Notes under the pieces: model-generated
Told to the model about the DNA's origin: nothing
The model's database searches: none
What the model saw: the letters and a program-made list of their open reading frames with translations, nothing else
Origin: an uncultured Roseovarius sp.
GTDB taxonomy: Bacteria; Pseudomonadota; Alphaproteobacteria; Rhodobacterales; Rhodobacteraceae
NCBI GenBank assembly: GCA_951812895.1
Contig: OX638333.1
Location: 3,762,001-3,826,000, forward strand
Direction: 5' to 3'
DNA length: 64,000 bases
Made by a program: the position numbers and the translations under genes
Part shown: piece by piece, positions 1 through 64,000 of the stretch
How positions within the stretch are numbered: position 1 is the stretch's first letter
Layout of the letters: each line of letters starts with the position of its first letter

Positions 1-357
1 TTGCGTGACGGCTCTTACGGGCTGGGGGCGACCAAGGCTGAAACCATCCGCCAGGTCATTCTGCCTGCCGCACTGCCGGGGATCGTGTCGGCGGCATTGC
101 TGGGCTTCTCCCGCGCGGTGGGCGAAACCATGATCGTTGTGATGGCCGCAGGGCAGGGTGCCAACCTGACCGCAAACCCGCTCGAGGCCGTGACCACCGT
201 GACGGTGCAGATCGTCATGCTGATCACCGGTGATACCGAGGCGGAAACCGCAGCCGGCCCCGCCTTTACCCTTGGGTTCACACTCTTCTGTGTGACGCTC
301 CTGATGAACGTGCTGGCACAGCGCCTCGTGCGTAAATACCGCGAAGCATACGATTAA
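1..357 (+). CDS. pstC: Phosphate ABC transporter permease PstC, C-terminal part
   Basis: Only the last 118 residues are present; the gene begins before the window, so the first codon is not a real start. The visible part is the C-terminal half of a MetI-type inner-membrane permease. The EAA-like loop ([21 protein letters not shown]) that contacts the ATPase lies near the left edge, followed by two hydrophobic segments. PstC pairs with PstA to form the channel for high-affinity phosphate uptake. It lies 11 bases before pstA and is followed by pstB, phoU and phoB, the standard Pst order, which makes the assignment firm despite truncation. The pstS gene and any PhoB box should lie upstream, outside the window. 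Confidence 0.93.
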
Positions 358-368
358 CGGAACGGATT

Positions 369-2144
369 ATGGCTGACACAACATCCCATCACGGCTCCCT
401 TCTGGGTCAATCCGGCAAACGGTTGAAAAAACGCCGCTGGTCCGAATTCCGGCTCAAGGCCTACGGCATCACTGCAATCACCGTTGCCGGGCTGGCGCTC
501 TTTACCCTGCTCTGGTCGGTGATCGGTCAGGCGACGACGGCGTTGAAGGAATCGTATGTAACAATCCCGATCACCTTGCTTGCTGAGGAAATTGATCCCG
601 ACAGCACCAATGACCCTAAAATCATCCTGCGTGGTGACTTCGCGGGACTTACCAAAGACACGTTGAAGGAACAGTTTCCCTGGGTGTCCGGTCGCACAGC
701 CAAGCGCCAACTTTACGATATCGTATCCTCCGGCGCTTCGTTCGAGCTCGCAGAAATGGTTTCAGCTGATCCGTCTATGATCGGACAAACGATCGACTAT
801 CGGTTCCTGTCGTCAGACGTCACAGATCTTTATCTCAAAGGTGAATTCGGCAATCTGAATGAAACCAAAACTCTCGGCCAACTCTCGATAGTGGTAGATG
901 ATGACACTGTCACACTTTCATCGACTGCCGACGATTTTGAAATTGCGCTGGCTCAGGTCAAGGCGCATTTGATCAACGACGCGGCCAGCTTGCGTCGCAA
1001 AGCAGCGCGTCAAAACAATGCGGTTCAGGTTTATAAACAACAACTTGATGCGGCCGAAACCGAAGAAGAGCGTGAAAAGCTTGGTAAGAAAGGCGAAAGC
1101 GCCCGCGCCAAGCGAGATCAGTTCATCGCTGACGCAGAGGCGCTTGAGGCCCGCGCCAATGGTTCGGAAGGGCCCGAGGATCTGACCGATGAAAACGTTT
1201 CCCTTTTCGTCAGCGTCGGCGGCGGTTGGATCAAGATTACCCGGCTTGATACATCCGAGGCCGTAGGTGAGGTGATGACCCCGCTTCCGACCTCTTTGGA
1301 GAGTGTCGATGATTGGCATCTCTTTTCTACAGACCTGCCTGAAGCCTCTCGCAAGATTTCGGACACCCAGATTGTAGTGATCGAAGAACTGCGTGCCAAA
1401 GACCGGGTAGAACAGGTGTTCAACTGGCGCTTTTTCACCGCTGCCGATTCGCGTGAACCGGAACTGGCCGGTATTCGCGGCGCAGCTATAGGGTCATTCT
1501 GGACGATGCTGGTAACCTTCATGCTCGCCTTTCCAATCGGCGTCAGTGCAGCGATCTATCTGGAAGAATTCGCACCCCGCAATCGCTTTACCGATTTTGT
1601 CGAGGTGAACATCAACAACCTTGCCGCTGTGCCGTCGATCGTTTTTGGTTTGCTGGGCCTGTCGGTGTTCCTCGGCGTTTTCGGCGTGCCGCGATCTGCG
1701 CCACTGGCGGGCGGTATCGTGTTGGCACTGATGACTCTGCCGACAATCATCATCGCCGCCCGCGCCGCCATTCAGGCGGTTCCGCCATCAATCCGCGACG
1801 CGGCTCTTGGGGTAGGGGCCTCGAAACTGCAGACAACCTTTCACCATGTTCTGCCACTTGCCATGCCCGGTATCCTGACCGGTACCATCATCGGTATGGC
1901 ACAGGCGCTTGGCGAAACCGCCCCCTTGATCATGATCGGTATGGTGGCTTTCATCGTTGACGTGCCCACCGCCATCACCGACTCTGCCACTGTTTTGCCG
2001 GTACAGGTGTTCCGCTGGTCCGACTTCCCCGAACGCGCGTTCGAGGCGAAAACCGGCGCCGCAATCTGTGTGCTGCTTGGTTTCCTGGTGGTCATGAATG
2101 CCGTTGCAATCATATTACGCCGCCGGTTCGAGCGGCGCTGGTAA
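369..2144 (+). CDS. pstA: Phosphate ABC transporter permease PstA with a long periplasmic insertion
   Basis: Inner-membrane permease subunit of the Pst phosphate importer. At 591 residues it is about twice the length of enterobacterial PstA (around 300). One transmembrane segment sits near residues 33-55; the MetI-type permease core occupies roughly residues 370-590, with the EAA loop ([20 protein letters not shown]) near residue 480. Between them lie about 300 predominantly polar residues, including a charged, coiled-coil-like stretch near residues 205-260 rich in Glu, Lys and Arg. This insertion should be periplasmic if the first helix is N-in. Longer PstA proteins occur in alphaproteobacteria, so the insertion is probably lineage-specific. 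Its role is unknown. Confidence 0.92.
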
Positions 2145-2161
2145 CCAAAAAGGCCGATCCG

Positions 2162-2959
2162 ATGTACGATACCCTAAGGACGGAGAACACCGTGTCTGAT
2201 AAGAAATCAAAATTCTCCGCAAAGGAGGTTCAGGTCTATTACGGCGATACCCACGCCATCCGCGATGTCAATGTCGAGATCGAGGACAAGACCGTTACCG
2301 CCTTTATCGGGCCGTCCGGATGCGGGAAATCGACCTTTCTGCGCTGCCTTAACCGGATGAATGACACCATAGATGTCTGCCGGGTCTCGGGAGATATCCG
2401 GCTTGATGGCGAAGATATTTACGACAAAACCGTTGATCCCGTCCAATTGCGGGCCAAGGTGGGTATGGTGTTCCAGAAACCCAATCCATTCCCGAAATCC
2501 ATCTACGACAACGTGGCCTATGGCCCCCGAATTCACGGCATGGCTCGCAACAAGGCTGAGCTTGATGAGATTGTTGAAAAATCGCTGCGCCGTGGCGCCA
2601 TCTGGGACGAGGTCAAAGACCGGCTTGACGCACCGGGAACCGGCCTTTCGGGTGGCCAGCAACAGCGCCTGTGCATCGCCCGCGCGGTAGCCACCCAACC
2701 CGAAGTGTTGCTGATGGACGAACCCTGCTCGGCGCTCGATCCCATTGCCACCGAACAGGTCGAAAACCTGATGACGGAACTGCGCGAGAAATTTGCCGTT
2801 GTTATCGTTACCCACTCAATGCAACAGGCCGCGCGCGTCAGCCAGAAAACCGCCTATTTCCATCTGGGCGAGCTGGTGGAATATGACGAAACCGCAAACA
2901 TCTTCACCAACCCCCAGGACCAGCGGACCGAAAATTACATCACCGGCCGTATCGGATAA
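2162..2959 (+). CDS. pstB: Phosphate ABC transporter ATP-binding protein PstB
   Basis: Cytoplasmic ATPase that powers the PstCA channel. Walker A is at residues 50-58 (GPSGCGKST), the ABC signature LSGGQQQR near residue 163, and Walker B (LLMDEP) near residue 183. The length of 265 residues is normal for the family. The ATG at 2162 is used; a GTG at 2192 in the same frame has a better-placed GGAG and would give 255 residues, so the first ten residues are uncertain. It starts 17 bases after pstA and ends just before phoU. Confidence 0.95.
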
Positions 2960-2968
2960 GGAATGACC

Positions 2969-3688
2969 ATGTCAGAGCAACATATCTCATCCGCCTTCGA
3001 TCAGGAGCTTGAGGCGATACAGGCCAAGATCATGAAAATGGGCGGTCTGGTCGAAAAAGCCATCTACGACGCCGCCCGGTCGCTGGAATTGCGCGATATT
3101 GAGCTTGCAGAAGAAGTTCGCCAGCGTGACCGCGCCATTGACGGGCTCGAAGAAGATATCAATCAGGACACAGCCCGTCTCATCGCCCTGCGCGCACCTG
3201 CGGCCAGCGACCTGCGTCTGGTCCTTTCAGTCATCAAGATCGCCGGCAACCTCGAACGCATCGGCGACTATGCCAAGAACATGGCCAAACGCACCGGTGT
3301 CCTCAACGAACTGCCGGCCATCAACGGCTCTCCCTCCTCTTTGCGCCGCATGGCCAAGGAAGTGCAGATAATGCTTTCCTCGGCCCTCGATGCCTATATC
3401 CAGCGTGATATCGAGCTTGCTTATGAGGTATTGCACCGTGATCATGACGTGGATCAGATGTACAACGCCCTGTTTCGCGAATTCATAACCTTCATGATGG
3501 AAGACCCCCGCAACATCACTCCTTGTATGCACCTTCACTTTATGGCCAAAAACACCGAACGCATGGGCGACCACGTCACCAATATCGCGGAACAGGTGAT
3601 TTACTTCGTCACCGGTGAACTGCCCGACGAGGCCCGCCCCAAAGGCGACCAAACCTCGGTTGATCCCGAAGCCGCGGCCCCCGCCTGA
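2969..3688 (+). CDS. phoU: Phosphate signalling protein PhoU
   Basis: PhoU relays the state of the Pst transporter to the PhoR/PhoB two-component system and restrains phosphate uptake. The protein has about 239 residues and shows the two repeated three-helix PhoU units; metal-binding-type motifs recur in each half (LERIGDYAKNMAK in the first, TERMGDHVTNIAEQ in the second). The ATG at 2969 is preferred over the in-frame ATG at 2963 because AAGGA at 2957-2961 then sits seven bases upstream. The stop codon overlaps the region just before phoB, indicating translational proximity in the pst operon. Confidence 0.94.
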   Translation: MSEQHISSAFDQELEAIQAKIMKMGGLVEKAIYDAARSLELRDIELAEEVRQRDRAIDGLEEDINQDTARLIALRAPAASDLRLVLSVIKIAGNLERIGDYAKNMAKRTGVLNELPAINGSPSSLRRMAKEVQIMLSSALDAYIQRDIELAYEVLHRDHDVDQMYNALFREFITFMMEDPRNITPCMHLHFMAKNTERMGDHVTNIAEQVIYFVTGELPDEARPKGDQTSVDPEAAAPA

Positions 3689-3714
3689 TGCAAACAATCA
3701 AAGGCATCCGGAAC

Positions 3715-4404
3715 ATGACCCCCGATAAACCCGTTGTCCTTCTGGTCGAAGACGAAGCCGCCCAGCGAGAGGTCTTAGCCTACAACCTTGAGGCCGATGG
3801 GTTTCAGGTTGTCCGCGCCGAGAACGGTGAAGAGGCGCTGCTTTGCGTGGCCGAGGCCGACCCCGATGTCATCCTGCTGGACTGGATGCTGCCCAATGTC
3901 TCGGGTATTGAGGTCTGCCGCCGCATCAAATCGCGCTCTGAAACACGTAACGTCCCGGTCATCATGATCTCAGCCCGCTCAGAAGAGGTGGACCGCGTCC
4001 GCGGACTTGAGACCGGCGCAGATGACTATGTCGTCAAACCCTATTCGGTGGTCGAACTTATGGCCCGCGTCCGCGCACAGCTGCGCCGCTCCCGTCCCAC
4101 AACTGTGGGCGAGCGGCTTGAGTATCAGGACATCGTGCTGGATTCAGAAACCCACCGTGTGTCTCGTTCGGGCAATGGGATTAAACTGGGGCCAACCGAA
4201 TTTCGCCTGCTCTCTACATTCATGGAAAAACCCGGCCGGGTTTGGAGCCGTGAACAGCTTTTAGACCGGGTCTGGGGGCGCGACATCTATGTCGACACCA
4301 GAACGGTCGATGTGCATATTGGCCGTTTGCGCAAAGCGCTCTGCTCAAATGGCGGCGACGATCCCCTACGCACCGTGCGCGGTGCAGGTTACTCACTGGG
4401 CTAA
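3715..4404 (+). CDS. phoB: Phosphate regulon response regulator PhoB
   Basis: OmpR/PhoB-family response regulator that activates phosphate-starvation genes. An N-terminal receiver domain has the acidic pocket (VEDE, residues 11-14), phosphoacceptor Asp56 in LLDWMLP and the conserved Lys of VVKPYS; a C-terminal winged helix follows (GPTEFRLLSTF through VDVHIGRLRKAL). The start at 3715 gives 229 residues, the size of the Escherichia coli protein; an upstream ATG at 3688 overlapping the phoU stop would add nine unconvincing residues. The TAA stop lies inside the left end of the palindromic repeat at 4401-4516. No phoR kinase gene is visible in the window; it may lie upstream of pstC. Confidence 0.95.
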   Translation: MTPDKPVVLLVEDEAAQREVLAYNLEADGFQVVRAENGEEALLCVAEADPDVILLDWMLPNVSGIEVCRRIKSRSETRNVPVIMISARSEEVDRVRGLETGADDYVVKPYSVVELMARVRAQLRRSRPTTVGERLEYQDIVLDSETHRVSRSGNGIKLGPTEFRLLSTFMEKPGRVWSREQLLDRVWGRDIYVDTRTVDVHIGRLRKALCSNGGDDPLRTVRGAGYSLG

Positions 4405-4516
4405 AGCGGTTTTCGTTAAACCTGAATCAGGTTTGGCGAAAAACGTCCCGACAACGCATTGATGTTGCGGCGTTTCCCAACAACCTAATGCCTCAGGTTT
4501 TTGCGAAACGCTTTAG
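4401..4516. repeat. 116-bp palindromic intergenic repeat overlapping the phoB stop
   Basis: The ends are imperfect terminal inverted repeats: CTAAAGCGGTTTTCG at the left and GCGAAACGCTTTAG at the right. Inside is a smaller palindrome (AAACCTGAATCAGGTTT) and a partial echo near the right end (TGCCTCAGGTTTTTGCG). The whole element could fold into one long hairpin. It resembles short non-autonomous palindromic repeats scattered in alphaproteobacterial genomes, but only one copy is seen here. The TAA of phoB (4402-4404) lies within its left terminus. Confidence 0.6.
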
Positions 4517-4554
4517 ACATCGGCCTCGTTGCCTTTGGTAAGATGCCTGCCTGA

Positions 4555-4589
4555 CAAAAAATGCCCGACGATTGGTTGATCGCCGGGCA
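4555..4589 (-). terminator. Intrinsic terminator after mtkB
   Basis: A stem of TGCCCG/CGGGCA (4562-4567 with 4584-4589), continued inward by CGAT/ATCG across an A-C mismatch, is followed in the minus-strand direction by a run of T (plus-strand A at 4556-4561). It sits 23 bases beyond the mtkB stop and should end the mcl-mtkA-mtkB transcript. Confidence 0.8.
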
Positions 4590-4611
4590 CAGATTTGTCA
4601 CCTAAGGGAGA

Positions 4612-5493
4612 TCAGGCGACCATTTTCTCAACTACGTCGCCAAAGGAGGACGGTGTTGGCACAATCGCAACGCCTGCTTCTTTGAGGATGTCGACCTTTT
4701 CCTGAGCCGATTCACCGAAAGCAGAGACAATTGCCCCGGCATGGCCCATGGTGCGGCCTTTGGGTGCGGACAGACCTGCGATATAGGCCGCGACCGGCTT
4801 GGTCATGTGATCACGGATATACTCAGCAGCTTCAGCCTCTTGCGGGCCACCGATTTCGCCGACCAATACCACGGCATCGGTGTCAGGATCGGCCTCGAAC
4901 AGTTCAAGAATATCCTTAAAGCTTGATCCGTTGATCGGGTCGCCGCCGATGCCGATGGAGGAGGAAACGCCAATATTGCGCTCTTTCATCTGGCTTGCTG
5001 CCTCGTAACCAAGTGTGCCTGAGCGTCCGACAATTCCAACCCGACCAGGCTGATAGATATGAGGAGGCATGAGACCAGCGAACGCTTGCCCGGGCGTGAT
5101 GATACCGGCGCAGTTTGGCCCGATCAGGCGCATGCGGTTGGCCGATTTATAGCGACGCATAAAGCGTTTAACCCGGATCATGTCCTGGGCCGGGATCCCA
5201 TCGGCGATGCACACGCAGGTTTTGATTCCTGCGTCAGCGGCTTCGCAAATTGAATCGGCGGCAAAAGGTGGTGGTACGAAACTGGCGACAAGATCGGCAC
5301 CGGTTTCTGCGACAGCGCCTTTGACGGTGTTGAACACCGGCAAACCCAGATGGCTGCCACCGCCTTTGCCCGGCGTGACGCCACCAACCACGTTGGTGCC
5401 GTGATTCATCATATCCTGCGCGTGGAAGCTACCGATGCGACCGGTAAACCCTGTAACCAGAACGCGAGTGTCTTTGTCGATCAGAATGGCCAT
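4612..5493 (-). CDS. mtkB: Malate-CoA ligase (malate thiokinase) alpha subunit MtkB
   Basis: Small subunit of the ADP-forming ligase that converts malate, ATP and CoA to malyl-CoA in the serine cycle. The 293-residue protein has the succinyl-CoA-synthetase alpha layout: a CoA-binding Rossmann domain from the N-terminus (VTGFTGRIGSFH), GPNCAGIITPG near residue 125, and the ligase domain with the conserved active-site histidine in GRTMGHAGAI near residue 250. From memory it is much closer to MtkB of Methylorubrum than to housekeeping SucD. Adjacent malyl-CoA lyase and serine-glyoxylate aminotransferase genes support malate rather than succinate as substrate, although succinyl-CoA synthetase activity cannot be excluded from sequence alone. 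It overlaps mtkA by one base. Confidence 0.85.
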   Translation of the reverse strand: MAILIDKDTRVLVTGFTGRIGSFHAQDMMNHGTNVVGGVTPGKGGGSHLGLPVFNTVKGAVAETGADLVASFVPPPFAADSICEAADAGIKTCVCIADGIPAQDMIRVKRFMRRYKSANRMRLIGPNCAGIITPGQAFAGLMPPHIYQPGRVGIVGRSGTLGYEAASQMKERNIGVSSSIGIGGDPINGSSFKDILELFEADPDTDAVVLVGEIGGPQEAEAAEYIRDHMTKPVAAYIAGLSAPKGRTMGHAGAIVSAFGESAQEKVDILKEAGVAIVPTPSSFGDVVEKMVA

Positions 5494-6677
5494 TACACGG
5501 CCTCCTCTATGCTTTTGGATTTCCAGGACTTCACAACTTTATCGGCGGCCTCGGCAAGCGAGCTGGCGGTTTCGATGTTGAGACCACTGTCTTTAAGCAG
5601 GGTCATGCCCTCTTCGACATTTGTGCCTGACAGGCGCACGACAAGTGGCATTTTCAGATCCAGTTCCTTCACCGCCCGGATCACGCCTTCAGCGATCCAG
5701 TCACAGCGATTGATGCCAGCGAAGATATTGACAAGAATCGCCTCGACATTGCGGTCATTGAGGACAGCCTTGAACGACATCAAGACACGCTCTGGGCTGG
5801 CTCCACCACCGACATCAAGGAAGTTGGCGGGTTCACCACCGGCCATCTTGATCATGTCGAGCGTTGCCATGGCAAGGCCCGCACCGTTAACGATGCAACC
5901 GATTTTGCCATCAAGGCCGATGTAGCTGAGGCCACGGTCACCGGCATACGTTTCGCGCGGATCTTCCTGTGATTTATCGCGAAGCTCAGACACATCCGGG
6001 TGCCGGAAGAGGGCGTTGTCATCAAAGCTGAGCTTGCCGTCAAGTGCTACGATCTCGCCCCCACCGGTTACAACCAGCGGGTTGATTTCGACCATATTGG
6101 CGTCCATCTGGTTCATCAGGTTGTAGCAGCCCATGATGGTCTTGACTGCCTGAGGGATCAGAGCTGGGTCAAGTCCAAGCGAGAAGGCAATTTCACGCGC
6201 CTGAAAGCTTTGCATGCCGACCGCCGGGTCAACCACCGAACGGATAATGGATTCTGGTTCTTTTTCAGAAATCTCTTCGATTTCCATTCCACCCTGGGCC
6301 GAAGCGACAACCACAACACGTTCTTCGGTCCGGTCCATAACAAAGGCCAGGTAAATTTCCTGAACAATGTTGGTGGCCTCTTCGATGTAGAGGCGGTTGA
6401 CCAGTTTCCCTTGTGGCCCGGTCTGATGGGTGACCAGTTTGCGGCCAAGCATCCACTGTGCCGATTCTTCGACCTCTTGTTCTGTCGAACAGATTCGAAC
6501 GCCACCGGCTTTGCCCCGGGCACCCGAGTGAATCTGGGCTTTGACCACCCATTTTTCGCCGGAAAGTTCGCTACAGCGATAAACGGCTTGTTCCGGGCTG
6601 TAGGCAATTCCGCCGCGCGGCACATTGACACCAAAGCGTTTTAGAAGCTCTTTGGCCTGATATTCATGAATGTCCAT
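5493..6677 (-). CDS. mtkA: Malate-CoA ligase (malate thiokinase) beta subunit MtkA
   Basis: Large, ATP-grasp subunit of malate-CoA ligase (394 residues). The N-terminus [12 protein letters not shown] is typical of SucC/MtkA proteins; the ATP-grasp fold covers roughly residues 1-235 ([24 protein letters not shown]), and the C-terminal ligase domain holds FLDVGGGAS and the [15 protein letters not shown] stretch. The latter segment closely matches methylotroph MtkA as recalled. It starts 24 bases after the malyl-CoA lyase stop and ends overlapping mtkB, so mcl-mtkA-mtkB form one operon. A GGAGGG ribosome-binding site precedes the ATG on the minus strand. Confidence 0.87.
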
Positions 6678-6701
6678 GACTGACCCTCCTTTCAGGTCTG
6701 G

Positions 6702-7643
6702 TTAGCCTTTGGCCGCGATCGCGTCGGCGACGGTGAGGACGTTGTTCGCCATACGCTCGCTCGCGGCATCGATCATTTTACCGTCAAGAGATGCAGCGCC
6801 TTTGCCTTCGGCCTCTGCTTTGCGCAGCTCTTCGATAATACGGCGGGCGCGGGTGACTTCCGATTCTGGTGGCGAGAACACCTGATTGGCCAGTTCGATC
6901 TGGCTGGGATGGATGGCCCATTTACCTTCGATGCCCAGTGCTGCACCACGTTTGGCGGCGAGGATAAAGCTGTCAGGATCAGAGAAATCACCAAACGGTC
7001 CGTCGATGGCGCGCAGGCCATAGGCGCGACAGGCCACCGTCATGCGCGACAGGGCAAAATGCCACTGATCACCCGGGTAATCGGGGTTCAGACCTCCGAT
7101 GACCACGGTGCGGGCGCGGTTAGAGGCAGCATAATCTGCCACACCGAAATGCATCGCTTCCAAACGACCCGGCGCGGCGGCAATGGCTTCAACATTGGCC
7201 ATACCAAGCGCGGTTTCAATCAGCGCTTCAAGACCAATCTGGTGCGTGAACCCCATAGCCTCTTCGATCTGACTGACCATGGTTTCGACGGTGTAAAGAT
7301 CACCGGGTACGCCCACTTTGGGAACCAGAATGGTGTCGAGGTGCTGACCGGCCTGTTCAACAATCTCAACAACGTCGCGGTACATGTAATGGGTATCGAG
7401 GCCGTTGATGCGGATCGACATGGTTTTGCCTTTGGCTTTCCAGTCGATGTCGTTCAGGGCCTGAATGATGTTGGAACGCGCCTGAATTTTCTCAGGCGGG
7501 GCAACCGCGTCTTCAAGGTCGAGGAAGATATAATCGACATCGCTGTCGGCCGCTTTTTCTATCATCGATGGGTTGGACCCCGGCACCGCCAGTTCCGATC
7601 TTTGCAGGCGTTGTTTTTTCAGCGGGTGTAGCGTGTAGCTCAT
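6702..7643 (-). CDS. mcl: Malyl-CoA lyase (HpcH/HpaI, CitE-like)
   Basis: Cleaves malyl-CoA to acetyl-CoA and glyoxylate; in the serine cycle it regenerates the glyoxylate acceptor. With the ATG at 7643 the protein has 313 residues, usual for the family, and AGGAACG precedes it; a longer reading frame reaching 7832 has no support. Recognisable features are SELAVPGSNPSM near residue 20, the metal-site Glu and Asp of the TIM barrel (FLDLEDAV near 45; GLEALIETALG near 150), FGVADYAAS near 180 and the C-terminal AIHPSQIE motif. Homologues in Rhodobacter also act on beta-methylmalyl-CoA in the ethylmalonyl-CoA pathway, so a dual role is possible. It is first in the operon with mtkA and mtkB. Confidence 0.88.
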   Translation of the reverse strand: MSYTLHPLKKQRLQRSELAVPGSNPSMIEKAADSDVDYIFLDLEDAVAPPEKIQARSNIIQALNDIDWKAKGKTMSIRINGLDTHYMYRDVVEIVEQAGQHLDTILVPKVGVPGDLYTVETMVSQIEEAMGFTHQIGLEALIETALGMANVEAIAAAPGRLEAMHFGVADYAASNRARTVVIGGLNPDYPGDQWHFALSRMTVACRAYGLRAIDGPFGDFSDPDSFILAAKRGAALGIEGKWAIHPSQIELANQVFSPPESEVTRARRIIEELRKAEAEGKGAASLDGKMIDAASERMANNVLTVADAIAAKG

Positions 7644-7782
7644 TTTGTCGTTCCTTGAATAGCCCAAAGTATGATGGCCCTGGGGCGGTGTTTGCTTGAT
7701 CTCATGGTCGGGGGAAAAGCGACTTGGCGATACTTTCCCCCGGGTAACAAAGCGTGCCCGGGGTTGGGGTCTGGGCCTGAAC

Positions 7783-7801
7783 GGGTAGGGGGTGGCTACC
7801 C
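7783..7801. promoter_or_regulatory. Inverted repeat GGGTAG-N7-CTACCC upstream of mcl
   Basis: A perfect 6-bp inverted repeat with a 7-base spacer, 140 bases before the mcl start. The same arms and spacing recur at 9346-9364 upstream of the serine-glyoxylate aminotransferase gene, and in both cases the repeat is preceded by AC. This is what an operator for one dimeric regulator would look like. The rest of the 7644-7960 leader shows no gene. Confidence 0.6.
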
Positions 7802-7960
7802 GTACCCGGGCTGCCGGAGTGCAATGGGGCACCGTCGCTGCAGTGCAGAGAAGCCTATAGAAAACAATTGTTTACGATCGGAAACTTTTGGGGAGCCGAG
7901 TAACGTATCTGACAATCCGCAGGATCAGATAAGCAAATCAGAAGAGGGGGGATTCGCACG

Positions 7961-7992
7961 AAAAACGGGCCATGATGTGTGATCATGGCCCG
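7961..7992 (-). terminator. Intrinsic terminator after the serine-glyoxylate aminotransferase gene
   Basis: An 11-bp perfect stem (CGGGCCATGAT at 7966-7976 with ATCATGGCCCG at 7982-7992) and a 5-base loop are followed in the minus direction by TTTTT (7961-7965). It lies 60 bases past the stop of the minus-strand aminotransferase gene, so that gene and the mcl-mtkA-mtkB operon are probably separate transcripts. Confidence 0.88.
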
Positions 7993-8051
7993 CTCATTGT
8001 CGCTGTTATTACAGGCTAAACTTGGCAGGTAAACCGTTGGGATACTGCGCT

Positions 8052-9239
8052 CTATTTGGAAGGTGTAGTGGCGCAGTAATGTGCCTGCGCCGCTGCGACA
8101 CCTGAACCGGGCTCAATCTTGGCGCCAGCGTCAGTCAATGCCATTTCCGCCGCGGAAAGCGCACCACACAGCATGACAGGGTTCAATGACCCCAGGTGGC
8201 CGATACGAAATGCCTTGCCCATCAGTTTGTTCAGGCCGGTGCCAAACGAGGTGTTGTATTTGTAAAACCCAGCCGAAATCACATCACGCGCATCGACACC
8301 ATCGGGGGTGTAGATCGCGGATACAGTATCTGATGCCCATTCAGGCCCGCGTGAAACAAGCTCGCACCCGTCCCACGCCGCAACAGCAAGGCGAACCCCC
8401 TCAGCAAGGCGGTTGTGGCGTTCCCACACGTTTTCCATTCCCACCTCAATCAACATGTCCAGCGATACCCGCAGGCCGCGCAAAAGCTGGGTGGCGGGGG
8501 TATAAGGGAAATAGCCTGTGTCGTTCAGTTTAATCATATCCTCAAAGCTGAAATAGCACCGGTTCATACCTGAATTGCCAATTGCTTTGTTGGCCTCAAG
8601 CGCCTTGTCGGACACGCCCAGAATGCCAAGACCCGCAGGTAACATGAACCCTTTTTGAGAGCCTGAGACAGCAAGGTCCACGCCCCATTTGTCCATTTCG
8701 AATTCAACCGAAGCAATAGAGCTGACACCATCCACAAACAGCATTGCCGGATGGCCAGTTTCATCAAGCGCGGCCCGAACGGCGGCGATGTCTGACTTTA
8801 CCCCGGTCGCCGTTTCATTCTGGGTGCAGAACACAGCCTTGATGCTGTGTGATGTGTCCGCGGCAAGCTTGGATTTGTAGTCGTCTGCTGGCACACCTTT
8901 GCCCCACTCGACTTCGCACAGATCGACATCAAGGCCTAAACGCTCTGCCATATCCACCCAAAGAAGCGAGAATTGGCCAAAGCGCGACATCAACACCTTC
9001 TCCCCGGAATTCAGTGTGTTCTGGATAGCTGATTCCCATGCACCTGTTCCGGAAGACGGGAACAGGAATACGCGTCCCGCTTCCATCCGGTAGACCTTTT
9101 TCAGGTCGGTCAGCAGGCCGCTGACGAAATCCGGGAAATCCGGCGCGCGCATATCTTCCATTGGAATGTTCATCGCCTGACGAACAGGTTCTGGAATGTT
9201 GGTGGGGCCGGGGATGAATAGATGTTGGTTGCCGTTCAT
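8052..9239 (-). CDS. sgaA: Serine-glyoxylate aminotransferase
   Basis: PLP-dependent class V aminotransferase that transfers the amino group of serine to glyoxylate, giving hydroxypyruvate and glycine, a key serine-cycle step. Starting at the ATG at 9239 (GGAGAG upstream on the minus strand) it has 395 residues, the usual length. The N-terminal FIPGPTNIPEPV and the PLP-Lys region SGSQKGFMLPAGLG near residue 190 are characteristic, as is LFVDGVSSIASVEF holding the PLP-binding Asp. Neighbouring malate-CoA ligase and malyl-CoA lyase genes make the serine-cycle role more likely than alanine-glyoxylate activity. The divergent regulator gene begins 263 bases away across a shared intergenic region. 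Confidence 0.87.
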   Translation of the reverse strand: MNGNQHLFIPGPTNIPEPVRQAMNIPMEDMRAPDFPDFVSGLLTDLKKVYRMEAGRVFLFPSSGTGAWESAIQNTLNSGEKVLMSRFGQFSLLWVDMAERLGLDVDLCEVEWGKGVPADDYKSKLAADTSHSIKAVFCTQNETATGVKSDIAAVRAALDETGHPAMLFVDGVSSIASVEFEMDKWGVDLAVSGSQKGFMLPAGLGILGVSDKALEANKAIGNSGMNRCYFSFEDMIKLNDTGYFPYTPATQLLRGLRVSLDMLIEVGMENVWERHNRLAEGVRLAVAAWDGCELVSRGPEWASDTVSAIYTPDGVDARDVISAGFYKYNTSFGTGLNKLMGKAFRIGHLGSLNPVMLCGALSAAEMALTDAGAKIEPGSGVAAAQAHYCATTPSK

Positions 9240-9345
9240 GATCGCTCTCCTGTGGGGCTGCGACAATGTTCGCGCTGCTTTTCCCTTTGCGTAATGCCCG
9301 AGTGAATACCAGTTGCAAACCAGAGTCCGACGACCACCGACAAAC

Positions 9346-9364
9346 GGGTAGGGCGACACTACCC
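9346..9364. promoter_or_regulatory. Inverted repeat GGGTAG-N7-CTACCC between sgaA and its divergent regulator
   Basis: Second copy of the inverted repeat found at 7783-7801, with identical arms and spacer length. It lies 107 bases before the sgaA start and 139 bases before the regulator start, so it could serve both. The shared intergenic region (9240-9502) otherwise contains an AT-rich stretch near 9405-9435 that may hold promoter elements. Confidence 0.6.
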
Positions 9365-9502
9365 TTTCGGGGGAATTACAATGGCAATCAAAGCATGCAT
9401 GCCGATGTATACTAGTTTTTCCTTATTTTTCATCGGTTTCCCGCTCGTATTTGTCGCAATTTGCCACATGGAGGAATTCTGATTCTGATCTATGCTTGGA
9501 CC

Positions 9503-10159
9503 ATGAACCAGATCGAGACGACGCCAGAAATGACAACAGAACCACATGCAGACATCCCGGAAGTGATCGTCGCAGATCGGCAGGTCATCGTTTGCCAGGG
9601 GCTTGGTTCGCTGGTTTCCCAGATATCAGAGGTGCGTCTCGGGCCATTTGCGACGGATAAAGCAACGCTCAAGAAGCATCTGTCAGGTACGCGTGGCAGG
9701 ACCATTCTGATCCTTGGCATCAGATTGGTGGATGGGGATTTGACCCAGGTTCTGGAAATGGTTCGGCGGGATTATCCGGAGGTCATGGTTGTTGTCGTGG
9801 CTGAAGATACCGAATTTGCCTTTATCCGTACGGCGGTAAAGGCAGGTGCAAACTCTGTCTGTTTGATGAGTCGGATACTGGATAGTTTACCCAAGATTCT
9901 GGGTAAGCTGATCGAAGGACATTCGATTGTTCCGACCGATATTCTACGAAAACTGACATCTGAGAATACCGACAGCCTGTCGCGCCGTGAGCATGAAATT
10001 TTGACGTTGTTGGTGGACGGATTGACCAATTTTCAGATTTCTGCACGGCTGGGTCTGAGCGAGAATACGGTGAAATATTACCTCAAGGCGATTTACCAGA
10101 AACTGAGCGTTAATTCCCGTGGTGCGGCAATCGCAAAATATGTCGCCGGAAACTACTGA
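9503..10159 (+). CDS. LuxR/NarL-type regulator with a degenerate receiver domain
   Basis: Transcription factor of about 218 residues: a receiver-like domain at residues 20-130 and a LuxR/GerE helix-turn-helix at about residues 155-212 ([20 protein letters not shown], then [17 protein letters not shown]). The phosphoacceptor position is Gly72 ([12 protein letters not shown]) where active receivers have Asp, the N-terminal acidic pair is reduced to a single Asp, and the conserved Lys before the last helix is absent (VCLMSRIL). Phosphorylation control is therefore unlikely. Divergent to sgaA, it is the obvious candidate to bind the GGGTAG-N7-CTACCC repeats and control the serine-cycle genes. The start at 9503 is chosen; 9461 or 9530 are alternatives. 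Confidence 0.8.
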
Positions 10160-10177
10160 ACCGAATTTCTTTGGCGC

Positions 10178-11668
10178 TCAGGAATTTTCTTCACTGATAT
10201 CGACGAGATGCCACCTCACCCGATCGCTTTTGACCGGATCAAGGTTGCGCACCCGGGGTGAAAGCCCGACAAGCTGGGTCCGGTGATAGGGTATCAGTGT
10301 TCCGGAATGTTCGGCCAAATACTCCTGGGCATGAATGTAATAATTGCGCCGTTCAGCGAAATCGAGCTCTTGCCTGGCGCGGGCGAGCATGTGGTCAAAC
10401 CTTGGATCGTTGAAATGGCTTTCATTCCATTTTGCTTCAGAATGGAACGCCTCGTTTAACACCTGATCAGCGGGCCGTTCGCCCCAACTTGTCGCGAAGA
10501 CATCTTTATGCATCCAGACTTCTGTCCAGTAGCCATCAGCAGATGCATTTTTAATTTTGACCCGAATTCCCGCTTCTGCGGCGTGGTCCTGATACACAAC
10601 GGCCATTGGGGACCATGAGGCATCGATAGACGAGACATGGAGAGTTACATCAATGCCATCCGGATAGCCCGCTTCGGTCAGCAGCGCACGTGCCTGTTCA
10701 ACATCCCGGTCACAACTCATTTCAGAACGATACTGATCACCGGGCCCAACCGGGGTGTCACAACTGATAATTCCACCGCCATCAAGCGCCAGTTTGAGCA
10801 TCTCAGCCCGGTCAACAGCCAGCCGGAGAGCGCGGCGCACACGCACATCATTGAACGGAGCCACATCTGTGCGGAACACGAACCCCGACCAGTTGCCGGT
10901 TGGAATTTCCTGAACCACGTATTTCGATGACCGTTTCAGCGCACGACGCACCAGCGGACGCAAGCCGCGCTCCATATCCAATTGCCCGGCCAGGAACGCC
11001 TGCATACGTGTGTTGGCGTCGGGGATGCCGATAATTTCCATACGCTCCAATTTGGGCGTGCCTTCCCAATATCCGTCAAATGCGCTCAATATTGTGGTGC
11101 CGTCGGGATCAAACTTTTCAAGTTGAAATGGTCCCGTGCCAATGCCGGTCTGGCCGATTGTATCCCCGGATCCTTCGGGAATGATCCGCAGACGGGGGTC
11201 CATTAACTGCAGGGGGAGATCGGCGAAGGTCGACTCCAGATTGATCTGAACTGTGAACGCGTCCAGAGCAACCACGGTCTGCATCATTTTGACGGCAGAA
11301 TGTGCCGGGCTGCCCATTTCCGGATCGAGTACGCGGTTGAGCGAATAAACCACGTCCGCGGCATCAAAGTCGGTGCCATCATGAAATTGCACGCCTTCGC
11401 GCAGGGTAAGTGTCCAGACAGACCCATCGGAATTTGCACTCCATCCCGTGGCAAGGTCGGGCTCAGGCCGGCCATCCGCTCCGGGTCGGATCAGGCGGCT
11501 CATCATTTTTTCGGTGATCTGAAGGACACGACCTTTGGAAATCGGATCAAGGCTGGAATGCGCACCCGATCCAAGGTCGTGTGCGAAACGGAAAGTGCCC
11601 TGCGGTTCAGCTGCGGCAATACCACTTATCAGCAGAAGGCTGAAAATCATTGAAATAACGCTGCGCAT
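10178..11668 (-). CDS. ABC transporter substrate-binding protein, family 5 (peptide/opine type)
   Basis: Periplasmic solute-binding protein of the DppA/OppA class, 496 residues from the ATG at 11668, with an N-terminal signal peptide (MRSVISMIFSLLLISGIAAA). Family features include LATGWSANSDGSVWTLTLRE near residue 80, DAADVVYSLNRV near 115 and VRRALRLAVDR near 300. Its C-terminal third resembles the second binding protein of this region (14003-15601), including a DGYW-E/D-VW block, so they are probably paralogues. The frame extending to 11710 adds residues before a good signal peptide and is rejected. No permease or ATPase gene lies nearby. The ligand is unknown; the dipeptidase next door suggests peptides. 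Confidence 0.85.
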   Translation of the reverse strand: MRSVISMIFSLLLISGIAAAEPQGTFRFAHDLGSGAHSSLDPISKGRVLQITEKMMSRLIRPGADGRPEPDLATGWSANSDGSVWTLTLREGVQFHDGTDFDAADVVYSLNRVLDPEMGSPAHSAVKMMQTVVALDAFTVQINLESTFADLPLQLMDPRLRIIPEGSGDTIGQTGIGTGPFQLEKFDPDGTTILSAFDGYWEGTPKLERMEIIGIPDANTRMQAFLAGQLDMERGLRPLVRRALKRSSKYVVQEIPTGNWSGFVFRTDVAPFNDVRVRRALRLAVDRAEMLKLALDGGGIISCDTPVGPGDQYRSEMSCDRDVEQARALLTEAGYPDGIDVTLHVSSIDASWSPMAVVYQDHAAEAGIRVKIKNASADGYWTEVWMHKDVFATSWGERPADQVLNEAFHSEAKWNESHFNDPRFDHMLARARQELDFAERRNYYIHAQEYLAEHSGTLIPYHRTQLVGLSPRVRNLDPVKSDRVRWHLVDISEENS

Positions 11669-11901
11669 GGCTGTCCCCCGTTTGGGGCAGGTTATGCGGG
11701 AGTCATACACACGGGCAAATCAAATTTGATTATCTGCAATTTGCTGTTGCGTTCCAGGTTTGCTTTGCCGGCTGTCAGCCGACCGACAAGACAATCTGGT
11801 CGTCAAAAAATGCCTTCTCAATGGTGCAGGTGCATCCCTTCCTGTCTTCAGGAAAACACCCACAAATTTTAATTGGTACAGGCCGTCTTGGTGGGGAATC
11901 C

Positions 11902-12903
11902 TTACCTCAGAACTTCGGTTGTAACACGGGCGAAATTGCCGCCAAGAATCGCCCGAATATCGTCTTCTGGATACTGATGTGACAGCATAAGTTTAACCAA
12001 TTCAATAATTTGCTCGGGTTGAGCAAACGCTGTTGCACGGTTCGGGTCATCGTTGAACGGCGGCCACATATCGGGCCTTTGTGCAACCCATTCCCAGAAT
12101 TCCGGTACATCTTTTACATAGTCAAGACCGATACCAACATGTTGAGGTCCAACCAGATTGACCATGTAATCTATGTGGCGGAACATCGCCTCGCTGCTGG
12201 CAGAGCGATCGCCCAGAAATTCACCAATACCGTTGATGCCGATTACACCACCAGTCGCAGCACAAGCCTTGATCTGATCGTCTTTGATGTTGCGGTAATG
12301 CGGCTGCACCCCATAGGCGTTGCAGTGTGAAAAGATGAACGGCGCGTTACATACCTCAATTGCATCCATCGATGTGCGATACCCTGTATGCGTGCCATCG
12401 ACCAACATACCGACCCGGTTCATCTCTTTCACGACCTGCACACCAAAACGGCTTAGCCCGGCATCTCCCGGCTCGGCACACCCATCGCCGACCCGGTTTT
12501 TAAGGTTATAGGAAAGCAGCATGTGGCGGATACCCAGCTGGAAATAAACATCAATCATGTTGACATCACCATCCAGAGGATTGGTTTCCTGTAAATGGAA
12601 GGTAAGGGCCAGCTTTCCGGCTTTTTTGGCCTCAATGGCTTCATCGGGTGAAGTGATGAAGGTCATCGTATCTGAATTTGCCCGGATGTAGGCCCGGATA
12701 TTTGCAATATGTTGAATGGTTTGATCCCGCGTCGGCGCATCTAATGTCAGCGAGATCACGTCAATGCCAGCGGCATGAAACCGGGGCAGGGTGACATCGT
12801 CAGATTCATTTTGCTGAAAAGGCAATGTCATGTCCCAAACCAGCGCATCATCATAAATTGCCTTGGCCTGATCGCTGATTTTGAAGGGATTTGGGGATGT
12901 CAT
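11902..12903 (-). CDS. M19 (renal dipeptidase-like) metallopeptidase, atypical first metal site
   Basis: A 333-residue member of the M19 membrane-dipeptidase superfamily (TIM-barrel amidohydrolase fold). Conserved elements visible are VDGTHTGYRTS near residue 165, PFIFSHCNAYGVQPHYRN near 187 and HVGIGLDYV near 255, holding the metal-ligand His residues and the catalytic-type Asp. The usual N-terminal His-x-Asp ligand pair is replaced by Asp-x-Thr (VWDMTLPF near residue 22), so metal binding or chemistry may differ from classical dipeptidases. No signal peptide is seen, implying a cytoplasmic enzyme. It lies among binding-protein, regulator and amidohydrolase genes, suggesting work on an imported dipeptide or amide. 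Confidence 0.8.
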   Translation of the reverse strand: MTSPNPFKISDQAKAIYDDALVWDMTLPFQQNESDDVTLPRFHAAGIDVISLTLDAPTRDQTIQHIANIRAYIRANSDTMTFITSPDEAIEAKKAGKLALTFHLQETNPLDGDVNMIDVYFQLGIRHMLLSYNLKNRVGDGCAEPGDAGLSRFGVQVVKEMNRVGMLVDGTHTGYRTSMDAIEVCNAPFIFSHCNAYGVQPHYRNIKDDQIKACAATGGVIGINGIGEFLGDRSASSEAMFRHIDYMVNLVGPQHVGIGLDYVKDVPEFWEWVAQRPDMWPPFNDDPNRATAFAQPEQIIELVKLMLSHQYPEDDIRAILGGNFARVTTEVLR

Positions 12904-13054
12904 TGACCACTCCTTGGTACAAAGATTCGCTGTCGGGGAGAGCCTCTTTGAGGCGATTCGACCTCAGGCATAGCAACCGATCACGTTCGCGGCAACAGTG
13001 TAGGCCACGCTCTTTTTTTTGCTCAGATCGCAGGACCCAATTACAAAAACGGCT

Positions 13055-13858
13055 TCAAACTAACAGGCTTCCAGCTTCACTTTCCGGTGTAATATCGGTT
13101 TTGCCCGAGAGATAATTTCGCACCTTCGGTTCAATGTATCGACTGCCCACCGGAAAGGCGCCACAGGCTTTTAATGCGTCTTTCAAATCGGTTACTTCGT
13201 CCAGTTTCTTCCAGGCGATGCGAGAGGCGTAGGGGCGGGACCGTTTGTGCCACGCAACGCCCAACGTCATCCCAAACAGGTAACTGACGTTTTGCCTGTG
13301 TGAATGGGTCAGGATGGATTCGATGACGGATCCACCTGTGACCTGTTCGTATTCAACCAGATAAATGTTGTATTCGCGCTTGGAGGCCAAACCTTCATAT
13401 CGTGCTTTATGTCCTTTATCTCCGTCTTCAGATGTGGCGCGTTCAAACGAGCTGACAATGACGTAGCCGTTTTCTTCATGAAGACGTGTCAGTCCTCGGA
13501 TAATTTTTCCTTCCCAGCTGGGGGACAGGAAATGGGTATGATAGAATCCAAGATTGTTACGCAGCAGTCTGGCCTGGTCTCTAAACAGGTCTGTCATCTT
13601 CTCGGCAGGGTCACCGGAGCTTGGGCTATGTTTTGGCAAATGGTTCAGGGCAAAAATCGAATGCTCAACCAGCATATCCTCTTCAGTTAAACCAAAGTAG
13701 CGCACAATACGGCGCAACGTGTGTTCGGATGGCATGCCAGCGCCGTTTACATATCGGTTGAACTGCTGCCGATTGATACCAATCTCGCGACTTATTTTTG
13801 ATATTGATCCGAACTCTGCGCAAATGCTTCGCAGATTCTTGCAAAAATCCTGGTTCAT
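13055..13858 (-). CDS. XRE-type helix-turn-helix transcriptional regulator
   Basis: A 267-residue regulator. Residues about 15-65 form an XRE-like helix-turn-helix (SKISREIGINRQQFNRYVNG followed by PSEHTLRRIVRYFGL). The remaining 200 residues match no domain I can name and presumably sense a ligand. The gene is divergent from the Tat-exported binding protein at 14003, and the 144-base shared region holds 10-bp phased direct repeats (13878-13923) that are likely its operator. It probably controls this uptake and peptidase module and itself. Codon use appears somewhat more AT-rich than in the neighbouring metabolic genes. Confidence 0.78.
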   Translation of the reverse strand: MNQDFCKNLRSICAEFGSISKISREIGINRQQFNRYVNGAGMPSEHTLRRIVRYFGLTEEDMLVEHSIFALNHLPKHSPSSGDPAEKMTDLFRDQARLLRNNLGFYHTHFLSPSWEGKIIRGLTRLHEENGYVIVSSFERATSEDGDKGHKARYEGLASKREYNIYLVEYEQVTGGSVIESILTHSHRQNVSYLFGMTLGVAWHKRSRPYASRIAWKKLDEVTDLKDALKACGAFPVGSRYIEPKVRNYLSGKTDITPESEAGSLLV

Positions 13859-13877
13859 TGTGATCGTTCCGCTTGTA

Positions 13878-13923
13878 TCTAAAGTAATGTAAAATAGTGT
13901 AAATAGATGTAAACCAGTCTAAT
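13878..13923. promoter_or_regulatory. 10-bp phased direct repeats in the XRE/binding-protein divergent promoter
   Basis: TGTAAA occurs at 13888, 13898 and 13908, exactly ten bases apart, flanked in the same phase by degenerate copies TCTAAA (13878) and TCTAAT (13918). Ten-base spacing puts every copy on the same face of the helix, as expected for cooperative binding of a regulator. The array starts 20 bases upstream of the XRE gene start and lies 80 bases before the binding-protein start. Confidence 0.65.
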
Positions 13924-14002
13924 TCCTGTAACAAGGATTCTATCCGATGCTGGCAACCAATCCAGACGAATCCAGAACCAAGACCAATTGGGAGACAAAA
14001 AT

Positions 14003-15601
14003 ATGAATTCACAAGAAAAGCATGCAAAATGGCTCGTCGGTCAACTTGAGAAAGGCCGCATGTCGCGGCGCGAGTTTTTGGGGCGCAGTACCGCTTTGGG
14101 TCTCGCGTTGGGTCTGAGCACCGGACTTGCAGACAGGGCGCTGGCCTCGACACCTAAAAAAGGAGGCCACATGCGCCTGGCGATGGGCCATGGTGCCACG
14201 TCGGATACTCTGGATCCTGCAGTAATTGAAAACGGCATCCAATGGACGGCAACCTACGGGGTTGCCAACACGCTGACCGAGGTCGCAGCTGATGGCAGCC
14301 TGGTACCATCATTGGCGAGCGGATGGTCATCCTCGCCTGATGCCGCTGTGTGGACATTTGAGCTGCGCAATGACGTCGAGTTCCACAATGGTAAAACCAT
14401 GACCGCAGAGGATGTCATCGCGTCCCTCAACTATCACCGTGGTGAAGATTCCACCTCGATCGGCAAACCGGTGATGGCAGCCGTGGTTGATATCAAGGCG
14501 GATGGACCGAATACAGTTGTGTTCACCCTTTCAGGCGGCAACGCAGACTTCCCGTTCAATTTCAACGAGGCGATTTTCTGCATCTACCCATCCAAGGACG
14601 GTACCATTGACTGGCAAGCTGGTGGTTCGGGCCCATATATTCTGAAAAATGAACAGCCCGGCCAACGTTATGAATACGAACGCAATCCAAACTATTGGAA
14701 GGAAGGCGTGGCGCACGCGGATTCGGTGACGTTGCAATCCATTACCGATCCGGCAGCGCGTCAGAACGCACTGATCACCGGTGAGGTCGATTGTATCGAC
14801 CGTGTTGAACTGAAAACGCTGGCGCTGCTGGAGCGTAAGCCCGGTATCGTCATCGAGGAAGGCGTAGGCCCACTGCATTATTCTTTCCCGATTATGACCA
14901 AAACGGCACCATTCGATAACATCGATGCACGTCAGGCTTTGAAATACGCCCTCGACCGCCAGGATATCGTTGATAAAGTTCTGTTCGGTCACGGAATTCC
15001 GGGTAACGATCATCCGATTGGACCAACTTATCGCTATCATGCTTCGGAAATTGATCAGATCACGTACGACCCCGACAAAGCCCGTCATCTTTGGGAAAAA
15101 TCTGGTCTTGGCGATATCACACTCAATCTGAGCGCCTCGGATGCGGCTTATGCCGGTGCGGTGGATGCTGCGGTGCTCTATCAGGCCTCGGCCAAAAAAG
15201 CTGGTATCAATATTAATGTGATACGCGAACCCAATGACGGCTACTGGTCAGATGTGTGGAACAAGAAACCTTGGACTGCCAGCTACTGGGGCGGGTACAC
15301 AACCGAGGACACAATGTTCACAACAGGATTTGCACCTGGTGCTGCCTGGAATGACACCCAATGGGATCACGCACGGTTCAACGAATTATTAGTTCAGGCA
15401 AGAGCTGAGCTTGACGAAGGACTGCGCGCCGAAATGTACCGAGATATGCAGATCATCCTGCGTGAAGAAGGTGGCCACGTTGTGCCGATGTTCGCCAATT
15501 CCGTAAATGCCCGCAACGAAAACATCGCTCATGGCGAGCATGTTTCATGGCTGCGTGGTTTCGACGGCCGCCGCATTCTGGAGCGTTGGTGGATGGTGTG
15601 A
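14003..15601 (+). CDS. Tat-exported ABC substrate-binding protein, family 5
   Basis: Periplasmic dipeptide/oligopeptide-type binding protein of 532 residues. The N-terminus carries a twin-arginine signal (SRREFLGRS at about residues 25-33) followed by a hydrophobic stretch, so the protein is probably folded before export. Family landmarks are LASGWSSSPDAAVWTFELR near residue 105, MTAEDVIASLNYHRG near 135 and ARQALKYALDRQDIVDK near 310. The ATG at 14003 has GGGAGA eight bases upstream; a TTG at 13988 in frame is less likely. It is a probable paralogue of the binding protein at 10178-11668. A strong terminator follows at 15626, separating it from the amidohydrolase gene, and no permease genes are adjacent. 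Confidence 0.87.
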   Translation: MNSQEKHAKWLVGQLEKGRMSRREFLGRSTALGLALGLSTGLADRALASTPKKGGHMRLAMGHGATSDTLDPAVIENGIQWTATYGVANTLTEVAADGSLVPSLASGWSSSPDAAVWTFELRNDVEFHNGKTMTAEDVIASLNYHRGEDSTSIGKPVMAAVVDIKADGPNTVVFTLSGGNADFPFNFNEAIFCIYPSKDGTIDWQAGGSGPYILKNEQPGQRYEYERNPNYWKEGVAHADSVTLQSITDPAARQNALITGEVDCIDRVELKTLALLERKPGIVIEEGVGPLHYSFPIMTKTAPFDNIDARQALKYALDRQDIVDKVLFGHGIPGNDHPIGPTYRYHASEIDQITYDPDKARHLWEKSGLGDITLNLSASDAAYAGAVDAAVLYQASAKKAGININVIREPNDGYWSDVWNKKPWTASYWGGYTTEDTMFTTGFAPGAAWNDTQWDHARFNELLVQARAELDEGLRAEMYRDMQIILREEGGHVVPMFANSVNARNENIAHGEHVSWLRGFDGRRILERWWMV

Positions 15602-15625
15602 TCTTTTCTCCCGGATCACACAAGG

Positions 15626-15658
15626 CCTTCCGCACCCTTTGAGGTGCGGAAGGTTTTT
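15626..15658 (+). terminator. Intrinsic terminator after the Tat-exported binding protein
   Basis: A perfect 11-bp stem (CCTTCCGCACC at 15626-15636 with GGTGCGGAAGG at 15643-15653), a 6-base loop and TTTTT. It lies 25 bases past the stop at 15601 and before the amidohydrolase start at 15688. The high expression typical of binding proteins would be insulated from, or only partly read into, the amidohydrolase gene. Confidence 0.9.
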
Positions 15659-15687
15659 CTAATTTATCTCGATGGTAGGATAAAGAT

Positions 15688-17322
15688 GTGGGGCTTGGGC
15701 AGAAGCTCTATTTCAACGGTTCGATCCTGACGATGGACGATGGCCAACCAAGTGTTGATGCGGTTCTAACCGATGGTGAGCGGATCGTGGCCGTTGGCGA
15801 CGAACCGAGCCTGCGCGACGCGATGACCGAGGCGACCGAGGTCGATCTGCACGGTCAGACAATGATCCCCGCCTTTATCGACCCGCATGGGCATTTTCCC
15901 GATCCTGGCTTTGTCCGGCTTTATCGTGTCGACCTTTCCGCACCGCCCCGCGGTGATTGCGTTGATATGAAGACCGCCTTGTCGCGATTGAAAGACAAGG
16001 CTGCGGCCACACCCAAGGGCGAATGGGTGATGGGGGTCCTGTTTGACAATACCTCGGTCGCAGAAGGCCGCATGCCAACCCGCGCGGAATTGGATTCAGT
16101 CTCAACAGATCATCCGGTTTGGGTAATTCATGCCTCGGGGCATAACGGCTCCGCCAATTCCTGTACGTTGAAAAAACAAGGGATTGACCGGCATACACCT
16201 GATCCGATTGGCGGACGATTTGGTCGCGATCCGGAAACAGGCGCGCTGACCGGCCTGATTGAGGGTATATCGGCCATGGGGGAAATGAGTGCCACCGATT
16301 TTCTCATTGACCGCACACGTTTCTGGCAGGGATTTGATGCCTGTCGCGACGAGTATCTCTCCTGCGGCGTAACCTTTGCGCAAAACGCTTGGACCTCGCG
16401 AGAGATGCTTGAGCACTTCGGCAGCTTGCCAACAGGGCATGACCCGGGGCTCGATGTGTTGCTGCTGCCGATTGGTGAGCTGGAACCCGACCTGACCAAT
16501 GGCTCTGACGCGCTTGATTGGCAAGAATCGCCCTACATCACGCTCGGACCGCGAAAGCTTTTTACGGATGGGGCATTTCAACTTCAGACGGCCTATCTAA
16601 GTGCTCCGTATCACAAACCCACAAACCCCGACGCGCCTCGTGGAATGCCCTATACAGACGTGGCCGAACTGAACGCCCAGGTGAGTAAACTGCATGGATT
16701 GGGTTTCCAAATTCACTGCCATTGCAACGGCGACGCAGGCACCGATATGTTGCTCGACGCCATCGAGGCTGCTCTGGCTGAAGCCCCCCGCGAGGATCAC
16801 CGCCACACGGTAATTCACGGTCAGGTGCTGCGGGATGATCAGTTGGCCCGTATGGCAAGGCTGGGTGTCACGGTAAGCTTCTTCTCAGCCCATATCCATT
16901 TCTGGGGCGACCGGCATTATGACACATTTCTTGGACCAGAGCGTGCAGAACGCATTTCAGCGGCGGCGTCTGCTGAAAGGCATGGCGTGCGCTATACACT
17001 GCACAATGATGCCTCTGTAACGCCCACACGTCCTTTGCATCTGGCCCATTGTGCGGTGAACCGGCGTACTGCTGGGGGGCGTGTCCTGGGCGAAGCAGAG
17101 AAAATATCGATTATGTCAGCGCTGAAGGCCCAAACAATCACTGCAGCCTGGCAGGTTTTTCAGGAAGATGTCCGGGGCTCAATCACACCCGGCAAATTGG
17201 CTGACTTGGCCATCCTTAACACCAACCCGATCGATGATCCGGAATGCTTGGAACATTGTAAGGTACATCAAACAATCAGAAGAGGCCGCACTGCTTACAC
17301 GGCACCCGGCTTAACAGCTTGA
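15688..17322 (+). CDS. Amidohydrolase family protein (YtcJ-like)
   Basis: Metal-dependent amidohydrolase of 544 residues in the amidohydrolase-3/YtcJ group. The N-terminal beta-sandwich (KLYFNGSILTMDDGQPSVDA) leads to the HxH metal motif in FIDPHGHFPDPG near residue 68; a second His pair lies in IHCHCNGDAGTDM near residue 346, another His in HRHTVIHGQVL near 375, and the metal Asp in LHNDASVTP near 438. The start is a GTG at 15688 after AGGAT. Substrates of this group are poorly known (N-substituted amino acids, amides and cyclic ureas occur). Its place after two peptide-type binding proteins and a dipeptidase suggests hydrolysis of an imported amide. Confidence 0.83.
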   Translation: MGLGQKLYFNGSILTMDDGQPSVDAVLTDGERIVAVGDEPSLRDAMTEATEVDLHGQTMIPAFIDPHGHFPDPGFVRLYRVDLSAPPRGDCVDMKTALSRLKDKAAATPKGEWVMGVLFDNTSVAEGRMPTRAELDSVSTDHPVWVIHASGHNGSANSCTLKKQGIDRHTPDPIGGRFGRDPETGALTGLIEGISAMGEMSATDFLIDRTRFWQGFDACRDEYLSCGVTFAQNAWTSREMLEHFGSLPTGHDPGLDVLLLPIGELEPDLTNGSDALDWQESPYITLGPRKLFTDGAFQLQTAYLSAPYHKPTNPDAPRGMPYTDVAELNAQVSKLHGLGFQIHCHCNGDAGTDMLLDAIEAALAEAPREDHRHTVIHGQVLRDDQLARMARLGVTVSFFSAHIHFWGDRHYDTFLGPERAERISAAASAERHGVRYTLHNDASVTPTRPLHLAHCAVNRRTAGGRVLGEAEKISIMSALKAQTITAAWQVFQEDVRGSITPGKLADLAILNTNPIDDPECLEHCKVHQTIRRGRTAYTAPGLTA

Positions 17323-18117
17323 ACGGATCAACCGCTTGCTGAATAAGTCTGTAAGCCTGCTGTTCCAGCGGTCTTGCTGGGTCGGGCCAGTCGTCGAAAA
17401 TGTATCAACACCAACTCTCATTTCGCATCTCTTATATCGATACAGCCTTTCGATTAAGTTTATGAGTCAGAATGTCCGGAACACTGAATCGTCATTCAGC
17501 AAATGATAATCCCTGCAAAACAGCCCTTTTGAGTGGATGTCTGCTTCGCGGGACTTTGCAGACATTGGCTGTTGACCCAAGTACATTGACCGTTGAAGTT
17601 GTCACCAACCTATCTAAATCCAGGCAGAACAAATGGATCGTGTGGCTAAACCGCGTTCTACCTCCCCTCAACTGAATGCAGATGTCGAGTTGTTTGGCGA
17701 AAGAGCGGAGGGAGAAAAGCTCCTGCTTTGCTGGGTTGGTGCTGCCCACTAACGCTAAGTATGGAAGAGCCGTTGGTCGGGTGGACTGCTTGGCCACTTC
17801 TTGGTGATATTCCGTTGCTTCCTGGTGACAAGCGGAGGTTAGCTTCGTGTTTGCAAACCCAGACGGGCCCAGAATATTTAAGGCGGCGACCGAGTATTTC
17901 ATGTGGAAAACACGTTTCATAGGTCGCGCTAGGGTGGTATCTTAGCCATCGCGTTACGTCAGTTTTGGGCTTTGCGGTCCTTCGCTGCAGATGGCACCAA
18001 TGTCGGCTACACCAGCTGACAGCCGATTCCGTGGGGCAGCTAGGATGCAAGCCATTGAAATCATGTGCGGTGAAGGTTGCCCATGGAGTTATATAAGTTA
18101 TTGATTTTGTTGTATTT
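17323..18117. other. Gene-poor stretch of about 0.8 kb next to a tRNA gene
   Basis: No convincing gene is seen on either strand. Open frames up to 142 codons occur (for example 17492-17920, minus) but lack a ribosome-binding site and plausible protein composition. An 8-bp inverted repeat (ATGTCTGC at 17537-17544, GCAGACAT at 17558-17565) is present. Composition is mixed and looks like decayed or non-coding DNA. Position beside a tRNA gene makes an old insertion or deletion scar possible, but no attachment-site duplication was found. Confidence 0.5.
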
Positions 18118-18194
18118 TGGTAGGCCCGGAGGGACTCGAACCCCCAACCAAAGCGTTATGAGCGCTCTGCTCTAACCAATTGAGCTACAGGCCC
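18118..18194 (-). tRNA. tRNA with CAT anticodon, probably tRNA-Ile2 (lysidine type)
   Basis: The minus strand folds into a complete cloverleaf of 77 bases including an encoded CCA end (18118-18120). The acceptor stem GGGCCTG/CGGGCCT has a G-U first pair; the anticodon stem GAGCG/CGCTT encloses the loop CTCATAA, giving anticodon CAT; the T loop is TTCGAGT. CAT anticodons belong to elongator Met, initiator Met or Ile2. The acceptor stem and D-arm resemble alphaproteobacterial isoleucine tRNAs and not the GGCGGCG-type elongator Met as recalled. The initiator is excluded by the missing three G-C pairs at the anticodon stem. In that case TilS would convert the anticodon C to lysidine to read ATA. 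Confidence 0.9.
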
Positions 18195-18302
18195 GCCTGA
18201 TGCCCCTCGTAAGGGGGGCTGGAAGGGGCGTCAAGGCTTTCAGATTGCGAACGTGGGCCTGATGGTCTAACGGAGGCCTCAAGACACGATCGGAGCGGGC
18301 TA

Positions 18303-19349
18303 ATGAGCGGAATAAAGAACGGGATCACCTATGCCGATGCGGGCGTGGACATCGACGCAGGCAATGAATTGGTCGAGCGGATCAAACCTGCTGCGAAACG
18401 CACCAACCGGCCCGGCGTCATGGCGGGGCTTGGCGGGTTTGGCGCTCTGTTTGACCTCAAGGGCGCGGGTTACTCTGATCCGGTTCTGGTGGCGGCCACA
18501 GATGGCGTAGGCACAAAGCTGCGAATTGCAATTGATACGGGAAATGTTGACACAATTGGAATTGATCTGGTGGCGATGTGCGTGAATGATCTTGTGTGTC
18601 AGGGCGCCGAGCCGCTGTTTTTCCTCGACTATTTTGCCACCGGCAAGCTGGAAACCGAAACCGCCGCCCGCATCATCGAAGGCATTGCCGAAGGATGCGT
18701 ACGATCCGGTGCGGCACTGATCGGTGGCGAGACCGCAGAGATGCCGGGTATGTACGAAGCAGGTGATTTTGATCTGGCCGGATTTGCTGTTGGGGCGATG
18801 GAACGCGGGGCCGAGTTGCCTGCAGACGTTAAAGCAGGTGACGTTCTGCTGGGCTTGGCTAGCGATGGCGTGCATTCCAATGGATATTCGCTGGTACGGC
18901 GTCTGGTTGAGCTTTCGGGCCTGGGATGGGACGCCAAATGCCCGTGGTCAGACGATACACTTGGCGCGGCCTTGCTGGCGCCAACACGGCTTTACGTGAC
19001 GCAGGCGCTGGCGGCTGTGCGGGCAGGGGGCGTGCATGCGCTGGCCCATATCACCGGCGGCGGGCTGACTGAAAACCTACCTCGGGTTTTGCCTGAGAAT
19101 TGTGGTGCAAAAGTTGATTTGTCGTCTTGGGCTTTGCCACCTGTTTTCCGCTGGCTAGTCGAACAGGGCGGCATGGCGGAGGCTGAACTGCTCAAGACCT
19201 TCAATTGCGGAATTGGGATGGTTTTGGCCGTGGCTGCTGATCGTGCAGACGCACTTACCGATCTGCTGGAAGCAGAAGGCGAAACCGTACACCGTATTGG
19301 TCAGGTAGACGATTCACCGGGCGTTACTTATCTAGGCGCGCTTGTGTGA
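18303..19349 (+). CDS. purM: Phosphoribosylformylglycinamidine cyclo-ligase PurM (AIR synthetase)
   Basis: Closes the imidazole ring in step five of purine synthesis, forming aminoimidazole ribotide from FGAM with ATP. The 348-residue length is typical. The N-terminal [17 protein letters not shown], the [10 protein letters not shown] block near residue 65, the [11 protein letters not shown] motif near residue 143 and [15 protein letters not shown] near residue 185 are diagnostic of PurM. The ATG at 18303 fits. It is translationally coupled to purN through a GTGA overlap, a common purMN arrangement; the other purine genes in the window, purC-purS-purQ, are 9 kb away. Confidence 0.96.
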
Positions 19350-19939
19350 CCAAACGGGTTGCCATCCTGATCTCAGGCGGCGGGTCCAACATGGTCTCTC
19401 TGGTGGAGGCGATGACTGGCGATTTCCCGGCGCGACCGGTGCTGGTGCTCTCCAACAATCCGGATGCCGGCGGTCTGAGCAAGGCCTCAGATCGTCAGAT
19501 CGCGGCTGCAGTGGTGGATCATCGTCCTTTCCTGGGGAACCGAGCAGCATTCGAGAAAGAATTGAACGCGGTTCTCGATCAGCATCAACCGGACATCATT
19601 TGTCTTGCCGGTTTTATGCGCGTTTTGACGCCCGGTTTTGCAACAAGATGGCAGGGCCAGATGCTGAATATTCACCCCTCTTTGCTGCCCAAATACCCTG
19701 GTCTGAACACCTACGCACGCGCACTAGAAGCAGGTGACCTTGAGGCCGGCTGCAGCGTGCACGAGGTCATTCCGGAACTCGATGCAGGTCCTCTGTTGGG
19801 GCAGGCGCGGGTGCCCATTAAAAGCGAAGACACAGTGGAATCACTGGCCAAACGTGTTCTGGTGCAAGAACACATCCTTTACCCAGCTGTTCTGCGCAGT
19901 TTTGCAATTGGGGACCGCAGCCCGGTCCTAATTCCCTAA
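19346..19939 (+). CDS. purN: Phosphoribosylglycinamide formyltransferase PurN
   Basis: Transfers a formyl group from 10-formyltetrahydrofolate to GAR in purine synthesis, linking this locus to one-carbon metabolism. The 197-residue protein contains ISGGGSNM near residue 10, the [12 protein letters not shown] stretch near residue 90, the catalytic Asn-Ile-His of [13 protein letters not shown] near 110, and the catalytic Asp in [14 protein letters not shown] near 145. It starts with GTG at 19346, overlapping the purM stop by four bases, so its translation is coupled to PurM. Confidence 0.96.
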
Positions 19940-20022
19940 GTCAGTTTGCTTTTTCTTCCGGCTCGCCTATACCGGATACAGGGCGGGCAAAAACAAACAA
20001 ATACGACAAGATACGGGACTAC

Positions 20023-21180
20023 ATGAAAATCATCAGAACCACCGAAGAGCTTGCCGAATTTTGCCAGCGGGCAAAAGACTGTGACTATGTCACCCTGGAC
20101 ACCGAATTCCTACGAGAGCGAACATACTATTCAAAGCTATGCCTGCTGCAAATGGCGCTGCCGGGACGGGGCGAGGATGATGCGGTTCTGGTTGATCCGA
20201 TTGCCGGCGACCTGTCGCTGGAACCAGTATACGAGTTGTTCCGCGACACGTCCGTGGTCAAGGTGTTTCACGCCGCCCGACAGGATATTGAGATTTTCTG
20301 CGTCGATGCAGGTGTGATACCCGATCCATTGTTTGACACTCAGGTCGCGGCGATGGTCTGCGGCTTTGGGGATCAGGTCGGATATGAGACGCTTGTGCGC
20401 AAGGTCGCCCGACAACAGCTTGATAAATCATCACGTTTTACAGATTGGTCCCGTCGTCCGCTGACCGATGCACAGATGACATATGCATTGGCAGACGTTA
20501 CTCATCTGCGCGATATCTACGAGTTTTTGGCTGCAAAACTGCAGGAAAGCGGCCGTGACAAATGGCTTGCGGAAGAATTGCAGACGCTGACTGATCCGGA
20601 AACCTACATCGTGCGGCCGGAAGATGCCTGGCGCAGGATTAAAACCCGCAACTCCTCGGGCAAGTTTTTGGCAATTGTACGCGAACTTGCGCGCTTTCGA
20701 GAAGAATATGCGCAAAGCCGCAACATCCCCCGCAACCGGGTGTTAAAAGATGACGCGTTGGTGGAACTGGCCTCGACAAAACCTGGCAATAGCAAAGAAC
20801 TTTCTCGCGCGCGGCTATTGCTGCGGGAAGCTCGCAAAGGGGACATCGCTGATGGCATTTTGAAAGCTATTCAAGATGGATTGAATTGCCCTGCTGCGAA
20901 TATGCCCAAACCCGGCCGCACACGTGACAAATTACAGGTCAACCCGGCGCTTGCCGATCTTTTGCGTGTACTTTTGAAAGCCAAAACAGAAGAATCCGGC
21001 GTCGCCTCAAAACTTATCGCAAGCGCTGCGGATTTGGATGCTTTATCCGCAGGCGAACGCGATATCGCAGCGCTAAAGGGTTGGCGGCACGAAGTATTCG
21101 GCGATGATGCTCTGCGCTTGTGCAACGGTGAAATTGGCCTTGCCACAAAGGGCAAATCCATCATCACATTTGAACTGTAA
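20023..21180 (+). CDS. rnd: Ribonuclease D
   Basis: 3'-5' exoribonuclease that trims tRNA precursors and other stable RNA. Length of 385 residues matches RNase D. The DEDD exonuclease domain fills roughly residues 1-195: DTEFLRERTY with the first Asp-Glu pair near residue 26, FHAARQDIEIF with the second Asp near 85, and YALADVTHLRDIY near 155 with the last Asp. A helical HRDC domain follows near residues 215-300. It is monocistronic, 83 bases after purN, and convergent with the lipoprotein gene at 21189. Confidence 0.94.
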   Translation: MKIIRTTEELAEFCQRAKDCDYVTLDTEFLRERTYYSKLCLLQMALPGRGEDDAVLVDPIAGDLSLEPVYELFRDTSVVKVFHAARQDIEIFCVDAGVIPDPLFDTQVAAMVCGFGDQVGYETLVRKVARQQLDKSSRFTDWSRRPLTDAQMTYALADVTHLRDIYEFLAAKLQESGRDKWLAEELQTLTDPETYIVRPEDAWRRIKTRNSSGKFLAIVRELARFREEYAQSRNIPRNRVLKDDALVELASTKPGNSKELSRARLLLREARKGDIADGILKAIQDGLNCPAANMPKPGRTRDKLQVNPALADLLRVLLKAKTEESGVASKLIASAADLDALSAGERDIAALKGWRHEVFGDDALRLCNGEIGLATKGKSIITFEL

Positions 21181-21188
21181 TAGTAGGT

Positions 21189-21767
21189 TTACCGGCGTTT
21201 ACTGGTACGAACATTGCGTTTTGCGATTACCTGGATTGAGCGCACAGCATCAAGGTCCTGAGTGGAAATATACGCCGCAACCTGCACTTTTCTTGTCCTC
21301 GGCGACCCTTGTTGGGTGTTGATCGGCTGCAGAGCGTTCAGAGTATAGATCAACACGCCGTCGACCGGCACACCGTCATTTTCAGGAAGTAATCTGACAT
21401 CAAATCCTCCCTGACGGGCGGTTTCACCTGTTACTCGAATGATGGCCCCGCTTGTCGTGCGTTCAATTACTAGGTCGGTCACCTGATCCACCAATGTTCC
21501 TTCGTACGGAACGACCTTGCTGCGGCGGCGCAAAACTCCGGATTTTTGCAATGCTGTCGCATTGGCGCGAACGAGTTGTGAATTTTTTCCTCCGCCGATA
21601 AGTGGATTAATTTCCTCCACTTCAGCGGTTCCAGAACCGGTTTCGACCGTTGTTACGGATTTACTCTTACCGAACCAGTTGGCTGGATTGGCACGTGAAT
21701 CCCGCAAGCCGCCGCAACCGGCAAGTACAAGAGTCGACATTATCAGAAACGCAAGAAATAACCGCAT
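21189..21767 (-). CDS. Predicted lipoprotein (DUF3576-like)
   Basis: A 192-residue protein with a short signal sequence and a lipobox (LVLAGC, Cys near residue 18), so it is probably anchored to the outer or inner membrane by lipid. The body is a soluble beta-rich region with PYEGTLVDQVTDLVIERTTSGAIIRVTGETARQGG-type sequence in the middle and a basic C-terminus. It resembles, from memory, the DUF3576 family of alphaproteobacterial lipoproteins; this should be treated as tentative. Function is unknown. It lies convergent to rnd and divergent from sufE. Confidence 0.75.
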   Translation of the reverse strand: MRLFLAFLIMSTLVLAGCGGLRDSRANPANWFGKSKSVTTVETGSGTAEVEEINPLIGGGKNSQLVRANATALQKSGVLRRRSKVVPYEGTLVDQVTDLVIERTTSGAIIRVTGETARQGGFDVRLLPENDGVPVDGVLIYTLNALQPINTQQGSPRTRKVQVAAYISTQDLDAVRSIQVIAKRNVRTSKRR

Positions 21768-21898
21768 GCTACACCCTTTAGTCCGCTACAAACGGGTTAC
21801 CCTATCCGGCCCGCGTTGAAAAGGCGCAAGGAAGGGGGCTGGACCTATGCGCGGCTTGCCCCTAGGTGTTTGTCCGCGAGCACGATAAGGGGAAAGCC

Positions 21899-22306
21899 GT
21901 GGCAACCGAAGCATTTGAGGAAATCGTAGAGGATTTTGAGTTTCTCGAAGACTGGGAAGACCGGTATCGCTATGTCATTGATCGCGGCAAGGCGATGGAG
22001 CCGCTGGAGGATGCTCTCAAAGTACCTTCAACCAAGGTTGATGGCTGCGCCAGCCAGGTCTGGCTTCACCCGCGAATCGCGAATGAATCGTTTTCTTTTG
22101 ACGGTGACAGCGATGCGATGATCGTTCGCGGCCTGATCGCTGTCCTGCGTGCGCTGTATAATGATTTACCCGTGACTGATGTGATGCAGGTCGATGCCGC
22201 CGCAGAAATGGCCCGGCTTGGCCTTAACGATCATCTGTCTGCACAACGCTCGAATGGCTTGCGGTCTATGATCCAGCGCATACGGGATGTCGCGGGAAGC
22301 GCCTGA
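21899..22306 (+). CDS. sufE: SufE-type cysteine desulfuration protein
   Basis: Accepts persulfide sulfur from the cysteine desulfurase SufS for iron-sulfur cluster assembly. With the GTG at 21899 (AAGGGGA five bases upstream) the protein has 135 residues and the nucleophile falls at Cys50 in KVDGCASQVWL, close to Cys51 of the E. coli protein. A longer frame from 21866 is less likely. Helical segments EEIVEDFEFLEDWEDRYRYVI and LIAVLRALYNDL fit the family fold. No other suf gene is nearby; the gene stands alone between a lipoprotein gene and an FAD monooxygenase gene. Confidence 0.93.
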   Translation: MATEAFEEIVEDFEFLEDWEDRYRYVIDRGKAMEPLEDALKVPSTKVDGCASQVWLHPRIANESFSFDGDSDAMIVRGLIAVLRALYNDLPVTDVMQVDAAAEMARLGLNDHLSAQRSNGLRSMIQRIRDVAGSA

Positions 22307-22330
22307 ACACGTTTTAACACCAGTTTTGGT

Positions 22331-23560
22331 TCAGACCTGTGACAGTGAAAAGCCGGCCACAGCTTTGTACCGTTCAGATAACCGGGCAATTTCATTCTCT
22401 CCGATAACATCGCTTGGCACCGCGCCAACCTGTTTTCCAAGGCGTTCGTCAACTATGTCCAGGATCGCATCCGGAGGCAATTCCCGGTTTAACTCAACAA
22501 CTTTGGACATCGCTGGACGACGTTTGGCGTCATATGACTCAAATGCGTCCATAACAGTTGATGCTTCTGCCATTTCCGAAGACAGGCACTTCGTATCCAA
22601 AATAGCCTGACAGGCGCCGTTTGATCCAAAAGGATACATTGGATGTGCGGCATCCCCAAGAAGGGTAACACGCCCATAACTCCATTGTGGCAACGGATCG
22701 CGATCCACCATTTGGTAATAGTGAACGGTTTCCGTCGAATTAATCAGGTTGCCCAGATCAACACATTCGATTTCCGACTGTTGGCAGATATCGCGCAACG
22801 CAGCTTTGTCGGCTATGCGTGACCAATCCGCCGTCGCCATTGCCTCGGCTCTTTGCCGCCTTTCCAGAACCCAGTTCACCCGCTCTGCCCCGTCTTGCGA
22901 ACCCAATGGATATAGGACCAATTTCAGGTCTCGCAGACATCCGATAAGCGACATTTCCCGCCCCAGCTGAAGGCCTGAATTCATAGCGATTCCCCGCCAC
23001 ATTTCCACACCTGACTGAACAGGGTTCCCTTCTTCTGGATACAGGCATTCTCTGACCTTTGAATGAATTCCGTCGCATCCGATCAGTGCATTAACATGCG
23101 TGACAGCCTCAATACCTGTTGAGACATTGGCCAATGTAATCTCAACATTTTCTTTTCCAGATCGAAAACCAACCAAATGCTCGCCCTGCCGCATCTCAAT
23201 TCCCTGCGATTGTTCCAGAGCCTTTAACAGGATTTCGTGCAACGTCCCCCTATGTATGGCGAGCTGTGGGTCGTGATACCCAGCATTGCGCCCCCGCGCC
23301 TCACTATGAATCAATTGCCCTGAGGCTGTTTTGAATGAGAGCCTTTCAATCTCGGCAGATGACGACTCCAGCGCCTCCAACAATCCAAGCGAATTGAGCG
23401 CACCCGTCGCATGTGGCAACAGGTTGATGCCAGCACCAATGGGTTGGAAATTTGTAACTGTATCAATGATCTGAACAGGCACACCAATCCGCGACAACTG
23501 CAGGGCAAGCGTTGTCCCCGCGATCCCGGCACCGGCAATGAATACGTTTGGCGTTGCCAT
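22331..23560 (-). CDS. FAD-dependent aromatic monooxygenase (salicylate hydroxylase-like)
   Basis: A 409-residue class A flavoprotein monooxygenase. The N-terminal FAD-binding Rossmann motif is IAGAGIAGTTLALQLSRIG, the middle Asp-Gly motif is ALIGCDGIHSKVRE near residue 160 and the second FAD motif is LLGDAAHPMYPFGSNGACQA near residue 290. These place it with salicylate hydroxylase and 6-hydroxynicotinate or 3-hydroxybenzoate hydroxylases, which use NAD(P)H and oxygen to hydroxylate an aromatic ring. The actual substrate is unknown, as no ring-cleavage genes are adjacent. It lies 99 bases downstream of the DUF1638 gene on the same strand, so read-through is possible. Confidence 0.82.
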   Translation of the reverse strand: MATPNVFIAGAGIAGTTLALQLSRIGVPVQIIDTVTNFQPIGAGINLLPHATGALNSLGLLEALESSSAEIERLSFKTASGQLIHSEARGRNAGYHDPQLAIHRGTLHEILLKALEQSQGIEMRQGEHLVGFRSGKENVEITLANVSTGIEAVTHVNALIGCDGIHSKVRECLYPEEGNPVQSGVEMWRGIAMNSGLQLGREMSLIGCLRDLKLVLYPLGSQDGAERVNWVLERRQRAEAMATADWSRIADKAALRDICQQSEIECVDLGNLINSTETVHYYQMVDRDPLPQWSYGRVTLLGDAAHPMYPFGSNGACQAILDTKCLSSEMAEASTVMDAFESYDAKRRPAMSKVVELNRELPPDAILDIVDERLGKQVGAVPSDVIGENEIARLSERYKAVAGFSLSQV

Positions 23561-23659
23561 TATTTTCGGCCTTTAGAAAAGCCCTCTGGCAGCGAAGACT
23601 TACATCATTGATAAGACCGCAACCGGGCAGCCGGTGCAAGACCATCCAAATAATTCAGG

Positions 23660-24322
23660 TCATGTGGTGGCTGCAGTCACTTTGGCAGACCGGCGCAACG
23701 CCGTTTCAAGATCGCCATAACCGGTAAATCGATACTCGAACGTCAGCCCCAGACGCTCTGCACATTCTTTCGCTTTATCCACCAGTACAGGGTTCTTTAC
23801 CTGCGCCTGATAAACCAGCTTGGTGTAATTCCCGAAATACATGTCGCGCAGCTCGGGGTGACGGTCCAGACCCATCGGTTTCCAGATAAAAGCATCAAAC
23901 TGCTTCACCAGAAAATCAGTAAGGTAAAAGGCGGTGATTTCATCATCGTGTTGGGCAAAGGCATCATTGCCTTCAAAAAAAGAATAACAATGCGGACCTT
24001 CTATCATGTCCACGCCCAGTTCTTCGCATTTCGCCTGCAACCCGCCACCGGTTCCACAATCAGCATAAACCACAAACATGTTTTCATACTCACCGCGATA
24101 CTTCGCGACCGTTTCCTCAACGGCATCAGTAATCTTTTCCGGGTAGAGGTGATACTTGGCTGGTAGGCACTGCAGCTCCATATGATCCCAACCATTGGCG
24201 CGTTTCAGGGCCAGAATTTCATGCGCCAGGGCGCCGCACGCAATTAACAAGATACGGCCATGACCCGAAGCGTCCGCAAAACCGCTTTCGGTCAGAACAG
24301 TGTCATTTGGAAGTTCAGTCAT
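23660..24322 (-). CDS. DUF1638 protein linked to cobalamin-dependent methyl transfer
   Basis: A 220-residue protein matching the DUF1638 pattern: a Rossmann-like segment RILLIACGALAHEI near residue 25, LPAKYHLYPEKI with conserved Pro and His near 55, YADCGTGGGLQAKCEELGV near 90 with two Cys, and GPHCYSFF near 112. DUF1638 genes regularly neighbour corrinoid-protein genes, as here, and the conserved Cys residues suggest metal or corrinoid handling; the exact function is not established to my knowledge. It lies 74 bases downstream of the corrinoid gene with an intrinsic terminator between them, so its expression is probably lower. Confidence 0.82.
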   Translation of the reverse strand: MTELPNDTVLTESGFADASGHGRILLIACGALAHEILALKRANGWDHMELQCLPAKYHLYPEKITDAVEETVAKYRGEYENMFVVYADCGTGGGLQAKCEELGVDMIEGPHCYSFFEGNDAFAQHDDEITAFYLTDFLVKQFDAFIWKPMGLDRHPELRDMYFGNYTKLVYQAQVKNPVLVDKAKECAERLGLTFEYRFTGYGDLETALRRSAKVTAATT

Positions 24323-24339
24323 GGCTCAGTTCTCCTAGC

Positions 24340-24370
24340 AAAAACGGCCCGCACAATCTGCACGGGCCGT
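24340..24370 (-). terminator. Intrinsic terminator between corrinoid and DUF1638 genes
   Basis: In the minus direction the stem ACGGCCCG/CGGGCCGT (24363-24370 with 24344-24351) and an 11-base loop are followed directly by TTTTT. It lies 26 bases past the corrinoid-gene stop and 18 bases before the DUF1638 start, so it can attenuate transcription inside the operon. Confidence 0.85.
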
Positions 24371-24396
24371 CATTAGCTGTGGATCACAGCGTTAAA

Positions 24397-25101
24397 TCAG
24401 CCCGTCGCGCCCAGATTGTGCTTGCGCGACATAAATTCCTTGGCGGTTTCCACCGCCACGGCCGCGTCACGGCAATAGGCGTCTGCACCGATGGCTTTGC
24501 CGAATTCTTCGTTCAGAGGCGCACCACCGACCAGAACGACATAATCCTCGCGCCGGCCCTGTTCAATCAGCGTATCGATCACAACTTTCATGTACGGCAT
24601 TGTTGTGGTCAGCAGGGCAGACATCCCAAGGATATCTGGTTGTTCAGAATCCAGTGCCTCAAGATAGTTCTCAACCGGGTTGTTGATACCCAGATCGACC
24701 ACCTCGAAACCAGCACCTTCCATCATCATACCGACGAGGTTTTTGCCAATGTCGTGAATGTCACCTTTAACCGTGCCGATCACCATCCGGCCCACACGTG
24801 GTGCACCAGTTTCGGCCAGCAGCGGCTTAAGAATGGCCATGCCACCCTTCATCGCATTTGCAGCCAGCAGAACCTCAGGCACAAACAAAATACCGTCGCG
24901 GAAGTCTTTGCCGACGATGGTCATGCCGCCAACCAATGCTTTGGTCAAAACGTCGTAAGGCTGCCACTTGCGCTCAAGCAGGATGTTAACGCCTTCTTCG
25001 ATCTCTTCCTTGAGGCCGTCGTAAAGGTCGTCAAACATTTGCTGAACAAGCTCTTCATCATCCAGTTCCGACAGGATGATGTCGTCTTCTTCGTCGGACA
25101 T
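24397..25101 (-). CDS. Corrinoid (cobalamin)-binding methyl carrier protein
   Basis: A stand-alone corrinoid protein of 234 residues. Residues about 15-100 form the helical cap domain (MFDDLYDGLKEEIEEGV; PEVLLAANAMKGGMAIL), and residues about 103-225 the Rossmann-like B12 domain with the base-off motif D-x-H-x-x-G at 114-119 (His116 as cobalt ligand) and conserved SALLTTTM and GGAP motifs. It carries a methyl group on cobalt between methyltransferases. With the separate homocysteine methyltransferase at 26652 it matches the split methionine synthase of roseobacters; involvement in demethylating glycine betaine or methylamines is an alternative. The acidic N-terminus (DEEDD) is unusual. Confidence 0.88.
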   Translation of the reverse strand: MSDEEDDIILSELDDEELVQQMFDDLYDGLKEEIEEGVNILLERKWQPYDVLTKALVGGMTIVGKDFRDGILFVPEVLLAANAMKGGMAILKPLLAETGAPRVGRMVIGTVKGDIHDIGKNLVGMMMEGAGFEVVDLGINNPVENYLEALDSEQPDILGMSALLTTTMPYMKVVIDTLIEQGRREDYVVLVGGAPLNEEFGKAIGADAYCRDAAVAVETAKEFMSRKHNLGATG

Positions 25102-25165
25102 GAGCGGATTCCTAAAATCTGGGCGCCGTGCGTGCGCGTTTTCATTACTTTCGACATTTCGTCAT

Positions 25166-25198
25166 TTTGTCGCGGTTACACTTTGCGAATTGCGACAC
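25166..25198. promoter_or_regulatory. Conserved promoter element upstream of the corrinoid gene
   Basis: This stretch, 65 bases before the corrinoid start, aligns with 27696-27724 upstream of the homocysteine methyltransferase. Shared blocks in the same order on the plus strand are TTTGTC-CGG, CACTTT and ATTG-C-A-AC. It also contains an inverted repeat, TGTCGC (25168-25173) and GCGACA (25192-25197). Nature unknown: an operator or a promoter core for both parts of the split enzyme. Confidence 0.5.
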
Positions 25199-25284
25199 AG
25201 ACAGCTTCGCTTCCGACTTATAGGGCAAAATTTCACGTTTGGCGCATGAAATCTTTTGATGAACTCCATGTGTTTATTGCATTT

Positions 25285-25299
25285 GTTCTCTATATGTTC
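25285..25299 (+). promoter_or_regulatory. LexA (SOS) box GTTC-N7-GTTC
   Basis: GTTC at 25285-25288 and GTTC at 25296-25299 separated by exactly seven bases form the direct-repeat LexA site known from alphaproteobacteria. The site ends 11 bases before the ATG of the radical SAM gene at 25311, where bound LexA would block transcription initiation or early elongation. Confidence 0.75.
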
Positions 25300-25310
25300 C
25301 AATTTGTTGT

Positions 25311-26405
25311 ATGGCGGGCGAAAACGACATCAGCATTGATCCAATCCTCCGTCGAAGGGCACGCGGCGCGCAAAGCAATGCGACAGGACGATATGAACCA
25401 CTCACTACTCGTTTTGAAAGCGATGGGTGGGAAGTAAAAAAAGCCGAAGAACAGCTGTTGCGCACCGAAGTTTCAGAAGAAACACCACGAAAGATTATCA
25501 CCTATAACCGCTCTCCTGATTTGCCATTTGACCGGTCGATCAATCCCTATCGGGGGTGTGAACATGGATGTATTTATTGCTTTGCGCGACCGACGCATAG
25601 TTGGCTTGGGATGTCGGCTGGCCTTGATTTTGAAACCCGTCTTATTGCCCGGCCAAATGCGCCAGAAATTTTAGAGAAAGAATTGCGAAACCCACGATAC
25701 AGGGTGCGGCCCATAGCGATTGGAACCAACACTGATCCCTATCAACCTATTGAAAAAGAACACAAGATCATGCGCGCTTGCCTCAAAGTCCTTCGCGCAT
25801 TCCGGCACCCGGTCGCTATCGTCACCAAAGGGGCACTGATCGAACGGGATCTGGATATTCTTGCCCCGATGGCGGCAGATGGTCTGGCCCGAGCTGGGAT
25901 TTCTGTCACTACGCTGGAGCCGAAACTTTCACGCCTGCTTGAGCCCCGTGCCCCCACGCCAACCCGACGCCTGACTATGATCAAGACGCTTGCAAAGTCC
26001 GGAGTGCCGGTCCGCATCATGACATCGCCAATCATACCGGCACTCAATGACCATGAAATAGAAGCGTTGCTTGAGGCCGGCAAAGATGCCGGGGCAGGGG
26101 CAGCCAGCTGGATCATGCTGCGCCTTCCGCTGGAGGTTTCACCGCTGTTCCGTGAATGGCTGGCCGCGCATTACCCGGACCGGGCAAAGCGGATCATGGG
26201 GTTGGTGCGGGACATGCATGATGGCCGCGATTATGCAGCCGATTGGGGGCGGCGGATGCGGGGAAGCGGCACGTATGCCGACATGATCGCCAGACGGTTT
26301 GAACTTGCAGCACGTCGCTTTGACCTCGACCAAAAGCAACCGGCCCTGCGTTGTGATCTCTTTCGCCCGCCAATCCGGTCAGGGGATCAATTGCCGTTAC
26401 TTTGA
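25311..26405 (+). CDS. Radical SAM protein, SplB-like (PA0069/Rv2578c family)
   Basis: A 364-residue radical SAM enzyme with the 4Fe-4S cluster motif Cys83-x3-Cys87-x2-Cys90 (CEHGCIYC) and a TIM-barrel core. It is related to the COG1533 group that includes spore photoproduct lyase, a DNA-repair enzyme, and matches the PA0069/Rv2578c family as recalled; the substrate of that family is not established. The LexA box immediately upstream implies induction by DNA damage, consistent with a repair-related role. It is divergent from the corrinoid gene and its 3' end overlaps the convergent small membrane-protein gene by nine bases. Confidence 0.88.
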   Translation: MAGENDISIDPILRRRARGAQSNATGRYEPLTTRFESDGWEVKKAEEQLLRTEVSEETPRKIITYNRSPDLPFDRSINPYRGCEHGCIYCFARPTHSWLGMSAGLDFETRLIARPNAPEILEKELRNPRYRVRPIAIGTNTDPYQPIEKEHKIMRACLKVLRAFRHPVAIVTKGALIERDLDILAPMAADGLARAGISVTTLEPKLSRLLEPRAPTPTRRLTMIKTLAKSGVPVRIMTSPIIPALNDHEIEALLEAGKDAGAGAASWIMLRLPLEVSPLFREWLAAHYPDRAKRIMGLVRDMHDGRDYAADWGRRMRGSGTYADMIARRFELAARRFDLDQKQPALRCDLFRPPIRSGDQLPLL

Positions 26406-26639
26406 CTGTGCTGCTCTTCCTGCCCACCACGCGGCTAGAAAAATGACCACAACGATTCCACCTGGAATCAGCACAAAAATGGTCAAATCCTCGCCATGCA
26501 TTTCCCACGGCATTGTAAAATCACAGGTGTTGCTGTTGGGGCTGCCAAAGGCACAGGCCATGGCAGACGCCCAGATGTAAAAAGCAATCCAACCCAACAG
26601 GGCAGCGACACCAACAATCATTAAGATCAGGCGCAGCAT
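26397..26639 (-). CDS. Small two-helix membrane protein of unknown function
   Basis: An 80-residue protein with two hydrophobic segments, residues about 3-25 (LILMIVGVAALLGWIAFYIWA) and about 52-72 (LTIFVLIPGGIVVVIFLAAWW), joined by a polar loop with two Cys residues (ACAFG and NTCDF). It lies 12 bases downstream of the homocysteine methyltransferase stop on the same strand and could be co-transcribed with it. I recognise no family. It overlaps the end of the radical SAM gene on the other strand. Confidence 0.65.
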   Translation of the reverse strand: MLRLILMIVGVAALLGWIAFYIWASAMACAFGSPNSNTCDFTMPWEMHGEDLTIFVLIPGGIVVVIFLAAWWAGRAAQSK

Positions 26640-26651
26640 CCCTAATTTGAC

Positions 26652-27665
26652 TCAGGCACGACGGCGGCTGCGTCTTCGCACCGGTCGTTCTGCGCCTTCT
26701 TCGGTGCCATCCGCCGCAGAAGAAAACGCGCCAAGAGCCTCTGCAATTTGCTCCAATGCCGGACGTGGGCCGCGCTCGCGGGTCTCCAGTGCTTCGCGCA
26801 TCTTTGACAAATGCTCTGGCATCGTCCCACAGCAGCCGCCGATAACCGTCGCACCCGCGTCCCGCGCCAGTACAGCGTAATCGGCCATAAGCTCGGGCGT
26901 GCCATCATAATGGATATGCCCATCCAGATATTTAGGGATTCCAGCATTGCCCTTGGCAATCACCGGACGCTCAACACCTTCAGCCACAAAACCAAGCACT
27001 GTCCGCATTAGGTCTGACGCACCCACACCGCAATTGGCGCCATAGGCAAGCGGAGGATTGTCCAGTTTTTCCACCATCTTGGCCATATCGGCAGAGGTGA
27101 ACCCCATCATCGTCCGGCCCGCTGTGTCAAAACTCATCGTGCCACACCATGGCATATCGGCCAGTTTGAATGCTTCTGCAGCCGCGATGTATTCCTCATG
27201 TGCGGAAATCGTTTCCAGCCACAAAACGTCTGCACCACCTTCTTTCAGGCCTTCTGCCTGTTCGTGAAATATCTCTACAGCCAGTTCGTGGGTCATCGAG
27301 CCCATCGGCGCCATGATCTCTCCGGTCGGGCCCACGGATCCGGCGACGATCACCGTGCGGTCCTGGCGATCTGCCACTTCACGGCCAATCTCAGCAGAGA
27401 TGCGCGAGAGCTCATGCGCGCGTTTCTGCGCGCCGTGCAGTTTAAGACGTGCGGCATTGCCGCCGAAAGAGTTGGTCAGGAACAGGTCACTGCCTGCATC
27501 CACCGCGCCCTTGTAAAGGGCCGTGATGCGATCAGGATGTTCGTCATTCCACATCTCTGGCGCATCGCCGGAACTCAGCCCCATATTGAAAAGATTGGTG
27601 CCAGTGGCGCCATCGGCCAACAGCCAATCTCGGGTTTCAAGCAATTTGGAAAGCGCGTTTACCAT
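26652..27665 (-). CDS. bmt: Homocysteine S-methyltransferase domain protein (betaine-homocysteine methyltransferase / split MetH)
   Basis: A 337-residue single-domain homocysteine methyltransferase: LADGATGTNLFNMGL at the N-terminus, the first zinc Cys in YGANCGVGASDL near residue 225 and the C-terminal Cys pair in VIGGCCGTMPEHL near residue 290. It transfers a methyl group to homocysteine to form methionine. In roseobacters such proteins are reported to act as one part of a split cobalamin-dependent methionine synthase with a separate corrinoid protein; use of glycine betaine directly is the other reading. The ATG at 27665 is used, discarding an extension to 27737. A basic C-terminus (RRRSRRRA) is unusual. 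No methyltetrahydrofolate-binding domain gene is in the window. Confidence 0.86.
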   Translation of the reverse strand: MVNALSKLLETRDWLLADGATGTNLFNMGLSSGDAPEMWNDEHPDRITALYKGAVDAGSDLFLTNSFGGNAARLKLHGAQKRAHELSRISAEIGREVADRQDRTVIVAGSVGPTGEIMAPMGSMTHELAVEIFHEQAEGLKEGGADVLWLETISAHEEYIAAAEAFKLADMPWCGTMSFDTAGRTMMGFTSADMAKMVEKLDNPPLAYGANCGVGASDLMRTVLGFVAEGVERPVIAKGNAGIPKYLDGHIHYDGTPELMADYAVLARDAGATVIGGCCGTMPEHLSKMREALETRERGPRPALEQIAEALGAFSSAADGTEEGAERPVRRRSRRRA

Positions 27666-27695
27666 TGTCGTGTCCTGAAAAGAAATGCTCCTCGC

Positions 27696-27724
27696 TTTGT
27701 CACGGCACTTTACTATTGGCAAAC
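27696..27724. promoter_or_regulatory. Conserved promoter element upstream of the homocysteine methyltransferase
   Basis: Counterpart of 25166-25198, 31 bases before the start at 27665, in the same orientation relative to the gene. The neighbouring sequence to 27768 is AT-rich and contains near-palindromes (TCATGATGA; TGAATTTACTATTCA) that may be further regulator sites. No known riboswitch fold was recognised. Confidence 0.5.
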
Positions 27725-27768
27725 TCATAATCTTCATGATGATTGTGAATGAATTTACTATTCATATG

Positions 27769-27798
27769 AAAAAGGGCGCACCGGAATACAGTGCGCCC
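27769..27798 (-). terminator. Intrinsic terminator after the zeta-subunit gene
   Basis: The stem GGGCGCAC/GTGCGCCC (27774-27781 with 27791-27798) and a 9-base loop are followed in the minus direction by TTTTT. It ends the transcript of the gene at 27828-28142. A-tracts on the other side give partial bidirectionality. Confidence 0.88.
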
Positions 27799-27827
27799 AA
27801 AAAATTCTTCTAAAAAGCGTCAGCGGC

Positions 27828-28142
27828 TTACACTTCGTCCATCAGCTGTGCTTTGGCGACTTTCATCAGCTCATCCATTTTGGACCGGATCGTATCCGCA
27901 TCCGCAAGATCACCCAGATCACCAGCCACTTTGCGGACGACATCCTCGTGACCGGCTTCTTCGAAATCGGCGATGATAACCTCTTTGGCATAGGCATCCG
28001 CGTCATCACCACTTTTGCCCATCAGCTCTGCCGCCCATAAACCCAATAATTTGTTGCGCCGGGCTTCTGCTTTGAACGCCATTTCTTCGTCATGGGCGTA
28101 TTTGTTTTCAAATGCGGATTCGCGTTCGTCAAATGTGGTCAT
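27828..28142 (-). CDS. F1-ATPase inhibitor zeta subunit (DUF1476)
   Basis: A 104-residue helical protein beginning [20 protein letters not shown], the hallmark of the alphaproteobacterial zeta subunit described in Paracoccus denitrificans. The N-terminal segment inserts into F1-ATPase and blocks ATP hydrolysis; the remainder forms a four-helix bundle rich in Glu, Asp and Lys. It is monocistronic, ended by the terminator at 27769-27798, and divergent from purC. Confidence 0.92.
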
Positions 28143-28306
28143 GGGAAACGTCCCTTATCATGGGTTTCGGTTGCCCTAGATATGGCTGTTTGCCGGGCAA
28201 ACCGCAAGGGGTCCGGCACCATCTTGCGGCGGGCGGGCCCATGCACTATGAGGACGCCAACGGCAGCGGGGAAACGCATCTCCAACGCCTCATCGACGGA
28301 GAGAGC

Positions 28307-29068
28307 ATGGCGCGCCGCAAGAAAATTTACGAAGGCAAAGCAAAGATCCTGTTCGAAGGGCCTGAGCCTGGCACAATCGTGCAATATTTCAAGGACGATG
28401 CCACCGCCTTTAATGCCGAGAAAAAAGATGTGATCGAGGGCAAAGGCGTTCTCAACAACATGCTGTCGGAATATTTCATGAACGGTCTGACCAGCGTGGG
28501 CATCCCAAACCATTTCATGAAACGCCTCAACATGCGTGAACAGCTGGTGCGCTCGGTTGAAATCATCCCGTTAGAGGTGATCGTGCGCAACTATTCCGCC
28601 GGCACCATGGCCAAACGTCTCGGGATGGAGGAAGGCACGCAATTGCCGCGCCCCATCGTCGAATATTGCCTCAAAGAGGACAAGTTGGGTGATCCACTGG
28701 TGACTGAAGAACATATCGCTGCCTTCGGCTGGGCCAGCCAGCAGGATATGGACGATATTCTCAGCCTGGCCCTGCGGGTCAACGACTTCCTGTCAGGTGT
28801 CATGTACGGCGTTGGTATCAAACTGGTTGATTTCAAAATAGAAATCGGCCGCGTCTATGACGGTGATTTCATGCGCCTGATCGTTGCTGACGAAATCAGC
28901 CCTGACAGCTGCCGCCTGTGGGACATCGAAACCGGCCAGAAGCTCGACAAGGATGTGTTCCGTCGCGATCTTGGCTCTCTGACCGACGCCTATACCGAAG
29001 TGGCCAAACGTCTGGGCGTCATGCCCAAAGGCGCCACACCCATCGCCCGGCCGACCCTGATCAACTGA
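28307..29068 (+). CDS. purC: SAICAR synthetase PurC
   Basis: Ligates aspartate to CAIR with ATP in purine synthesis. With ATG at 28307 (GGAGAG just upstream) it has 253 residues, typical for the family. Diagnostic parts are [11 protein letters not shown] near residue 8, [22 protein letters not shown] near residue 90, and the C-terminal [33 protein letters not shown] near residue 180. The longer frame from 28112 is non-coding upstream. It is followed by purS and purQ, a common purC-S-Q order in Rhodobacteraceae. Confidence 0.96.
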
Positions 29069-29131
29069 TCCCGGCCGGATCAAATGCCAACCGGCGCGCA
29101 GTGTGCCGATCAACAATGGGAATAGACAGCC

Positions 29132-29371
29132 ATGAAGGCACGTGTGCATGTCATGTTGAAAAACGGAGTTCTTGATCCTCAGGGCGAGGCCGTTCGCCAC
29201 GCGCTCGGGTCCTTGGGCTTTGATGGGGTCGAAGGTGTCCGTCAGGGCAAAGTGATCGAACTTGACCTGACCGAGACTGATGCGGACAAGGCCAATGCAG
29301 CCGTCACCGCGATGTGCGAAAAGCTCCTCGCCAATACAGTGATCGAAAGCTATTCAGTGGAGATTTCCTGA
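29132..29371 (+). CDS. purS: FGAM synthetase subunit PurS
   Basis: Small structural subunit (79 residues) of the three-part phosphoribosylformylglycinamidine synthase PurLQS. The pattern [20 protein letters not shown] with [10 protein letters not shown] is typical; the fold is a ferredoxin-like dimer bridging PurL and PurQ. It overlaps the purQ start by one base, giving coupled translation. purL is not in the window. Confidence 0.95.
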
Positions 29372-30039
29372 TGCATGCCGCCGTCATCGTCTTTCCCGGA
29401 TCCAACTGTGATCGTGACATGGCGGTCGCGTTTGAACGGGCAGGGGCAAAGGTGTCGATGGTCTGGCACAAGGACACCCAGATGCCGTCAGATGTTGATA
29501 TCATCGGCGTGCCGGGTGGGTTCTCTTTTGGTGATTATCTGCGTTGTGGCGCGATCGCTGCCAACTCGCCAATTTGCAAATCGGTTATCTCGCACGCGAA
29601 TAAAGGTGGCTATGTCCTTGGAATTTGCAATGGATTTCAGGTGTTGACGGAAACCGGTCTTCTGCCGGGTGTTCTACTGCGCAATTCGGGGTTAAAGTAC
29701 GTCTGCAAAGCCATTGAATTAAAGGTGGAAAATACAGAAACCGCGTTCACCTCCGGCTACGGTCACAACAGCGCAATTACGATCCCAATCGCGCATCATG
29801 ACGGCAATTATTTCGCCGACGACGCAACGCTTGACCAGCTAGAGGGCGAAAATCGCGTGGCTTTCCGCTATGTCGACAACCCCAACGGATCAGCCCGCGA
29901 TATCGCCGGCATTCTCTCGGAAAACCGTCGCGTTTTGGGGATGATGCCGCATCCGGAACGGATGGCAGAGCCGCTTCACGGCAATTCCGAAGGCAAAGCA
30001 ATGTTCGACAGCCTTGTTGGGCAGCTGGCAAACGCCTGA
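29371..30039 (+). CDS. purQ: FGAM synthetase glutaminase subunit PurQ
   Basis: Glutamine amidotransferase of the class I type that supplies ammonia to PurL. The 222-residue protein has the catalytic Cys in [13 protein letters not shown] near residue 87, and the His-x-Glu pair in [11 protein letters not shown] near residue 192. [13 protein letters not shown] at the N-terminus is diagnostic. Its start (29371) overlaps the purS stop, and dctB begins shortly after it without an obvious terminator. Confidence 0.96.
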
Positions 30040-30080
30040 CCCTCTTGAGCCTTCGCACCCTGCGGCGTAACCTGCTGCGT

Positions 30081-31841
30081 ATGATACCCAAGCTGCCAGG
30101 CTCTGAAAATCAGCGGATGCGAACGGTTAGTTGGCGCGCCCGTCTGGCGCTGCTTGGTCTGGTTGTTCTTGCCGTAGTCACTGTGTTTGTGACCAACCGG
30201 CTGTTAACTGATCGCTTCACCCAGAACACCCGAAACCGGGCAGAGCTTCGGCTGGTTCTGTATAGCGGAAATCTATTGAGCGAGTTGCGCCAGAATGCCA
30301 TCGTGCCACAGCTGTTAGCACGTGATCCGGCCTTGATTGTGGCACTTGACAGCAATGACTTCACACAATCCTCCCAACGACTGATTTCATTCAAAGAAGA
30401 AATCGGCGCGGCCTCTCTTACTTTGTTGGACAAAGACGGTCGCACCGTGGCATCAACAGATCGGAGTTCACTGGGCGAAAGCCACAAACAAGCCCCATAT
30501 TTCGTGGATGCTCTGCGATCAAAAGATAATATTTTCAAAATATTACAAGAGGAAACTGGAAATTTTCGGTTCTTCTATTCCCGTCGGGTAGAAAGCCAAA
30601 GCTCTCTGGCAGGCGTCATTTTGGTCGAGGTCGATCTGCAAAAACATGAACGGGCCTGGGCCGGCATTTCAGATGCGGTGATGGTGACCGACAGCCAAGG
30701 TCAGATCATTCTGGCGACAGAACCACGCTGGCGCGGACGAAGTGAAGAGGATGCGCTTGCCCGTGAGCCCCCGACCAGCGCCATTCAACGCGCGATTCAG
30801 GCCACTGCCGATTGGAGCGTTTTACCTGCAGATGCCTATCTTCAGGGCAGGGCAGTGATGCGCGTTGGCGGTCGTGTGGCTTTTCGCGGCTGGCGGATAG
30901 CCAGTTTCACCAGTTACGACAGCATTCGGGAAAAAGTGAATGGTTTCATTGCGCTGGAAATCATGTGCTTTGCGATTCTCCTGGCCTTGGCATTCTATTT
31001 TCTTAACCGCCGGGCCACGGTTCGCATCGCATTGGTTCAACGGGAATCGGCAGAGCTTCGCGCATTGAACGCCCGGCTCCAGCGGGAAATTGCCGAACGC
31101 AGACGGGTGCAGGAGAACCTAGCCGTGGCCGAACAAACCCTCGCACAAAGCTCTAAACTGGCTGCATTGGGTGAAATGTCCGCCGCGGTTAGCCATGAGT
31201 TGAACCAACCCCTTGCGGCAATGAAGACGTACCTCGCCGGTGCCCGCCTTTTGCTGAACCGCAACCGTCCGGAAGAGGCGTTATCCTCCTTTCAAAGGAT
31301 CGATGACCTGATTGAACGAATGGGCACGATTACCAAACAGCTCAAATCATACGCCCGGCGCGGGGGAAGTGAGTTAAGCCCTGTAAATATGGGCGATGCG
31401 CTCAATTCGGCCCTCACCATGATGGAACCGCAACTGCGTCAGCGCAGGGTCAGGATCACCCGTATTGTGCCGGATCAACCGGTCCAGATCATGGGGGACC
31501 GGGTGCGCCTTGAACAGGTGATGATCAACCTTCTGCGAAACGCGCTTGATGCCACACAGGCTGTCCCTGAAGCTGCAATTGAGGTGCTTCTTGCGGCGGG
31601 CGAAACAGCGGTGCTGACCGTACGCGACAATGGGTACGGTATTGAAGATATCGATAACCTGTTCGAGCCGTTTTACACCACCAAGCAACCCGGCGACGGT
31701 GTCGGACTGGGTCTTGCCATTTCTTCTGGTATCGTGAACGACCTTGGGGGACGGCTGACCGCCCGGAACGTGGCGGCAGGGGGGGCTGTTTTCGAATTAC
31801 AACTTCCTATCTTGCCGGAAGAGACCAGAGCAGCGGAGTGA
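30081..31841 (+). CDS. dctB: C4-dicarboxylate-type sensor histidine kinase DctB
   Basis: Membrane histidine kinase of about 586 residues. A first helix (LALLGLVVLAVVTVFV) near residue 22 and a second (ALEIMCFAILLALAFYF) near residue 295 flank a periplasmic double-PDC (Cache) sensor region. A coiled-coil linker leads to the phosphorylation site in MSAAVSHELNQPLAAMKT near residue 370 and an ATPase domain with N, G1 and G2 boxes (NLLRNALDA; VRDNGYGI; GVGLGLAIS). The layout is that of DctB. The start is uncertain: TTG 30045, ATG 30081 or ATG 30117. No dctPQM transporter genes are adjacent, so the ligand is inferred from the family only. Confidence 0.88.
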   Translation: MIPKLPGSENQRMRTVSWRARLALLGLVVLAVVTVFVTNRLLTDRFTQNTRNRAELRLVLYSGNLLSELRQNAIVPQLLARDPALIVALDSNDFTQSSQRLISFKEEIGAASLTLLDKDGRTVASTDRSSLGESHKQAPYFVDALRSKDNIFKILQEETGNFRFFYSRRVESQSSLAGVILVEVDLQKHERAWAGISDAVMVTDSQGQIILATEPRWRGRSEEDALAREPPTSAIQRAIQATADWSVLPADAYLQGRAVMRVGGRVAFRGWRIASFTSYDSIREKVNGFIALEIMCFAILLALAFYFLNRRATVRIALVQRESAELRALNARLQREIAERRRVQENLAVAEQTLAQSSKLAALGEMSAAVSHELNQPLAAMKTYLAGARLLLNRNRPEEALSSFQRIDDLIERMGTITKQLKSYARRGGSELSPVNMGDALNSALTMMEPQLRQRRVRITRIVPDQPVQIMGDRVRLEQVMINLLRNALDATQAVPEAAIEVLLAAGETAVLTVRDNGYGIEDIDNLFEPFYTTKQPGDGVGLGLAISSGIVNDLGGRLTARNVAAGGAVFELQLPILPEETRAAE

Positions 31842-31847
31842 CCTGAA

Positions 31848-33182
31848 ATGCCAAGTGCCATGAAGATTGCGATCATCGACGACGAAAAAGACATGCGTCA
31901 GTCAATCAGCCAATGGCTCGCGTTGTCCGGCTATGACACAGAGGCGTTTCCCTCTGCCGAAGAGGCGCTGAAAGTACTCAGTGCAGATTATCCGGGCATC
32001 GTCGTCACCGACATCAAAATGCCGGGCATGGACGGAATGCAGTTCCTTAAAAAACTAATGGGAACCGATTCAAGTCTACCAGTGATCATGATCACCGGCC
32101 ATGGCGATGTCCCGATGGCGGTCGAGGCGATGCGCGTTGGTGCCTATGACTTCCTCGAAAAACCGTTCAACCCTGACCGCATGACCGAGTTGGCAAAAAA
32201 GGCCACTAATGTGCGCCGCATGGTCCTCGATGCCCGCGCTTTGCGGCGAGAACTATCCGATGGTGGCCAGTTGATGAAAAAGCTTATCGGCTCTAGCCCG
32301 GCAATGGAGCGCCTGAAAGAGGACATTCTGGATCTTGGTCAGGCAGACGGGCATGTTCTGGTCGAAGGCGAAACTGGCACTGGCAAAACCCTCGTGGCCC
32401 ATGCGTTGCATGCGGTCGGTGCTCGGGCTGGCAAGAAATTCGTTTTGGTCTCCTGTGCGGCTTTTGAAGAGGACACGCTGATCAAGCGCCTCTTTGGTCC
32501 AATGCAGCCCGAAGATAGCCAATTGCCCGCCGTAGAAGAGGCCCGCGGCGGCACGCTTGTGCTGGAAGACATCGAAAGCCTCAGCGAAGCCGCTCAAACC
32601 CGGCTATTGTCTTTCATCAATGACGAGGGCACCCCGGCTGAAACCCGCATCGTCGCCATCTGCAATATGCAGGAACAGGACCGCACCTGCGAAGATGCCC
32701 TGCGCGCTGATCTGTTCTATCGCCTGGCCTCGCTGCGCATAACCGTACCGCCACTTCGCAACCGGGGCGAAGATATTTTGACGCTTTTCACCCGCTTTTC
32801 CGACCAGTTCGCCGAGGATTATGGCTGCGACGCCCCCCAGGTCAGCGCACAAGAGGCTGCACAACTTCTTCAGGCCCCCTGGCCGGGCAATGTGCGCCAA
32901 CTGATCAACATCGCCGAACGTGCCGTCCTGCAATCGCGCCGCGGCTCGGGCACAATTGCTTCGCTTCTGATGTCGGACCATCAGGAAATGCAACCCGTCA
33001 TGACCACCGAGGGCAAACCCCTCAAGGAATATGTCGAGGCGTTCGAGCGTATGCTCATCGACAACACCATGCGCCGCCACAAGGGATCTATCGCCTCGGT
33101 GATGGAGGAGCTGTGCCTGCCACGCCGAACCCTGAACGAGAAAATGGCGAAATACAGCCTGCAGCGGTCAGATTATCTTTGA
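31848..33182 (+). CDS. dctD: DctD-like response regulator lacking the GAFTGA loop
   Basis: NtrC-type response regulator of 444 residues: receiver domain with Asp55 (VVTDIKMPGMDG), an AAA+ domain with Walker A near 174 (GETGTGKT) and a C-terminal Fis-type helix-turn-helix near 390-440 (GSIASVMEELCLPRRTLNEK). The sigma-54-contacting GAFTGA loop is missing: after LFG near residue 215 the sequence runs PMQPEDSQLPAVEEARGGTL where DctD proteins have GHEAGAFTGA. Walker B is also altered (LVLEDIES for LFLDEI). It probably cannot open sigma-54 complexes and may act with another sigma factor, as Rhodobacter capsulatus NtrC does. It follows dctB by six bases. Confidence 0.88.
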   Translation: MPSAMKIAIIDDEKDMRQSISQWLALSGYDTEAFPSAEEALKVLSADYPGIVVTDIKMPGMDGMQFLKKLMGTDSSLPVIMITGHGDVPMAVEAMRVGAYDFLEKPFNPDRMTELAKKATNVRRMVLDARALRRELSDGGQLMKKLIGSSPAMERLKEDILDLGQADGHVLVEGETGTGKTLVAHALHAVGARAGKKFVLVSCAAFEEDTLIKRLFGPMQPEDSQLPAVEEARGGTLVLEDIESLSEAAQTRLLSFINDEGTPAETRIVAICNMQEQDRTCEDALRADLFYRLASLRITVPPLRNRGEDILTLFTRFSDQFAEDYGCDAPQVSAQEAAQLLQAPWPGNVRQLINIAERAVLQSRRGSGTIASLLMSDHQEMQPVMTTEGKPLKEYVEAFERMLIDNTMRRHKGSIASVMEELCLPRRTLNEKMAKYSLQRSDYL

Positions 33183-33612
33183 CCGCTGCCCTCAAAGACA
33201 ACCGCATTTTCCCCATTGTAATTCTGCCGCCGAAGGCATTAGTGTGACCCAAGCCCCAAGCGCATCCGCGCCGGGCGAGAGAGTTTCGCTGTAACAGGGC
33301 GATGTGGGAACGAATTCCGCCGCTCCGAACAGACCGATTGGACCCCAATTACTTGGGTCACCCGAACGCCTGACGCCGGAAGATACCGGGACGACAGGCC
33401 GCTAAACAGGCACCATACGGGTGCCGGAACAGAAGAACCGCGATGAGGCGAGCGAGAAACAGGACAGCACAGACAGGCACTCTGAAAGGTGCCCGCGCAG
33501 CCGTTTCCGCACCTTTGTCCTCTATCGCCATCAATGAGATACCGCCGCCAACGGCATTCCCTCCGGTTTACGGACAGGGGCCGACCCGTTTGTCGCGGTC
33601 ACAGAAAAAAAC
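33183..33612 (+). other. Long leader region of rne with several hairpins
   Basis: No gene is seen in these 430 bases. At least three small stem-loops are visible: GACC-CAA/TTGGGTC at 33341-33359, GGCACC/GGTGCC at 33409-33425 and GGCAC/GTGCC at 33476-33493. RNase E messages in several bacteria are autoregulated through cleavage of structured leaders, so this could be such a leader; no promoter was located and conservation was not tested. Confidence 0.4.
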
Positions 33613-36393
33613 ATGGCTAAGAAAATGCTTATCGATGCCACCCACGCGGAAGAAACTCGCGTCGTGGTGGTCGACGGAAACAAGGTTGAGGAATTTGACT
33701 TTGAATCCGAAAATAAACGGCAACTCGCTGGAAATATCTACCTCGCAAAGGTAACGCGCGTCGAACCATCGCTTCAGGCGGCGTTCGTCGATTACGGCGG
33801 CAATCGTCACGGCTTCCTTGCGTTTTCGGAAATCCACCCGGATTACTACCAGATCCCTGTCGCTGACCGCGAGGCGCTCCTGGAAGAAGAGCGCGCCTAC
33901 GCCGAGGCTCAAAAGGCACGCGACGAAGAAGACGACAAACCCAAACCTAAACGCCGTTCGCGTCGCCGGTCTTCAAAGGCTGAAAAAACCAAATCGGATG
34001 ATGCTGTCGCCGTTTCTGACGACGTCACCGGAATGGAAACCATCGACCTGACGGATGAGAATGTGGACGACGCCGAAGGGCTGTCGCCAATGGAAACCGT
34101 GACCGAAACACCTGTGGAAGAACCGCAGGAAGAGGCCGCCGCTGAGGCTCAGGAAGAGGTCACCGAACCAGCAGAAGATAACGCTGATGCCGAGGAGACA
34201 TCCGCAGAAACCGAAGAAACAGATGTTTCAGCCAGCGAAGAAACTGCCGCAGAAGATTCTGCCTCAGAAGAGATCGAGGATAAGGATTCCCCAACCGAAG
34301 CACCTGATTCTGACGATGACGAACCCAAAACGGATGCCTCTGCCAAGGATGATTCCATCGAATCGGTCGCCGAAGAAGACGACAGCGAAGACATCCGCCC
34401 CGTGCGCAAACCGCGCCCGCGCCGCTACAAGATTCAGGAAGTCATCAAGGTTCGTCAGATCCTCCTGGTGCAGGTCGTCAAGGAAGAACGCGGCAATAAA
34501 GGTGCTGCTCTCACCACTTACCTTTCGCTCGCAGGTCGCTACTGTGTCCTGATGCCCAACACCGCGCGCGGCGGCGGCATCAGCCGCAAAATCACGAATG
34601 CCGCTGACCGCAAAAAACTCAAGGATATCGCGTCTGAAATCGACGTGCCCCAGGGCGCAGGTCTGATCGTTCGCACCGCCGGTGCGAAACGGACCAAATC
34701 AGAGATCAAGCGCGACTATGAGTATCTGCAACGCCTTTGGGAACAAATCCGCGAACTGACGCTCAAATCCATCGCTCCGGCCAAGATCTATGAAGAGGGC
34801 AACCTCATCAAACGATCAATCCGTGATCTCTATAATCGCGAGATTGACGAGGTTCATGTGGAAGGCGAAGGCGGATACCGCATCGCCAAGGACTTCATGA
34901 AGATGATCATGCCGTCCCACGCCAAGAACGTGAAACACTATCAGGATGCGATGCCGCTATTCGCCCGTTATCAGGTTGAAAGCTACCTGTCGGGCATGTT
35001 CAATCCGGTGGTGCAGCTCAAATCAGGTGGCTACATCGTCATCGGTGTGACCGAGGCGCTTGTCGCCATCGACGTGAACTCGGGCCGCGCAACCAAAGAA
35101 GGCTCGATCGAAGAAACCGCTCTCAAGACAAACCTTGAAGCTGCCGAAGAAGTTGCCCGCCAGCTGCGTCTGCGTGACCTTGCGGGCCTGATCGTGATCG
35201 ACTTTATCGACATGGACGAGCGCAAGAACAATTCAGCCGTTGAAAAACGAATGAAAGATCGCCTCAAAACTGATCGTGCTCGCATTCAGGTGGGCCGTAT
35301 CTCGGGCTTTGGCCTGATGGAGATGAGCCGCCAGCGCCTGCGCCCCGGTATGATCGAGGCCACGACCCAACCTTGTACCGCCTGCCACGGCACGGGCTTG
35401 ATCCGCTCCGATGACAACCTTGCTCTCAATATTCTGCGCCAGGTTGAAGAAGAAGGCGTGCGCCGCCGCTCGCGCGAGGTTCTGATCAAATGTCCGGTTG
35501 GCATCGCCAACTTCCTGATGAATCAGAAACGCGAACACGTGGCTCAGATCGAGGCCCGTTATGGCCTGTCCGTTCGGATCGAAGGTGATCCATCGCTGGT
35601 CAGCCCTGAATTCACTATCGAAAAATTCAAAACTGCAAGCCGGGCAATCCCCGAGCCAGTATCACCGGTGGTGTCCGTCGACAGTTCTCTGATGGATAGC
35701 GTCGATGCAGATGCCGAAGACGCCGTTGCCGTCGAATCTCCTACCGAAGACAGCGATGGAGAAGCAGAGGATAAGCCGAAGAAACGGCGCCGCCGTCGCC
35801 GCCGTCGGTCCAAGTCCCGTGGGGCAGGGGATGCAGTCTCTGAAGCCGAAACTGCGACAGACGCAGAAGGTGCCGCCGTTCCAGAGGCAGAACAAGCGTC
35901 AGAAAACGCTGATACCGCCAGCGAAGAGGCTCCAGCCGAACACACTGCATCAGACGCAGCGGCAGAAGTTGAGCCAGAGCCGAAGCCCAAACCAAAACGC
36001 ACACGTCGCTCAAGCAAGAGCAAGAAAGCGGATTCAGAAGAACCCAAGGCTGACGCCAGCTCTGAAGAAACTACTGCGCCGGCGGAAACCGAGGAACAGC
36101 CTGACGCTGAAGTGATGGAAAAACCGAAAAAGGCCACGCGTTCTCGTCGCAAGAAGAAGGTCACCGAGGATACCCCCGCAGCAACCGAATCTGCGGCAGA
36201 AGTCGAAGCTGTTGTTGCAGAAGCTGCTCCGGTGGCAGAAGTTCAACCTGCGGCGTTGGAAGAGACTGCCCCACAGATCGTTGCAGAACCGGAACCTGCA
36301 CCAACCCCCGAACCGGAGGTAGCAACCGCCGAGCCGGCGTCAGAGGAACCCAAGCGTCCAAAGCGCCGGGGATGGTGGTCAGTCGGACGCTAA
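33613..36393 (+). CDS. rne: Ribonuclease E (endoribonuclease E/G family)
   Basis: Endoribonuclease that organises the RNA degradosome, 926 residues. The S1 domain begins near residue 38 (YLAKVTRVEPSLQAAFVDYG) but is split by about 180 acidic and low-complexity residues (roughly 105-275) before resuming at KIQEVIKVRQILLVQV. Catalytic Asp residues lie in ALVAIDVNSGR and LIVIDFIDM; the zinc-link pair is C-T-A-C in QPCTACHGTG near residue 590. The C-terminal third is disordered, with alternating acidic repeats and basic clusters (KKRRRRRRRRSKSRG) suited to RNA and partner binding. The split S1 domain is a known alphaproteobacterial trait. A terminator follows at 36429. Confidence 0.96.
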   Translation: MAKKMLIDATHAEETRVVVVDGNKVEEFDFESENKRQLAGNIYLAKVTRVEPSLQAAFVDYGGNRHGFLAFSEIHPDYYQIPVADREALLEEERAYAEAQKARDEEDDKPKPKRRSRRRSSKAEKTKSDDAVAVSDDVTGMETIDLTDENVDDAEGLSPMETVTETPVEEPQEEAAAEAQEEVTEPAEDNADAEETSAETEETDVSASEETAAEDSASEEIEDKDSPTEAPDSDDDEPKTDASAKDDSIESVAEEDDSEDIRPVRKPRPRRYKIQEVIKVRQILLVQVVKEERGNKGAALTTYLSLAGRYCVLMPNTARGGGISRKITNAADRKKLKDIASEIDVPQGAGLIVRTAGAKRTKSEIKRDYEYLQRLWEQIRELTLKSIAPAKIYEEGNLIKRSIRDLYNREIDEVHVEGEGGYRIAKDFMKMIMPSHAKNVKHYQDAMPLFARYQVESYLSGMFNPVVQLKSGGYIVIGVTEALVAIDVNSGRATKEGSIEETALKTNLEAAEEVARQLRLRDLAGLIVIDFIDMDERKNNSAVEKRMKDRLKTDRARIQVGRISGFGLMEMSRQRLRPGMIEATTQPCTACHGTGLIRSDDNLALNILRQVEEEGVRRRSREVLIKCPVGIANFLMNQKREHVAQIEARYGLSVRIEGDPSLVSPEFTIEKFKTASRAIPEPVSPVVSVDSSLMDSVDADAEDAVAVESPTEDSDGEAEDKPKKRRRRRRRRSKSRGAGDAVSEAETATDAEGAAVPEAEQASENADTASEEAPAEHTASDAAAEVEPEPKPKPKRTRRSSKSKKADSEEPKADASSEETTAPAETEEQPDAEVMEKPKKATRSRRKKKVTEDTPAATESAAEVEAVVAEAAPVAEVQPAALEETAPQIVAEPEPAPTPEPEVATAEPASEEPKRPKRRGWWSVGR

Positions 36394-36428
36394 ACAAGTC
36401 GGTTTCTGGTTGGTTGGATTTATCAGTT

Positions 36429-36462
36429 ACAGCCCCGGTCGAATTTCGGTCGGGGCTGTTTT
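36429..36462 (+). terminator. Intrinsic terminator after rne
   Basis: A 9-bp stem (ACAGCCCCG at 36429-36437 with CGGGGCTGT at 36451-36459) followed by TTTTG. It lies 35 bases after the rne stop. Confidence 0.87.
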
Positions 36463-36524
36463 GTTATCAACCCTACGTACAAATTTGCACATTGTGCAAA
36501 AATATCAGACCTCTGAATCTGGGT

Positions 36525-36758
36525 TTATTTATCGGATTTTCGCAGCAAATAGGTGCTGAAATTCGCTTCTTCCTGGTGCCCAATAAATTCATGTCCAGCT
36601 TCATTACAGTAATGCGGGACGTCAATGACTGCCGCTGGATCATCCGAAAGAAGTTGGACAATTTCTCCACTTTTCAACGCCTTAATCCGCTTGCGCAGCT
36701 TAAGTACCGGCAACGGGCATAACAGGCCACGCGCATCAACTGTGTCAGAAATCTTCAT
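36525..36758 (-). CDS. tusA: TusA-family sulfurtransferase
   Basis: A 77-residue protein of the TusA/SirA fold with the CPxP signature (GLLCPLPVLKLRK, Cys14) that carries persulfide sulfur for tRNA 2-thiouridine or molybdenum cofactor work. Start at 36758 is preferred (GGGAT upstream) over an in-frame ATG at 36770. It is convergent with rne and divergent from ccdA, 93 bases away; TusA-like and CcdA-like genes are often neighbours, suggesting a role in sulfur or thiol redox trafficking. The gene symbol is given by family, not by proven orthology. Confidence 0.85.
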   Translation of the reverse strand: MKISDTVDARGLLCPLPVLKLRKRIKALKSGEIVQLLSDDPAAVIDVPHYCNEAGHEFIGHQEEANFSTYLLRKSDK

Positions 36759-36851
36759 ATCCCGCGGCATAAAACAGCGATCACGCCCTGTCCACAAGGA
36801 TGTGACCACTCCCTGCGTGACGCCGTGATATTTATTGTCTAAACCCTTGAT

Positions 36852-37604
36852 ATGTTTGGAATCGAAATCATAGATGCAGCATTGCTGCCCGCGATGACAG
36901 TGGCCCTGCTTGCTGGGATAATTTCGTTTCTCAGCCCTTGCGTCCTGCCAATCGTTCCTCCCTATCTGGCGTATATGAGCGGCGTTACACTGGGCGATCT
37001 CAACACCGATGGCAAAGCACGTTCGCGCGCAATGATGCCCGCGTTCTGCTTTGTTTTGGGGCTGTCCACGGTATTCTTGATGCTGGGTTTTGCGGCCTCG
37101 GCCGCAGGTATAGCGTTTCTGCAATACCAAAGCTATTTCAATACTTTGGCAGGTATACTTGTGATGGGATTCGGGGCCCATTTTATTGGAATTTACCGCA
37201 TTGGTTTCCTGGATCGCGAGGCGCGTCTTGAAGTTGGCGATCGGGGTGGGTCCGCCTTCGGCGCCTACATTCTTGGCCTTGCGTTCGCATTCGGCTGGAC
37301 CCCCTGCATCGGCCCACAACTCGGTGCAATCCTTTCATTGGCCGCCGCCGAAGCCTCAGTCACCCGCGGCACGCTCCTGCTCGCCATATATGCCATCGGA
37401 CTTGGAGTGCCATTCTTGATTTTCGCAGCCTTCCTTCCCCGTTTGGGTGGTTTAATGGCTTGGATGAAACGCCATATGGAGCAAATCGAAAAAGTCATGG
37501 GGCTATTACTGTGGACCATTGGCCTTTTGATGCTCACCGGTGGCTTTTCAGCCTTTTCTTACTGGCTGTTAGAGATGTTTCCAGCACTTGCCACGTTAGG
37601 TTAG
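36852..37604 (+). CDS. ccdA: Cytochrome c biogenesis protein CcdA (DsbD-like membrane domain)
   Basis: Polytopic inner-membrane protein of 250 residues that passes electrons from cytoplasmic thioredoxin to periplasmic thiol proteins for cytochrome c maturation. The first redox Cys is in FLSPCVLPIVPPYLAYMSG near residue 34, and the second in GWTPCIGPQLGA near residue 155; about six hydrophobic helices are visible. Length and both PC motifs fit CcdA rather than full DsbD. It starts 94 bases from the divergent tusA-like gene. Confidence 0.93.
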   Translation: MFGIEIIDAALLPAMTVALLAGIISFLSPCVLPIVPPYLAYMSGVTLGDLNTDGKARSRAMMPAFCFVLGLSTVFLMLGFAASAAGIAFLQYQSYFNTLAGILVMGFGAHFIGIYRIGFLDREARLEVGDRGGSAFGAYILGLAFAFGWTPCIGPQLGAILSLAAAEASVTRGTLLLAIYAIGLGVPFLIFAAFLPRLGGLMAWMKRHMEQIEKVMGLLLWTIGLLMLTGGFSAFSYWLLEMFPALATLG

Positions 37605-37656
37605 GTCTTACTCTCGCCCAAATGCTGAGGTAGATTAAACCCAGCAGAGGTGAGGT

Positions 37657-38865
37657 ATGAGCAGCTCCACCAGATCAACAGTCCGCCACAGGCGTGTCTT
37701 CTATATCCCGGGCTACGACCCGATCCATCCCCGCCGGTATCGTGAGCTTTACCGCAAGGAAAGCGCTATTCAGGCGAAGATTTCCGGATACAGCCTTGAA
37801 TTATCTCCTAAAAAGGAAAAGGGGCGGTACGGCTGGCATGTCGAATCAGAGATTGAAGGCCAGCAGATTTCAGCAGACTTCGAAGTGCTTGTCTGGTCCG
37901 ATATCGTTCGTGACAGCATGGAGCAGGGTATTGTTGCGACATACCTGCAATTGGTCCGGACGGCATGGGTTTATATCACCAGCGGTGCATTCGCACGGCT
38001 GCTAAAACTTAGGAAAGGCCCGATCATTGCTGCGCTTTATCCCATCGGTTTTCTCATCACCCAGCTTGCCCTGGCATTATTGATTGCCTGGGGACTAGGA
38101 AAGATCCTTGCATTTCTTCACCCTTGGTTAAGCTGGGGAGGGCTTATCGTTGTGCCATTCATCCTTGAATGGTTTCGACGCAAGGATAACAAGTTTTTCG
38201 CCTATTATCTGATGCATGACTACGCATATTCAGCCCGATATCGCGGTGCAAATCCTCCCGCTCTAGAGGCACGGATGGCTGAATTTACGGATGAAATTGC
38301 CGATGCCTTGAAGCTGGATGTTGATGAGGTTCTTGTTGTTGGGCACTCATCTGGCGCGCATCTTGCTGTGTCCTGTTTATCTGATTTAATCCTGTCTGGC
38401 AGGGCGCCCAAAGAAGGTGCCAAATTATCATTTCTGTCACTAGGTCAGGTGGTTCCGATGGTGTCTTTTTTACCTGACGCCAACAGGTTACGTGCCGACC
38501 TTAATCAGATTTCACAACGTACAGAACTGACATGGGTGGACGTAACTGCCCCCGGTGATGGTTGTGCCTTTGCGCTATGTGACCCAGTGGCTGTGACTGG
38601 TGTTGCTCCGGAGAACAAGCGCTGGCCCTTGGTATTGTCCGCAGCGTTTACCAAGACTTTGAGCCCAGAGCGTTGGAAGGCATTGCGATGGCGGTTTTTT
38701 CGACTGCATTTCCAGTATTTATGTGCTTTTGATCAACCTGGCGAATATGACTATTTCCGCATCACTGCAGGGCCGCTGACGCTGATTGATCGTTTCAAAG
38801 ACCGTCCAGCATCCCCCAGCAGGATCGAGAAACCCGTTTCAAAATATACGAGCATCGAGAGATGA
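37657..38865 (+). CDS. Membrane-associated alpha/beta-hydrolase-like protein
   Basis: A 402-residue protein of unknown function. The N-terminus (RRVFYIPGYDPIHPRRY) looks like a lipase/hydrolase oxyanion-side strand; two hydrophobic stretches near residues 125-170 (AALYPIGFLITQLALALLIAW; LSWGGLIVVPFILEW) suggest membrane anchoring; a GxSxG nucleophile motif sits in VLVVGHSSGAHLAVS near residue 230. A catalytic Asp and His are not certain. It overlaps the P450 gene by four bases (ATGA), so the two proteins are translated together and may act on one lipophilic substrate. Confidence 0.7.
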   Translation: MSSSTRSTVRHRRVFYIPGYDPIHPRRYRELYRKESAIQAKISGYSLELSPKKEKGRYGWHVESEIEGQQISADFEVLVWSDIVRDSMEQGIVATYLQLVRTAWVYITSGAFARLLKLRKGPIIAALYPIGFLITQLALALLIAWGLGKILAFLHPWLSWGGLIVVPFILEWFRRKDNKFFAYYLMHDYAYSARYRGANPPALEARMAEFTDEIADALKLDVDEVLVVGHSSGAHLAVSCLSDLILSGRAPKEGAKLSFLSLGQVVPMVSFLPDANRLRADLNQISQRTELTWVDVTAPGDGCAFALCDPVAVTGVAPENKRWPLVLSAAFTKTLSPERWKALRWRFFRLHFQYLCAFDQPGEYDYFRITAGPLTLIDRFKDRPASPSRIEKPVSKYTSIER

Positions 38866-40229
38866 CCCGCCCCCCCAAACCACCTGCACGTGAAGGAAGG
38901 GTCTCTCTATGGCGATACTTGAAGTTGTTCCGCCAGGATATCTTGTCAGCCCAACCTGCACGGCTTTATCGCGCCTGGATGGCAGAGTTTCGCACCCCGT
39001 TTTTTCGATCTTACCTTTGCAATCAACCCGAACTTGTTGATTTAATTCTAAAAGAACGTCCTGATGACTTTCCAAAATCTGATCGCATTCGCGAAGGGCT
39101 TCGCCCCCTTTTGGGAAATTCTGTCTTTGTGACAAATGGCGAAGTCTGGAAACGTCAGCGACGTATTATTGACCCCGCGTTTGAGGGGGGGCGACTGAAA
39201 GATACGTTTCCTGCTATGCTCGCCGCCGGACAAGGGGCGGTTGAACGGCTTTTGCCTTTGGCCAATGGTCACCCCCAAGAAGTGGAAGAACAGACCAGTC
39301 ATGCCGCTGCTGATGTCATTTTTAGAACTCTGTTTTCCATTCCCATTGAGAATCAGGTCGCAACTCAGGTTTTTGAAGAATTTCGTGCGCATCAGCGCAC
39401 CCAACCGGTTGTTAATCTCGGAGCACTTATACCTTTGCCACGCTGGTTTCCCAGGTTTCACAAGCGGAAAACCAAGGAAACTGCCCAAAAAATTCGTGAC
39501 CTGATCACTGGCTTGACCAAAGAGCGGATGCTGGAAATTGAGGCTGGCACAGCGCCAGATGATTTGGCGACTAAAATCATGACAACCGCCGATCCTGTGA
39601 CCAACGCCGTGTTCAGCACCGATGAAATGGTCGATCAGGTCGCAATATTTTTTCTCGCAGGGCACGAAACCAGTGCATCTGCGCTCGCATGGGCGCTTTA
39701 TCTGCTCGCGCTATTCCCTGATTGGCAAGACAAGCTTGCGCAGGAAGCTGTTGAAATTTTGGGGCAGGGCACACCAACATTTTCAGATGTTAGCAAGCTG
39801 CGAGTATCGCGCGATGTTTTTCGAGAAACGCTGAGGCTTTACCCACCGTTTCCCATGATGGTGCGAGAGGCCGCATGCCCTGAACGTCTAAGGGACCGAG
39901 ACGTCAAGATGGGGAGTCAAATAGTACTTAGCCCCTGGCATCTGCACCGCCACGAGCGCCTTTGGGACAAGCCGGATGACTTTGATCCATCGCGATTTGA
40001 CACGGAAAACGGTAAAACCTGCCTTCGTTCTGCATATATGCCGTTTTCAGCCGGCCAAAGAGTATGCACCGGTGCGGGTTTTGCTATGATTGAAGGGCCA
40101 TTGTTGCTCTCGATGATGGTTGCGAAATACCGCTTTGAAACCGTCGCAGATAAACCTGCAATGCCGGTGGCCCATCTGACGGTGCGGGGGAAAGATGGAA
40201 TTTGGCTTCGCTTGACACCGCGAAGCTGA
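38862..40229 (+). CDS. Cytochrome P450
   Basis: A 455-residue P450 monooxygenase. The I-helix oxygen-binding motif is AGHETSASALAW near residue 265, the K-helix ExxR is in ETLRLYPPFP near residue 324, and the heme-thiolate loop is FSAGQRVCTGAGFA with Cys402. Overall spacing resembles soluble bacterial P450s of the CYP102/CYP4-like branch acting on fatty acyl or terpenoid chains, but the substrate is unknown. No ferredoxin or reductase gene is adjacent, so electrons must come from elsewhere. Translation is coupled to the upstream hydrolase gene. Somewhat lower GC than the core genes hints at an accessory locus. Confidence 0.88.
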   Translation: MTRPPKPPAREGRVSLWRYLKLFRQDILSAQPARLYRAWMAEFRTPFFRSYLCNQPELVDLILKERPDDFPKSDRIREGLRPLLGNSVFVTNGEVWKRQRRIIDPAFEGGRLKDTFPAMLAAGQGAVERLLPLANGHPQEVEEQTSHAAADVIFRTLFSIPIENQVATQVFEEFRAHQRTQPVVNLGALIPLPRWFPRFHKRKTKETAQKIRDLITGLTKERMLEIEAGTAPDDLATKIMTTADPVTNAVFSTDEMVDQVAIFFLAGHETSASALAWALYLLALFPDWQDKLAQEAVEILGQGTPTFSDVSKLRVSRDVFRETLRLYPPFPMMVREAACPERLRDRDVKMGSQIVLSPWHLHRHERLWDKPDDFDPSRFDTENGKTCLRSAYMPFSAGQRVCTGAGFAMIEGPLLLSMMVAKYRFETVADKPAMPVAHLTVRGKDGIWLRLTPRS

Positions 40230-40318
40230 TTTTTCGTTTTATTACAAATGACTTCAGGACACAGATAATCGTGCCCTATGCGCCAGCACGAGCAAATAGA
40301 CCCTAACTTCCAGTCGGT

Positions 40319-40435
40319 TTAGAACCAGTTTTGAACGCCGAGTGCTGCTCCGGATATGTCACGGCCGATACCGTCCACCGTTGCGCAACCCGAAAGGGCC
40401 GCTGTGATCAGCGCTAAAACAAACAGCTTTTTCAT
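40319..40435 (-). CDS. Entericidin-like small lipoprotein
   Basis: A 38-residue open frame: MKKLFVLALI leads a hydrophobic signal with lipobox ALSGC (Cys17), then a short ATVDGIGRDIS-type tail. Size, lipobox and the C-terminal GIGRDI pattern match entericidin A/B family lipoproteins, small membrane lipopeptides of toxin/antidote type in enterobacteria. The upstream sequence GGAGGC serves as ribosome-binding site. It lies between the P450 gene and the YejA-like gene. Function in this group is unknown. Confidence 0.75.
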   Translation of the reverse strand: MKKLFVLALITAALSGCATVDGIGRDISGAALGVQNWF

Positions 40436-40467
40436 GCCTCCAGCCTCGTGGTTAACTTCGCCTGTAT

Positions 40468-42297
40468 TTATTCTTCTGCCTCATACCACCATATCTCTGG
40501 CAGGAACCAAATCCCATCGCCATAGATTGGCAGCTTGCCCTCTGGATACTTTAATTCGCGCAGATGGGCAATCCGCCCAACAGAATATTGATGAATCGGA
40601 ATGACATAGCGGCCCGAAATCAACACCCTGTCCAACGCGCGTGCGGCGGCAACGAATTCTTCCCGGCCTTCGGAAGTCAGCATTTCGTCGATCATCGCAT
40701 CAGCGGCGTTTGATTTCATACCCATCAGATTTCGGCTTCCGGGCTGATCGGCAACTTCTGATCCCCAATAATACCTCTGTTCGTTTCCCGGACTTAGTGA
40801 AATTGCGCGCCGGATGAAGGTAAGGTTAAAATCATAGTTTCGTTCACGTTCGGCATATTGTGCCTTGTCAATTGTCTGCACGATGAGTTTTATGCCGAGC
40901 CGTTCTAGCGCACGCGCATAAATATCCATTATGGCCGTCGCTTGCGTTATCAATGCGTCCTGTTTCAGAAGCACGGTGAGTTCTAAAGCGTCTCCCGACG
41001 CGTTCCTAAGCCAACCATCATCTACCGACCATCCAGCCTCTGCGAGCAGTTTCATTGCTTTTCGGAGGTTCGCCCTGTTGCGCTTCGTTCCATCACCTAC
41101 GGGTAATGCATACCCCTCAATGGCGCCTGGCAGGAGATACTGTGCGAATGGTTCCAGCAAGTCCCGCACGCGCCCTTCGGCTGGTCCGGGTTGCATGGCC
41201 AGGTCAGAATTGGAGAAGTAAGAACTGATACGAGGCTGGCGGCCTCCGGTAAGCGTGTCGTTGATGAATTCGAAGTTGAATGCATGGATCAAAGCATCCC
41301 TGACGCGCCAGTCATCCAATGGTGCACGGCGGGTGTTCATTGCGAACCCGGTGATGCCAGAAGGTTTTTTATGAGGTATTTCGGTTAGGATGATGTCGCC
41401 GGATTGGACTGCCGGAAACTCATATTGAGTCGCCCATTTTTCGGCGTTAAATTCGCGTGTAAAACTAATTGCCTTCGCTTTGAAGGATTCCTTCATCACT
41501 GTGTCGTCACCGTAAAACTCGATACGGATTTCATCGAAGTTGTTGGTACCGCGACGAAACGCCAAATCCTTTCCCCAATAATTCGGATTGCGATGCAGAA
41601 TGACATATCGATCAACTTCATAATCCGCGACGACATAAGGTGCGGTGCCCAATGGAACGTCCGATATTCCGGCCTCGGAAAAGTCCAAATCTGTCCATTG
41701 GTTTTTCCTCAGAATGGGTCTTAATCCGGCGATCAGCGCCAGTTCTCTATCGGGGTCATTGAAGGTGATGCGGATTTTTCGTGGGCCTGTTTCCTCGATC
41801 TTATCAATTTTGTTCCAGAAGCCGTGATAGCGTGGGTGCCCCTTTGTGCCGAGCGTTGTGTAGGACCAGATCACATCCTCAACGGTCACTGGGCTGCCAT
41901 CTGAAAATTGCGCCTCTTCTCGGAGGGTGAATTCAACCCACTCGCGATTCGGTCCGGTCTCAACCGATTCGGCCAGAAGCCCGTAAAGTGTGAAAGGTTC
42001 GTCCCAAGAACGTCCCATTAGCGATTCGTGAGTCAGAAATCGCAACTGCCACGGAGCGTCGCCCTTGAGAGTGAATGGGTTGAGCGAATCGAAACCGCCC
42101 ACGTTGCCGGTAACAAGTTTGCCTCCTTTTGGTGCATTTGGATTGGCGTAAGGCAGGGACACAAAATCAGGTGGTAGGGCGGGATCACCATACATAGCTA
42201 TGCCATGCGCAGGGTCTGACAGGGCCGGAGCCGCCCCAAAAACCAGCAAAAAATATCCAAATTTAACGCTGTTGAAGAGGAAATTAACTGGTCTCAT
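40468..42297 (-). CDS. YejA-like ABC substrate-binding protein, family 5
   Basis: Periplasmic binding protein of about 609 residues with a signal peptide ending near AAPALSD. The N-terminal motif HGIAMYGDPALPPDF and PYANPNAPKGGKL is characteristic of YejA-type proteins, which import peptides and, in E. coli, the antibiotic microcin C. Later landmarks are DEPFTLYGLLAESVETG near 90 and DWRVRDALIHAFNFEF near 315. The ATG at 42297 is used and not the longer frame to 42357. No yejBEF transporter genes are adjacent. The entericidin-like gene lies just downstream on the same strand. Confidence 0.85.
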   Translation of the reverse strand: MRPVNFLFNSVKFGYFLLVFGAAPALSDPAHGIAMYGDPALPPDFVSLPYANPNAPKGGKLVTGNVGGFDSLNPFTLKGDAPWQLRFLTHESLMGRSWDEPFTLYGLLAESVETGPNREWVEFTLREEAQFSDGSPVTVEDVIWSYTTLGTKGHPRYHGFWNKIDKIEETGPRKIRITFNDPDRELALIAGLRPILRKNQWTDLDFSEAGISDVPLGTAPYVVADYEVDRYVILHRNPNYWGKDLAFRRGTNNFDEIRIEFYGDDTVMKESFKAKAISFTREFNAEKWATQYEFPAVQSGDIILTEIPHKKPSGITGFAMNTRRAPLDDWRVRDALIHAFNFEFINDTLTGGRQPRISSYFSNSDLAMQPGPAEGRVRDLLEPFAQYLLPGAIEGYALPVGDGTKRNRANLRKAMKLLAEAGWSVDDGWLRNASGDALELTVLLKQDALITQATAIMDIYARALERLGIKLIVQTIDKAQYAERERNYDFNLTFIRRAISLSPGNEQRYYWGSEVADQPGSRNLMGMKSNAADAMIDEMLTSEGREEFVAAARALDRVLISGRYVIPIHQYSVGRIAHLRELKYPEGKLPIYGDGIWFLPEIWWYEAEE

Positions 42298-42460
42298 ATT
42301 GGCAACAATCCTGCTCGGCCCTTGTATCATTGACCCAGACGGTAATGACGGATTCACGCATTATCAAACTTTTAGCTTGGATCACGGCGCCAGATTGCTT
42401 ATAAAGGACTTACTGCTCGATAGGTTTCTTGCCTGTATGAAACCTGCCTCAATAACTTAA
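42272..42460 (+). CDS. Possible small lipoprotein ORF, or sRNA, ending at an orphan terminator
   Basis: A TTG-started frame of 62 codons reads KRKLTGLILATILLGPC, a plausible lipoprotein signal with Cys18, and its TAA sits at the very base of a terminator hairpin. No ribosome-binding site is visible, and its first 26 bases lie antisense to the YejA-like gene start. The alternative is a short non-coding RNA using the same terminator. Both are tentative. Confidence 0.2.
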   Translation: MKRKLTGLILATILLGPCIIDPDGNDGFTHYQTFSLDHGARLLIKDLLLDRFLACMKPASIT

Positions 42461-42486
42461 CGCCGGCTTCGTGCCGGCGTTTTTTT
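42460..42486 (+). terminator. Strong plus-strand terminator with no annotated gene before it
   Basis: An 8-bp stem (ACGCCGGC at 42460-42467 with GCCGGCGT at 42473-42480) with a 5-base loop and a run of T at 42479-42486. The reverse direction lacks a T tract. The nearest upstream gene is on the minus strand, so a plus-strand transcript of about 100-200 bases must end here. Confidence 0.8.
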
Positions 42487-42514
42487 GTCTTCTGCTCGGA
42501 TATAAAGCTTACCC

Positions 42515-42546
42515 GTGCAATTCGCACATGCAGCATGTATGCTGCA
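42515..42546. promoter_or_regulatory. TGC-rich inverted repeats upstream of 3-hydroxybutyrate dehydrogenase
   Basis: A perfect 8-bp inverted repeat with a 2-base spacer, TGCAGCAT-GT-ATGCTGCA (42529-42546), is preceded by GTGC-AATTC-GCAC (42515-42527). It lies 26 bases before the gene start. PhaR regulators of Rhodobacteraceae bind TGC-rich repeats of this kind, and the gene belongs to polyhydroxybutyrate metabolism, so a PhaR operator is a reasonable guess. Confidence 0.45.
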
Positions 42547-42571
42547 ACCGCAAATATACGGAGGGGCATTG

Positions 42572-43345
42572 ATGAGTGTAGCGGGCAAAACAGCGATTAT
42601 CACCGGTTCAAATTCCGGGATCGGCCTTGGGGTGGCGCGTGAACTTGCAAAGGCGGGTGCTAACATCACGCTCAACTCATTCACCGATTCGGAAGAAGAT
42701 CACACACTTGCCGCGAGCCTTGCTTCAGAGTTTGGTGTGACTGCAAATTATGTTCGCGCAGACATGTCGAATCCAGACGATTGCAGGGCGCTGATCGAAG
42801 CTGCAGGTGGATGCGACATCCTGATCAACAACGCTGGCATTCAACACGTCGCTTCGATCCCGGACTTTGCGGTGGAGAAATGGGATGCGATCATTGCCAT
42901 CAACTTGTCTTCTGCTTTTCACACCACCGCGGCAGCGCTGCCTGTGATGCGGGAAAGAGGTTGGGGCAGGGTGGTCAATATTGCGAGCGCCCATGGGTTA
43001 ACCGCCAGCCCTTTCAAATCCGCTTATGTGGCCGCAAAGCACGGCATAGTTGGATTGACCAAAGTGACCGCGCTGGAAACCGCGGAAGAACCAATAACTG
43101 CCAACGCAATTTGCCCTGGCTATGTGCTGACCCCGCTGGTCGAAGCACAGATCCCCGACACAATGAAAGAGTATGGTTTGAGCCGCGAGGAAGTGATCCG
43201 AGATGTGATCATGACGCGCCAGCCGTCAAAGTCTTTTGCCACTGTGGAACAGCTGGGCGGCACAACGCTGTATCTGTGTTCTGATGCCGCAGCACAGGTG
43301 ACGGGCACGACAATAAGCGTCGATGGTGGTTGGACAGCTTTGTAA
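42572..43345 (+). CDS. bdhA: D-3-hydroxybutyrate dehydrogenase (SDR family)
   Basis: A 257-residue short-chain dehydrogenase converting 3-hydroxybutyrate to acetoacetate with NAD. The cofactor motif is TGSNSGIGLGVA near residue 12; NNAG at residue 85 region; the catalytic Ser, Tyr and Lys lie in NIASAHGLTASPFKSAYVAAKHG near 140-160; and the segment TANAICPGYVLTPLVEAQIPD near 185 is the sequence used to tell BDH from other SDRs. The ATG at 42572 has GGAGGGG upstream; a longer frame from 42515 is rejected. It stands alone and convergent to the DUF502 gene. Confidence 0.9.
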   Translation: MSVAGKTAIITGSNSGIGLGVARELAKAGANITLNSFTDSEEDHTLAASLASEFGVTANYVRADMSNPDDCRALIEAAGGCDILINNAGIQHVASIPDFAVEKWDAIIAINLSSAFHTTAAALPVMRERGWGRVVNIASAHGLTASPFKSAYVAAKHGIVGLTKVTALETAEEPITANAICPGYVLTPLVEAQIPDTMKEYGLSREEVIRDVIMTRQPSKSFATVEQLGGTTLYLCSDAAAQVTGTTISVDGGWTAL

Positions 43346-43348
43346 CCG

Positions 43349-44044
43349 TTAGTCAGTTCTGGATGTGTCGCCGTTCTGCTCAGGGTAAACGAGCCCTGCA
43401 GAGATCACCAATTTGGCAGCTTCCTCGATGGACATATCAAGCTCGATGACGTCTTCTTTTGGTAAAAACAGAAGAAACCCGGATGTTGGGTTGGGCGTTG
43501 TGGGAAGAAAAATGCTTAACATTTCCCCGCCTGTTTCCGCCTTTTGTATCACCTCACCCTTGGTTGTGGTCGAAACGAAACCAATGGCCCAGATCCCCTT
43601 ACGGGGGTATTGGATAAGACACGCCTTTTCAAAGCTGCGGTCAGATTGAGCAAAAACAGTTTCCGCGATCTGTTTGACGCCAGAATAAATCGACCGGACC
43701 ACCGGCATCCGCTCGACAAAAGATTCAGCAAAACGGATGAGCGATTTACCGATCAGACCTTTCGCAACCCAACCAATGAAAATCGTGAACATCAGGAAAA
43801 AGATGACACCAACGCCACGAAGGTTAATCCCAATGTATTTCTCAGGCCGGAAATTGTAGGGAACGAGCGGCAGTACAAAGCTGTCGACCCAGCCAATCAA
43901 TGTCCAAACCAGCCATATGGTTAGCCCAACAGGCGCAATCACCACGATACCGGTCAGAAAACTGGCGCGGAGCCCCGGAAACATCCGGGACTTTTTCGGT
44001 GGCTTAGTCGGTTTTGGCGGTTCTTGGTCGAAGGGCGTGTTCAT
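43349..44044 (-). CDS. DUF502 membrane protein
   Basis: A 231-residue inner-membrane protein with two helices near residues 30-55 (LTGIVVIAPVGLTIWLVWTLI) and 75-100 (GVIFFLMFTIFIGWVAKGL). The signature RMPVVRSIYSGVKQIAETVF near residue 115 and FLLFLPKEDVIELDMSIEEAAKLVISAG near the end identify the DUF502 family, found widely in bacteria and plants (COV1-like) with no firm biochemical role. A Pro-rich N-terminus precedes the first helix. It is not clearly in an operon. Confidence 0.9.
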   Translation of the reverse strand: MNTPFDQEPPKPTKPPKKSRMFPGLRASFLTGIVVIAPVGLTIWLVWTLIGWVDSFVLPLVPYNFRPEKYIGINLRGVGVIFFLMFTIFIGWVAKGLIGKSLIRFAESFVERMPVVRSIYSGVKQIAETVFAQSDRSFEKACLIQYPRKGIWAIGFVSTTTKGEVIQKAETGGEMLSIFLPTTPNPTSGFLLFLPKEDVIELDMSIEEAAKLVISAGLVYPEQNGDTSRTD

Positions 44045-44122
44045 TTAGGCAACCAAAGAAAGGACAACGAAAACCTTCTATGCAAATTAACCATTTGCTA
44101 CAATGAATTTCGTTTGAACAGC

Positions 44123-45034
44123 TTATTCCAGTCGAACGATCTCTGCAGCGATCTCTGCCGCCAGCCGGGCATTATTCAGAATCAATGAAATGTTGGACTC
44201 AAGGGATCGCCCCTCAGTTTCCTCAAAAATACGCCGTAAAAGGAAAGGGGTTAGATCCTTTCCTGTAATGTTTTGTGCTTCAGCGTCCTGAACAGCCAGG
44301 GCAATCACCGGGTCAATTTCGATCGGTGGAATCTCTGAATTTGCCGGAATAGGGTTTGCGATCAGCATTCCGCCTTGCAATCCCAATGCCTTTCTCATCT
44401 GAAATGCCTGAGCAACTTCTGATGCGCTGTCCATCCTAATTGGTGCATCTAGTGAAGAGGTACGTGACCAAAACGCGGGAAAGTTGTCCTGACCGAAAGC
44501 GACCACCGGAACGCCAAGTGTTTCGAGTACTTCAAGCGTTTTTGGCAGATCGAGAATTGCTTTCGCACCTGCGCAAACTACGGTGACGGCAGTCTGGGCA
44601 AGCTCATGTAGATCAGCCGATACATCGAAACTGTTTTCAGCCCCCCGATGCACGCCTCCAATTCCACCTGTGGCAAATGTAGAAATACCAGCGTGTGCAG
44701 CCGCTATCATAGTGGCGGCAACCGTGGTTGCACCTGTACCCTTGCACGCGAGACAGGTCGCAAGATCCGCGCGGCTGAGCTTGGCCACATTATTTGCCTG
44801 GGCAAGGGTCATCAGTTGGGTATCTGTAAGGCCCACATGCAATGTTCCCTCCAAAACCGCGATCGTTGCGGGAACGGCGCCGCAAGTGCGAATTTCGGCT
44901 TCCACCCTCTGTGCCGTCTCATAGTTTTGGGGCCACGGCATACCGTGTGTGATGATGGTGCTTTCAAGCGCTACAACCGGTCTATTGTTGCGCTGTGCTT
45001 CTTCGACTTCCTGAGAGCGTTGCAGAAATTTCAT
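44123..45034 (-). CDS. psuG: Pseudouridine-5'-phosphate glycosidase PsuG
   Basis: Cleaves the C-C glycosidic bond of pseudouridine 5'-phosphate to uracil and ribose 5-phosphate. The 303-residue length fits. Diagnostic segments are VALESTIITHGMPWPQN near residue 22, KLSRADLATCLACKGTGATTVAATM near 85, and FATGGIGGVHRGAENSFDVSADL near 125, which closely parallels the E. coli enzyme as recalled and contains the active-site Asp region. Its start overlaps the end of psuK by four bases, so kinase and glycosidase are co-translated for pseudouridine recycling from RNA. Confidence 0.94.
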   Translation of the reverse strand: MKFLQRSQEVEEAQRNNRPVVALESTIITHGMPWPQNYETAQRVEAEIRTCGAVPATIAVLEGTLHVGLTDTQLMTLAQANNVAKLSRADLATCLACKGTGATTVAATMIAAAHAGISTFATGGIGGVHRGAENSFDVSADLHELAQTAVTVVCAGAKAILDLPKTLEVLETLGVPVVAFGQDNFPAFWSRTSSLDAPIRMDSASEVAQAFQMRKALGLQGGMLIANPIPANSEIPPIEIDPVIALAVQDAEAQNITGKDLTPFLLRRIFEETEGRSLESNISLILNNARLAAEIAAEIVRLE

Positions 45035-45915
45035 TCGATTCTTTCCCCGGAAACATGCGCCGCAGCTGCGGACAGGGCCCGCGACAGCGAGTCCTGCCTC
45101 GAGGCGCCAGATGCTTCCGCCGCGATATGGGCTGCCATGAATGTATCACCTGCGCCCGTAACCTGTGTAATGGAAACCGCAGGGGGCATTGCATGAAATA
45201 AACCCTCTGTGGATCCATCAGCAGCCATATCACTACCATTGGTGACAAGAGCACGTTTTGCGCCTTGTTCACACAACGTACGTGCAGCCTCCAAAGCCGT
45301 TGGGAAACATCGATTGCAAAGCAGGCCCGCTTCTTCAAGGTTAACGTAAAGCGTGCCACGCCGGTTTTCTACGAATGGGGCAAGACGAAGCGCCTTACCG
45401 GGTGAAGCTGGGGCAATTCGTAAATCTGCTTGTTCAAACAACTCACCAAAGGCGATTTCCCGCAGCAAGGTTGAAGTTAGATTCCCATCTAACGCCACAA
45501 GTCCCTTGTAAGATGTTTGTGCACTGGCAAGGCGCCCACCTCTGATCGGTTGAAGGATTTCGTCACCCGCAGCCTCCAGTGTGTGGGCATCTGCAACAGC
45601 CGCGATCAGGCCTTCTCTGTCTTCGATAGCCATATACCTGTCTGTCGGCAGATCGCTCATGCGGTGAACGTGGTCACAGTCCAGTCCAAGTTTCTTGCAA
45701 GCCTGTAACAACTCATCTCCGGACCGATCCTGACCCACAGCAGTTAACAATACAGGCGATAAACCAAATCGTTTGAGCACCATCGCAATGTTAAGCGCAA
45801 CACCGCCCGGCCTGCGTACAATTCGTCCGGCCTGATCGGAGCCTTGACGCATTTTGCCTTCAGACCTGCCAATCATGTCCCAAAGCACAGAGCCGATGCA
45901 CAATATTTCAGTCAT
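45031..45915 (-). CDS. psuK: PfkB-family kinase, pseudouridine kinase PsuK
   Basis: A 294-residue ribokinase-type enzyme. The N-terminus holds GSVLWDMIG and RPGGVALNIAMVLKRFG near residue 35, and the catalytic Asp/anion hole is TGAGDTFMAAH near residue 248. Coupling to psuG (four-base overlap) makes phosphorylation of pseudouridine the likely reaction rather than another sugar. It begins the psuK-psuG unit, 44 bases after the SDR gene stop on the same strand, which may be co-transcribed. No transporter for pseudouridine is adjacent. Confidence 0.88.
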   Translation of the reverse strand: MTEILCIGSVLWDMIGRSEGKMRQGSDQAGRIVRRPGGVALNIAMVLKRFGLSPVLLTAVGQDRSGDELLQACKKLGLDCDHVHRMSDLPTDRYMAIEDREGLIAAVADAHTLEAAGDEILQPIRGGRLASAQTSYKGLVALDGNLTSTLLREIAFGELFEQADLRIAPASPGKALRLAPFVENRRGTLYVNLEEAGLLCNRCFPTALEAARTLCEQGAKRALVTNGSDMAADGSTEGLFHAMPPAVSITQVTGAGDTFMAAHIAAEASGASRQDSLSRALSAAAAHVSGERIE

Positions 45916-45959
45916 ATCGATCTTTCTGAATCTGAACAGCGTATCGTTAAGTGCCGCGT

Positions 45960-46712
45960 CTAATTCAACAACAACCCGCCATCCACCACCAAATCTGCTC
46001 CGGTTATGTAAGAAGCCCCATCCGACAGCAGAAATAGAACAACTGCAGCCAGCTCTTCAGCCCGGCCAACCCGCCCAAGCGGCACGGCCGAACCCGCAGT
46101 CTGACGCTTTTCTTCAGTGTCCCAGCGGGCCTGCATCGGAGTTTGAGTCGGACCCGGATAAATCGTGTTTGAACGTATGTTACCTGGCGCCAGCTGCATC
46201 GCCAGAGATCTCGAAAGTGCGCCAACACCGGCCTTGGCGGTAGAATAGGCATCCTGGGGCAGGGGGTCACCGCGCAAACATTGAGTGGACGAAATATGCA
46301 CCATTGAGCCGCCGCCAATTTGTTTCATGTGCGGAACAACAGCTCGGGCTGTACGAGCCATTGATTTAAGGTTGATGTCAAACACTTGATCCCAGACATC
46401 CATATCCATTTCCAGCACAGAGAAGTCGCGATCGAACCATAAAACACCAGCGATATTGGCTAGATAATCGATGCGGCCAAACTTGTTGGCTCCTTCGTTC
46501 ACAGTTGCGGTAACAAAAGCGTCGTCTCGCAGATCGCCGGTCGCATAGAGCCGTTGATCAGGTGTTCCTGCTAGCGTGTCCGGCTCCGGTTTGACATCCA
46601 TCAGAATTACACATCCTCCAGCGCGCAAAATGCCATTGGCTATTGCAAGGCCCATGCCACCGCCTGCGCCCGTGATGACTGCGACCCGGTCCGTAAAATC
46701 AAATTCAAGCAT
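45960..46712 (-). CDS. Short-chain dehydrogenase/reductase
   Basis: A 250-residue classical SDR. The cofactor-binding motif is TGAGGGMGLAIANG near residue 15, the NAG motif is ANIAGVLW near 85, and the active site is Ser (HISSTQC near 140) with Tyr-x3-Lys in YSTAKAGVGA near 155. The tail MSYITGADLVVDGGLLLN-type ending is standard. Substrate is unknown; its place upstream of psuK-psuG may mean oxidation or reduction of a sugar-related compound, but this is only inferred from adjacency. It is divergent from the secreted-protein gene at 46765. Confidence 0.85.
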   Translation of the reverse strand: MLEFDFTDRVAVITGAGGGMGLAIANGILRAGGCVILMDVKPEPDTLAGTPDQRLYATGDLRDDAFVTATVNEGANKFGRIDYLANIAGVLWFDRDFSVLEMDMDVWDQVFDINLKSMARTARAVVPHMKQIGGGSMVHISSTQCLRGDPLPQDAYSTAKAGVGALSRSLAMQLAPGNIRSNTIYPGPTQTPMQARWDTEEKRQTAGSAVPLGRVGRAEELAAVVLFLLSDGASYITGADLVVDGGLLLN

Positions 46713-46764
46713 TTTGGCTGGCCTTTTCCGGTATTTGCGCCAGATTGAGCAGACAGGAGAAGTA

Positions 46765-47247
46765 ATGCAAATGAAAACGCCTTTTTACGCCGGACAGCTG
46801 CTCCCCTTGGTTTTGGTCGTTTTCACAACAGGTCAACAGGCAAAGGCAACATCGGTTTGTGACAAGTTGGCTGTTCAAGTGGAGGAACTTGCTCAGTTGA
46901 GGGAAAGCTCGGATAATTGGGTAACCAATCTTAACCTACCGATGACACAAGACGCATGCGAATTTGGAAATAATGGTACGTACGGCAAGTCGTTTCATTG
47001 CAAATGGCCCTATGACTACAGGGATCCAAACGCCGAAGCCGAATTTGTAAGATTTGATCAAGCTTTGTCTGATTGCTTTGGAACCGATGCAAAACTGACC
47101 CCTGATCAAGGCGTCAACCATCCCGACAGCTATCAGCTAAGCCAGTTTTCCGTCGGTTCATCCCGTGTCTCTGTATCGCTAAAAGACAAAGCGTCATTGG
47201 GAAAAACCTACATATTCCTACGATTGGAATCTTTGGAAACAGAGTGA
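46765..47247 (+). CDS. Secreted hypothetical protein
   Basis: About 160 residues with a signal peptide (KTPFYAGQLLPLVLVVFTTGQQAKA) and a mature part containing four Cys residues (VCDKL, DACEF, FHCKW, SDCFG) that could form two disulfides in the periplasm. AGGAGA precedes the ATG at 46765; the ATG at 46771 is a near-equal alternative. No family is recognised. It is the last gene before rpsB on the same strand. Confidence 0.68.
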   Translation: MQMKTPFYAGQLLPLVLVVFTTGQQAKATSVCDKLAVQVEELAQLRESSDNWVTNLNLPMTQDACEFGNNGTYGKSFHCKWPYDYRDPNAEAEFVRFDQALSDCFGTDAKLTPDQGVNHPDSYQLSQFSVGSSRVSVSLKDKASLGKTYIFLRLESLETE

Positions 47248-47405
47248 ATTCATAGCTATTGCACTTGGATAAGTAAGCCGCTATACGCGCGCCATTAAAT
47301 CCGCAGGTATGGGCGGGCCTTTGGGGGAGACATCCCCAGATGTCCACCGGTTGAAGCATCCGCTTCTCATCCCGTATCGAGGCGAAAACCGGAAAGGAAA
47401 AAGAC
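47248..47405 (+). promoter_or_regulatory. Leader of rpsB with a strong hairpin
   Basis: The 158 bases before rpsB contain a compact hairpin TGGGG/CCCCA (47322-47326 with 47334-47338) and a purine-rich GGAAAGGAAAAAGAC ribosome-binding region. Ribosomal protein S2 represses its own operon in many bacteria through leader structures; whether this leader is one is inference from position only. Confidence 0.35.
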
Positions 47406-48221
47406 ATGGCTCTTCCAGAGTTCTCCATGCGTCAGCTGCTTGAAGCCGGCGTTCATTTTGGCCACCAGACTCAGCGTTGGAACCCCCGTATGGGCGAGTT
47501 CATCTATGGGTCGCGCAATGGCATCCATATCATCGACCTGACACAAACAGCACCCATGCTGGACGCAGCTCTCAACGCAATTCGCGAGACTGTAGCCAAG
47601 GGTGGTCGCCTGCTTTTCGTCGGTACAAAACGTCAGGCCAGCGCACCAATCGCGGATGCTGCGGAAAAATGTGCCCAGTATTATATGAACCACCGCTGGC
47701 TGGGCGGGACGCTGACCAACTGGCAAACTGTTTCGAAATCGATTCAGCGTCTGAAAGAAATCGACGAAGTGCTTGATGGCGGCGCCGAAGGCCTGACCAA
47801 GAAAGAGCGTCTTGGCATCGAACGCGACCAAGGCAAGCTGCAGGCAAGCCTCGGCGGTATCCGCGAAATGGGTGGTACACCTGACATGCTTTTCGTGGTC
47901 GACGTGCGCAAAGAAGCACTGGCTGTGGCAGAAGCCAATAAACTGGGCATCCCGGTTGTGGCTGTTGTCGACACCAACTGCCCGCCTGACGGGATCGACT
48001 ACATGATCCCCGGCAATGATGACGCATCGCGCGCGATCACGCTGTACTGTGATCTGGTTGCACGCGCCGCACTTGACGGTATGTCGGCCCAGATGGGTGC
48101 CGCAGGCGTTGACCTTGGCGCAATGGACGAAGCTCCGGTAGAAGAAGCCGTTACAGAAGCACCAGCTGAAGAAGCTCCTGCTGCAGAGGCTCCGGCCGAG
48201 GAAGCCACCGCAGAAAGCTGA
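47406..48221 (+). CDS. rpsB: 30S ribosomal protein S2
   Basis: Ribosomal protein S2 of 271 residues. The motifs [22 protein letters not shown] near the N-terminus, [16 protein letters not shown] near residue 95 and the nucleotide-like strand [24 protein letters not shown] near 160 are diagnostic. A C-terminal tail of about 30 residues made of Ala, Glu and Pro ([17 protein letters not shown]) extends past the usual end, as seen in other Rhodobacteraceae. It is followed 75 bases later by tsf, the universal rpsB-tsf pair. Confidence 0.98.
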
Positions 48222-48296
48222 ACCAAGCTTTCACGAAAATGATACAGGGGCAGGGGAGACCTGCCCCAACAACCCGATGATTTGAGGAGAGCCAAA

Positions 48297-49169
48297 ATGG
48301 CGATCACAGCTGCAATGGTGAAAGAACTGCGCGATTCCACAGGCGCAGGCATGATGGACGCGAAAAAAGCGCTGACCGAAAACGATGGCGACATGGAAGC
48401 CGCAGTTGATTGGCTGCGTACCAAAGGTCTGGCGAAAGCCGCCAAGAAATCAGGCCGGACAGCTGCTGAGGGTCTGGTTGCTGTAAAGGTTGAAGGTGGT
48501 CGCGGCGTCGCGGTCGAGATCAATTCGGAAACCGATTTTGTTGCCAAAAACGCCGAGTTCCAGTCGATGGTACGTGACGTAGCTGCTGCCGCGATTGGCG
48601 CGGCAGATGTTGATGCGCTGGCAGCAACGGATATGGGTGGAAAAACAGTAGCCGAAACCATCACAGCGAAGGTGGCCACCATTGGTGAAAACATGTCGCT
48701 GCGCCGTATGGCTGCGGTTGAGGGTGATACTGTCGTATCTTATGTCCACAACGCCGCCACTGATGGCATGGGCAAAATCGGTGTACTTGTTGCCGTGAAT
48801 GGCGATGCAGGCTTTGCCAAACAGATCGCGATGCACATCGCGGCCACCAATCCTGCCGCTCTTAACGAGGCAGAGCTGGACCCAGCTGTTGTGGAAAAAG
48901 AAAAGCAGGTTCAGATCGATATCGCCCGTGAATCCGGCAAGCCAGAGCAAGTAATCGAAAAAATGATTATTGGCCGGATGAAGAAATTCATGTCCGAAGT
49001 CACTTTGATGGGTCAGTCCTTTGTCATGAACCCTGACCTGACGGTCGAAGCTGCCGCAAAAGAAGCCGGAGCAGAAATCACTGGTTTTGTCAGGCTCGAA
49101 GTCGGCGAAGGTATCGAAGTCGAAAAAGAAGACTTCGCTGCCGAGGTTGCCAAAGCGGTTCAGGGCTAA
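48297..49169 (+). CDS. tsf: Translation elongation factor Ts
   Basis: Guanine-nucleotide exchange factor for EF-Tu, 290 residues. The N-terminal [23 protein letters not shown] and [16 protein letters not shown] near residue 78 (containing the TDFV motif that contacts EF-Tu) are diagnostic. GGAGAG lies just before ATG 48297. A strong terminator follows at 49190, ending the rpsB-tsf operon before the amidinotransferase gene. Confidence 0.98.
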
Positions 49170-49189
49170 GCCTAATATCTACACGGATC

Positions 49190-49213
49190 GGGGCACCCTT
49201 TGGTGCCCCTTTT
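49190..49213 (+). terminator. Intrinsic terminator after tsf
   Basis: Stem GGGGCACC/GGTGCCCC (49190-49197 with 49202-49209), tetraloop CTTT and TTTT. It lies 20 bases past the tsf stop and only 25 bases before the amidinotransferase gene's ATG. Confidence 0.9.
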
Positions 49214-49233
49214 CATTTGAGGGAGGGAATGAA

Positions 49234-50349
49234 ATGACAGGGAAAACCGTTGTAAACAGCTGGAATGAATGGGATCCGCTGAAGCATGTGATTGTTGGGC
49301 GCGCGGATAATTGCCATATCCCGCCAGAAGAGCCCGCGCTGGATGCCAAAGTGCCTGAAGACAGCGACATGCGCGGCCAATGGGGCAGGCGCCCGCAAGA
49401 AACCATCGATCGCGCAAATGAACTGCTGGACAATTTTGCAGCACAGTTGCAGGCACGCGGTATTCGTGTTGATCGTCCTACATCAATTGATCATTCACTG
49501 CCTGCCACCACCCCGGATTTCCACACCGACAGCCAGTTTGGCTGTATGCCGCCACGCGATGTGCTGTTGACTGTGGGTAGCGAGATGCTTGAGGCAACGA
49601 TGTCTTACCGGTGCCGCTGGTTCGAATATCTGAACTATCGCCCGCTGATGCAGCAGTACTTTGACGAAGATCCGAACTTCCGTCACGAAAGCGCGCCTAA
49701 ACCGCGCCTGACAGATGCAGATTATCATCCTGATTACCTGTCCGATAAGATTGGTGTTGAAAAGCGCCTGCAATGGGCGGCTGAAAAGTTCTTTGTCACC
49801 ACTGAAGAAGAGCCTCTGTTTGATGCGGCTGATGTTCTTCGCTTTGGCCGCGATCTGGTGGCGCAGCACGGTTTTACCACCAATCTTAAGGGAATCGAGT
49901 GGCTTCGCCGGCATTTCCCGGATCACCGCGTGCATACGGTTAACTTCCCCGGGGACCCGTATCCGATCCATATCGACGCCACGTTCACGCCTCTGCGCCC
50001 AGGGCTGATTGTCAACAACCCACAGCGCCGTTTGCCGGATGAACAGCGCAAAATGTTCCATGATAACGACTGGGAAATCGTTGATGCAGCACAGCCTGCG
50101 CACAACACGCCGCCACCGCTTTGTTACTCGTCTACATGGCTCAGCATGAATGTCTTGGTACTTGATCCAAAAACCGTTTGTGTTGAGAAATCAGAAGTTT
50201 ATCAGGCAGAGCAAATGGATAAACTGGGCATGGAAGTGGTCGAGGTTGAACTGCGCGACGCCTATGCATTTGGCGGTGGCCTGCATTGTTGTACAGCAGA
50301 TGTATACCGCGAAGGCTCCTGCGAGGATTACTTTCCAAGCTTAAGTTGA
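49234..50349 (+). CDS. Glycine amidinotransferase-like protein (AGAT family)
   Basis: A 371-residue amidinotransferase of the pentein fold. It parallels animal L-arginine:glycine amidinotransferase closely: FDAADVLRFGRDL near residue 195 carries the catalytic Asp region, PIHIDATFTPLRPG near 247 the catalytic His, and GGLHCCTADVYREG the nucleophile Cys352. WLSMNVLVLD near residue 305 is also shared with the animal enzyme. The reaction would move an amidino group from arginine to an amine such as glycine, giving guanidinoacetate, but the acceptor is not certain. A GAGGGAGG ribosome-binding site precedes ATG 49234. No methyltransferase for creatine synthesis is adjacent. Confidence 0.82.
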   Translation: MTGKTVVNSWNEWDPLKHVIVGRADNCHIPPEEPALDAKVPEDSDMRGQWGRRPQETIDRANELLDNFAAQLQARGIRVDRPTSIDHSLPATTPDFHTDSQFGCMPPRDVLLTVGSEMLEATMSYRCRWFEYLNYRPLMQQYFDEDPNFRHESAPKPRLTDADYHPDYLSDKIGVEKRLQWAAEKFFVTTEEEPLFDAADVLRFGRDLVAQHGFTTNLKGIEWLRRHFPDHRVHTVNFPGDPYPIHIDATFTPLRPGLIVNNPQRRLPDEQRKMFHDNDWEIVDAAQPAHNTPPPLCYSSTWLSMNVLVLDPKTVCVEKSEVYQAEQMDKLGMEVVEVELRDAYAFGGGLHCCTADVYREGSCEDYFPSLS

Positions 50350-50357
50350 AGAATTTG

Positions 50358-50389
50358 AAAACAGCGCTCCCTAATGATAGCGCTGTTTT
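50358..50389. terminator. Bidirectional terminator between convergent genes
   Basis: An 11-bp stem (AAAACAGCGCT at 50358-50368 with AGCGCTGTTTT at 50379-50389) followed by T on both strands. It serves the amidinotransferase gene on the plus strand and the LuxR-type gene on the minus strand. Confidence 0.88.
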
Positions 50390-50423
50390 TCACCAATTTG
50401 ATACGTCCACAAAATACCAATGA

Positions 50424-51179
50424 TCAGTGGTCGATAATGAAAATCTGGTTCTGAAAAGCCGCCTTTAAAACGGCTTGGGCAGTCGTCTCGACACACAAAG
50501 ATTCTCGCGCCAACCGCAGATGTTTCTCGATCGTTGCCGGCGTCAACTCCAGCAAGATAGCGATATCTTGAATTGTTTTACCATCACCGACCCAATCAAG
50601 TACTTCATGTTGGCGCTTGGTAAGTGTGCGCCCTGGGGCAGTATAGGGCAGGGTGAGAATGCGCAAATGAACCAACGTATTCAAAAGAGTAATATCTTCA
50701 CCATGCTCCGCCCAAATATCATCAACGTCTTCTTGTGAAAGACCTGATCGCGCAGTCAGTGCAATTGCGCCTTTTGATCTCGCTGAAATAGATCCAAAAC
50801 TAATTGAATACCCCGCAACAACACCCTGTAATATATTGAATTCTAATACTTTACGCTCTTGGGCAGTCATCACACCTGTATCTGCCATGTCACGTAAAAC
50901 TGACCACGAACAAGCACCATCATTATCCAGCGCCCAACGCACCATTGGCGCGTGAAAATACAAACCGTCGCCGATAAAGACGTCGGTATACTCTTTCGTA
51001 TGATTGGTCAGCAGCACAAAATCCTCGGGGTCACCCAAAGAAGTCGATGTGCGGTAACGGGTATACCCGTAAATTAGCCTGTCAAAACCGTAATCACGCA
51101 TCCTGCGGGTGTGACGATCCCATAGCTCTTCAATGCTTGATGCGTTCAAAAGCTCTAAGAGATCTTCAGATGCGATCAT
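50424..51179 (-). CDS. LuxR-type regulator with autoinducer-binding domain (LuxR solo)
   Basis: A 251-residue protein with an N-terminal autoinducer-binding-like domain (about residues 20-165; FDRLIYGYTRYR, YFHAPMVRWALDNDGACSW) and a LuxR helix-turn-helix at about 185-245 (LTKRQHEVLDWVGDGKTIQD; LTPATIEKHLRLARESL). The typical pocket Trp and Asp are partly present (SWSVLRD), so binding of an acyl-homoserine lactone or another ligand is open. No luxI synthase is nearby. The start overlaps the aroQ stop by four bases, so it is co-translated with aroQ and may respond to, or control, shikimate-linked metabolism; that link is inference. Confidence 0.85.
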   Translation of the reverse strand: MIASEDLLELLNASSIEELWDRHTRRMRDYGFDRLIYGYTRYRTSTSLGDPEDFVLLTNHTKEYTDVFIGDGLYFHAPMVRWALDNDGACSWSVLRDMADTGVMTAQERKVLEFNILQGVVAGYSISFGSISARSKGAIALTARSGLSQEDVDDIWAEHGEDITLLNTLVHLRILTLPYTAPGRTLTKRQHEVLDWVGDGKTIQDIAILLELTPATIEKHLRLARESLCVETTAQAVLKAAFQNQIFIIDH

Positions 51180-51619
51180 TCTGAGGCTCGCAGATGACGC
51201 ACCATCGCCTCGACGGCGAGCTCATAACCAACTGCGCCAAAGCCACATATGACGCCAACCGCCACCTTTGCCACATAGGACTTATGGCGAAACTCTTCGC
51301 GGGCATGGATATTTGACAAGTGCAGCTCAATCACCGGCAGCTCAACGGAACTCACTGCATCCATCAAAGCAATCGAAGTGTGTGTGTAGGCGCCGGCATT
51401 CAGAATAATCCCGTCATGCTGACCTTTGGCGGCGTGAATGATATCCACCATTTCACCTTCAGAGTTACTTTGTTTGAACTCTAAGCCAACCGAAAACGAT
51501 GCTGCCTTCGCCTGACTCATCGCCTCTATGTCAGACAGAGTCGTAGTTCCGTAAACTTCAGGCTGCCGTTGGCCGAGTAAATTCAGGTTTGGACCGTTCA
51601 ATATCAAAAGGGAGGTCAT
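51176..51619 (-). CDS. aroQ: Type II 3-dehydroquinate dehydratase AroQ
   Basis: Dehydrates 3-dehydroquinate to 3-dehydroshikimate in the shikimate pathway. The 147-residue length is typical of the dodecameric type II enzyme. LILNGPNLNLLGQRQPEVYG at the N-terminus includes the catalytic Tyr region, and NAGAYTHTSIALMDAV near residue 76 and ELHLSNIHAREEFR near 102 hold the Asn and His active-site residues. Start 51619 is chosen over 51631 because AGGATG is then well spaced. About 280 bases upstream (51620-51897) are AT-rich and hold no gene, and probably the promoter of aroQ and the LuxR gene. Confidence 0.95.
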   Translation of the reverse strand: MTSLLILNGPNLNLLGQRQPEVYGTTTLSDIEAMSQAKAASFSVGLEFKQSNSEGEMVDIIHAAKGQHDGIILNAGAYTHTSIALMDAVSSVELPVIELHLSNIHAREEFRHKSYVAKVAVGVICGFGAVGYELAVEAMVRHLRASE

Positions 51620-51897
51620 TAACTGCTGCATCCTTTTTTCTTGTTCTAAACATCTGCAAACAGATCTGTCGAGATGCAGCAGGAAACAGAGGCTAATCTA
51701 CGCGTCAGTGTGACCGAGTTACCAAGCACAATTTGTTTTTTCATTTGCGAAACGTTGGCAAGTTATTTTGTGTAAGAACACGAAATAACTATTTGTTATT
51801 AAATTAGTAATGTTAGCGCAAAGTGAACTGAGGTAGTTAATAATATACACATAATACTGATTATGCGCATTATATTCATGCCGGCAGCTCAAACTAG

Positions 51898-53319
51898 TTA
51901 CCTATGACACCGATGGCAGAGTACATGCATTCTCTGATGCCGATACCGAAAATGCGGGAGGATTGGTGAATCCGTTGGGTTGGCTATCACACGCAAACTC
52001 ATCCATGTCGCTAGTGCCGCAAAGACCACTCCCCCTAGTGCTTGTCCGATCAACACACCTTTGGCACCAAACATCGCGCCACCCAGCAAAACGAGCGGCA
52101 ATGTTCCAATCGTATTCCGCCCCCAGTTCACCCAAGTGGAATAGCTGGGATGACCAAGGTTGTTAAAGGATGCGTTGGACACAAAGATTGCCCCGTTGAA
52201 AAACGATGCTAACGCCAACGGCCCACAGAACAGGAACAGCACTTCCCGGGTCTCACCTGTCGCATCAAAGAGATCGGCAATCGGCTCTCTGAACACAAAC
52301 AAAAGAAGTGCGGCGGCTACGACATAAATTGCGACGAATGTGATGCCATCAAAGAACGTCTCTTTAACCCGGTCCATCCGCCCTGCCCCAAAATTCTGGC
52401 CAATAATCGGGCCAATGGCGCCCGAAAGCGCCAGCACCACCGCAAATACAACTGGGATCAAACGCCCAATGACAGCCATACCTGCTACTGCATCCGTTCC
52501 GTATTTGGCCATTTCGCGGGTAACAATCGCTGCACCCACAGGTGTCGCAACGGTGGCAAGAACCGCGGGTATGGCAATGCGTGTGGCTTCGGTGAAGTCG
52601 CGCAAAACACATTGCGGGCGTGGTATCGCAAAGGCACGGTACTGGATAAACGCCGGGTAGATGGCAAACAACAGTGTGGCAATACGGGCCATGAAGGTGG
52701 CCCACGCAGCGCCTTCCAGCCCCATTCCCAGCGTAAAGATGAAAATCGGGTCCAGAACAGCATTTACAGCGCCCCCTGCCAGCGAGGGGTACATTGCGCG
52801 CTGGCCATCCCCATATGCCCGCAAAACCGCCACAGCGGTCATGGAAAGCCCAGAAAACACCGTGGTTGGCAGAATAATCCAGAGATAATTGGCAGCTTTT
52901 TCTGCTACGTCTCCTTTTGCCCCTATCAGCCCCAATAAATATTCAAGGTTTGGCAACATCAACAGCGGCAGAACGATCCCAATCAATACTGAAAACACAG
53001 CCACACTGGTTGCAAACTCTCGCGCGTCTTCTTCCTCTCCGGCTCCGATCGCGCGGGACACCAATGCGCCCGCAGCAATGGAAAGGCCAATGTTGAAGGC
53101 ACTGGCAAAAAACATCAGCGTGCTGGCATATCCGGCCGCCGCGGCAAGCGCCTCCTGCCCCAGCATCGAAATGAAAATAATATCCACCAGGTCCACAGCA
53201 AATATCGCCATAAGGCCAATGCTGGCCGTAAAGGACATGACGGAAACATGCTTTAGCAGGCTACCGTGGGTAAAATGAGCGTCGGTCGTATGTGCCAAAG
53301 CAAAGCTCCGAAAAATCAC
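51898..53319 (-). CDS. MATE-family efflux transporter
   Basis: A 473-residue cation-coupled multidrug/compound exporter with about twelve hydrophobic helices in two six-helix halves. MATE-type sequence includes DIIFISMLGQEALAAAAGYA near residue 48 and GAALVSRAIG-like helix ends (AAGALVSRAIGAGEEEDA near 85), and the second half GPIIGQNFGAGRMDRVKE near 305. The first in-frame start is GTG 53319; a TTG at 53298 has GGAG in front and may be the real start. Substrate is unknown. The C-terminal tail (RHQRMHVLCHRCHR) is unusual. Confidence 0.85.
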   Translation of the reverse strand: MIFRSFALAHTTDAHFTHGSLLKHVSVMSFTASIGLMAIFAVDLVDIIFISMLGQEALAAAAGYASTLMFFASAFNIGLSIAAGALVSRAIGAGEEEDAREFATSVAVFSVLIGIVLPLLMLPNLEYLLGLIGAKGDVAEKAANYLWIILPTTVFSGLSMTAVAVLRAYGDGQRAMYPSLAGGAVNAVLDPIFIFTLGMGLEGAAWATFMARIATLLFAIYPAFIQYRAFAIPRPQCVLRDFTEATRIAIPAVLATVATPVGAAIVTREMAKYGTDAVAGMAVIGRLIPVVFAVVLALSGAIGPIIGQNFGAGRMDRVKETFFDGITFVAIYVVAAALLLFVFREPIADLFDATGETREVLFLFCGPLALASFFNGAIFVSNASFNNLGHPSYSTWVNWGRNTIGTLPLVLLGGAMFGAKGVLIGQALGGVVFAALATWMSLRVIANPTDSPILPHFRYRHQRMHVLCHRCHR

Positions 53320-53432
53320 TGGTCAGCGGGATTTAGGACCTTGGCCATCAATCACAATCACAATGCTTACACATATTTTGGTGCATTTGTGCACATTGAC
53401 AGCCCTAGAACGGTAATTTCGAAGCGATGTCG

Positions 53433-55619
53433 CTAAAGTTGAAGAATTCTTTCAATTTCCGAGCGAATTTGTTCTTTCGAAGGAAGTGTTGCCCCATAGG
53501 CTGGCCCGGTTGCGATGAAACAATCCGTTGCAGTGATCCTTGAGACGGCTTTACCTGTTCGCTCGGTAATGAATGCAGACAATCCTTCGGATTGAGATCC
53601 TGTATCTCTGCATTCATCCACGATTAGGATGTTGGAACAGTCTTTGATTGCAACGACAATCTCTTCTTTCGCCAGCGGCGCCAGCCAGCGCAAATCGATT
53701 ATCCTGACCCGATCTTCAAGTCCTGCCGCTGCCTGATGGCTCAGGTAACATCCATTTCCATAGGTGATGATGGCAAGCTCCCTGCCCGTGCCGGAAACAC
53801 CAAGCTGACCGGGTGGCATTGTATGGTCTTCTGCGGGATACGAACACATCCAGCCGCCGTCGCCATCATCGTGCAGATCGCGCATCGGATAGAGCGCAAT
53901 TGGCTCTACCATGACGACAACACGCCGCTCTACGCGCGCCAGCCTGACAACTTCACGATACATGCACACCGCATCATAACCATTTGATGGGCAAGCAATA
54001 ATTATGCCCGGTATGTCACGCAGAACCGCCAAAGAATTGTCATTGTGAAAGTGACCGCCAAATCCCTTTTGATACCCCAACCCCGCAATCCGTAACACCA
54101 TCGGGTTGTCAAATTGCCCGTTTGAGAAAAATGGAAGTGTCGCCGCCTCACCTCGAATTTGATCCTCAGCGTTATGGAGATAGGCCAGGAACTGAATTTC
54201 CGGCATCGGGATGAACCCGTTATGCGACAGACCGATAGACAGACCCAGAATGCTCTGTTCATCCAAAAGGCTGTCAACAACCCTTCTGGCACCGAACTTG
54301 GCCTGTAGCCCCTTTGTAATGCCGTACACGCCTCCCTTTCGTCCCACATCCTCACCAACCATGATGATTTCCGGGTGCTGCAACATCAGATCGGCCAGCC
54401 CTAGATTGATAAGCTTGCCCATCGGTTGTGGCGTCTCCAAAGCGCGAAGATCTGCTGACCCAAAGCATGCTGTCCGGATTTCTGGATCAGGTTTGGCAAT
54501 GTCCGCGATCAGCTTTGGCGCAGGTACCAGTGAGGTTGCAATTTCTTCTGCAGTGGTCAGACGTGGTTGCTGAACAGCATGCTCAGATTTGCGTGAAATA
54601 TCACCCCAAACAGATTGATAAATATTGATAATTTCAGTTTCCGCTACTACCCCTTCAGCAATCAAACGCGCCGCACTGTACAGTAACGGGTCGTTAGCTT
54701 CCGCGGCATTCACCTCAGCAACAGGACGGTACGACGTTTCAACATCTGGGCCTGCGTGGCCGTGGAGGCGGACACAGGTCATGTGGAGGATTGCGGGTTT
54801 GCGTTCGCTGCGAATCCAGTCAGCTGCGGATTTGGCGGCTTGGAATGTATCGACGATATCCAACCCGTTGCACGAAAAGTACTTTAGTCCCGGGCGTGAC
54901 TGTAACACTGCAGAAACCCACCCCTCAGGAGATTTAACAGAAATTCCTATCCCGTTGTCTTCGCAGCAAAAAAGTAGCGGCAATGAGGCGCCTTGCCATG
55001 CGGCCCAACCTGCCGCGTTCAAAGCGCCTTGTGCTGTTGAATGGTTAAGGGATGCATCGCCAAAGCTACAATATGCGATGGAATCATGAGGATACTGAAT
55101 GTCAGGTGGCGGCATCTTACGGGCAAGGCCGATGGCATAGGCCGCGCCAACCGATTTTGGTAAATGACTTGCGATGGTGGAAGTTTGCGGTGGGATGCTA
55201 AGTGCTTTACTTCCCAGTACTTTATGCCGCCCGCCGCTGATTGGATCCTCAGAAGACAGCGTAAAACTAAGCAACATATCCCGGATTGGGTCCTGATCCG
55301 GCACCTGGCCAGCGCGGGCAATTTGAAAAGCGCCGTCGCGGTAATGCAGAAATGCCGGGTCGGTCGGGCACAGGGCATGGGCGATTGCTGCTGAGCCTTC
55401 ATGCCCACTTGAGCCAATTGTATAAAAGCCCTGCCCCTTTGCCTGTAAGGCACGGGCCATCCGATCAAGTTGCCGGCTGATTATCTGCGACCTGAATATG
55501 TCTATTAAATCAGTTGTTTCCAGTCCGGCATCAGATGCCGACAGGCCTGAAACAAAAGGCAAATCCCGCTGACGGACCCGTCTGAGGAAATTTTCGTGGA
55601 CGATATCAGCGCGATCCAT
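53433..55619 (-). CDS. Fused alpha-beta E1 component of a 2-oxoacid dehydrogenase
   Basis: A 728-residue single polypeptide joining the alpha and beta subunits of a TPP-dependent 2-oxoacid dehydrogenase. The alpha half carries the TPP motif region (SFGDASLNHSTAQGALNAAGW near residue 195 and EDNGIGISV near 230); the beta half begins near residue 385 (NLGLADLMLQHPEIIMVGEDVGRKGGVYG) and ends with transketolase C-type sequence. It lies directly downstream of glutaryl-CoA dehydrogenase, suggesting 2-oxoadipate or a branched 2-oxoacid as substrate. No E2 or E3 gene is adjacent. TTG 55646 is a possible earlier start. Confidence 0.83.
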   Translation of the reverse strand: MDRADIVHENFLRRVRQRDLPFVSGLSASDAGLETTDLIDIFRSQIISRQLDRMARALQAKGQGFYTIGSSGHEGSAAIAHALCPTDPAFLHYRDGAFQIARAGQVPDQDPIRDMLLSFTLSSEDPISGGRHKVLGSKALSIPPQTSTIASHLPKSVGAAYAIGLARKMPPPDIQYPHDSIAYCSFGDASLNHSTAQGALNAAGWAAWQGASLPLLFCCEDNGIGISVKSPEGWVSAVLQSRPGLKYFSCNGLDIVDTFQAAKSAADWIRSERKPAILHMTCVRLHGHAGPDVETSYRPVAEVNAAEANDPLLYSAARLIAEGVVAETEIINIYQSVWGDISRKSEHAVQQPRLTTAEEIATSLVPAPKLIADIAKPDPEIRTACFGSADLRALETPQPMGKLINLGLADLMLQHPEIIMVGEDVGRKGGVYGITKGLQAKFGARRVVDSLLDEQSILGLSIGLSHNGFIPMPEIQFLAYLHNAEDQIRGEAATLPFFSNGQFDNPMVLRIAGLGYQKGFGGHFHNDNSLAVLRDIPGIIIACPSNGYDAVCMYREVVRLARVERRVVVMVEPIALYPMRDLHDDGDGGWMCSYPAEDHTMPPGQLGVSGTGRELAIITYGNGCYLSHQAAAGLEDRVRIIDLRWLAPLAKEEIVVAIKDCSNILIVDECRDTGSQSEGLSAFITERTGKAVSRITATDCFIATGPAYGATLPSKEQIRSEIERILQL

Positions 55620-55661
55620 GAGAGCCCATTTCTGGCGTTGCGGCAATTGCAGAAGATGTAA

Positions 55662-56885
55662 TTAGAAAAATGCCTGAAGACCTGTCTGAGCTCGACCCAG
55701 AATAAGGGCGTGCACATCATGGGTGCCTTCGTAGGTATTCACAGTTTCCAGGTTCATCATATGTCTGATAACTTGAAATTCCTCTGAAATTCCATTTCCA
55801 CCATGCATGTCGCGTGCCATGCGCGCTATATCCAGTGCTTTGCCGCAGTTGTTTCGTTTGATCAGGCTGATCATTTCAGGTGCGGCGTTGGCCTCGTCCA
55901 TCAGGCGCCCTACCCTTAAGGCCGCGTTAAGGCCCAATGTGATCTCTGTCTGCATGTCTGCCAGTTTTTTCTGGAAGAGCTGTGTCTGTGCAAGAGGGCG
56001 GCGGAATTGATGTCGGTCGAGGCCGTACTGACGTGCGCCATGCCAGCAGAACTCTGCCGCACCCATTACCCCCCAGGCGATACCATAACGCGCCCGGTTG
56101 AGGCACCCAAAGGGGCCCTTAAGGCCTTGAACATTAGGAAGGATTGCGTCTTCAGACACTTCAACGCCTTCCATTACGATTTCACCAGTGATCGACGCGC
56201 GAAGGCTCAGTTTTCCTTCAATTTTGGGCGCGGACAATCCTTTGGTGCCTTTGTCCAGAACGAATCCTCTGATCTTACCGTCATGGGCGTCAGACTTGGC
56301 CCAGATTATGAAAACGTCAGCAATCGGTGCGTTGGAGATCCAGGTCTTTGTGCCGGTCAGGCGATAACCGCCGTCGATTTTTTCCGCCCGGGTTTTCATG
56401 CCTGCAGGATCGCTGCCAGCATCGGGTTCGGTCAGGCCAAAACATCCAATAAGCTCTCCTTTTGCTAACCCATTCAGATATTTGCGGCGTTGTTCTTCGC
56501 TGCCATATGCATAGATCGGGTACATAACGAGTGAAGATTGAACGCTCATCATGCTGCGATAGCCCGAATCGACACGCTCGATCTCGCGGGCGACCAATCC
56601 GTAACTCACGTAACCCGCAGATAATCCACCGTATTCTTCCGGTATTGTGGTGCCCAGAAGGCCCATTTCACCCATCTCATGAAAAATCTCGGGTTCTGTC
56701 GTTTCTTCGGCGTAGGCGCTTATCACACGAGGTTGCAGAACCTCCTGAGCGAAGGTACGAGCCGACTCCGTTATCATTCGCTCTTCTTCAAGCAATTGAT
56801 TTTCAAGATAAAACGGATCTTCCCAGTTGAACGAACCGAGGTCTGGGCGGTCTTTTGCAGAGAGTTTGGGGGTTTCGAAAGTCAT
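55662..56885 (-). CDS. gcdH: Glutaryl-CoA dehydrogenase
   Basis: Acyl-CoA dehydrogenase of 407 residues that oxidises and decarboxylates glutaryl-CoA to crotonyl-CoA in lysine and tryptophan breakdown. Diagnostic residues are the substrate-binding Arg and Ser in [14 protein letters not shown] near residue 105, [15 protein letters not shown] near 160, and the catalytic Glu in [20 protein letters not shown] near residue 385. [19 protein letters not shown] at the N-terminus is family-specific. It is divergent from a LysR regulator gene (56992) and followed closely by the fused E1 gene. Confidence 0.94.
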
Positions 56886-56991
56886 GCGAACGCTCTTTTC
56901 GTGCTAAATTATCAAGTTTCTTGCAGCATAAGGCATCTTATGTCACGAAAACATCAAGTGTTCCGCAAGTACTTATGAGGTATTGGAATAT

Positions 56992-57900
56992 ATGAGCTTG
57001 TCCCGCCGGTTTTTGCCATCTACATCTGCTCTGCGCGCACTTGAAGCCTTGGATCGGCTTGGAAGTGCCACTGCTGCGGCATCTGAATTGGACCTGACAC
57101 AAAGTGCGGTCAGCCGACAACTACAATCTCTAGAGGAGCAACTGGGCGTGCCAATGTTCGTCAGGCAGGGGCGTCGTCTGGTGCTGACACCTGAGGCGTC
57201 GGATTATGCCGGTGTTGTGCGGGGAGCGTTGCAAAAGATCACGCAGGCCGCTCTTAAACTGACGATGAACCCTGCTGGTGGTGGCTTGAACCTGGCGATT
57301 TTACCAACCTTCGGAATGCGCTGGTTGGTGCCACGGTTGGGTGATTTTGCCCAAAATCACCCCGACGTAACCCTAAACCTGTCTACGCGGCTGAAACCAT
57401 TTAACTTTTCCGAAGACCCATTTGATGCAGCGATCCATTTTGGAGGCCCTGATTGGCCCGGCACACAATCTTTGCGACTGCGCGCAGAAACAGTTGTCGC
57501 GGTGTGTGCGCCAGAAGTGCTGGAGAGCAGAGTTCTACACTATGCCAGCGATTTACGCGCCCTGCCCTTGTTACACATCGAAACCCGGCCCGATGCATGG
57601 GAAGAATGGTTTGCTAAACACGGGGTGGATACGGGCCACATAACCGGTACAATTTATGATCAATTTACAACGATAACGCAGGCGGCCCTGCACGGACTGG
57701 GCGTGGCCTTGTTGCCCGATTATTTGGCTGAACAAGACCTCGCCGCCGGGCGGCTGGTGACCGCATGGGGCGGCCCGACACCGTCTGATGGCGCCTATCA
57801 CCTTGTTTGGCCTATAGAAAAATCCCACGATGCGGCTCTGTTGAAGTTTAGGGAGTGGCTGCTTGGTCAAACCGAAGAGGACGATCTGTTGCCGCGTTGA
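56992..57900 (+). CDS. LysR-family transcriptional regulator
   Basis: A 302-residue LysR-type regulator. The winged helix-turn-helix is at residues about 8-66 (LRALEALDRLGSATAAASEL; LTQSAVSRQLQSLEEQLGVP), followed by the periplasmic-binding-like effector domain. ATG 56992 is used, with GAGG eleven bases upstream; TTG 56983 in frame is less likely. It is divergent from gcdH across 106 bases, the standard arrangement of a GcdR-type activator responding to glutarate or glutaryl-CoA; a possible T-N11-A site was not resolved. The symbol is left blank since orthology was not checked. Confidence 0.88.
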   Translation: MSLSRRFLPSTSALRALEALDRLGSATAAASELDLTQSAVSRQLQSLEEQLGVPMFVRQGRRLVLTPEASDYAGVVRGALQKITQAALKLTMNPAGGGLNLAILPTFGMRWLVPRLGDFAQNHPDVTLNLSTRLKPFNFSEDPFDAAIHFGGPDWPGTQSLRLRAETVVAVCAPEVLESRVLHYASDLRALPLLHIETRPDAWEEWFAKHGVDTGHITGTIYDQFTTITQAALHGLGVALLPDYLAEQDLAAGRLVTAWGGPTPSDGAYHLVWPIEKSHDAALLKFREWLLGQTEEDDLLPR

Positions 57901-58058
57901 AGGTTGAGAGATCAGCATATGCATCGGGCGGTGATTGTTATGAAAATTACGCAAAGATCAGATTTTCGGGTGGGCCGGAATTTTTGTACAATTTATACAT
58001 GCTAAATTGCGTGATTTTGTGTGTAGACAAGTGGGGGTGTGTAGTTTGGCACAACCCC

Positions 58059-59528
58059 TTACCCCGGATAGAGCGCCCCAAACTTTCCTTCCAGATAGGA
58101 CATTAATGGTGCCGCTGTAGGGGCCGCACCACAAGCCCGCTCAATCACCTCTTTGGGCTCATAAAGGCCACCGTGTTGCTGCACGTTTTCGCGCAGCCAT
58201 CCGGTAGCCGCTTCCAACTCTCCATGCTCCAGTTGGGCATCCAGATCCGGAACGGCCCGGCGCAGCGCCGCCATCAGGCATCCCGCATAGACATTGCCCA
58301 GTGAATAGGTCGGAAAATACCCGAACAACCCAACCGACCAATGCACGTCCTGCAACACGCCGTTTGAGGCTACATCAACCTCATAGCCGAAATCCGCTTT
58401 GAACCGGTCGTTCCAAGCCGCTTCCAAATCTGCGACCGCAAGATCACCAGAGATCAAAGAACGCTCCAGATCAAACCGCAGCATGATATGCAGGTTGTAC
58501 TGCACCTCGTCGGCCTCGGTCCGGATATAGCCGCGATGCACGCGGTTCACTGCGGCGTAAAACCCATCCGCATCGGCAACGCCAAGATCGCCAAAGGCTT
58601 CCTGCATCTCTCCATAAAGATAACTGCAAAAGGCCCGGCTCCGGCCCAGCTGGTTTTCGTATATCCGGCTCTGGCTTTCATGCACGCCCATGGACACGCC
58701 CTGCCCCAAGGGTGTCAGCAGATAACTGGCATCAATCGCCTGTTCGTAACAGGCATGCCCGGTCTCGTGGATTGTAGAATAGATGCAATTGAACGGATCA
58801 TCCTCGGCCACCCGCGTTGTGATCCGCACATCCGTCCCGGACCCCGATGAAAACGGATGAACTGCTTTGTCGAGGCGCCCCTTGCTGAAGTCATAACCGA
58901 AATCACGGGCGAGGCTCCGGGCCAGCTTCATCTGCGATTTTCCGGCGAATGTCCCTCGTACGGGCGCAACCTCGGGTGCGTCCAGAGCGGTTTGTCGCAA
59001 TCGCACCAGACCGGGGCGCATCTCAGCAAACATGGCTTCCAGCTCGGCCTCGGTCATTCCCGGTTCAAAATCCTCGAGCAGCGCATCATAAAGACTGCCT
59101 TCCTCAGCCAGCGCTGCGGCCTCTTGACGCTTGAGCGCAACAACCTGCTCCAACACCGGCGCGAACCCGGCAAAGTCATCCTTTGCCCGCGCCTCTGCCC
59201 ATATCCCCTGCGATCGGCTGGTCAGACGAGCCATAGCCACGGCAAGATCTGCGGGCACCTTGACGCCGCGCTCGTAATATCTCCGGATTAAACGGATCGC
59301 TGATGTCCCTGCCGCATCCGGCGCTTCAGCCTGTTCGAGCCAGTCTCCAATACGAGGATCGGTTTTGCGGGCGTGTAAAACTGCTTCCATCGCTCCGGCC
59401 TCTTCTGCGCGCTGTGACGCGGCGCCTCGTGGCATCACCGTTTCCTGATCCCAACCCAACCGGCCAGCTACCTGCGCCAGCGCTGCGGTGTCACGCTGAT
59501 ACGCCATCAACTCTTTGAATGCAGTCAC
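58059..59528 (-). CDS. Carboxypeptidase Taq, M32 family
   Basis: A 489-residue zinc or cobalt carboxypeptidase. The metal site HExxH is in TIHETGHACYEQ near residue 265, and the family motif HESQSRIYENQLGRSRAF near 300 supplies the downstream Glu. The N-terminal AYQRDTAALAQVAGRLGWDQETVMPRGA and C-terminal EAATGWLRENVQQHGGLY are typical. It trims amino acids from peptide C-termini in the cytoplasm. It starts four bases after the ctaA stop on the same strand, so both are probably co-transcribed although functionally unrelated. Confidence 0.94.
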   Translation of the reverse strand: MTAFKELMAYQRDTAALAQVAGRLGWDQETVMPRGAASQRAEEAGAMEAVLHARKTDPRIGDWLEQAEAPDAAGTSAIRLIRRYYERGVKVPADLAVAMARLTSRSQGIWAEARAKDDFAGFAPVLEQVVALKRQEAAALAEEGSLYDALLEDFEPGMTEAELEAMFAEMRPGLVRLRQTALDAPEVAPVRGTFAGKSQMKLARSLARDFGYDFSKGRLDKAVHPFSSGSGTDVRITTRVAEDDPFNCIYSTIHETGHACYEQAIDASYLLTPLGQGVSMGVHESQSRIYENQLGRSRAFCSYLYGEMQEAFGDLGVADADGFYAAVNRVHRGYIRTEADEVQYNLHIMLRFDLERSLISGDLAVADLEAAWNDRFKADFGYEVDVASNGVLQDVHWSVGLFGYFPTYSLGNVYAGCLMAALRRAVPDLDAQLEHGELEAATGWLRENVQQHGGLYEPKEVIERACGAAPTAAPLMSYLEGKFGALYPG

Positions 59529-59532
59529 TAAA

Positions 59533-60672
59533 TCACCCTCTCACAGATTGTGCCACAGGGTACTGACACAGAAAACGCGTCCGAAGGATAAGAACCCACA
59601 GCACCACGGCCCCCAGTTGATGCAACAGCGCCAGCGACACTGGCGCTATATAGAGCACCGTTATGATTCCCAGCACTACCTGTAAGCACAGCATCGCGAA
59701 TGCCGTGGAAAACGCCCCACGCGTCACAATGTTCGCACTCCTGCGTCCACGCAGGAACACCATCACTGCAAAGCCCAGCAACAGATAGCCAACCATCCGG
59801 TGCACAAATTGCACAAGTCCGGGATTTTCAAACAGATTGCGTATTCCCAGATCAGCCATCCACATATCAGGCGGCAGCAGGCCACCGGCCATCAATGGCC
59901 AATCGGTATAGGTTCTGCCGGCGTCAATACCCGCCACCAACGCGCCAATCAGGATCTGCAGAAAGGCGAAATGCAACAATCCGGTGGCAAGCCCGTAAAG
60001 CTTTGCCTCACGCCCGCGCCTTGCCTGCATCAGCTCACGATCCTGTCGCCCCAGCATCAGGATATACCACGCCAAAACCCCCAGAATGACAAAGGCCAGA
60101 CCCAGATGCAGCGCCAGTCGATAACTGGCCACATCCAGCCGCCCCTCGCCCAGCCCCGAAGACACCATCCACCAGCCCACAGCGCCCTGTATGCCGCCCA
60201 AAATACCTGGCAGCAGCAAGCGGCCGGTCCAGCCAACGGGAATCTTGCGGGCCGCAAGAAAGCCAAAGAACCCGACAGCCCACACTAAACCAATCACCCG
60301 ACCCAGTTGCCGATGGCCCCATTCCCACCAGTAGATGCGTTTGAAATCAGCCAGGGACATCCAGTTGTTTTGTTCGGTGAATTCTGGAATCTGTTGATAA
60401 AGTGTAAACTCCGCATCCCAATCCGCCGCGCTCATCGGTGGCAGCGCGCCGCTCAGCGGTTTCCATTGCGTGATGCTTAGCCCACTATCGGTCAACCGGG
60501 TGAGACCACCTACGGCAATGATCAACACCACCAACACAAACAACAACATCAGCCATAGCCGGATCGCGCCGCGTGCACCGCCGCGGCCCTGATCGATCAT
60601 GCCGCCCTGTGGCGTGTCCCGCCGGGCCTCTGGTTCGCTTACATCTTCGAAAATGCTGCGCTTGCCGCTCAT
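59533..60672 (-). CDS. ctaA: Heme A synthase CtaA (Cox15 type)
   Basis: Inner-membrane enzyme of 379 residues that oxidises heme O to heme A for cytochrome c oxidase. About eight helices are visible; conserved His residues for heme lie in WEWGHRQLGRVIGLV near residue 135, HLGLAF near 190, VQFVHRMVGYL near 290 and LALLHQLGAVVLW near 350. TRLTDSGLSITQWKPLSGALPP near residue 62 is the family signature. The alphaproteobacterial Cox15-like (type 2) length fits. No ctaB or cox genes are in the window. The preceding gene on the same strand is the SpoU-type methyltransferase. Confidence 0.94.
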   Translation of the reverse strand: MSGKRSIFEDVSEPEARRDTPQGGMIDQGRGGARGAIRLWLMLLFVLVVLIIAVGGLTRLTDSGLSITQWKPLSGALPPMSAADWDAEFTLYQQIPEFTEQNNWMSLADFKRIYWWEWGHRQLGRVIGLVWAVGFFGFLAARKIPVGWTGRLLLPGILGGIQGAVGWWMVSSGLGEGRLDVASYRLALHLGLAFVILGVLAWYILMLGRQDRELMQARRGREAKLYGLATGLLHFAFLQILIGALVAGIDAGRTYTDWPLMAGGLLPPDMWMADLGIRNLFENPGLVQFVHRMVGYLLLGFAVMVFLRGRRSANIVTRGAFSTAFAMLCLQVVLGIITVLYIAPVSLALLHQLGAVVLWVLILRTRFLCQYPVAQSVRG

Positions 60673-60733
60673 TGCCGCCCCCTGTCTCGTCGTCTTGCAC
60701 GCTACTGCCTGAGCGTGGCCCCTTCAAGCACGC

Positions 60734-61480
60734 TCAGTCGCCGCGCTCTTTCCATCTGACCATCTGTCGCAGAACCCCGTGAAACATCTGCACATCGGCG
60801 CGGGTCAATGGCATTCTGCTCCACATATTGCGCAGGTTTACCTTCATGTTTTCGGCCTTGGCTTCCGGAAAAAAGAACCCGGCCTGCCCAAGCCGTTCCT
60901 CATAGTGATCGGCCAGTTTTTCAATTTCCACCTGTTCAGCCCATACCGCCTTGGCCATGTCCATTCGTTCGGCCTCTATCCCGCCCTGCGCACGCCGCCA
61001 CTCATAAGCGGTCAGCAAGACGCATTGTGCCAGGTTCAGGCTGGCAAACTCCGGGTTCACTGGCACATTGATGATCGCATTGGCGCGCGCCACATCTTCA
61101 TTCTCAAGCCCCGATCTTTCCGGCCCAAACAGCACCGCCACCCGTTCCCCGGCGACAATCCTTTGCGCCGTTTCCTGCATTGCCCGCTCCGGGCTCAGAA
61201 CCGGCTTGGTCAGCCCGCGCACCCGCGCGGTTGTGGCCAGCACATAGTGGCAATCTGCCACGGCTTCGGTCACATCCTCAACCAACCGCGCTTCATCCAA
61301 CAATCGGCCTGCCCCGCTGGCCATCGCCACCGCTGCCGGGTTGGGCCAACCATCCCGGGGGGCCACAACGCGCATCCGGTCCAGCCCAAAATTCCACATC
61401 GCACGTGCTGCTGCACCAATGTTCTCGCCCATCTGCGGGCGCACCAGAACAAAGGCCGGTTGTGGCATTTCGCTTGGCAT
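60734..61480 (-). CDS. SpoU/TrmH-family RNA methyltransferase (TrmJ-like)
   Basis: A 248-residue SPOUT methyltransferase. The N-terminus FVLVRPQMGENIGAAARAMWNFGL, the motif AVLFGPERSGLENEDVARANAIINVPVNPEFASLNLAQCVLLTAYE-type region near residue 120-160 (positions approximate) form the deep trefoil knot that binds SAM. It fits TrmJ-like enzymes that 2'-O-methylate tRNA position 32, with rRNA as alternative. GAGGG lies six bases before ATG 61480. The next gene downstream is ctaA. Confidence 0.88.
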   Translation of the reverse strand: MPSEMPQPAFVLVRPQMGENIGAAARAMWNFGLDRMRVVAPRDGWPNPAAVAMASGAGRLLDEARLVEDVTEAVADCHYVLATTARVRGLTKPVLSPERAMQETAQRIVAGERVAVLFGPERSGLENEDVARANAIINVPVNPEFASLNLAQCVLLTAYEWRRAQGGIEAERMDMAKAVWAEQVEIEKLADHYEERLGQAGFFFPEAKAENMKVNLRNMWSRMPLTRADVQMFHGVLRQMVRWKERGD

Positions 61481-61649
61481 CTGTTTCCCTCCAACACCCT
61501 AGGGCTGCTCCTTATTGCAATCACTCGATTGGGTATTTTTAGCAAGAAAGAAGGCCATGCGCGGCCCGACTTTCTTCTTGCTGGCAATATCCCCGCCGGA
61601 GGCTCCTGCGCATGAAATCGGGGGTTACGGTTCCGCGACAACGAGACCT

Positions 61650-61997
61650 TCAAAGAATCTCCAGCACATTCTCTGGTGGTCGCCCAATCACGGCTTTTCC
61701 CCTCGCAATAACAATCGGACGCTCGATCAATACAGGATGAACTGCCATCGCCGCCAACAGCACTTCATCGCTGTCGGTCTTGCTCAACCCCAGCTCTTTG
61801 AATACCGCTTCGCTAGGGCGCATCATCTCTATCGCCCGCAGGCCAAGCGCTGCCTGCACCTTTTTCAGTTCTTCCAAACCCGGCGCGTCTTCCAGATAAC
61901 GGCGAACCGTAACTTCGCTACCATGCTCCTCAACCAAAGCCAGTGTCTCTCTGGACTTCGAACATCGCGGGTTATGCCAAATCTCTGTCACAGCCAT
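61650..61997 (-). CDS. arsC: ArsC-like (arsenate reductase/Spx superfamily) protein
   Basis: A 115-residue thioredoxin-fold protein with the ArsC catalytic loop [12 protein letters not shown] (Cys12) near the N-terminus and the conserved C-terminal [22 protein letters not shown], which includes the Arg residues that bind arsenate in glutaredoxin-coupled ArsC. No other ars genes are present, and YffB-type relatives with no known arsenate activity look similar, so true arsenate reduction is unproven. Its start overlaps pyrD by ten bases. Confidence 0.82.
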
Positions 61998-63046
61998 TCC
62001 TCTCGTCCCGTGCCAACAGCCTCGGCCACGTTGGCAAATCCATCCTGCTCCAGCAACCGGTCCAGCCCGCGCGCAATTTCACCGGCCAACGAAAGCCCGC
62101 CGTAGATCAGCGCTGTATAAAGCTGCACCGCACTGGCTCCGGCCCTGATCTTGGCATAGGCCTGCTCGGCTGATCCGATCCCGCCCACACCGACCAAAGG
62201 AATATCACCGCCTGACAGCTGCGAAAGCTGGGCCAGAACATGGGTCGATTTCTCAAACAGCGGTGCGCCTGACAATCCCCCGGCCTGATCCCGCGCCGCG
62301 CTGACCAGACCATCGCGATCCAGCGTGGTGTTGGTTGCAATAATTGCATCCACCGTCGCCTCGCGTGCGACACCGACAACCTCACCCAGCTCTGCCTCGG
62401 TCAAATCAGGCGCGATCTTCAGAAATACCGGAAGCGGTTGCTCCAACCAGTCACGCGCTTTCATTACACCCTTCAGCAAGCCGGCCAGCGCCTCAGCCCC
62501 CTGCAAATCGCGCAGCTTTTCAGTATTGGGACTTGAGACATTAACCGTTGCAAAATCCAAATGCCGGCCACAATGGGAAAGCACCCGGGCAAAATCTTCG
62601 GCCCGGTCCTCACTGTCCTTGTTTGCCCCGAGGTTCAGGCCGATCACGGCGTTCTGCGGCCGACCAGCCAGCCGTCCGGCTGCGGCTTCCATTCCTTCAT
62701 TGTTGAACCCAAACCGATTGATCACCGCCCGGTCTTTACGCAGCCGAAACAACCGAGGCCGAGGATTTCCTGGCTGCGCCTTAGGCGTGACGGCGCCCAC
62801 CTCGACAAACCCAAACCCAGCCTTGACCAAGGGCCCAAGCGCTTGAGCGTTCTTGTCAAATCCTGCGGCCAGCCCGACGGGGTTGGGCAATTCCAGACCA
62901 GCCACTTGGGTTTTCAGACGCTGTGACGTTACGACACCTGGCAAAGGCGCCAGCCCCAGCCGTAGCGCAGTTAGGGCCAGCCCATGTGCCCGCTCAGGAT
63001 CACACCGATGCAACAGGGCAAGGCCAAGTCGCTCAACCGGCGTCAT
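61988..63046 (-). CDS. pyrD: Dihydroorotate dehydrogenase (quinone), class 2
   Basis: Membrane-associated flavoenzyme of 352 residues that oxidises dihydroorotate to orotate using quinone. [35 protein letters not shown]-type sequence near residue 55-90, the FMN site [19 protein letters not shown] near 165 with the catalytic Ser, and [28 protein letters not shown] near 300 (residue positions approximate) are diagnostic of class 2. The N-terminal helix anchors it to the membrane. It overlaps the DUF952 gene by four bases at its start and arsC by ten at its end, forming a tight minus-strand operon. Confidence 0.96.
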
Positions 63047-63381
63047 TCAACACCCGCCGGAAACTGATGCACGCCGTCGAACAAGGGCAAAGGCTGCGCC
63101 CACCTAACCTCTGAAAGGTTGAGCGCGCGATAAAGATGCGGGAACAAGGCCCCTCCCCGCGATGGCTCCCACTTCAAAGCCTGGCCCAGATCATCTGCCT
63201 CAACCGCTGCCAGCATCAGATCATCCGCCCCGGCAAAATGTTTATCCGCCGTCTCGGGTGCCTGTTCAATTGTAGAGAAATGGATGAACCCGTCGGCCAG
63301 ATCAATGGGAGCACCGGATGTCTTGCCCTCGGCGCGCAGCGCGGCCCATTCAGACTGGCGAAATATCTTGTAAATCAGCAT
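63043..63381 (-). CDS. DUF952 protein
   Basis: A 112-residue protein with the DUF952 pattern: [15 protein letters not shown] at the N-terminus, [22 protein letters not shown] near residue 28 with conserved His and Ser/Thr, and [21 protein letters not shown] near 68. The family is predicted to be an ADP-ribosyltransferase- or glutathione-transferase-like small domain in older notes, but no function is established. It is first in the operon with pyrD and arsC, and divergent from the 5'-nucleotidase gene. Confidence 0.88.
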
Positions 63382-63489
63382 GCCCGGGTCATGCCCCGCC
63401 GATTTCCCAAGGTCAAGCTTGAAGGTTTTGACATGGGCCCTGTCAACGCGTCAGGATAGGGTCATCTCAAAAAACCGGAGCCTGCTGCT

Positions 63490-64000
63490 ATGCCCGCCCC
63501 TAAATCCCTCCTGACTGCCGCCCTGACCGCGCTTTGCCTGTCCACCACGCAGGGATTAGCGGACTATACGCTTACCATCCTGCACACGAATGATTTTCAC
63601 GCCCGGTTTGAGCCTATCAACAAATACGATTCCTCCTGCGGGCACGAAGATAACGACGCAGGCAAGTGCTTTGGTGGTTCTGCCAGGCTGTTAACCGCGA
63701 TCAGAGCTGCCCGTGCGCGTGTTGAAAACCCGGTCCTGTTCGATGGCGGGGATCAGTTTCAGGGCACTTTGTTTTATACTCAGTACAAGGGCAAGCTAAC
63801 CGCCGAAATGATGAATGCCCTGGGTTACGACGCGATGACCGTTGGCAATCATGAATTCGATGACGGGCCAGAGGTGTTGCGCGGTTTCATGGACGCCGTC
63901 GCGTTTCCGGTGCTGATGTCCAATGCCGATGTCTCAGGAGAGCCACACCTGGCCGGGAAGCTGCGCAAATCCACGGTGATCGAACGCGCAGGTGAGCGCA
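63490..64000 (+). CDS. 5'-nucleotidase/metallophosphatase family protein, N-terminal part
   Basis: Runs off the right edge; 170 residues are visible. A signal peptide (APKSLLTAALTALCLSTTQGLA) exports it to the periplasm. The metallophosphatase motifs follow: LHTNDFHARFEP near residue 37 (Asp and His metal ligands), LFDGGDQFQGTLFY near 85, and TVGNHEFDDG near 117. This is the UshA/5'-nucleotidase pattern, which releases phosphate or nucleosides from nucleotides. A C-terminal 5'-nucleotidase domain should lie outside the window. Confidence 0.9.
   Translation, partial: MPAPKSLLTAALTALCLSTTQGLADYTLTILHTNDFHARFEPINKYDSSCGHEDNDAGKCFGGSARLLTAIRAARARVENPVLFDGGDQFQGTLFYTQYKGKLTAEMMNALGYDAMTVGNHEFDDGPEVLRGFMDAVAFPVLMSNADVSGEPHLAGKLRKSTVIERAGER

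What the first reader, a model, noticed from the sequence alone, without database searches (positions are those of the whole stretch)
7783..9364. Identical GGGTAG-N7-CTACCC inverted repeats upstream of both serine-cycle transcription units
Two perfect 6-bp inverted repeats with the same 7-base spacer lie 140 bases before mcl (7783-7801) and 107 bases before sgaA (9346-9364), each preceded by AC. Their arm and spacer identity, and the regulator gene beside the second copy, point to a shared operator for the serine-cycle module. Seen in sequence; the regulator match is inference.
Basis: partly seen in the sequence, partly recalled or inferred. Interest (0 to 1): 0.7.

Follow-up and report, generated by a model that had tools for sequence, protein, structure and literature searches.

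The report
Serine-cycle operator of LuxR-type regulator
A short mirrored DNA sequence sits in front of each group of carbon-assimilation (serine-cycle) genes in marine Roseovarius-like bacteria, and comparison of many genomes suggests strongly that it is the binding site of the regulator encoded next to it.

Summary
GGGTAG-N7-CTACCC occurs exactly twice in the 4.54 Mb genome, before mcl and between sgaA and a divergent NarL/LuxR-type gene. All 54 luxR intergenic regions compared keep it within 2 mismatches (N6 or N7), 29 perfectly; 5400 dinucleotide shuffles gave none perfect. It marks heads of transcription units: within 1 mismatch in 28 of 28 loci where mcl or mtkB starts its own unit, while 20 of 20 operon-internal mcl genes have nothing better than 3 mismatches in 300 bp. 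Among 84 same-genus genomes, 60 of 66 with the regulator have an exact site, against 1 of 18 without. In other genera, 23 of 23 serine clusters without the regulator lack the site; three distant regulators (39-43% identical) keep it. The spacer is 6 or 7, so it is no strict LysR box. Best reading: operator of the adjacent regulator, whose receiver domain has lost its phospho-acceptor aspartate, controlling both serine-cycle units and probably itself. New detail: a third half-site TACCC lies 41 bp towards mcl/mtkB in 20 of 29 promoters, and GYATNC 14-15 bp on the far side in 27 of 29. Binding is inferred, not shown.

The parts
7783..7801 (.). Dyad operator GGGTAG-N7-CTACCC upstream of the mcl-mtkB-mtkA unit (with flanks, arms ACGGGTAG / CTACCCGT)
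   Evidence: equivalent site in 28 of 28 independently headed mcl/mtkB units of related loci
9346..9364 (.). Dyad operator GGGTAG-N7-CTACCC in the divergent sgaA | luxR intergenic region
   Evidence: conserved within 2 mismatches in 54 of 54 luxR intergenic regions, this one included
7742..7747 (-). Third half-site (TTACCC on the mcl strand), offset 41 from the mcl-proximal CTACCC, followed by GGGGGAAAGTATCGC
   Evidence: exact TACCC at offset 41 in 20 of 29 mcl/mtkB promoters (this one included), 42 in 1, 21 in 2; five more have a one-mismatch copy at 40-41, one has none
9289..9300 (-). sgaA promoter-proximal block (CGGGCATTACGC on the sgaA strand), offset 51 from the sgaA-proximal CTACCC
   Evidence: best match to CGGGCGTTACGC lies at offset 50 or 51 in 42 of 48 sgaA promoters, with 0-5 mismatches of 12
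7817..7822 (-). Degenerate GYATNC-like element (GCACTC on the mcl strand), 15 bp beyond the mcl dyad
   Evidence: GYATNC at gap 14-15 in 27 of 29 mcl/mtkB promoters; the window is one of the two without an exact one
9397..9412 (.). Second conserved dyad GYATRC-N4-GYATRC (GCATGCCGATGTATAC) between the operator and luxR
   Evidence: at most 1 mismatch within 60 bp in 47 of 54 intergenic regions; 7 of 2700 shuffles
9503..10159 (+). Proposed regulator: NarL/FixJ-type protein, 218 aa, GerE (LuxR) helix-turn-helix, degenerate receiver without the phospho-acceptor Asp
8052..9239 (-). sgaA-like class V aminotransferase (presumed serine-glyoxylate aminotransferase), target unit 1
   Evidence: best model BhcA, 558 bits, under its cut-off of 650
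6702..7643 (-). mcl, HpcH/HpaI-family lyase (presumed malyl-CoA lyase), first gene of target unit 2
   Evidence: no NCBIfam equivalog cut-off met
5493..6677 (-). mtk beta subunit (malate--CoA ligase)
   Evidence: NF010647, 688.8 bits, cut-off 604
4612..5493 (-). mtk alpha subunit (succinate/malate--CoA ligase)
7966..7992 (.). 11-bp perfect inverted repeat just past the sgaA stop, terminator-like, between the two units
   Evidence: I3; terminator function is inference

Best explanation
The repeats are the operators of the neighbouring NarL/FixJ (LuxR-HTH) regulator at 9503-10159. A dimer binds the dyad CCGAAC-GGGTRG-N6/7-CYACCC-G, one copy at the head of each serine-cycle transcription unit (sgaA, often with hprA in relatives; and mcl-mtkB-mtkA). 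The copy in the divergent sgaA | luxR region can also serve autoregulation. The near-fixed 41-bp offset to a third TACCC half-site at mcl/mtkB promoters, and to a matching block at sgaA, fits an activator that touches RNA polymerase or oligomerises along one face of the DNA. The receiver lacks its phospho-acceptor Asp, so the signal is probably not phosphorylation but a ligand or the protein level. Shown: presence, conservation, placement, co-occurrence, loss of the Asp. Inferred: binding, activation, signal.
For: Genome-unique pair. 54 of 54 luxR intergenic regions keep the dyad within 2 mismatches, perfect in 29; 5400 shuffles: 0 perfect, 5 with one mismatch, 80 with two. 28 of 28 mcl/mtkB genes heading their own unit have it within 1 mismatch, 26 perfect; 20 of 20 operon-internal mcl genes have nothing better than 3 mismatches in the same 300 bp. 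Regulator and exact site co-occur: 60 of 66 regulator-positive and 1 of 18 regulator-negative same-genus genomes, the exception a 66%-complete genome (Fisher P 6.5e-12, not corrected for ancestry). 73 of 77 listed exact sites lie at the cluster. In other genera three distant orthologues (39, 42, 43% identity) keep the dyad with at most 1 mismatch (L103, L104, L105), while 23 of 23 clusters without the regulator have none within 2 mismatches in 450 bp before sgaA. Beside nine still more divergent linked regulators GGGTA/TACCC occurs 22 times in 2723 bp, against 3 in 7590 bp of the 23 regulator-less promoters. Variation falls at position 5 of either arm (71 A/8 G and 62 A/17 G of 79), as for a protein half-site. 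The recognition helix is nearly unchanged in the close group.
Against: No binding or expression data. In the genus, regulator, site and close mtkB are nearly always inherited together, so co-occurrence there cannot separate the regulator from its targets. One of the 60 positive genomes (G366) has its only exact site away from the cluster, and for three (G372, G373, G376) the listing was cut before the place was shown. Of the 12 linked regulators outside the main Roseovarius type, only 5 have a site within 2 mismatches at N6/N7 spacing in the searched stretch; in L110 that one lies at the end of the regulator's frame, its better copy lying upstream of the regulator. G347 has a site before mcl but no regulator was found. 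Six regulator-positive genomes lack an exact site; two that I read (G325, G335) have one mismatch. The reversed control 5-mers were also richer in the divergent group (14 in 2723 against 15 in 7590 bp), and its stretches were picked by hand. The tree does not settle that the close and divergent regulators form one clade.
Confidence: 0.85

Rival explanations
1. The dyad is a LysR-type box (T-N11-A) bound by a QscR/CbbR-like regulator encoded elsewhere, as in Methylobacterium extorquens.
For: With the 7-bp spacer the site reads GGG-T-N11-A-CCC (the LysR box is recalled). QscR, a LysR-type protein, regulates serine-cycle genes in M. extorquens and is not next to them (passages of PMC3486813 and PMC2680597).
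Against: 23 of 79 sites have a 6-bp spacer, hence T-N10-A, and divergent members use other arrangements. The site goes with the adjacent LuxR-type gene and is missing from the 23 serine clusters of other genera without it. My own LysR-HTH motif was found in 1 of 41 Roseovarius-type loci of at least 14 kb and in 0 of 40 loci of other genera; it did find one LysR gene in the window. An unlinked LysR is not excluded.
Confidence: 0.08
2. The repeats act as RNA hairpins (leader, attenuator or terminator) rather than DNA operators.
For: A 6-8 bp stem with a 6-7 base loop could form in RNA; it lies in front of genes.
Against: Single changes occur in either arm (GGGTGG with CTACCC in L019 and L026, GGGTAG with CCACCC in L013 and L016), so on either strand some genomes would carry an A-C mismatch. 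The dyad sits at a near-fixed distance from a promoter-proximal block and so probably upstream of the transcription start (inference). No long run of T follows either window copy.
Confidence: 0.03
3. The dyads are operators for the cluster, but another, unlinked protein binds them; the adjacent regulator binds another element such as the GYATRC-N4-GYATRC dyad near its own promoter.
For: The second dyad is also well conserved (47 of 54 regions) and lies nearer luxR; GYATNC also flanks the mcl dyad at 14-15 bp (27 of 29).
Against: Divergent linked regulators still sit beside GGGTA/TACCC half-sites. The second dyad is weak (2-4 mismatches) in G278, L036 and L065, which have regulator and operator.
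Confidence: 0.08

Closest known systems
NarL/FixJ (LuxR-HTH) response regulators and their heptamer sites (NarL TACYYMT, recalled)
   Same: GerE helix-turn-helix well over the Pfam cut-off; similarity over most of the length to solved response regulators such as ChrA, VraR and NarL; the half-site TACCC resembles the recalled NarL heptamer; arrangement of half-sites is flexible across relatives
   Different: Receiver lacks the phospho-acceptor Asp and the Lys; the two half-sites are in the order GGGTAG-N6/7-CTACCC, unlike the recalled NarL 7-2-7 order; none of the 25 NCBIfam models shown reaches its cut-off
QscR serine-cycle regulon of Methylobacterium extorquens (LysR type)
   Same: One regulator for clustered serine-cycle genes (passages of PMC3486813 and PMC2680597)
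   Different: Different protein family; regulator there is unlinked; the site here has variable spacing. The primary QscR papers are not held, so its site was not compared
DmfR, LuxR-family activator of dimethylformamide genes in Paracoccus aminophilus
   Same: LuxR-family activator of one-carbon compound use in Paracoccus (passage of PMC4543880)
   Different: Different genes; not compared by sequence here

Membership tests
NarL/FixJ LuxR-HTH regulators | C-terminal GerE helix-turn-helix | tested here: met
   PF00196, 67 bits, cut-off 23.5
NarL/FixJ LuxR-HTH regulators | N-terminal receiver-like domain | tested here: met
NarL/FixJ LuxR-HTH regulators | Phosphorylatable receiver (Asp, acidic pair, Lys) | tested here: not met
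   Asp replaced by Gly in the 11 Roseovarius-type rows aligned; against ChrA, Lys is replaced by Met and one of the two acidic residues by Arg
LysR box (QscR/CbbR type) | T-N11-A spacing | tested here: not met
   Present in the N7 sites (56 of 79), absent in the 23 of 79 with N6
LysR box (QscR/CbbR type) | Bound by a LysR-type protein | not testable with these tools
   No linked LysR motif in 40 of 41 Roseovarius-type loci; unlinked ones not examined
Transcription factor operator of a specific regulon | Recurrence upstream of co-functional units, tied to the regulator gene | tested here: met
Transcription factor operator of a specific regulon | Physical binding by the regulator | not testable with these tools
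   Needs mobility shift or footprinting

The most novel reading that the evidence does not exclude
Serine-cycle clusters of several Rhodobacteraceae are governed by an undescribed family of NarL-type regulators, phosphorylation-independent in the Roseovarius branch, that stand in for the LysR-type QscR logic, sense a pathway metabolite through the degenerate receiver and assemble on a three-half-site promoter (dyad plus TACCC four helical turns downstream, or two turns in two cases).
Probability: 0.4. Interest if true: 0.65.

Novelty: new member of a known kind. Interest (0 to 1): 0.5.

Why it matters
In the passages seen, the serine cycle's transcriptional regulator is the LysR-type QscR of Methylobacterium. 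This finding gives marine Roseovarius-like bacteria a candidate regulator of another family with a defined operator, a defined two-unit target set and a near-fixed promoter layout, testable with two reporter plasmids and one knockout. It also offers a case of sensing by a receiver domain that has lost its phospho-acceptor.

Tried and rejected
Chance: rejected by the genome count and shuffles. RNA hairpin: judged unlikely from arm variation and position. LysR box: attractive because the N7 site contains T-N11-A, but spacer variation and lack of linkage speak against it. In the 295-genome family sample 6 genomes have an exact N7 site; outside G000 and G278 these are L006, L007, L008 and L010, whose surroundings (1.5 kb each side, read by eye) show no serine-cycle gene, so I take them as background; so too the four of 77 listed genus sites away from the cluster. 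The three one-mismatch sites elsewhere in the own genome (L003, L004, L005) lie inside long reading frames. A weakly similar protein outside the family (L201/L202, 29% identity, the only other hit in 337 class genomes) has none of the five query genes and no dyad within the 13 kb read. Helical phasing of the second dyad's gaps is suggestive only: resultant length 0.52 at period 10.0 and 0.43 at 10.5, and the genomes are related. The operon-internal loci were first scanned over their short gaps only; I repeated the scan over 300 bp for both groups, with the same result.

Rows dropped: of 55 loci, L063, L064 and L067 have no upstream gene on the contig and are not among the 54 regions (52 loci plus the window and G278). 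Nine of the 40 loci have no mtkB within reach and were left out. L183 (G347) is one of the 24 regulator-less rows printed there; its sgaA match is truncated and its genome 66% complete, so I speak of 23. L103, L104, L184 and L188 are the same loci as L066, L065, L061 and L038. L065 and L066 were left out of the sgaA promoter alignment. The third half-site search took the best match nearest to an offset of 42, and the dyad and block patterns came from the same sequences, so these counts lean towards the pattern.

Papers: listing; passages of PMC9320726 (references only), PMC3486813, PMC2680597, PMC4543880 and PMC4770636. Searches for a LuxR-type or other regulator of the serine cycle in these bacteria gave no title or abstract start on such a regulator; most listed papers were not opened, and the library holds open-licence papers only.

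Full report
Observation. The 4.54 Mb single-contig genome holds the exact N7 pattern nowhere else, and no N6 version. Most of the 55 loci that encode relatives of the regulator in named genomes are labelled Roseovarius, so the window is probably from that genus.

Genes. On the minus strand lie an sgaA-like aminotransferase (8052-9239), mcl (6702-7643), mtkB (5493-6677) and mtkA (4612-5493). Malate-CoA ligase beta is over its NCBIfam cut-off; the aminotransferase is under the BhcA cut-off, and no model names it SgaA. An 11-bp inverted repeat at 7966-7992 follows sgaA, so mcl probably starts a second unit. The plus-strand gene at 9503 encodes a 218-aa protein with a GerE helix-turn-helix that aligns over most of its length to NarL-type response regulators.

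Conservation. I compared 54 regions between the regulator and sgaA (50) or mcl (4). The best GGGTAG-N6/7-CTACCC match has 0 mismatches in 29, 1 in 23 and 2 in 2; in 5400 dinucleotide shuffles the counts were 0, 5 and 80. In the 50 sgaA regions it starts at position 101-116 counted from the sgaA match. Pooled with the mcl/mtkB promoters, the spacer is 7 in 56 and 6 in 23 of 79 sites, and the gene-proximal half reads CCGAACGGGTRG. These counts lean towards the pattern because the best match was picked.

A natural test. In some genomes mcl follows sgaA or hprA directly, in others it is separated. In 28 of 28 loci with a gap of at least 120 bases before mcl (or before mtkB where mcl is missing) the site is there within 1 mismatch, 26 perfect. 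In the 20 loci with gaps of 38-66 bases it is not: over the same 300 bp the best matches have 3-5 mismatches. Four of the 28 are mcl|luxR regions also counted among the 54. So the site marks heads of transcription units, not a gene.

Link to the regulator. In 84 same-genus genomes, 66 have the regulator at E 1e-25 and 60 of these have an exact N6/N7 site; of 18 without it, 1 has a site. That one, G347, is 66% complete and has mtkB at 82%. For G366 the only exact site lies away from the cluster, and for G372, G373 and G376 the listing was cut. Four of the 18 (G298, G300, G309, G364) have a divergent mtkB at 64-66% and no exact site; their clusters carry a more distant regulator of the same kind beside GGGTA/TACCC half-sites. 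Of the 77 exact sites listed, 73 lie within 6 kb of luxR or mtkB. The association P value of 6.5e-12 ignores shared ancestry.

Beyond the genus. Among 295 family genomes, the two of this genus included, the regulator was found in 5 at E 1e-25. I took 40 loci around sgaA or regulator hits; 31 have mtkB. In 8 of these a regulator of this kind is near (E under 1e-12, within 3.5 kb), in 23 not. None of the 23 has a site within 2 mismatches in the 450 bases before sgaA. Of the 8, five do (L103, L104, L105, L110, L113) and three do not (L107, L114, L131). In nine divergent clusters GGGTA/TACCC occurs 22 times in 2723 bases, against 3 in 7590 bases of the 23 regulator-less promoters; a reversed control gave 14 and 15, so part of the excess is general. 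A tree of these proteins with the other GerE proteins of the genome joins the close group (L103, L104, L105 and the Roseovarius type) with support 98/91 and the divergent group with 91/83, under the tool's mark; it leaves open whether the two groups are one clade, and several other branches are long.

Promoter layout. In 29 mcl/mtkB promoters a third half-site TACCC, in the direction of the proximal arm, lies at an offset of 41 in 20, 42 in 1 and 21 in 2; five more have a one-mismatch copy at 40-41 and one has none. A GAAAGTRTC-like block follows it in most of those shown. In sgaA promoters the best match to CGGGCGTTACGC lies at 50-51 in 42 of 48. On the far side of the dyad, GYATNC lies at 14-15 bases in 27 of 29 mcl/mtkB promoters; the window's own copy is degenerate. 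Between the dyad and luxR, 47 of 54 regions carry a second dyad GYATRC-N4-GYATRC with at most 1 mismatch, against 7 of 2700 shuffles.

Mechanism. A symmetric site whose variation falls at the same place in either arm, tied to a linked helix-turn-helix gene and placed at a near-fixed distance from a promoter-proximal block, is best read as an operator for that protein. The 41-bp offset, seen with both N6 and N7 spacers, favours an activator; that is inference. The receiver has Gly at the phospho-acceptor position in the 11 Roseovarius-type rows aligned, so control by phosphorylation is unlikely there. One divergent clade (L114, L131, L179-L182) keeps an Asp at that place.

Rivals. A LysR-type QscR homologue is the main rival because the N7 site contains T-N11-A. 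The N6 sites break that spacing, and LysR genes are not linked. An RNA hairpin is unlikely because single changes occur in either arm. A different protein on the same dyad cannot be excluded without binding data.

Literature. In the passages seen, QscR is the LysR-type regulator of the M. extorquens serine cycle and its DNA binding responds to formyl-H4F. Seven searches listed no title or abstract start on a LuxR-type serine-cycle regulator. The NarL heptamer and the LysR box are recalled.

Noticed in passing
window 9397-9412: A second conserved dyad, GYATRC-N4-GYATRC, sits between the operator and luxR in 47 of 54 related regions, often followed by TTTGATTTCATCGG-like sequence; its gap to the operator clusters at 15-16, 20-24, 31-35 and 42-43 bp.
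   Followed up: partly
L061 7578-7931 (same locus as L184): sgaA seems to be lost and mcl stands behind what looks like an sgaA-type promoter with its operator; the mtkB match covers only residues 1-315.
   Followed up: no
L114, L131, L179-L182: Serine clusters with mcl at about 62% identity carry a divergent regulator that keeps an Asp in the receiver, beside GGGTA/TACCC half-sites in other spacings, in L131 also as direct repeats.
   Followed up: partly
L011 2-703: In G278 the gene on the other side of the regulator looks like a reductive activator of corrinoid-dependent methyltransferases (from resemblance only, no search made).
   Followed up: no
window 10178-12903: Next to the regulator lie a family-5 solute-binding protein and a membrane dipeptidase, peptidase M19; the neighbours differ in L019 and L011, the two relatives whose frames I read there.
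   Followed up: no
L105 5884-6170: In another genus (G270), where no sgaA was found at the locus, a perfect N6 dyad lies between mcl and a regulator of 43% identity.
   Followed up: yes
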